Source of the DNA: a virus
IMG/VR virus record: IMGVR_UViG_3300009181_000455
Coordinates: 1-20,433 of that record
Length of the DNA: 20,433 bases
Strand: one strand, 5' to 3'
The first letter of the stretch is position 1; every line of letters begins with the position of its first letter. Position numbers and translations under genes: made by a program. The notes under the pieces are model-generated. The model saw nothing but the letters and a program-made list of their open reading frames with translations. It searched no databases and was not told the DNA's origin. Below are positions 1 to 20,433 of the stretch, in pieces.

Positions 1-441
1 CGTCAGCCTCCGAGCGTTGATAACCATGCCGATGCCCACCTCTCCGAGCCCCACCGACTCCGTCCACGGGATCGACACATCGGCCAGAGCCGACAGTGCG
101 TCGGCCTGAGCCTGCGAACAGATGCCAGACTGGACGAGCGCGGCCCGCATACCGATCACAGCGGGTCGGTCCATGTCGACGGTCTGGATCGTGCCCGATT
201 GATCGTCGACCCATGCCAGGACGGTGATTGCCAGAGCCCTGACCGGATTCGCTCCCGTCTCGCGGGCCTCGATCAGCGAGGACCAGTAGCCGCCCTCGAT
301 TGCAGCCTGACGCACTTGCCACGTCGGCACCGGACGACGCACGCTGACGCGGAGAGCGTTGACGGCGTCAGCCAATAGTTGGTCGGTGAGCCCGGCGTAT
401 TGCGGTTCGCCGATCTTCGCGGCGAGAGCGGACAGGCTCAT
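1..441 (-). CDS. Phage tail-fibre-associated protein, N-terminal part (runs off left edge)
   Basis: An open frame begins at ATG 441-439 and stays open for 147 codons to the window edge, so the C-terminus is missing. The start overlaps the stop of the upstream tail fibre gene (ATGA), which fixes the start and suggests coupled translation. The product begins MSLSALAAKIGEPQYAGLTD and continues with a run containing PVPTWQVRQAAIEGGYWSSL, then a TIQTVDMDRP segment and an SQAQADALSALADVSIPW segment. From memory this pattern (sites for an 'xxEPQYAGL' start, 'PTWQV', 'IQTxDMD' and 'QADxLxALA') is common in small phage proteins encoded just after tail fibres. Their function is not established; chaperone or tail-tip roles are guesses. 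No signal peptide or membrane segment is visible. Codon use resembles the neighbours. Confidence 0.8.
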   Translation of the reverse strand, partial: MSLSALAAKIGEPQYAGLTDQLLADAVNALRVSVRRPVPTWQVRQAAIEGGYWSSLIEARETGANPVRALAITVLAWVDDQSGTIQTVDMDRPAVIGMRAALVQSGICSQAQADALSALADVSIPWTESVGLGEVGIGMVINARRLT

Positions 442-1661
442 GGCGAGTACCTCAGATAGATGTCGCCGGAAGTCCCGCCGGACGGGGCGGCCGTGCCGCT
501 GGTGATGGTCGGAATTGTCGGCTTGCCGCTGAGATCGGCATACGCTCCGCTGGTCGCAACAGTCGCCAGCCCAGTGACCGCTGAAGCCGCAATCGTCGCG
601 GCGGTCGTCAAAACTCCGCTGGTCGTTGTTACAACAATCTGGCCGCTCGTCGAGCCGATGGCCCCAGCGTTGGTGACGTTGCCGTGAACGTGCGTCGATG
701 TTGCCGCGTCCGTGATCCCGTACCCGGTCAGCGTTGTCGGCGTGGATGTTATCGTTGACCACGCCTGAGTGTGCGCGGTCGGCGTCCTCGCATCGGAGAG
801 CCGCGCGTCGTCACCGACACATGCGGTGGTCGAGGTGGTGCCGTAGCTCACCGACAGCGTGCCGCTGGCGATACCCAGCCCCGTTCCAACGCGGATCGGA
901 CCCAGATTTACTGTCGTCGCCGGGCTGGAGTCGGACTTGTTGTCGAGCGCACCGCTGATCGCTTGGATTGCTGACTCGACATTGAGCGCCGCGGGCGTGA
1001 ACGCGCCGTACCCTCCGGCCACGGAAACCGTCGTCGCAGTCTGGTCGCCGGTGTTCGTGCCGCTGCTGGTGCCAGAGAACGTGCCGGACTGAGTTGCAAG
1101 GCTGCCGAGCCCTGTGATCGTCCCGACCGCCTGCGTCCCGGTGTGGTTTGCCCGCTGGATCGCGTGAGCCTGGACAGCGGCATCGGCAGCGGCCTGCGCG
1201 GTCGAGACAGGCTTTGAGGCGTCGGCCACGTTGTCAACGGCGGAAAGGCCCACCATCGTCTTTGTGATCCCGGCAACCGTGCCGGTGAACGTCGGGCTCG
1301 CCAGGGGAGCTTTCGCGTCCAGGGCAGCTTGCAGGCCCGTCGTGTCGGCAATTGCCAGCCCGGTCGCGGACAGCACGCCAGAGACAACGACGAGGCCCGT
1401 GCCCAGCGTCGTGAACGGCTTGCCGGTCAGATCGCCCCACGACGAGACGCCGGCAGACACAGTGATCGTGAGCGTGTTGCCTGCCGCGGCAATCGTCCCG
1501 CCAACCACCGCCAGGGTGACGACGCCGGCAAGCGAGTTGAGGGTCGTGACACCGCCGGCCCCGGCAGTCCCCTGGGGGCCAATGCCGCTGGAAACCTTGA
1601 TCGTCACCTTGTCGTCCACGACCGTAATCGGTGACTTGGTGTTCGTGACGCTGATGCTCAC
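438..1661 (-). CDS. Phage tail fibre protein
   Basis: 407 residues, predicted to form the shaft of a receptor-binding tail fibre. A short GPQGTAGAGG stretch (28-37) is collagen-like. It is followed by Gly/Ser/Thr-rich beta-repeat sequence. Classical fibre motifs are visible: WGDLTGKP near 75-82 and ADLSGKP near 375-381; TGLQAALDAKAPLASPTFTG near 108-127; VDNVADASKPVSTAQAA near 142-158; GDDARLSDARTPTAHTQ near 283-299; and LTGYGITDA near 311-319. These are typical trimeric fibre or stalk repeats in phages and prophages. The C-terminus (SGDIYLRYSP) resembles the ends of other fibres and carries no obvious chaperone or enzyme domain. The start ATG overlaps the stop of the upstream gene (ATGA), and its own stop overlaps the next start. 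Receptor and host are unknown; the fibre class is well supported, the exact role less so. Confidence 0.85.
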   Translation of the reverse strand: MSISVTNTKSPITVVDDKVTIKVSSGIGPQGTAGAGGVTTLNSLAGVVTLAVVGGTIAAAGNTLTITVSAGVSSWGDLTGKPFTTLGTGLVVVSGVLSATGLAIADTTGLQAALDAKAPLASPTFTGTVAGITKTMVGLSAVDNVADASKPVSTAQAAADAAVQAHAIQRANHTGTQAVGTITGLGSLATQSGTFSGTSSGTNTGDQTATTVSVAGGYGAFTPAALNVESAIQAISGALDNKSDSSPATTVNLGPIRVGTGLGIASGTLSVSYGTTSTTACVGDDARLSDARTPTAHTQAWSTITSTPTTLTGYGITDAATSTHVHGNVTNAGAIGSTSGQIVVTTTSGVLTTAATIAASAVTGLATVATSGAYADLSGKPTIPTITSGTAAPSGGTSGDIYLRYSP

Positions 1662-1981
1662 GGCGTCACCTCGATCCGACCATCAATCCGAGTCCGCTGG
1701 ACGTTACCCGCGGCGATGACCACCTGCCGCCACCCGTAAGTGCCAAGGAGTAGTGCGGCCGACGGGATTTCAGACAGGCCGATCGCGACACTGGAGGCCG
1801 TGACGCCGGCGGTGACGATTGTCGTCATAGTCGTGACGGCCGCCCCGGTGCGGAGGCTGTAGATCGTCGTGTAGGCCGTGGAGCCGGTGAGGTCTTCGGT
1901 GTAGACGATGTTCTTTCCGAACTCGTCACCACGCCGCCAAGAGAGATTGAGAACGTCTGGGGCGTCGGATGCCGTTGCCAT
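1658..1981 (-). CDS. Small phage structural protein, BppU-like N-terminal-domain type
   Basis: 107 residues. The sequence has the look of the small beta-sandwich domain often placed just upstream of phage fibres: an early RRGDEFGKNIVYTEDLTGST segment (16-35), a central Thr/Val-rich strand region, then LLLGTYGWRQVVI and a final RTRIDGRIEVTP strand. In related baseplate proteins (BppU/DUF2479-like) the same order occurs: 'rrGD', then 'LTG', then 'GtY.w', then 'G.i.V'. I infer it links or caps the fibre encoded next. The ATG shares one base with the upstream stop (TGATG), and the TGA overlaps the fibre start. No catalytic motif is present. The alternative is a free-standing fibre accessory protein; the family match is by eye only. 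Confidence 0.6.
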   Translation of the reverse strand: MATASDAPDVLNLSWRRGDEFGKNIVYTEDLTGSTAYTTIYSLRTGAAVTTMTTIVTAGVTASSVAIGLSEIPSAALLLGTYGWRQVVIAAGNVQRTRIDGRIEVTP

Positions 1982-2280
1982 CAGTTGTCCCCCTTGCGCG
2001 CCTCGATCATGGTTGCGATTTCGCGCTGGCCGACGACGATTTCTTGCATCGTCTCGGCCTGCTGCTTCTGCGTTGAGCCGATTTCCCTGAGCGTCGACTC
2101 CGTCGACTCAAGGAACCGAGTGTGCGCCTCGACGATCGGAATGACGGCCCCCGAATACATCGCGAAGCCAGCCTCGCGCGCCATCCACAAGAAGGCCGCC
2201 AGGATCAGTACGGGTACGCCAAGCTGCGTCCCTACTTTGAGCAGGGAGTCAGCCCACACCGCCTTTGATTCGTCGGTCAT
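1981..2280 (-). CDS. Small single-span membrane protein with helical C-terminal tail (holin or tether candidate)
   Basis: 99 residues. After a short charged N-terminus there is one hydrophobic span (about 20-36, VPVLILAAFLWMA). A long, polar, probably helical or coiled-coil segment rich in Glu, Gln, Arg and Ser follows (about 48-99, including TQKQQAETMQEIVVGQREIA). No cleavable signal peptide is apparent. The gene starts 32 bases inside the end of the nucleotide kinase gene in another frame, behind a G-rich stretch that may act as ribosome binding site. It ends by TGATG overlap with the next structural gene. One-span proteins in this genome position are often annotated as holin-like, but no lysin is encoded nearby. 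A membrane tether or superinfection factor is equally possible. Function not recognised. Confidence 0.65.
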   Translation of the reverse strand: MTDESKAVWADSLLKVGTQLGVPVLILAAFLWMAREAGFAMYSGAVIPIVEAHTRFLESTESTLREIGSTQKQQAETMQEIVVGQREIATMIEARKGDN

Positions 2281-2857
2281 GTTCGCTACCCCCCGCGATA
2301 TCTTTCATTGTAGCATTCGTCAGGGAGGCGGCGGCGGCTTGTACGACCTCGCGAAACTCGTCCAAAGTGCCCCCGTTGACGAGGGTCCGGTCGATCAGTC
2401 GGCGGCTGATGCCGGCCTCGCTGACGTGTCCGACGCAGGTGGCCGCGCCGGGGCGAGTTACTTCCCAGATGACACCGCCGAACCTGTCGCGGATCATCTC
2501 GGCTTCGTCGTCGAACCGGACGTCGGGGACGACGACGCAGGCTCGCCCTTCGCCCCATCCGGCGAACCGAATCCGATGGGCCGCAATCTTCAGCCAGACG
2601 TCCTTTGACACCATCCCCCGCCCCCAGTCAGTTCCGAGAGTCTGGAGAAGTTGGCGAGGCGACTTCCCCAGCCAGGGGATCACGTTCTCTTTGAACTGCC
2701 GGTCCTTGAGTTGCTCGACCGCGCAGCTCGTCATCTTGGCGATCATGTCGTAGAGCGGGTCGGCTAGAGCAATCTCATGCCATCCGAGCATTGACGCGAC
2801 CGTCCCCTTGCCGGCCCCGGCCGCCCCGGTAATGCCAACCACGATGAGCCCGCTCAT
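2249..2857 (-). CDS. Deoxynucleoside monophosphate kinase (T4 gp1-like)
   Basis: 202 residues. Predicted to phosphorylate dNMPs to dNDPs with ATP, feeding phage DNA synthesis. An N-terminal beta strand leads into a Walker A P-loop, GAAGAGKGT (11-19). It is followed by ADPLYDMIAKMT (32-43), the conserved helix SPRQLLQTLGTDWGR (66-80), the strand and loop CVVVPDVRFDDEAEMI (107-122), and HVSEAGI (144-150). This order is that of phage dNMP kinases. The protein is somewhat shorter than T4 gp1, as is usual for siphovirus homologues. Translation is coupled to the deaminase: the ATG overlaps its TGA, with AAGGAG upstream inside the deaminase gene. Together with the deaminase it forms a small dNTP-supply pair. 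Substrate preference (dCMP, dTMP, dGMP or modified bases) cannot be read from the sequence. Confidence 0.85.
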   Translation of the reverse strand: MSGLIVVGITGAAGAGKGTVASMLGWHEIALADPLYDMIAKMTSCAVEQLKDRQFKENVIPWLGKSPRQLLQTLGTDWGRGMVSKDVWLKIAAHRIRFAGWGEGRACVVVPDVRFDDEAEMIRDRFGGVIWEVTRPGAATCVGHVSEAGISRRLIDRTLVNGGTLDEFREVVQAAAASLTNATMKDIAGGSEHDRRIKGGVG

Positions 2858-3342
2858 ATCTCAATCTCCTTGCCGTCGAACAGGATTTTGGTCCCCAAGT
2901 CTGATGCCACCCACCACATCTCGACGCCTGCCTCTTCAAGCATCTGGTGGGCCGCGGCGATCTCGTCCGACCACCTCGCCGGCGTCATGTGCCGAAGTTT
3001 CCGCAGGCCAACGACCTCTTTGATCCCTGCGCCGATGATCGCTCTGGCACAGTGGCAGCAGGCAAACCAAGGGGCGTACATGACGGCGCCCTTGGTCTTG
3101 AAGCCGTACCTCGCGCAGGTGAACAGGACGTCTCTCTCCGCGTGTTCGATGTAGCGGGCCTTGTGTTCCGGGGACTTCCTGGCGTCGTTTGCCTCGACGC
3201 CCTGCGGGAAGCGGTTGGAGCCGAAGCACACGTCCCGCGGCTCGGCAGAGAACTGGACGGCGGCCCCGACCCTGGTGCGGGGGTCGTCCGAATCCCGCAT
3301 CCCGAAGTCGACCGCTCTCCGCAAAAGCCTGAGTTCGCTCAT
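2854..3342 (-). CDS. dCMP deaminase-like zinc-dependent cytidylate deaminase
   Basis: 162 residues from ATG 3342, chosen because it overlaps the upstream TGA (ATGA) and has a GGGAGGG Shine-Dalgarno run; a longer frame upstream is only a shadow. Zinc-site motifs of the CDA/dCMP deaminase fold are present: HAE (67-69, His ligand plus catalytic Glu) and C95-x-x-C98 within FACCHCARAIIGAGIKEV. Upstream residues DPRTRVGAAVQ (20-30) and FGSNRFPQG (40-48) match the substrate-side loop seen in dCMP deaminases. The reaction would be dCMP to dUMP, towards dTTP. The residue before the first ligand Cys is Ala, where Pro is usual (PCxxC), an unusual but probably tolerated change. The typical long allosteric-site insert of large T4-type dCMP deaminases is not apparent. 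Deamination of another cytidylate is an alternative. Confidence 0.82.
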   Translation of the reverse strand: MSELRLLRRAVDFGMRDSDDPRTRVGAAVQFSAEPRDVCFGSNRFPQGVEANDARKSPEHKARYIEHAERDVLFTCARYGFKTKGAVMYAPWFACCHCARAIIGAGIKEVVGLRKLRHMTPARWSDEIAAAHQMLEEAGVEMWWVASDLGTKILFDGKEIEI

Positions 3343-4601
3343 TTTCCCTCCCTTTCCGGCCCGGCGACGAGCATCCCGTCGAGGCCGCCTCTGTGACTGT
3401 AGAAAAACGTCTCCATAGCCCGGCGCGACCCAACGAAGCCGTGGCTGGAATGCCATTCGTCCGCTGGGCACAACGCCGGTGCCTGCCGGACCAGCACCGA
3501 GTCAATCGTCTCGATGGGCCGCTGCCACTCGGCGGCCTGCGAGTGAAAGTGGCCGGTGTGGAACTCGCGGTAGGGGCACTGTGCCCACAATGCAGGCCGC
3601 TCTAGGGCCATCAGTTGCGGCAGCCGCTTCTTGGCTTTGTCGCCGTGGGCAAACCCGAGCAGCGTCCCGCCGTGATGGGCGTAGGTGCGGGAGGTGTAGC
3701 TCTTGGCGATCGTCACCCGCTCGTCCTTCGCGAACTGGAGGCAGAGCATCTTGTGAAAGGCCCACGACAGGGCCTCGTCGTGGTTGCCGGCCACAAGGAC
3801 GACGTCGGTCTGGCAGGTCTCGGCCGAGTGGGCCACGATGTCAAGCAGGGCGTCGGTGCCCGTGTCGAGCATCTTCTGGATGCGGGAGTCGCGGTCGAGG
3901 TAGGTGTTTCCGCTGCTGGTCGTGCCACGCGGCGTGTCGAAATGGAACAGGTCTCCGCAGAAGGCCACCGTTCGACGGGCCGGGCGGAACAACGTGTCGC
4001 CGCTGGCGACAAGCTCCTGGGACGTGTCGCCCAAAAGCCTCGTTGCGATGTTCAGGTCGTAGTCGGCCTCGCCGGTCGAAGGCGTCCAGGCCAGCTTGGC
4101 AAGATGGACGTCGGCCACGACCAGCACCTGCCAGGCGCCGCCGGCCCGCGGGCGGTGCGGCTTGCGGGCCTTGCGGGCCATGGAGGCCGCGGCGCCGTCG
4201 AGCATGGCCTTCACGGCGTCGAGGACGCCGGGGCCACCGCGGGGCTTGAGACGCACCCACACGCGGTAGAGGGGCACCTTGGCGTCGCCGCAGGGGGATT
4301 CCCAGACGGTCGCCTCGCTTGCGGCGACCTCAAACTTCGTCAGGTCGGCTTCGATGTGGGCCAGCAGGTCGTCCACGGTCTTGATGCCGTGGCTGGCCGA
4401 GTGGACGATCGTCTGGTCGCCTTCGACCTTGGTCGTGATCTGGGGCGGCCCGAGGATCGACGGGTCGTCGGCGATCAGCTTTCCAACCAGTCGCGGACGG
4501 TTGATATCCCCGGAAGCGGGCCTACTCCCATCTCCGCTAGTTCTGCGACCAGTTTTTGGGCCAGTCGCCGTCCCGCGGCCTTGAGCGTTCCGTCTCGCCA
4601 T
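3339..4601 (-). CDS. Phage metallophosphoesterase (calcineurin-like fold)
   Basis: 420 residues. All dimetal motifs of the calcineurin-like phosphoesterase fold are visible in order: D164-x-H166 (VADVHLAKL), GDLFHFD (216-222), GNHDE (272-276), H319 in FAHGD, and GHFH (350-353). The middle part, with YDLNIATRLL, DSRIQKMLDTG and MALERPALWA, follows a phage-specific family whose substrate is unknown (DNA ends, cyclic nucleotides or phosphoproteins are all possible). Residues 1-35 are Arg/Gly/Thr-rich and probably disordered; 48-125 form a separate domain containing HGIKTVDDLLAHIEADL. The start has AGGAGG 10 bases upstream. It overlaps the preceding small gene by 127 bases, which is large, so a later non-ATG start cannot be excluded. 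The stop overlaps the deaminase start (ATGA). From memory, relatives often carry an N-terminal helix-turn-helix, absent here. Confidence 0.85.
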   Translation of the reverse strand: MARRNAQGRGTATGPKTGRRTSGDGSRPASGDINRPRLVGKLIADDPSILGPPQITTKVEGDQTIVHSASHGIKTVDDLLAHIEADLTKFEVAASEATVWESPCGDAKVPLYRVWVRLKPRGGPGVLDAVKAMLDGAAASMARKARKPHRPRAGGAWQVLVVADVHLAKLAWTPSTGEADYDLNIATRLLGDTSQELVASGDTLFRPARRTVAFCGDLFHFDTPRGTTSSGNTYLDRDSRIQKMLDTGTDALLDIVAHSAETCQTDVVLVAGNHDEALSWAFHKMLCLQFAKDERVTIAKSYTSRTYAHHGGTLLGFAHGDKAKKRLPQLMALERPALWAQCPYREFHTGHFHSQAAEWQRPIETIDSVLVRQAPALCPADEWHSSHGFVGSRRAMETFFYSHRGGLDGMLVAGPEREGK

Positions 4602-4738
4602 AGCCGTTTGGCCTCCTGAAAGTCGGTGCGAACGTCCTCGGGCAAGTTCGACAGCCAGCGGTGTCTAGGTCTTGCGGGGCTTGCGAGGTCCACCTTGAGG
4701 CGATCGAGGAACCCCAGGGGCTTTGCCTTTGCGCTCAT
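4475..4738 (-). CDS. Small helical protein with helix-turn-helix-like C-terminus
   Basis: 87 residues from ATG 4738, preceded by AGAGGA at 6 bases. A longer frame upstream of this ATG looks non-coding. The N-terminus is basic (MSAKAKPLGFLDRLK). It is followed by LPEDVRTDFQEAKRLWRDG (33-51), then KAAGRRLAQKLVAELAEMG and a final ISTVRDWLES, which looks like the recognition helix of a small winged or simple helix-turn-helix domain. It lies immediately before, and for 127 bases inside, the metallophosphoesterase gene. I infer that it supplies in trans the DNA-binding module that is fused to the N-terminus in related phosphoesterases. It could alternatively be a stand-alone regulator or a small terminase-like protein. 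No experimental family was recognised. Confidence 0.65.
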   Translation of the reverse strand: MSAKAKPLGFLDRLKVDLASPARPRHRWLSNLPEDVRTDFQEAKRLWRDGTLKAAGRRLAQKLVAELAEMGVGPLPGISTVRDWLES

Positions 4739-4871
4739 GCGGTGTCCTCTGGGGCGTTCGCAGCCAGCCGACGTCGTCCTGTGGCGGCATATCCGGCAGG
4801 CCGTCAACGTCGTTGTCGAAGACCTCCTCGGCATCCCCGACGTCGAAGCGTTTTTCTGGCGGCGATGTCAT
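4665..4871 (-). CDS. Short charged hypothetical ORF (68 aa), uncertain
   Basis: ATG 4871 opens a 68-codon frame in an otherwise unassigned gap of about 167 bases. The first half is acidic (DVGDAEEVFDNDVDGLPDM, about 10-28). The second half is basic and Pro-rich (ending GGPRKPRKT) and overlaps the start of the next gene by 74 bases in another frame. The upstream ribosome binding site is weak. The acidic half has normal-looking codon use, but the basic half could be a by-product of the overlapping gene. No family recognised. It may instead be leader sequence for the downstream gene. Confidence 0.4.
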   Translation of the reverse strand: MTSPPEKRFDVGDAEEVFDNDVDGLPDMPPQDDVGWLRTPQRTPHERKGKAPGVPRSPQGGPRKPRKT

Positions 4872-4887
4872 GGCCGGTAGCTTACCA

Positions 4888-4902
4888 CACCCTGATCGGG
4901 TG
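4888..4902 (-). other. Small hairpin between the tail and accessory modules
   Basis: On the minus strand CACCC and GGGTG flank a GATCA loop, just after the stop of the 144-residue gene (stop at 4906-4908) and before ATG 4871. Five base pairs and no following U-run make an intrinsic terminator unlikely. It could be a processing or attenuation element at a module boundary, or chance. Confidence 0.35.
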
Positions 4903-4905
4903 GTG

Positions 4906-5340
4906 TCAGGATGGGGCGACTGCCTTGGCGTTCTTTCGGGCGAGCCAGATGGCCCGTTTTACTCCAAGGGAAGCGACCGTCGAGATGAACGGGAGCCCGC
5001 GGGCGTCGGCCTCTTCCTTCAGCCAGCCGAGGATTTCCTTCGCTCTGTCCGGCTTTGAGCATTCGTCCGGCCCCCAGGCGTCCATGATGGCCGCGCGAGC
5101 CTCACATTTGCAGCCCGGCTGGGCAACAAGCCCCCACGCCTCAAGTATCCGCTTGAGTTGGCACCCTGGCCCACACGGGCGAATGCAGCCAGCGTACTTG
5201 AGGAACAGGGCGTCGTAGGCGTCGTCGGGAACCTGGACGTAGTCGCCCTCGATGGGGCCGGCAGCAAGCATCTCCGCTTCGTACCCGGCTGGGCGGTACT
5301 TTGCGGCGTCTCGGATGGCTACGATGTTGACGAGGATCAT
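4906..5340 (-). CDS. Cysteine-motif hypothetical protein (phage/planctomycete-type)
   Basis: 144 residues. After a variable first 50, the protein has a conserved-looking core: C52, C56 and C60 (GCIRPCGPGCQLKRILEAWG), C77 and C79 (GCKCEARAAIMDAWGPDEC) and C94. A helical tail follows, with EILGWLKEEADARGLPF (102-118) and SLGVKRAIWLARKNA. From memory, a family of unknown function with 'PGC.LK.IL...G....GC.C..RA..M...GP..C....I..WL..EA..RGLPF' is frequent in planctomycete and phage sequences. Four to six Cys suggest a zinc-binding fold. The start overlaps the stop of the upstream Cys-rich gene (ATGA). The role is unknown; its place after tail-tip genes favours a structural or assembly role, but a regulatory protein is possible. 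Confidence 0.75.
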   Translation of the reverse strand: MILVNIVAIRDAAKYRPAGYEAEMLAAGPIEGDYVQVPDDAYDALFLKYAGCIRPCGPGCQLKRILEAWGLVAQPGCKCEARAAIMDAWGPDECSKPDRAKEILGWLKEEADARGLPFISTVASLGVKRAIWLARKNAKAVAPS

Positions 5341-5705
5341 GGTGGTGGAAGGATCGTAGGACAGGCTGACGGATTATTGCAATCGACGGTCACCCACGAA
5401 AACGCCTCGCCGTTGTAGCCACCGCCGGCGCAACTACACACGTCGACAACTATGCCAACAAACGTGACAGTGCATCGCGATCCGGCCGGCACGCACGGCT
5501 GACCGTCGGGAAACACCCACCTTTGAGCCGCGTCGTCCCACTCGGGAACCCGATAACGCAAGACACGCTGTTCGATGGTCTGTGACCCGTAGTACAACGA
5601 GTGACGATAGCAGTAGCAGGTGTAAGCCTTGCAGCAGCAGTCTGTCGAGAAGGCGAACCCCCCGTTGGCCGCCATCAAGAACGCGCCTGGGTAAATGAAT
5701 CCCAT
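5337..5705 (-). CDS. Cysteine-rich small tail-associated protein, unknown function
   Basis: 122 residues with 11 cysteines: C23, C24, C25, C30 and C32 in a CCCKAYTCYC cluster, then C71, C78, C90, C92, C109 and C115. The rest is rich in aromatic residues and Gly (FIYPGAFLMAANGGF at the N-terminus; YRHSLYYG; WDDAAQRWVFPDGQPC). The N-terminal stretch is only mildly hydrophobic; I do not see a convincing cleavable signal. The ATG shares one base with the upstream stop (TGATG) and the TGA overlaps the next start. Such Cys density is unusual for an intracellular phage protein and suggests metal binding or disulphides formed on the finished particle. No family was recognised. Confidence 0.72.
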   Translation of the reverse strand: MGFIYPGAFLMAANGGFAFSTDCCCKAYTCYCYRHSLYYGSQTIEQRVLRYRVPEWDDAAQRWVFPDGQPCVPAGSRCTVTFVGIVVDVCSCAGGGYNGEAFSWVTVDCNNPSACPTILPPP

Positions 5706-6034
5706 CAGTAAGACTCTAGGAACGATGCCGTCACGTCGATTACGTTGGCGACGCTTGCTTTCGCCTGAAGGGCATCCCCAGCGTTGAGGACGAGGGTGCT
5801 GTTGAGCGGCTGCCCGGTTACTTGAGTTGCCAGAGATGCCGCCTTGATCATGTAGACCGACGCTGTGAGCCCGTTCGGGATGATGAGCAGGTCATACGTC
5901 GCAGACGCCGCTGTGCTGGTGTTGCAGATCGTGATCCCTCGGACGACGGCCGTGCTTGCCGTACCCATGGATGCGATCGTGATCGGCGTCGTCGCCGTCA
6001 GCGTCTTGGCTACCATCCTGAAAACGTCGGCCAT
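5705..6034 (-). CDS. Small beta-rich phage structural protein, unknown function
   Basis: 109 residues, Ala/Thr/Val/Ser-rich with an alternating pattern typical of beta sandwiches. The central segment VVRGITICNTSTAASATYDLLIIPNG (30-55) reads as successive strands, and LNSTLVLNAGDALQAKA (77-93) resembles the loops of small virion decoration or fibre domains. No catalytic residues, signal or membrane span. Start ATG 6034 lies 3 bases after the upstream stop with GGGGTGATCT before it. It lies among tail-tip genes, so I infer a minor tail component. Function is not recognised. Confidence 0.65.
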   Translation of the reverse strand: MADVFRMVAKTLTATTPITIASMGTASTAVVRGITICNTSTAASATYDLLIIPNGLTASVYMIKAASLATQVTGQPLNSTLVLNAGDALQAKASVANVIDVTASFLESY

Positions 6035-6037
6035 AGA

Positions 6038-6793
6038 TCACCCCAGAAAGAACGATGTAGATGCGAACGACGCGGCTCCGCTGCCGGCAACAAGTGCAGC
6101 CGCCGCGACCGTCGACCCGGAGTAGGTGTCGCACGTCGAGAGCGGGAACGTCGTCGGCGATGACGTATCTCCGACGACTTGGATTCCGGCCCGATCAAAC
6201 ACAAGAGACGCGCCTTCGACCGCAACCCTTGTGAGGACCGACGTGCTTCGGTGGCGAACATTTGCCAGCTTCCAAGCCGTCCCCTCTTGTACGGCGATGC
6301 CCGTCATCGAAACGCCGGCGTCGGGTATCGCGTAGATGATGTTCGTGACGCTGATCGTTTCGCCGGTCTCCGTCGCCGTGACGGACTTGTCGGAGTCGAT
6401 GCTCCACGCGCCGGTGAATGTGAACGCCTTTGCCCCGCCAGTCGACGGTACCGGCTGGATCAGATACCACGCCGTCCCGTCCTTCGCGATCGCACACGGC
6501 CGAGTGGTTCCCGCAAGGGTCGAGCCCATTGCTTGCAGCGAGCCGAAGATGTTCGTCGCCAGCACCGTGTAACCCGTCACGCCGACATTCGTGAGGGTCA
6601 CGGTGTTGTCGGAGTTGATGCTCCAGGCTGCGCTGCCGAAGGTGCCGATGCGGACGTTTCGATAGGCGTAGGCAGGCTCGGAGAACGTGACTCTCGTTGG
6701 CTCTTCCTCGCCGCCGGTCATGCCGTCGACAGTGCGGACGGTGTCCCGCAGCTTATTAAGCAGGCCGCCAGTGAGGACGTATCGGTCTGACAT
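6038..6793 (-). CDS. Putative minor tail protein with an internal duplication
   Basis: 251 residues. The first 45 residues are charged and helical (LLNKLRDTVRTVDGM) and may anchor the protein to the tail; the rest is Ser/Thr/Gly-rich beta sequence. An internal repeat is visible: FGSAAWSINSDNTVT (52-66) with a later DGTAWY (105-110) corresponds to FTGAWSIDSDKSVT (126-139) with a later EGTAWK (170-175), i.e. two related modules about 70 residues apart. The C-terminal part (TFPLSTCDTYSGSTVAAAAL) differs and resembles other structural tail ends. Ribosome binding is weak, so translation is probably coupled to the gene ending 3 bases before. No enzyme motif is seen; a fibre or tail-tip role is inferred from context. 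Confidence 0.7.
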   Translation of the reverse strand: MSDRYVLTGGLLNKLRDTVRTVDGMTGGEEEPTRVTFSEPAYAYRNVRIGTFGSAAWSINSDNTVTLTNVGVTGYTVLATNIFGSLQAMGSTLAGTTRPCAIAKDGTAWYLIQPVPSTGGAKAFTFTGAWSIDSDKSVTATETGETISVTNIIYAIPDAGVSMTGIAVQEGTAWKLANVRHRSTSVLTRVAVEGASLVFDRAGIQVVGDTSSPTTFPLSTCDTYSGSTVAAAALVAGSGAASFASTSFFLG

Positions 6794-6796
6794 GGT

Positions 6797-7903
6797 CTAC
6801 GTTAGCCGGAGATTCAGGATGGCGAAATCAATCTCGTTCTGGACTTGGTATCGAAGGACCGTCGGATCAAGTGCGCCTGCGACGTTTGGGTCGATCAGTC
6901 GCGGCGTGCCGTCGTAGTTCAACGCAATCGGCGAGGATGCCGGGCGCTGGAACATTCCGCTCTGCCCAGGCTGGCCGTCGACTGATGGAATACCGATCAT
7001 GGCTTTCGACTTCTTGCCCACCAAGGCTGCGGCGATCTGTAAGGGGATGACGACTTCGTAGTTCGCGTGCTGGAGCGCCATTCCGTAAGGATCAACGTCT
7101 GCATCGTTCTGCCTGCCAGCAACATTCTTGACGTTGTAGCCCTCGACGATCTGAAGCCTGTCCCACCCAGGGCTGCACGTCACCGAGTCGTTAATTCTGG
7201 TGAAGTTGTCGCGGTGCGAGAACTCGTAAGTCGCCATCCAGCCACGAAAAGTCTGTTCCCCAAAGGTCTCGACGTGCGGCTTGCTGCTGATCCCGCGAAG
7301 CATGAGCGTGTGCCGAAGGATTCCGAGGCTCCCAACTTGAAATGGCTCGCTGTTGATGTACCCGACCCACTGGTTATTCAAGAGAGGGTCATTGGCCTCA
7401 AGCTGATCGATACGGATGGTTGTCGTCGGGACCAGCTTTGTCACGCCCTCGTATCGGTCGCCGGCCGGATTGATTGGCACTCTCCAGTTCCCGGCGCTCT
7501 TGCCCGTGCTGATGTTGGCGGCTCGCCACGTCGGTGCGGGAATCTCGACGAGCGAAACGTCGGTTGTCCAGTTTGCTGGTCGGCTCGCTGGGCTGACCGT
7601 CTTCGGGTCTGCTCGCCCCCCGGAGGCGGAAGCCGATGCATAGGACTGGTAGCTGAACGTGACGATCGCCACCATCCGGCTATCGCCCTCAAACTTTGCG
7701 TCAAACGACGTGCAGACAAGGTTCAGGTTTGTCGGGTGCCTACTGCCGATGAAGGTTCCGGTGTACGTCTGGGGATTGAAGACCTCGGCCGGGTGCAGCA
7801 GCACGACCTTGTAGGCACGTTGCGCGGTATCGCTTGTGCCGCCATCTTGGGCCGTCCGCGAGAACGCCTGCCCCTGCGTCAGTTCTGCTGCGTACTTCGG
7901 CAT
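6797..7903 (-). CDS. Putative tail-tip/baseplate protein
   Basis: 368 residues. The composition is that of a mixed beta structural protein: many Thr, Asn and aromatic residues, no signal peptide, no membrane span. Segments that stand out are TGTFIGSRHPTNLNLVCTSFDAKF (about 48-71), a VTFSYQSYASASASGG loop, YEGVTKLVPTTTIRIDQL, LRHTLMLRGISSKPHVE, WMATYEFSHRDNFTRI, and a C-terminal YQVQNEIDFAILNLRLT. It directly follows the small gene after the tape measure, a place where distal tail and baseplate hub genes normally lie, so I infer a distal tail, hub or fibre-attachment role. The start ATG 7903 has GAGGG at a good distance. No named family was recognised; hub peptidase or lysozyme motifs are absent. 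Confidence 0.7.
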   Translation of the reverse strand: MPKYAAELTQGQAFSRTAQDGGTSDTAQRAYKVVLLHPAEVFNPQTYTGTFIGSRHPTNLNLVCTSFDAKFEGDSRMVAIVTFSYQSYASASASGGRADPKTVSPASRPANWTTDVSLVEIPAPTWRAANISTGKSAGNWRVPINPAGDRYEGVTKLVPTTTIRIDQLEANDPLLNNQWVGYINSEPFQVGSLGILRHTLMLRGISSKPHVETFGEQTFRGWMATYEFSHRDNFTRINDSVTCSPGWDRLQIVEGYNVKNVAGRQNDADVDPYGMALQHANYEVVIPLQIAAALVGKKSKAMIGIPSVDGQPGQSGMFQRPASSPIALNYDGTPRLIDPNVAGALDPTVLRYQVQNEIDFAILNLRLT

Positions 7904-7906
7904 CGG

Positions 7907-8275
7907 TCAGCCCTCGGTGATGTCTACGCGGAGGATCGCGGCGGTGTGGCCGGTCGCCTGGAAGTTGATTCCACTCGGGAGCCGCATGAGCGCGGGCTCG
8001 CCCGGCCGAGGTGCCGCAAAGCCGACGACGCTCGCCCCGCTCACGGCAGACACTAGCACGGTAGCGTTTGTGTCCCCGGAGATGTTCCAGAACTGCGCTA
8101 CGCCCACAGACGACAGGTTCGCCGTGGAGAGCGACACAGAGGTTGACGAGAGCGTGTAGACGGTCGTCTTCAGACCCGCCTGACTCATCGTGGCAGTGAC
8201 GTTTGACGCATAGAGGTTTGCCGTGAGGCTCCCCTTGCTGACGATGATGGTTGTTCCAATGGTCAGGTCTGCCAT
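7907..8275 (-). CDS. Small beta-rich tail protein after the tape measure
   Basis: 122 residues starting at ATG 8275 with AGGAG five bases upstream, 8 bases after the tape measure stop. The sequence is dominated by Thr, Ser, Val and Ala in strand-like runs (GTTIIVSKGSLTANLYASNV; SVSLSTANLSSVGVAQFWNI; ATVLVSAVSGASVVGF). It ends in a more ordered segment with PALMRLPSGINFQATGHTAAILRVDITEG. This looks like a small virion beta domain. Its place suggests a distal tail or hub partner. No motif for enzyme, metal or membrane is seen and no family was recognised. Confidence 0.65.
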   Translation of the reverse strand: MADLTIGTTIIVSKGSLTANLYASNVTATMSQAGLKTTVYTLSSTSVSLSTANLSSVGVAQFWNISGDTNATVLVSAVSGASVVGFAAPRPGEPALMRLPSGINFQATGHTAAILRVDITEG

Positions 8276-8283
8276 GTCTTCTC

Positions 8284-11200
8284 CTAAAATTGAACCGCCA
8301 CGCCAGTAGCCTGCTTGATGCCTTCAGCAATTTGCTGAAGGAGTTCCGTCTGGTGCTTCATCTCTGCGAAATTGACGTCCCTGGACGAGTCTTCTCCGCG
8401 GAGGAGGCGGTTGAGTTCTCGGGCACCTTCCGACGTCGAGACGTCCGTTGCGTTCAGTGCCTGCCTCGACGGGCCGGACATGACGGCGTTGAAGCGCTCG
8501 TCTTGAGCCTGCCCGAGGGGGCCTGCCTTGCGCATCTCCTCCACTTGATTGTCGAAGTATTTCTGGATGAAGGCTGTCCTGGCGACGGGGTCGGCGAACT
8601 CGCCGGCTGCCGCGGCCATGTTCTCTGCCGACCTGGAAGCCTCAAGGACTCGGCGGTCCTTGGCCGACATGGCATCTTCGCGGCCTTGGTTGACCCGCGC
8701 TCTCTCGGCAGCCTGCGATTCCGTCTTCCGCTGATCCATCTCCGCGATCTGGCGTTTCTTCTCCATGTCGCCGGCGATGTCCTCTTGCGCAGCACGCTCC
8801 TTGGCCGTCATGTCAAACACGCGACTGTCACGGTCGGCGCGAGCCGCCGCCTCGACGTCTGCTAGCTGCCTGACCCTGGCGGGATCAACCGCAACGCCAT
8901 TCGTCGCCGCCTCGGCCTGGAGTCTCGCAAGCTCCTCCTGAGCGCCAGCAATCAGGTCGTTTGCCTTGAGGACGACAGGGTCCATCTGGGCCTGCGCTCG
9001 ACGTTGATCAAGCTGCGAGTTCGCCTTCGCTACCCGCTCACGATCAACAATCAGTTGCTTTTCCGCCTCGTCGCGGGCCTCCCTATTCGCCTGCGTTGGC
9101 CGCCGCATGAACATCTGCTGGCGGATGTCGGCGGTCTGCTCGGATGCGGAAAGGCCGGCCTCTCCGATCTTTCGGGTGCGGCCGAGGAACTGCTCGACGT
9201 CGATCGCGGCTTGGGCCGCGGCGGCAGCGAGCTTGTCGACCGCGTCGGCCGCTGCGGCATCGGACTGTGCCTTGTCTCTGGCGGCAGTCGCCGCGGCTAC
9301 ATCCGCTGTTGCAGACTGATTTGCTGCGTCCGCGGCTATCTTCTGTGAGTCAACAGCAACGCGAGCAGCCTCGATATCGGCTTCAATTCTTTTCCTTGCG
9401 GCGTCGTCGCCTTCCAAATACGTCTGCCGCTGCGTATTGAGGAAATCTTGCTCTGCGTCTGCGACTCTCTTTCTGCCTTCCGTCTGGATTCGATTAGCCT
9501 CGGCAGTGGCGGTTGAAAGCTGGGATGACCTCACGCCGAGTTGGGCGTCAGCGATGTCTTTCCTCGCCGCGGCCCCTACGAGGCCCGAACTACTGTTGGC
9601 GAACCTCGGATTTCCGCCCATCTGGCCTAGGACGTCTTTTGAGCCGACGCGAGCGAAGGCTGCCTTGATCCGGTACGAAAGCGTGTCGGCAATAAGGTCG
9701 GCGGTCCTGTCGAAGACGGACTTCACCCTCGCTCTGGCGTCGGACGATTCCATGCCCCTACGTTCGCCGGTCTGCTCCGATGCGTTGGCAAGGTCATTCA
9801 ACGCCCCGGAAAGCTCGGACGACAGTGAATCCAACTCGTTCTGGAATGTCCTAGCGCCAGGAACCCCAGACTCAATCGCCGTGGCGAGGAGTTGGCCCGC
9901 GGCCTCAATGCGCATCTTTATCGTCTGAGCGGCCACGACCGAGGACATCGCAAGACCGTCAGCCCAGTCGTTGATCACGCCCTCGGTCGCGCGAATCTGT
10001 GCCTCAAGGGCCTCTAGTTCTTTCGACAATGCGTCAAATTGCTCGTTCCACCTAGGGTCAAGCCCAAGCGACTCAAGCATTTTCGCCCCGGTGATGCCCC
10101 CCATGGTGGCAACGATACCGGACCTCTTGGCACGCATTAACTCAAGGTCTTCAATCCGCCCCGCCGGAGCGCGACGTGCGTCGGCCTCGGCGAAACGCTC
10201 CCTTGACTGCGACTGCTTCAGCCTCTCGTTGCGGTAGATCAACGTGCCCGCGTTGGTCGTGAGAGACGATGACTCCATCGCCCTCTGGATCGCCGCCGTC
10301 ATTGACCGCTCCGCAACAACTGCCGAGTTCACGCCGGTCAGCCTTGACATACGATTGTCGTAGTTCCCCTTGGCAACGGTCCCTAGCACATCGGCGTTGG
10401 CTACTCCCTTCTGTGCTGCCGAAGACATCGCCATGGATTTGGCGAGGTCTCGATACGTTCCTGCAAGTTCCGTGACGGTATTTTTTTGCTTGTCGAGGGC
10501 GTCGTTGAGCGCTTTCGTCGTGTCCTCGGCCGTCATACCCCCGGTCACGAACTTGTAGTACGCAACCGCCACCTGGGCAGCAATGACCCCTCCAAGGGCG
10601 ATCCACAATCCCTTGGTTTTTCCGATAATGAAGCCCATCTGCGTGATGTTGTTGCTGATGGCACGAATCTTCTGCTCGACGCCACCAGTCGCCGACATGA
10701 AGTCGTCCACGACGTAGGCGGCCTGCGTGAGGGCCTGACTCGCTTTGTCGACGCCTCCTCGCCCGATGTCGCCGGCTTGATTAACGCCTCCCACGAACGC
10801 CTGGGCCTGCGCTTTTGTCATCTTCCCTTCGGCGACCGCCGCGTCAGCAATCTTCTGGATGTGCTTGTCAAGCTCTTCGTTCGTCGCGGCCATTCCGATC
10901 TGACCCGACTCGGCTGCTTTGGCAAGGGCGTCGCGGAACTTGTCCACGCCTTGAGCCGCCTTGCCGCCGGCAGACACGCCAATCGCCGCCAGCTTCGATT
11001 GAACGGCCTGAAGCTGCGACTGATACTTCTTGACTGACGTGTCGTCGAGGAACTGCCCGAACGTGCCCTTGAACTGCTGGGCATTCGTCAGGTTCTTGAC
11101 GTTGTCGCTGAGTCGCTTTGCCGCATTGGCGGCAGCGTCAAGTTCCGACTGGGGCGAAGCGTCGTTCAGCGCCATGAACATGGCGCGAACCTTCGCGATC

Positions 11201-13317
11201 TCGGGTATGAGCGTCGTCTGGATGGGGATCGGCAGCTTTTCGATCTCGCTGTGGGTGGCCGAAATCTTGCTCTTCAGGACATCCATCTGGCGACCGGCCG
11301 TGCCGATCATCGGACCAAACAGATCGTCAGCCGTCTTTGGTTTTGGGGGCGTTGGCGGCGCCGGCATTGCTGCGGCTTGCGTCCCGATGCCACCGACGAT
11401 GCCGGCGAGTTGAGTGACGTCTGCGTCGTTCTTCGCGGAGGGGATCATGCCCTTCACGGCGTTCATGGCCGACTGGGCGTTGCTCTTGGCTGTTCCATCG
11501 GCCATCTTTTCGATAGCCGCATTGGCCTCATTCACGGCCTTTTTCAGTTTGTCGATCGGCTCCGAAGGGTCTCCGATAGAGTCGGCGATTCTAGAGAGGG
11601 AGTCTTGGAGTGCGTCGGCGCTCTTCTTGGCCTCCTTCTGCTTCTCGTTGAGTTCCTCGGCCTTGGACACCGCCAACTCAATGGCATCCACGTCGGGCTT
11701 AACGGTGGCGACGTCGGCGTCTGTGCCCTCAGAGATCGCGTACTCAACCATTGCACTGTTGGCGGCCGTTATGGCAAAGACGGACGCTTTCTGCGCTGCG
11801 GAGAGCTTATCGGCGCGGGATAGAAGGCCATCGTACTGAGACCTAAGCTGCGACACAGACTGGGCTTCGCCCGTCATTACTTGAAGCCGAGTTTGTTCCA
11901 GGTGCAGAAGAGTCTCCGCGTCCGACTTCGCCTTTGCGGCGTCCAGGGCGGCCTTCTTGTCGGCCGCCGCAGTCACCTCTTTGGCAGCGGCAATCGCCTT
12001 CTCGGTGTTGAGGATGTCGGCCTGAGCCTGAGCGAGCGCGGACGCACCGGCGGCCACATTCGCCTGATCCCCAGACGAGATGGCGCTCTCGACTGAGGCA
12101 AAAGTCGGCCCAGAGGCCATGTTCACCTGGGCACGCTCTGCATCGGGGAGGGCGCGAAGTCGAGCGAGAAGCTGATCGTATGCGCTGGTGAGTTGCTGGA
12201 TGTTCTGGGCTTCGCCCGTTGCGGCATTAGCCCGGTTCTGCTGGAGCGCCACGGCCTTCGCGGCCTGAACCTTCGCGACGGCGGCGGCCTCCAATTGGGC
12301 ACGCTTTTCTGCCGCAATCGCAGCCGACTCTTCGTCGGCGATCGCTTTCGCGGCGGATGCCTGTCTTGCGGCGGCGGCGGCTTGGTCGGCGTCCCTTATC
12401 GCCCAGATGCGTTCCTCTTCGTCCTTGGCAGCTTGAATCTTCGCAGCGGCGGCGGCCAGTGCGGCAGCCTTGCTATCTGCAAACTGCTGGTCGAGCTTCT
12501 CGTAGCCGACGATCAGTGCGTCGATCTCATCGTTGACCGCCTTAAATGCCGCGGTCGCAGCCTGAAGGTCTGTGGCCGTCTTATTCGTCGGCATCGCGGC
12601 GTAGGCGGCCGACATATTCGCGGCCGAATCAGCCAACTGCTTCTGCGTTGTCAGAAGCTCCGATACGCCCTTTGTCATGCGGATGGCAGGGAACGCACCC
12701 ACCTTGCCTTGGAGGGACGCGCCGCGGTCGAACTCTCTGTTCAGCACCGGCTGCTGATACTTGAAACCGCCACCGCCGCTGATTTGTGACGCACCCTGCG
12801 CAGCTTCGGCCGCCATCTTCGCGGCTGCCCCAAAGCTCCTGACCTTCGCCTCGGCCTTGCCAAACTCTTCCGCCGTGACGCTCCCAACGGTCTCCATCTT
12901 CGTCTGGAGCATCTGGACGTCGCCCTGCACATCCTTCATGGCGTCGTGCAGCGTAGACTTGATCGCGTGCGACATTGCGTCGACTGCGGCCACGGTCTTC
13001 GCCAGCGGCGCCGAAAGCTGTGATGCAACCTCATGCATCTGTTGCATTTGGTCAGTAGCCTCTTTTAGGCCCTTGCCATCAAAGCCCTTGAGTCCGGTGA
13101 ACTCAAGCGCCGAGGCGGCCTTCAGCGCCCGCTCCAGCTTCTGCACCTCGGTGTAGATGCTGCCAAAGGACTTCCCGGCAGACCGCGAGGCGGTCGCCAA
13201 GGAAGCCTTCGTTGCCGACGCAAAGCCTTCGACGTCGCCCTTGAGGCGATTGATCTTGGCAGCAAAATCCCCGGTGTTGACCGAGACGACAGCGGAGATT
13301 TTGCCGAGGTAGCCCAT
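8284..13317 (-). CDS. Phage tail tape measure protein
   Basis: 1677 residues, by far the largest gene, immediately after the tail assembly chaperone pair: the standard place for the protein that sets tail length. Most of the chain is Ala/Lys/Glu/Gln-rich predicted coiled coil (for example the region rich in AAKEVTAAADKKAALDAAKA and, near the C-terminal third, SSQLSTATAEANRIQTEG). Around residues 870-925 there is a typical tape-measure element: KIRAISNNITQMGFIIGK followed by a hydrophobic span LWIALGGVIAAQVAVAYY. A repeat of about 115 residues is described separately. No lysozyme or peptidase domain is visible. The start ATG 13317 shares one base with the upstream stop (TGATG) and is preferred to the GTG just before it; GAAGG lies upstream. 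The class is secure, fine detail less so. Confidence 0.9.
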   Translation of the reverse strand: MGYLGKISAVVSVNTGDFAAKINRLKGDVEGFASATKASLATASRSAGKSFGSIYTEVQKLERALKAASALEFTGLKGFDGKGLKEATDQMQQMHEVASQLSAPLAKTVAAVDAMSHAIKSTLHDAMKDVQGDVQMLQTKMETVGSVTAEEFGKAEAKVRSFGAAAKMAAEAAQGASQISGGGGFKYQQPVLNREFDRGASLQGKVGAFPAIRMTKGVSELLTTQKQLADSAANMSAAYAAMPTNKTATDLQAATAAFKAVNDEIDALIVGYEKLDQQFADSKAAALAAAAAKIQAAKDEEERIWAIRDADQAAAAARQASAAKAIADEESAAIAAEKRAQLEAAAVAKVQAAKAVALQQNRANAATGEAQNIQQLTSAYDQLLARLRALPDAERAQVNMASGPTFASVESAISSGDQANVAAGASALAQAQADILNTEKAIAAAKEVTAAADKKAALDAAKAKSDAETLLHLEQTRLQVMTGEAQSVSQLRSQYDGLLSRADKLSAAQKASVFAITAANSAMVEYAISEGTDADVATVKPDVDAIELAVSKAEELNEKQKEAKKSADALQDSLSRIADSIGDPSEPIDKLKKAVNEANAAIEKMADGTAKSNAQSAMNAVKGMIPSAKNDADVTQLAGIVGGIGTQAAAMPAPPTPPKPKTADDLFGPMIGTAGRQMDVLKSKISATHSEIEKLPIPIQTTLIPEIAKVRAMFMALNDASPQSELDAAANAAKRLSDNVKNLTNAQQFKGTFGQFLDDTSVKKYQSQLQAVQSKLAAIGVSAGGKAAQGVDKFRDALAKAAESGQIGMAATNEELDKHIQKIADAAVAEGKMTKAQAQAFVGGVNQAGDIGRGGVDKASQALTQAAYVVDDFMSATGGVEQKIRAISNNITQMGFIIGKTKGLWIALGGVIAAQVAVAYYKFVTGGMTAEDTTKALNDALDKQKNTVTELAGTYRDLAKSMAMSSAAQKGVANADVLGTVAKGNYDNRMSRLTGVNSAVVAERSMTAAIQRAMESSSLTTNAGTLIYRNERLKQSQSRERFAEADARRAPAGRIEDLELMRAKRSGIVATMGGITGAKMLESLGLDPRWNEQFDALSKELEALEAQIRATEGVINDWADGLAMSSVVAAQTIKMRIEAAGQLLATAIESGVPGARTFQNELDSLSSELSGALNDLANASEQTGERRGMESSDARARVKSVFDRTADLIADTLSYRIKAAFARVGSKDVLGQMGGNPRFANSSSGLVGAAARKDIADAQLGVRSSQLSTATAEANRIQTEGRKRVADAEQDFLNTQRQTYLEGDDAARKRIEADIEAARVAVDSQKIAADAANQSATADVAAATAARDKAQSDAAAADAVDKLAAAAAQAAIDVEQFLGRTRKIGEAGLSASEQTADIRQQMFMRRPTQANREARDEAEKQLIVDRERVAKANSQLDQRRAQAQMDPVVLKANDLIAGAQEELARLQAEAATNGVAVDPARVRQLADVEAAARADRDSRVFDMTAKERAAQEDIAGDMEKKRQIAEMDQRKTESQAAERARVNQGREDAMSAKDRRVLEASRSAENMAAAAGEFADPVARTAFIQKYFDNQVEEMRKAGPLGQAQDERFNAVMSGPSRQALNATDVSTSEGARELNRLLRGEDSSRDVNFAEMKHQTELLQQIAEGIKQATGVAVQF
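11560..12216 (-). repeat. Tandem internal repeat inside the tape measure gene
   Basis: Two similar modules of about 115 residues: GEAQNIQQLTSAYDQLLARL starts at residue 368 (base 12216) and GEAQSVSQLRSQYDGLLSRA at residue 483 (base 11871). Each continues with ALPDAERAQV or KLSAAQKASV, respectively. Equal spacing and the shared head motif indicate duplication of a coiled-coil unit. The exact end of the second copy is approximate. Confidence 0.6.
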
Positions 13318-13984
13318 CACACCTTCTCGTTGACGTCGTCGCCGGGCTTCCTGTTGAGCTTCATCAGTTCAGCGATGATCTGATCCTGAGTCTGCTCCAG
13401 CTTCCGAGACGCTGGTATGAACGCCGACTCGTCGGGGATGTCGCCTCGCTTGTAGTTCCCCGAGGAACACATCACGATCCGACAAATCCTCGCCGTCTGC
13501 TGCCAGTGGTCGGGCAACGGCCATCTCTGGTCGAATGCCCACCACTCCATAAGCTCCTGCGAGTCGGTTTCCGCAAGAAGCTGTTTGACCGTCTTGCCGA
13601 GAGACAGAGCTAGGCGGAAGTAGAAGCGTCGCTCTGGCCGCTCGGCGAATCTTTTCCCAACTCCTCGACCTTCTCGGGCGTGAAGTAGTTGATCGCCCAG
13701 GCCGCGTCGAACACGCGGTTGAGGACGAGGCTCGACTTCTCGCCGAGGGCGGCGACCTGCTCAGGCTTGAACAGGAGAGCCCCCTGCTCGTTGCAGAGCG
13801 TCATCACCAGGAATCGCGACCGGAAGGGCTTGTCCTTCTCCTTCGACAGCGACTCCTCAAAGGCGTCGCGGTCGGTGCCGCGGAGGGACTTGACGTATAC
13901 CGTCCCGCCCCACTCCGGCACCTCGATCGCTTCGATCTTGGAGTCGTCGGCGGCGATGATCTGACTGGCAGAGAGACCGGCCAT
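13317..13984 (-). CDS. Tail assembly chaperone, -1 frameshift long form (gpGT-like)
   Basis: A -1 shift at GGGAAAA joins the first 111 codons of the short form to a downstream frame of 111 codons that stays open through base 13652 to stop 13317-13319, giving a predicted 222-residue fusion. After the shift the protein reads RFAERPERRFYFRLALSLGK and continues TVKQLLAETDSQELMEWWAF. This is the familiar C-terminal T domain seen in phage gpGT chaperones ('LA..LG.t..EL...........W..f'). The open frame therefore begins well before the ATG at 13550, so that ATG is not the true start. Gene context (after tail-tube genes, before the tape measure) fits fully. The usual function is to hold the tape measure for tail-tube polymerisation. 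Confidence 0.85.
13610..13984 (-). CDS. Tail assembly chaperone, short form (lambda gpG-like)
   Basis: 124 residues, the unshifted product. It starts with MAGLSASQIIAADD and has the core VPEWGGTVYVKSLRGTDRDAF (22-42), a pattern shared by many phage tail assembly chaperones ('vPEWgG.v.vr.l.g.erd.f'). A helical region follows (RSRFLVMTLCNEQGALLF; AALGEKSSLVLNRVFDAAWAI), ending in a tail rich in Ser and Asp. It should bind the major tail protein and tape measure during tail assembly and be absent from the mature tail. The ATG has GAGG at about 7 bases. Codons 110-111 (GGA AAA) carry the slippery site that also makes the longer form. The downstream gene is the tape measure, the classical order. 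Confidence 0.85.
   Translation of the reverse strand: MAGLSASQIIAADDSKIEAIEVPEWGGTVYVKSLRGTDRDAFEESLSKEKDKPFRSRFLVMTLCNEQGALLFKPEQVAALGEKSSLVLNRVFDAAWAINYFTPEKVEELGKDSPSGQSDASTSA
13652..13658 (-). promoter_or_regulatory. Programmed -1 ribosomal frameshift site GGGAAAA
   Basis: The heptamer is in the correct X XXY YYZ phase of the short chaperone frame (G GGA AAA), a classic strong -1 slippery site close to lambda's GGGAAAG. The -1 frame is open downstream and encodes the expected T domain. Five bases after it, GCC GAGC GGC can form a short hairpin; an alternative stem begins at GAGCG, about 8 bases on, pairing with CGCTT. These may stimulate slippage. Confidence 0.85.
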
Positions 13985-13997
13985 GAGAAAACCTCGT

Positions 13998-14369
13998 TCA
14001 AGAACCGTAGTAATCTGTCATCACGAAGTTCAAGGAACCTCGCACGACATCGCCAGACCTGACTTCCGTGCTGGCTGATTCAAGAATGACGTTCCGGGTG
14101 ACGCTGTACCCCGGCGAGCCGAAGACCAGCGGACCCCGAACGCCAATCACCGCCTGGGGGTCGATGCCCCCGGCGATGTGGACATAGTCGACCGTCACGT
14201 TTCCGGGGCCTACGGCCCCGGTCGGCACCATGACCGTCAAGTTTGCGGCGTCGTTGATCCCGGTCATGTCAACAATCTCCGCTTTTGGAGCGTTGATCGA
14301 CAGACCCGTAATGACCGCCACCGCCCCGTTGAAAGTGAACGTGGCGCCTTGCGCTGTAACGCCGGCCAT
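13998..14369 (-). CDS. Tail-tube-like protein B (paralogue of the upstream gene)
   Basis: 123 residues. It begins MAGVTAQGATFTFNG, almost the same as protein A's MAGISAQGLTFTFGG, and the C-terminal halves also correspond: NVTVDYVHIAG, then VRGPLVFGSPG, then ESASTEVRSGDVVRGSLNF matches protein A's EVTVDVIST, ITGPMSFSG, and SASTGGSVGDLIKGSVTF. The Gly/Thr/Val-rich beta pattern and 'G.GD.v.G.l.F' ending are typical for small phage major tail (tube) proteins. It lies directly before the tail assembly chaperone. The start has GGAGGGAG 8 bases upstream. It is 12 residues longer than A, with a longer middle loop. I infer one of the two is the main tube subunit. Confidence 0.75.
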   Translation of the reverse strand: MAGVTAQGATFTFNGAVAVITGLSINAPKAEIVDMTGINDAANLTVMVPTGAVGPGNVTVDYVHIAGGIDPQAVIGVRGPLVFGSPGYSVTRNVILESASTEVRSGDVVRGSLNFVMTDYYGS

Positions 14370-14386
14370 GCTTCACGCTCCCTCCG

Positions 14387-14722
14387 TCAGGCAACCTTGA
14401 ACGTGACACTGCCCTTGATAAGATCGCCGACGGAGCCGCCGGTGCTTGCCGAGGTGATCGTCGAGTTGCCCGAGAACGACATCGGCCCGGTGATGGAGAG
14501 CGCCCCAGACGTGCCAGCCGTGAGGATGGTCGTCGAGATGACGTCGACAGTGACCTCTCGATTCGTTGCGAACCCACCAACAAACTCCTTGCGGCCGTTC
14601 GGCGGGATGCCGAGATGGCTGCCGTCGATGAGGTCTTGCGAGTCGCTGACCTGGACGCTCGTCACCGTCAAGGCCGTACCACCAAAGGTGAACGTGAGAC
14701 CCTGTGCGGAAATGCCTGCCAT
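14387..14722 (-). CDS. Tail-tube-like protein A (paralogue of the downstream gene)
   Basis: 111 residues with a strong AAGGAGG ribosome binding site 8 bases before ATG 14722. The N-terminus MAGISAQGLTFTFGGTAL and the C-terminus ITGPMSFSGNSTITSAS plus VGDLIKGSVTFKVA match the next gene closely, so the two arose by tandem duplication. The middle carries PPNGRKEFVGGFATNREVTV, a loop-strand pattern frequent in small tail-tube proteins. Position after the tail completion gene and before the chaperone and tape measure supports a structural role in the tail tube. Which of the two copies makes the tube, and whether both are in the particle, cannot be read from sequence. Confidence 0.75.
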   Translation of the reverse strand: MAGISAQGLTFTFGGTALTVTSVQVSDSQDLIDGSHLGIPPNGRKEFVGGFATNREVTVDVISTTILTAGTSGALSITGPMSFSGNSTITSASTGGSVGDLIKGSVTFKVA

Positions 14723-14743
14723 TGAAGAAGCCTCCTTGCTGGT

Positions 14744-15169
14744 TCAGATTGTGGCGTCTTGCCACCGGACCCGGTACATCTGCCGTATTTCGTAGGCCGC
14801 CGGAAGTTGCGACCCTTGAACCGTTGGCTCAAGAAAGTCGTCCACCTCCGAAATCAGCCTCATATCTTGTATTGTAGCGTTTGCGAGGGTGCCGATGTAT
14901 CCATCAAGGAGCAGTCGGACCTCGTCGCCAAGCTCTCTTGCGCTGTCATAGTCACGCGCCCAGCAGCCGAACTGAAGGCTCACCTCCGGCACATAGATCG
15001 GGCCGCCAAGTGACGTCTCGCGGCCAATGCTCGCCCGCTTGTAGACGATGAGCGGGAACGCGGCGTCCTTCGGGACTGCGATTGAGTAGACGCCGAAGCC
15101 GACGAGCCGGGCGACCCGCGGGGACGCCGTCAGGCGCAAGTGAATGTGTCGTTCTGGCGAGATGATCAA
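14744..15169 (-). CDS. Tail completion/terminator protein (DUF3168-like)
   Basis: 141 residues. The start is TTG 15169, inferred because it overlaps the preceding stop (TTGA) with GAGG shortly upstream, and no ATG or GTG exists nearby; the next Met is far inside the protein. The pattern is that of DUF3168 tail-completion proteins: an early helix (RVARLVGFGVYSIAVP), then AAFPLIVYKRAS, then a strand VSLQFGCWARDYDSARELGD followed by the helix EVRLLLDGY, then a C-terminal AYEIRQMYRVRW strand. Such proteins sit at the head-proximal end of the tail and control its length or joining. The gene order (after gp10-like, before tail tube) agrees. Confidence 0.75.
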   Translation of the reverse strand: MIISPERHIHLRLTASPRVARLVGFGVYSIAVPKDAAFPLIVYKRASIGRETSLGGPIYVPEVSLQFGCWARDYDSARELGDEVRLLLDGYIGTLANATIQDMRLISEVDDFLEPTVQGSQLPAAYEIRQMYRVRWQDATI

Positions 15170-15960
15170 TTGAGCCTCGCGTTGATGGCGTTGATCAGTC
15201 CGATCTCCAGCGACATCAGGACATCTCCGCTACAGGCGGTGATGACATCCGACATGATGTGGAGGGCGGGCATGGGGGCAATGGTCTCGCCCGGCTTGAG
15301 CGTGATCGGGTGTTGCTTTCGCCCGTCCCCACCATCCCCTGGCCCTGCAAAGTCTCGGGAATAGCTGTTTCCTGGGCCACGTTCGCGCAGGCTGCCCATG
15401 AGGAAGTAATAGCCGCGGCCGGCGTTCTTGAACTGGTCGTCGTTCATCGACTTGCCAGGGTGGAGCTTCATCCGGCCGTTGATCGACTGGTGGACGTTGA
15501 CGTAGGTCCGGCGCCCCTGCGTTCCGGGGCGGCGGGGACCACTGCCGAACTCGACCAGCCACGCATGATTACCAGATTCAACGCCCTCTTGCGATTTGTT
15601 TCGGCCAGTTTGGCGGGGGCCAATGATGTCGACCGCGGCCTTGCCGCCGCGGCCGTTGTTATACGACCGGCGCACGACCGTCACGGACTTGGCAAGGTTT
15701 CCGGTGGCCTCATGCCGCAGGGCCATCTCGCGGTACTCATCCATGACGATCCGCGATGCCTTGCGGACGATCTTGCGCAGCGTCTCGTTGGCCTCGACGG
15801 CAGTGACGAGCGAGTTCAGCCTGTCGACAAGCTCTCGGACTCCTGACGTTCGGATCGTGACGAACTGATTCGCCTGCTCAAGGCCCGTCGAGCCGCCGAG
15901 GTCGCGCGGCGTCGGGTTGTTCTGCGTGATCGATGGGAGGTTCGCGTAGCCCAGAGCCAT
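15166..15960 (-). CDS. HK97 gp10-like neck/tail-completion protein, extended form
   Basis: 264 residues from ATG 15960, sharing one base with the upstream stop (TGATG); a near-perfect AAGGAGGTGA 4-7 bases before it favours this ATG over the GTG just upstream. The gp10-like core is visible: SGVRELVDRLNSL (about 40-52), helix LRKIVRKASRIVMDEYREMA, TGNLAKSVTVVRRS, then a HAWLVEFGSGPRR segment matching the 'yA.fvEfGt' motif, and PALHIMSDVI near the end, matching the 'PFlrPA' closing motif. It is about twice the usual length (near 130): an insertion after EFGSGPRRPG contains TYVNVHQSINGRMKLHPG and a GRGYYFLMGSLRERGPGNSY segment. It should join neck and tail; the insertion may add a particle-specific contact. 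Confidence 0.78.
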   Translation of the reverse strand: MALGYANLPSITQNNPTPRDLGGSTGLEQANQFVTIRTSGVRELVDRLNSLVTAVEANETLRKIVRKASRIVMDEYREMALRHEATGNLAKSVTVVRRSYNNGRGGKAAVDIIGPRQTGRNKSQEGVESGNHAWLVEFGSGPRRPGTQGRRTYVNVHQSINGRMKLHPGKSMNDDQFKNAGRGYYFLMGSLRERGPGNSYSRDFAGPGDGGDGRKQHPITLKPGETIAPMPALHIMSDVITACSGDVLMSLEIGLINAINARLN

Positions 15961-16277
15961 CACGTCACCTCCTTTGCCAGAATCTCATGGATCGCCCGCA
16001 CTTCACGCTCGACGATGCTGGAAATCTCCAGCACGCGGCCCCGCCAGACCAGCCGCCATGTGTGTTCGATGCCGGGGTAGAAGCGGATGCGGACCTTGTG
16101 GCTCACGATGGCGTTGGCCTGCATGGCCTGGAGGATTTCGCGGGACGAAAGACCCAAGACGCTGGCCCACACCTCCGCGATGTCCTCCCACTCCAGATTC
16201 GCAGACCCCAAGCCCGTCCGGTTCGTCGCCGGCCTCTGGAGAAGCACCCGTTCTCGCATCATGCCGGCGTTGATCAT
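15960..16277 (-). CDS. Phage head-tail joining protein (SPP1 gp16-type)
   Basis: 105 residues from ATG 16277, sharing one base with the upstream stop (TGATG); a GTG four codons earlier is less likely. The sequence has the stopper-protein pattern: MRERVLLQRPATNRTGLG, then EWEDIAEVWASVLGLSSREILQA (29-51), then SHKVRIRFYPGIEHTWRLVWRGRVLEI (59-85), and a final basic helix. 'R..W.gr.leI' and the 'WAsv....sr' element are hallmarks of the head-tail joining family. It should close the portal channel after packaging or join connector to tail. The order connector, stopper, gp10, tail completion is standard for HK97-like phages. Confidence 0.82.
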   Translation of the reverse strand: MINAGMMRERVLLQRPATNRTGLGSANLEWEDIAEVWASVLGLSSREILQAMQANAIVSHKVRIRFYPGIEHTWRLVWRGRVLEISSIVEREVRAIHEILAKEVT

Positions 16278-16609
16278 CACCCCACCCACAGTGCCGAATA
16301 GGAGCCCTGGCCGCTCACTGACGCCACCGTGACCGTCGCCGTGACCGGCAGGACGGCCAGACGGCCCGAGGAGACGTCGATCGCCCCTGCGAGCCTGAGC
16401 GACTGAGAGCCTTCGTTCTTGACGACCAAAGTCGACAGAACCGTCGGGCCGGTGATCGACACCGCCGACGTACCCACAGTCGCTGATCCGATGTACTGAA
16501 TGACGTTCGGTTCGATGAGAAAGTGGTCGGAGAGGCTGTTGACGACGAACGTCGCCGTGCCCGTGTTGTGGCAGATGAGGTCGACGTCGAGCTTGGAGCG
16601 AAGCGTCAT
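16277..16609 (-). CDS. Small beta-rich head/neck protein, unknown function
   Basis: 110 residues, start ATG 16609. A TAGGTA element lies at ribosome-binding distance. The protein is Val/Thr/Ser-rich with alternating strand pattern: KLDVDLICHNTGTATFVV, then TSAVSITGPTVLSTLVVKNE, then GRLAVLPVTATVTVASVSG and SYSALWVG. This suits an Ig-like or decoration-type beta domain. No enzyme, metal or membrane feature is seen. It lies between the connector and the head-tail joining gene, so a capsid decoration or neck accessory protein is the most natural inference. No family was recognised. Confidence 0.62.
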   Translation of the reverse strand: MTLRSKLDVDLICHNTGTATFVVNSLSDHFLIEPNVIQYIGSATVGTSAVSITGPTVLSTLVVKNEGSQSLRLAGAIDVSSGRLAVLPVTATVTVASVSGQGSYSALWVG

Positions 16610-16614
16610 CGGAA

Positions 16615-16655
16615 GTACCTAGTTTGCTACCTAATTCCAGCCCGCTACTACCTAA
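16615..16655. repeat. Three short direct repeats (TTAGGTAG-like)
   Basis: In the 38-base gap between the connector stop and ATG 16609 the minus strand carries TTAGGTAG at 16655-16648 and again at 16634-16627, plus a CTAGGTAC variant at 16622-16615. Offsets are 21 and 12 bases. One copy overlaps the connector stop and the last could serve as ribosome binding site. Operator-like or chance. Confidence 0.45.
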
Positions 16656-17289
16656 ATACGCCCAGGTCAGCCGCCGCCAGCAGCGTGTCGAACGTCTTCG
16701 GGATCGTGCCGTAGGTTCCCGGCGACACGATCTGCCGAGAGTCGTACCAATGGGCGACCAGCATCATGATCAGGTGCTTGTAGATCGGCGGCACACTCGA
16801 CCCGTCGGTGCCGAAGCCGGCGGTGAAGTTGACGACGACGCTGTTCTCGTCGCCGCGGACGCCCGGCCATGTATCCGACCAGTTGGGATAGATGCGGCCG
16901 GGGACCGTGCGGGTGTCGACCCTGAAGTCTCCGGCCGCGCTGCTCTTGGTGGACGTTGCGCCATCCCCAAGGCGATAGGTCACTGTGATGTTGGCCGACT
17001 GGAGCATCGGCCGGGGCAGGACGATCTTCCAGACCGGAAACAGGTCGTAGGAGACCTCCCAGACGGTCGTGAGCAGCGTGATGTCGAGGATGTCCTCGAC
17101 ATACTGCCTCGCGACGGCGATCAACACCTGGATGTAGGCGTCGTCAGCCTCGGTGTCGACTCGGGCCTGCACCTTTGCTTCGCCCAGCGACACAGGCTCG
17201 ACCGCCGGCTCCGTGATTCGGACGAGGCTGCGGAACGCCGTGATCGTCGGCGTAGGCCGCTGCGGCGATCCGAAGATGATGTAGTCCAT
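16648..17289 (-). CDS. Head-tail connector protein (gp6 / phiE125 gp8-like)
   Basis: 213 residues. The family features are clear: PVSLGEAKVQARVDTEADDAYIQ (about 32-54), then LIAVARQYVEDILDITLLTTVWEV (helix then strand), LPRPMLQSANITVTYRLGDG (91-110), a PGRIYPNW segment, VVVNFTAGFG (150-159) and VPPIYKHLIMMLVAHWYDSR (165-184). This matches the gp6-like connector family, including phiE125 gp8. It forms a ring beneath the portal and is needed for DNA retention and tail joining. The start ATG 17289 follows the previous stop by 3 bases with an AGAGGAAG ribosome binding site. Length is normal for the longer gp8-type branch. Confidence 0.85.
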   Translation of the reverse strand: MDYIIFGSPQRPTPTITAFRSLVRITEPAVEPVSLGEAKVQARVDTEADDAYIQVLIAVARQYVEDILDITLLTTVWEVSYDLFPVWKIVLPRPMLQSANITVTYRLGDGATSTKSSAAGDFRVDTRTVPGRIYPNWSDTWPGVRGDENSVVVNFTAGFGTDGSSVPPIYKHLIMMLVAHWYDSRQIVSPGTYGTIPKTFDTLLAAADLGVFR

Positions 17290-17292
17290 GGC

Positions 17293-17454
17293 CTACTTCC
17301 TCTTGGCGACGGCCACGGGCGCCGGAGCCGGCTCTTCCTTGGCTTCCTCGATCATTCGTCGGCCGATCAGGATTTCGCACATGCCGGGCGGCCAGTTGTC
17401 AAACACCTGACCAACCTCGTAGCCGTCGAATCCCATGAGAATGCGAATCTTCAT
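17293..17454 (-). CDS. Small conserved-looking protein between capsid and connector genes (53 aa)
   Basis: 53 residues from ATG 17454, which overlaps the glycosyltransferase stop (ATGA); a longer frame upstream is a shadow of that gene. The sequence MKIRILMGFDGYEVGQVFDN followed by WPPGMCEILIGRRMIEE has the form of short phage proteins often found beside head-tail connector genes: 'MkvrlL..f.GY..GdV...pdGMA.iLI.RGiAe.'. A Pro/Ala-rich tail (EEPAPAPVAVAKRK) follows. A small SH3-like barrel is possible. The role is unknown. Confidence 0.75.
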   Translation of the reverse strand: MKIRILMGFDGYEVGQVFDNWPPGMCEILIGRRMIEEAKEEPAPAPVAVAKRK

Positions 17455-18176
17455 ACCTGCCCCCAAGCCTTCTCTGGTGCCTTCTGGCCGTTCGACCAGT
17501 AGTCCGTCGTGTGCTGGAGGACTTTGCACTCCTCCACCGTCCGCGACGGCCAAGTGATCATCAACTCGGCGTGCCCGACGCTGACGTGCGTCGCCAGCCC
17601 TAGCTTGTTCCCGTTCTTTGTGAACTGCTTCCAGAAGTGGATGTCGGCGTCCATGTGGCCGCCATCGAACGTGCCCGCGTCGTTGGCGGTCTCGACGAAC
17701 CACGGCTTCGGCGTGGCCCGCAGGGCCGATGCCCGAATGAGCGTCAGGCCGAAGTGGGCCGTCTCGACCGGCTGCACGGGCTGCTTGAACCACTCGTCGC
17801 TGACCTGCGTCTGCTCGTCGGGCGTCGAGCCCGGCAGGGCGAACATGACCGCGTTGGCCTCTCGCTTCACCTGAAGCGGGGCGATGGCGTCCATGCCGCT
17901 CCACAGGGCAAGCGTCATGAGGGCCTCGACAGTCTTCGCGCTGAAGATCGTGTCGTAGTCGATCGTCAGCACCCAGTCGGCGTCCTTGACGACCGACTCT
18001 ATGGCCCGTTGGAGCGACTGACCCCAGTAGGCCCCTGTCACTTTGACCGGCGAAATGCCGTGTGGCGTCAGGGCCGACGCCACGCAGAAGAAGTTGTCGG
18101 TGAAGCCCAGCCGCGGCATGGACATGACCGCTGCGACCTTCACTTCCGCCTCTGTATTCCCGATGCGAACCAGCAT
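17451..18176 (-). CDS. Predicted glycosyltransferase (GT-A fold) in the head-gene operon
   Basis: 241 residues. Several features of nucleotide-sugar glycosyltransferases of the GT-A fold are visible: an early strand and turn VAAVMSMPRLGFTDNF (14-29); helix SLQRAIESVVKDADWVLTID leading to DYD at 73-75 (DxD-type metal site); AIAPLQVKREANAVMF (98-112); HFGLTLIRASAL (141-152), resembling the acceptor-side 'G..liRr..l'; and DADIHFWKQF (176-185) with GHAE (201-204), where the third metal ligand is usual. The enzyme would add sugar to a protein or other acceptor, perhaps the capsid, whose gene lies two upstream. The start is ATG 18176 with GGAG seven bases before it; that site lies in a perfect hairpin. 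Acceptor unknown; a different GT-A nucleotidyltransferase is an alternative. Confidence 0.72.
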   Translation of the reverse strand: MLVRIGNTEAEVKVAAVMSMPRLGFTDNFFCVASALTPHGISPVKVTGAYWGQSLQRAIESVVKDADWVLTIDYDTIFSAKTVEALMTLALWSGMDAIAPLQVKREANAVMFALPGSTPDEQTQVSDEWFKQPVQPVETAHFGLTLIRASALRATPKPWFVETANDAGTFDGGHMDADIHFWKQFTKNGNKLGLATHVSVGHAELMITWPSRTVEECKVLQHTTDYWSNGQKAPEKAWGQV

Positions 18177-18181
18177 TTTGA

Positions 18182-18199
18182 CGCTCCAAAGAAGGAGCG
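18182..18199 (-). promoter_or_regulatory. Hairpin enclosing the ribosome binding site of the glycosyltransferase gene
   Basis: On the minus strand CGCTCC, a TTCTTT loop and GGAGCG form a perfect six-base-pair hairpin. The 3' arm includes the GGAG Shine-Dalgarno, and TCAAA then ATG 18176 follow. Folding would hide the ribosome binding site. The 18222-18237 stretch nearby holds another small inverted repeat, CGGCC-ATCAAT-GGCCG on the plus strand. No U-tract follows either, so termination is unlikely. Confidence 0.6.
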
Positions 18200-18249
18200 G
18201 GCGCGCTTCCCTGCGCCTTGCCGGCCATCAATGGCCGTCCCGCGTAAGA

Positions 18250-18672
18250 TCAGCCGACCACCCAACCGATGACACCGGCGTCCGCAGCGGTCACGGGCGC
18301 GTTCTCGCCGCGGTACAGGCGGGCACAGACAGCGACGTTCACCGCGGTCGAAGGCGTGCAGGTCAGCTTCAGGTAGCGCCGTGTGGCCTTCGCATCCACG
18401 TCGAGCTTGTAGGCGACGGCGGTGCTGGTGGTCGCCTGGGCGATCGTGAAGTCGGTCCCGCCGGTGAAGCCCGAGACGGCGACGTAGGTCGAGTCGTCGC
18501 TCGACTGCTCAACCTTCAGCACCGACGCGAACGTGGTGGCCGCGTTGGCCGCCCGAACCGCGACGAAGCTGACGCCGTCGTAGCCGAGGGTGTCGACGGT
18601 CAGGGTCACGGCCGAACTGGCGACGGCGGCGGGGAGGGCCACCGCCATCTTTTCCATCTGTGCATGGATCAT
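18250..18672 (-). CDS. Small beta-rich protein next to the major capsid gene (decoration candidate)
   Basis: 140 residues, ATG 18672 with AGGAG 11 bases upstream. Composition and pattern (PAAVASSAVTLTVDTLGYDGVSF; VLKVEQSSDDSTYVAVSGFT; VAYKLDVDAKATRRYLKLTC) are those of a beta-sandwich virion domain. 'YDGVSFVAV', then 'VEQSSDDSTYVAV', then 'RRYLKL' form a motif I associate with small phage structural proteins that follow the capsid gene, commonly called decoration or head proteins. No signal, metal or enzyme motif is seen. I infer a head component; exact family unrecognised. Confidence 0.68.
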   Translation of the reverse strand: MIHAQMEKMAVALPAAVASSAVTLTVDTLGYDGVSFVAVRAANAATTFASVLKVEQSSDDSTYVAVSGFTGGTDFTIAQATTSTAVAYKLDVDAKATRRYLKLTCTPSTAVNVAVCARLYRGENAPVTAADAGVIGWVVG

Positions 18673-18717
18673 TGCTCTGATTGCTCCTGTGAAAGGTCTA
18701 GTGGGGTAGGTTCAGGC

Positions 18718-20121
18718 TCAAGACGCAGCGGTCTTGAGGGCGATCACGGGGCCGGCGATGTCCGTCCCGGCCGGGTCTTTCGTGCCGAGGGTGTGATGGA
18801 CGATGTCGAACCTCATCGTGCCCTGGAGGAGAAGCTGATCGGTCGTGGCGTAGACTTGGTCGTACATCCGCACCGAGAAGTCCCGGCGGCGAGCGTAGAT
18901 CGAGGAGAGCCCGAGGTTGCCGAACAGCACCTTGACCTGCGAGGCGTCGGTGCCGAGGGTGCTGTTCATCACATGGATTTGCTCCACCGGGTAGCCGAGG
19001 AAGCTCTCGGTCACACCGCCGCCGATGTCGGTCTGGGTGTTACCGCCCGAGGCGTAGCGGAGACGGGCCATCGAGGCAGCGTAGCCGGCCGGGGAGATGT
19101 AAAACCGGGCACCCTGGCGGGCGTACAGCGGGAGCTTGCCGATGAGCTTGAGGAAGTCGTCGATCGTCAGCGTCTCAAACGAGACGTGGCCGGTGGTGGC
19201 GGTCTGGAGGGCCGCCGGGGAGACGTTGCTGGCGAGCTTGTTGACAAGCCCGTAGATGCCGCCGTAGGTCGAGCTTCCGTCACCGATCCATCCGCAGCCG
19301 TCGATCTGAAAGGCAAGCGAGGTAGCGAACTCAGCGGCGACTGCGTCTGCCATGGAGATCAGGCTGTCCTCGACGACCTCCGAAGACATCCGCGTGGAAA
19401 CGGCGAGCTTCTTGGCTACCAACTGCACGTTGGAATAGCTGGGTTGGCTCTCGGTGGAGGCGACGCCTTCGCCGATGAAGTAGGCCGTGGTGCCAGTCAC
19501 CCGCTTCGGGATGATCATGGTGTCGCGGTTCATCGTCACCTTCTCGACGCTCGACGCGGCGAAGGTGCCGTAGGTCTCGACGAGCCGGATCACGCGAGCA
19601 GCGAACTCCTCGGGGACGAGGGCGCCACCGGCCGAGTTGGTGTTCTCACCGAGGGCACGGGCCTCGACGTTGTGGTCCTTGCACCACTGGATGTCGTCGG
19701 CGTTCTTGAAAACGTGGGCCTTGAGCCACCGACCGCAGCGGTAGGCGGTCTCGACGTCCTCGGGGCGCTCGTTGAAGGCCCGAAGCTGGGTGTGATGGGG
19801 GACGTGAACGCCCCGAATCTCCAGGTCAGCGAGGGTCTTCTTGGCCCGAAGTTCCCGAGTCTCCGGCTCCTGCGGGGCAGGGGCGGCGGGGGCGGTCGCT
19901 GCGGCGGGAGCGGCCTGCTCGATGGTCGAGCGAAGCTCCGACTCCTCCTTGGCGATGTTGGCCTCAAAGGCCAGCGACTGCCGGACTTCGCCCGACTGAG
20001 TGACGAGGGACTTCAGTTCTGCGTCCTGCTCGGGCGAGCGCTCGGTGAGATTGGAGAGCGCCCGCATCTGATTGGCGACGGCGGCGGCGCGATTCTGGAG
20101 GCTCTTGAGATTCTTCGACAT
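18718..20121 (-). CDS. HK97-fold major capsid protein with N-terminal scaffold region
   Basis: 467 residues from ATG 20121 (AGGAG 10 bases upstream); an in-frame TTG 12 codons earlier lacks such a site. The first 100 residues are helical, rich in Ala/Glu/Gln (KSLQNRAAAVANQMRALSNL, then the ESELRSTIEQ region), followed by Pro/Ala spacing: the delta/scaffold domain of HK97-type capsids. The fold proper begins near 155 with ALGENTNSAGGALVPEEFAA. It continues with the P-domain helix region MSSEVVEDSLISMADAVAAE, the GWIGDGSSTYGGIYGLV loop, and a C-terminal strand YDQVYATTDQLLLQGTMRFD. This matches HK97 family major capsid proteins. A protease should remove the scaffold before expansion; the cut site is probably near 140-160. 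It lies right after the unidentified partial gene at the right edge. Confidence 0.9.
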   Translation of the reverse strand: MSKNLKSLQNRAAAVANQMRALSNLTERSPEQDAELKSLVTQSGEVRQSLAFEANIAKEESELRSTIEQAAPAAATAPAAPAPQEPETRELRAKKTLADLEIRGVHVPHHTQLRAFNERPEDVETAYRCGRWLKAHVFKNADDIQWCKDHNVEARALGENTNSAGGALVPEEFAARVIRLVETYGTFAASSVEKVTMNRDTMIIPKRVTGTTAYFIGEGVASTESQPSYSNVQLVAKKLAVSTRMSSEVVEDSLISMADAVAAEFATSLAFQIDGCGWIGDGSSTYGGIYGLVNKLASNVSPAALQTATTGHVSFETLTIDDFLKLIGKLPLYARQGARFYISPAGYAASMARLRYASGGNTQTDIGGGVTESFLGYPVEQIHVMNSTLGTDASQVKVLFGNLGLSSIYARRRDFSVRMYDQVYATTDQLLLQGTMRFDIVHHTLGTKDPAGTDIAGPVIALKTAAS

Positions 20122-20157
20122 GGTCGGCTTGCTCCTGATTGGGGCCAGCCAACGCAA

Positions 20158-20274
20158 AGGTGCGACGGCTGGCGGGTGATTTGCCCGCTAGCGCGCCGCG
20201 ACCTGAATCCTCAAGTCACTCGCACTGCTCTTCGCAACGTCCGTCGCGAAGCATCAATGTCTGATACTTTTATA
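20158..20274 (-). other. Leader region upstream of the capsid gene with two hairpins
   Basis: This 117-base stretch between the partial gene and the earliest capsid start holds no ORF I trust. Two inverted repeats are seen: 20169-20191 (8-base arms with one mismatch around a 7-base loop) and 20230-20251 (CTTCGC and GCGAAG, 10-base loop). Neither has a following U-run. An AT-rich pocket (TATAAAAG on the minus strand) lies at about 20274-20267. It may be an mRNA processing or translation leader for the capsid gene. Confidence 0.45.
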
Positions 20275-20306
20275 CTAGCGAACTGTTTCGTCGCCGTGCA
20301 AGTAAG
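20262..20306 (-). promoter_or_regulatory. Possible weak promoter upstream of the capsid gene
   Basis: On the minus strand the end of the partial gene has TTGCAC, then 18 bases, then TAGTAT, followed by an AT-rich run. Matches to -35/-10 consensus are only 3/6 and 4/6, so this is a weak candidate for an extra promoter boosting capsid expression. I list it only because this is the most AT-rich spot near the capsid leader. Confidence 0.2.
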
Positions 20307-20433
20307 TCTCAAGCACAATGGCGTCGAGCGCCGCGATGGATGCGTTGATCTCCGCATCCTCTCGCTGCTTCTGCGTCTGCGCCGGGGGTGCGGTTGCTTC
20401 GGGCTCGGTAACAGCCGGCTCGCTCCGCTTCTC
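20275..20433 (-). CDS. C-terminal end of an upstream head gene (partial; protease or portal-region candidate)
   Basis: The frame enters at the right edge and stops at TAG 20275-20277, giving 52 residues. The visible end is a Pro/Ala/Glu/Thr-rich linker (EPAVTEPEATAPPAQTQKQR) followed by a helical REDAEINASIAALDAIVLET and a final YLHGDETVR. No catalytic residue lies in the part shown. In HK97-like gene order the gene before the capsid is usually the prohead protease, sometimes the portal, and such disordered tails occur in both. The N-terminus is outside the window. Confidence 0.6.
   Translation of the reverse strand, partial: EKRSEPAVTEPEATAPPAQTQKQREDAEINASIAALDAIVLETYLHGDETVR

Follow-up and report, generated by a model that had tools for sequence, protein, structure and literature searches.

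The window analyzed here is an entire viral record of 20,433 bases. An open reading frame on its minus strand (positions 17451–18176, ATG start, TGA stop) lies within a run of structural genes and encodes a 241-aa protein, which raises the question of what an enzyme might do among the proteins of a phage head. A sequence-only reading had proposed a GT-A-type glycosyltransferase that adds sugar to the capsid or another virion protein; the positions it gave for the gene and for a DYD motif (residues 73–75) were exact, and the strand, which it left out, is minus. The reading frame is a real gene and not a chance one, because at least 266 viral contigs carrying relatives were found when IMG/VR was searched from the protein, dN/dS values of 0.13–0.30 against six relatives indicate purifying selection, and residues D73, D75, D178, and H202 are invariant.

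Relationship to GT-A glycosyltransferases

Searches with the single sequence gave weak signals (Pfam Glyco_trans_2_3, E 0.015; NCBIfam, 0.15), and a phmmer search of PDB with this sequence returned nothing useful. Against the GT2-like Pfam models Glycos_transf_2/Glyco_trans_2_3, the window protein scored 15.5 bits versus a curated cut-off of 27, whereas a relative with 63% identity (L126) reached 27.5. The weak signal was resolved by a family alignment, whose profile detected A197 of the archaeal virus STIV at E 3.8e-7 and a collagen galactosyltransferase at E 0.006. Members of the family match the Pfam models Anp1, Glyco_trans_2_3, Glycos_transf_2, and Glyco_transf_21.

An AlphaFold2 model of moderate confidence (pLDDT 75.5, pTM 0.78), which is poor beyond residue 205, pointed in the same direction. 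Its best fold match was STIV A197 (PDB 2c0n; Z 17.6, rmsd 3.1 over 165 residues), like the window enzyme a small single-domain GT-A protein, although the two share only about 11% identity and STIV has a double jelly-roll capsid. The match list was made up of GT-A enzymes, among them LH3, mimivirus R699, COLGALT1, and Mnn9, and the model also matched predicted phage GT-A proteins. LH3, COLGALT1, and R699 have the GT-A fold in common with the window protein (Z 14–17) but are large multidomain proteins with 12–17% identity to it. Several of the matched enzymes have protein substrates, including the human collagen glycosyltransferases LH3 and COLGALT1; TarP and RmlT, which act on wall polymers, were also found among the matches. 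Thus, fold matches and independent profile evidence both bear out the GT-A assignment of the sequence-only reading, which had named a non-glycosyltransferase fold as its refuting outcome.

Multiple alignment of 28 sequences, with identity down to 17%, revealed nine invariant columns. These include D73 and D75 of the DxD metal-binding motif of GT-A glycosyltransferases, as well as D178 and H202, which probably represent the downstream acidic residue (a presumed base) and the late histidine (a presumed metal or phosphate contact) of such enzymes. The four residues fit the site expected for this fold. D178, within a DADIHFW segment (residues 176–182), aligns with position 151 of STIV A197 if the chain numbering is that of the published work, in which the change D151E delays replication (PMC10551542). 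Two other motif readings fared less well. The segment HFGLTLIRAS (residues 141–150), which had been called acceptor-like, is a conserved segment common to STIV A197 (GLGFTFIKREF), and support for an acceptor role was not found. Similarly, the GHAE motif (residues 201–204), taken for the end of the protein, is followed by 37 residues. We are highly confident that the 241-aa protein is a GT-A glycosyltransferase.

Position among the head genes

Two genes precede the glycosyltransferase gene on the same strand. The major capsid gene (18718–20157, minus strand) was identified by Pfam Phage_capsid (E 2.3e-29); its first listed start is TTG, and an ATG further in at 20121 (MSKNLKSLQ) is likelier. 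Between it and the glycosyltransferase gene lies a gene for a 140-aa protein (18250–18672, minus strand) that belongs to PHROG 5707, a family of unknown function. The neighbors had been described as capsid and decoration genes; the capsid part is correct, whereas "decoration" is a guess from position, and the 140-aa product is best regarded as a possible decoration protein. Its fold model is a beta sandwich of modest confidence, and comparison of this model with known structures gave no telling match.

On the downstream side, a 53-aa gene of unknown function (17293–17454, minus strand) is followed by a head–tail connector gene (16648–17289, minus strand; Phage_connect_1, E 1.1e-8; PHROG 442 head–tail adaptor, E 2.9e-22), a head completion gene (15960–16289, minus strand), and genes for HK97-gp10-like and tail completion proteins. 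The 53-aa gene begins within the end of the glycosyltransferase gene, its ATG overlapping the stop codon, and such an overlap (ATGA, TTGA, or GTGA) is kept in all 80 relatives compared. Directly ahead of the glycosyltransferase start codon is a hairpin (18182–18199, minus strand; CGCTCC-TTCTTT-GGAGCG) with an invariant stem and a variable loop, whose 3' arm contains the likely ribosome binding site. All 79 relatives with upstream DNA have the stem pattern, as does L126. The folding signal itself is modest (z only -1.62), and an Rfam search of the window gave no match. The hairpin may hold expression of the glycosyltransferase under that of the structural proteins.

Among the genes past the tail module, the window encodes a deoxynucleoside monophosphate kinase and a dCMP deaminase (2249–2857 and 2854–3471, both on the minus strand). 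A further minus-strand gene (3339–4601) has a weak match to calcineurin-like metallophosphoesterases (E 0.001).

In relatives with visible flanks, the gene order is capsid, (140-aa gene), glycosyltransferase, (53-aa gene), connector. Because a protein-based survey starts from the glycosyltransferase itself, we repeated it starting from the capsid protein. Of the 65 slots visible, 64 contain the glycosyltransferase gene; the one in a close relative (L223) is cleanly empty, and the gene is thus not strictly essential. The order persists even in a phage contig (L293) from a genome of the planctomycete order to which the bin of L126 belongs, with identities of 37% for the capsid protein, 36% for the 140-aa protein, 38% for the glycosyltransferase, and 35% for the connector. 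Nine of the 64 slots that contain a glycosyltransferase gave no detectable 140-aa gene, and the gap between the capsid and glycosyltransferase genes is only about 140 bases in L018–L021, L023, and L126. One contig, L120, has two separate matches to the glycosyltransferase family (L120:4365 and L120:6001) approximately 1.6 kb apart; around both, no neighbors of either head lineage described here were detectable.

The sequence-only reading had also mentioned glycosyltransferases of actinobacterial phages, and nothing in our data points to an actinobacterial host. In cellular bins, relatives were found only on phage-like contigs, in one Planctomycetaceae MAG and one further genome of the same order; both L126 (WTHB01000189.1) and L293 (G281:C38) are head-module phage contigs of this lineage binned in planctomycete MAGs. 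Homologs occurred in 2 of 296 genomes of this order, on short phage-like contigs. A planctomycete host is a possible but weak lead.

Recurrence beside a second capsid family

A distant homolog of the window enzyme was found in phages with an SU10-type capsid (hhalign probability 97.8%, E 7e-13, between separate alignments). Its slot is flanked by the SU10-type capsid gene and a 100-aa gene on one side and by a gene for "tail tubular protein A" on the other. The two groups have capsid proteins of different Pfam families (Phage_capsid and SU10_MCP), and no similarity between them was detected by BLAST. The placement between head genes and connector proposed from the sequence is thus not only kept in 64 of the 65 capsid-sampled neighborhoods of the window lineage but recurs with a second capsid family.

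The homologs belong to PHROG 1574, which includes a "putative glycosyltransferase" (MW202711) and a protein of the cultured Microcystis phage Mel-JY34 that is annotated as hypothetical and encoded directly after the SU10-type capsid gene. By profile, this group is of the same family as the window enzyme and occupies the same place after the capsid gene, but it lacks the C-terminal extension of the window group and accompanies SU10-type capsids. It is likely that PHROG 1574 proteins are glycosyltransferases.

Distribution differs between the two lineages. A capsid-started survey of SU10-type phages detected the glycosyltransferase gene in 25 of 74 visible slots and its absence in 49, and most slots lacking it have closed up to about 360 bases. 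On a quick capsid tree of these phages, the presence or absence of the gene has to switch five times, and well-supported branches force at least three of these gains or losses. In addition, ORFs for HNH-type endonucleases (identity checked with Pfam for one locus) were observed in or beside the region between the capsid and tail tubular A genes in eight of the SU10-type loci read, of which three have the glycosyltransferase (L150, L178, and L206) and five do not (L156, L171, L181, L188, and L192); some of the ORFs adjoin the glycosyltransferase gene. The presence of these ORFs indicates that the region tolerates cargo, and HNH endonucleases are perhaps a vehicle of glycosyltransferase mobility. 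We tentatively suggest, at somewhat less than even odds, that PHROG 1574 and its sister group in the window lineage constitute a widespread group of small GT-A enzymes, a portable head-glycosylation module which repeatedly entered the same capsid–connector slot beside unrelated capsid families, and that capsid glycosylation would then be common in environmental tailed phages.

Probable role and its alternatives

The enzyme almost certainly transfers sugars, and it probably decorates the virus particle. Our favored explanation, which we hold with reasonable but far from complete confidence, is that it transfers sugar to a protein of the virion, with the major capsid protein as the most likely acceptor; the catalysis, sugar, acceptor, and benefit that we infer are as follows. 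A small, single-domain, metal-dependent GT-A glycosyltransferase would be produced together with the head proteins. D73 and D75, with a divalent metal, would bind a nucleotide sugar of the host, and transfer of the sugar to the virion protein would take place in the cytoplasm, either ahead of head assembly or in its course. The benefit could be shielding of the surface, stability, or altered adsorption.

The major capsid protein is the best candidate for the acceptor because it is the only neighbor always found upstream in both lineages, and because phages in which the 140-aa gene is not detected still have the enzyme. The latter observation also disfavors the 140-aa protein as sole acceptor, although a diverged copy may be present in such phages. 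In L223, which lacks the glycosyltransferase, the conserved columns of the capsid, connector, and tail completion proteins show few and mostly conservative changes (a single case), and the altered capsid columns revealed no obvious lost sugar site.

Known systems offer precedents for such a role. In STIV, the GT-A enzyme A197 is essential and the capsid protein is glycosylated (PMC10551542). In mycobacteriophage Corndog, four modification genes (gp35–gp38; an O-methyltransferase and glycosyltransferases) lie between the portal and protease genes (PMC4351075); a passage in PMC11600133 reports that they modify the capsid and tail tube, and one in PMC11256854 reports glycan-bearing capsids for the cluster F phage Che8. 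The arrangement, for which the sequence-only reading knew no example, thus has a precedent: the window enzyme is encoded within a run of structural genes, as are the virion-modifying enzymes of Corndog. The likeness is one of gene arrangement, although Corndog has four genes between portal and protease and the window one enzyme between capsid and connector, and a search of a phage collection with the window protein gave no mycobacteriophage match above noise.

Could the position among head genes serve only for late expression? The enzyme might then glycosylate a component of the host envelope late in infection, blocking superinfection or helping release. Envelope modification has been proposed for phage glycosyltransferases (PMC10202952), and the wall-polymer enzymes TarP and RmlT are among the fold matches; however, the slot next to the capsid gene is fixed with two capsid families, and the fold model suggests no membrane segment, which makes this role unlikely. 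Slightly less probable is that the enzyme is passive cargo in a permissive insertion site after the capsid gene, functionally unrelated to the head. Such a site would agree with the HNH endonucleases in or beside the region and with the coming and going of the gene in SU10-type phages, but it sits poorly with a gene that is nearly universal in the window lineage and whose coupling to the next gene is conserved, and with two related enzymes occupying the same slot beside unrelated capsid families.

A catalytically dead GT-A domain that serves in assembly or as a structural component would suit a place among structural and assembly genes. We consider it very improbable: DxD, D178, and H202 are invariant where the remainder drops to about 20% identity, and a dead enzyme would not need that. 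Glycosylation of DNA, which would shield the phage genome from nucleases, was examined because the window encodes the kinase and deaminase mentioned above, and it seems the least probable of these roles. The usual hydroxymethyl acceptor base needs an enzyme of the thymidylate synthase family; none was detected in 14 relatives (five of them at least 70 kb, with records that may be incomplete), and the gene is placed with head genes. DNA glycosylation has nevertheless been put forward as a role of glycosyltransferases encoded by freshwater phages (PMC10202952).

With regard to sugar transfer to a virion protein, glycosyltransferases within a phage structural operon (Corndog) and the STIV analog are already known. 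What is new is the family, the placement of a lone enzyme between the capsid and connector genes, the near-universal presence of this arrangement in one lineage and its gain or loss in another, and its recurrence with two capsid families. To our knowledge, virion glycosylation among tailed phages has been demonstrated in only a handful, most of them mycobacteriophages, in which it alters immune recognition. Heads that carry sugar could be more widespread among phages than these few cases suggest. PHROG 1574, so far without a function, gains a testable one. The frequency and role of such glycosylation also become directly testable, because the single-enzyme module beside the capsid gene is conserved, phages with and without the gene form natural pairs, and one carrier (Mel-JY34) is in culture.
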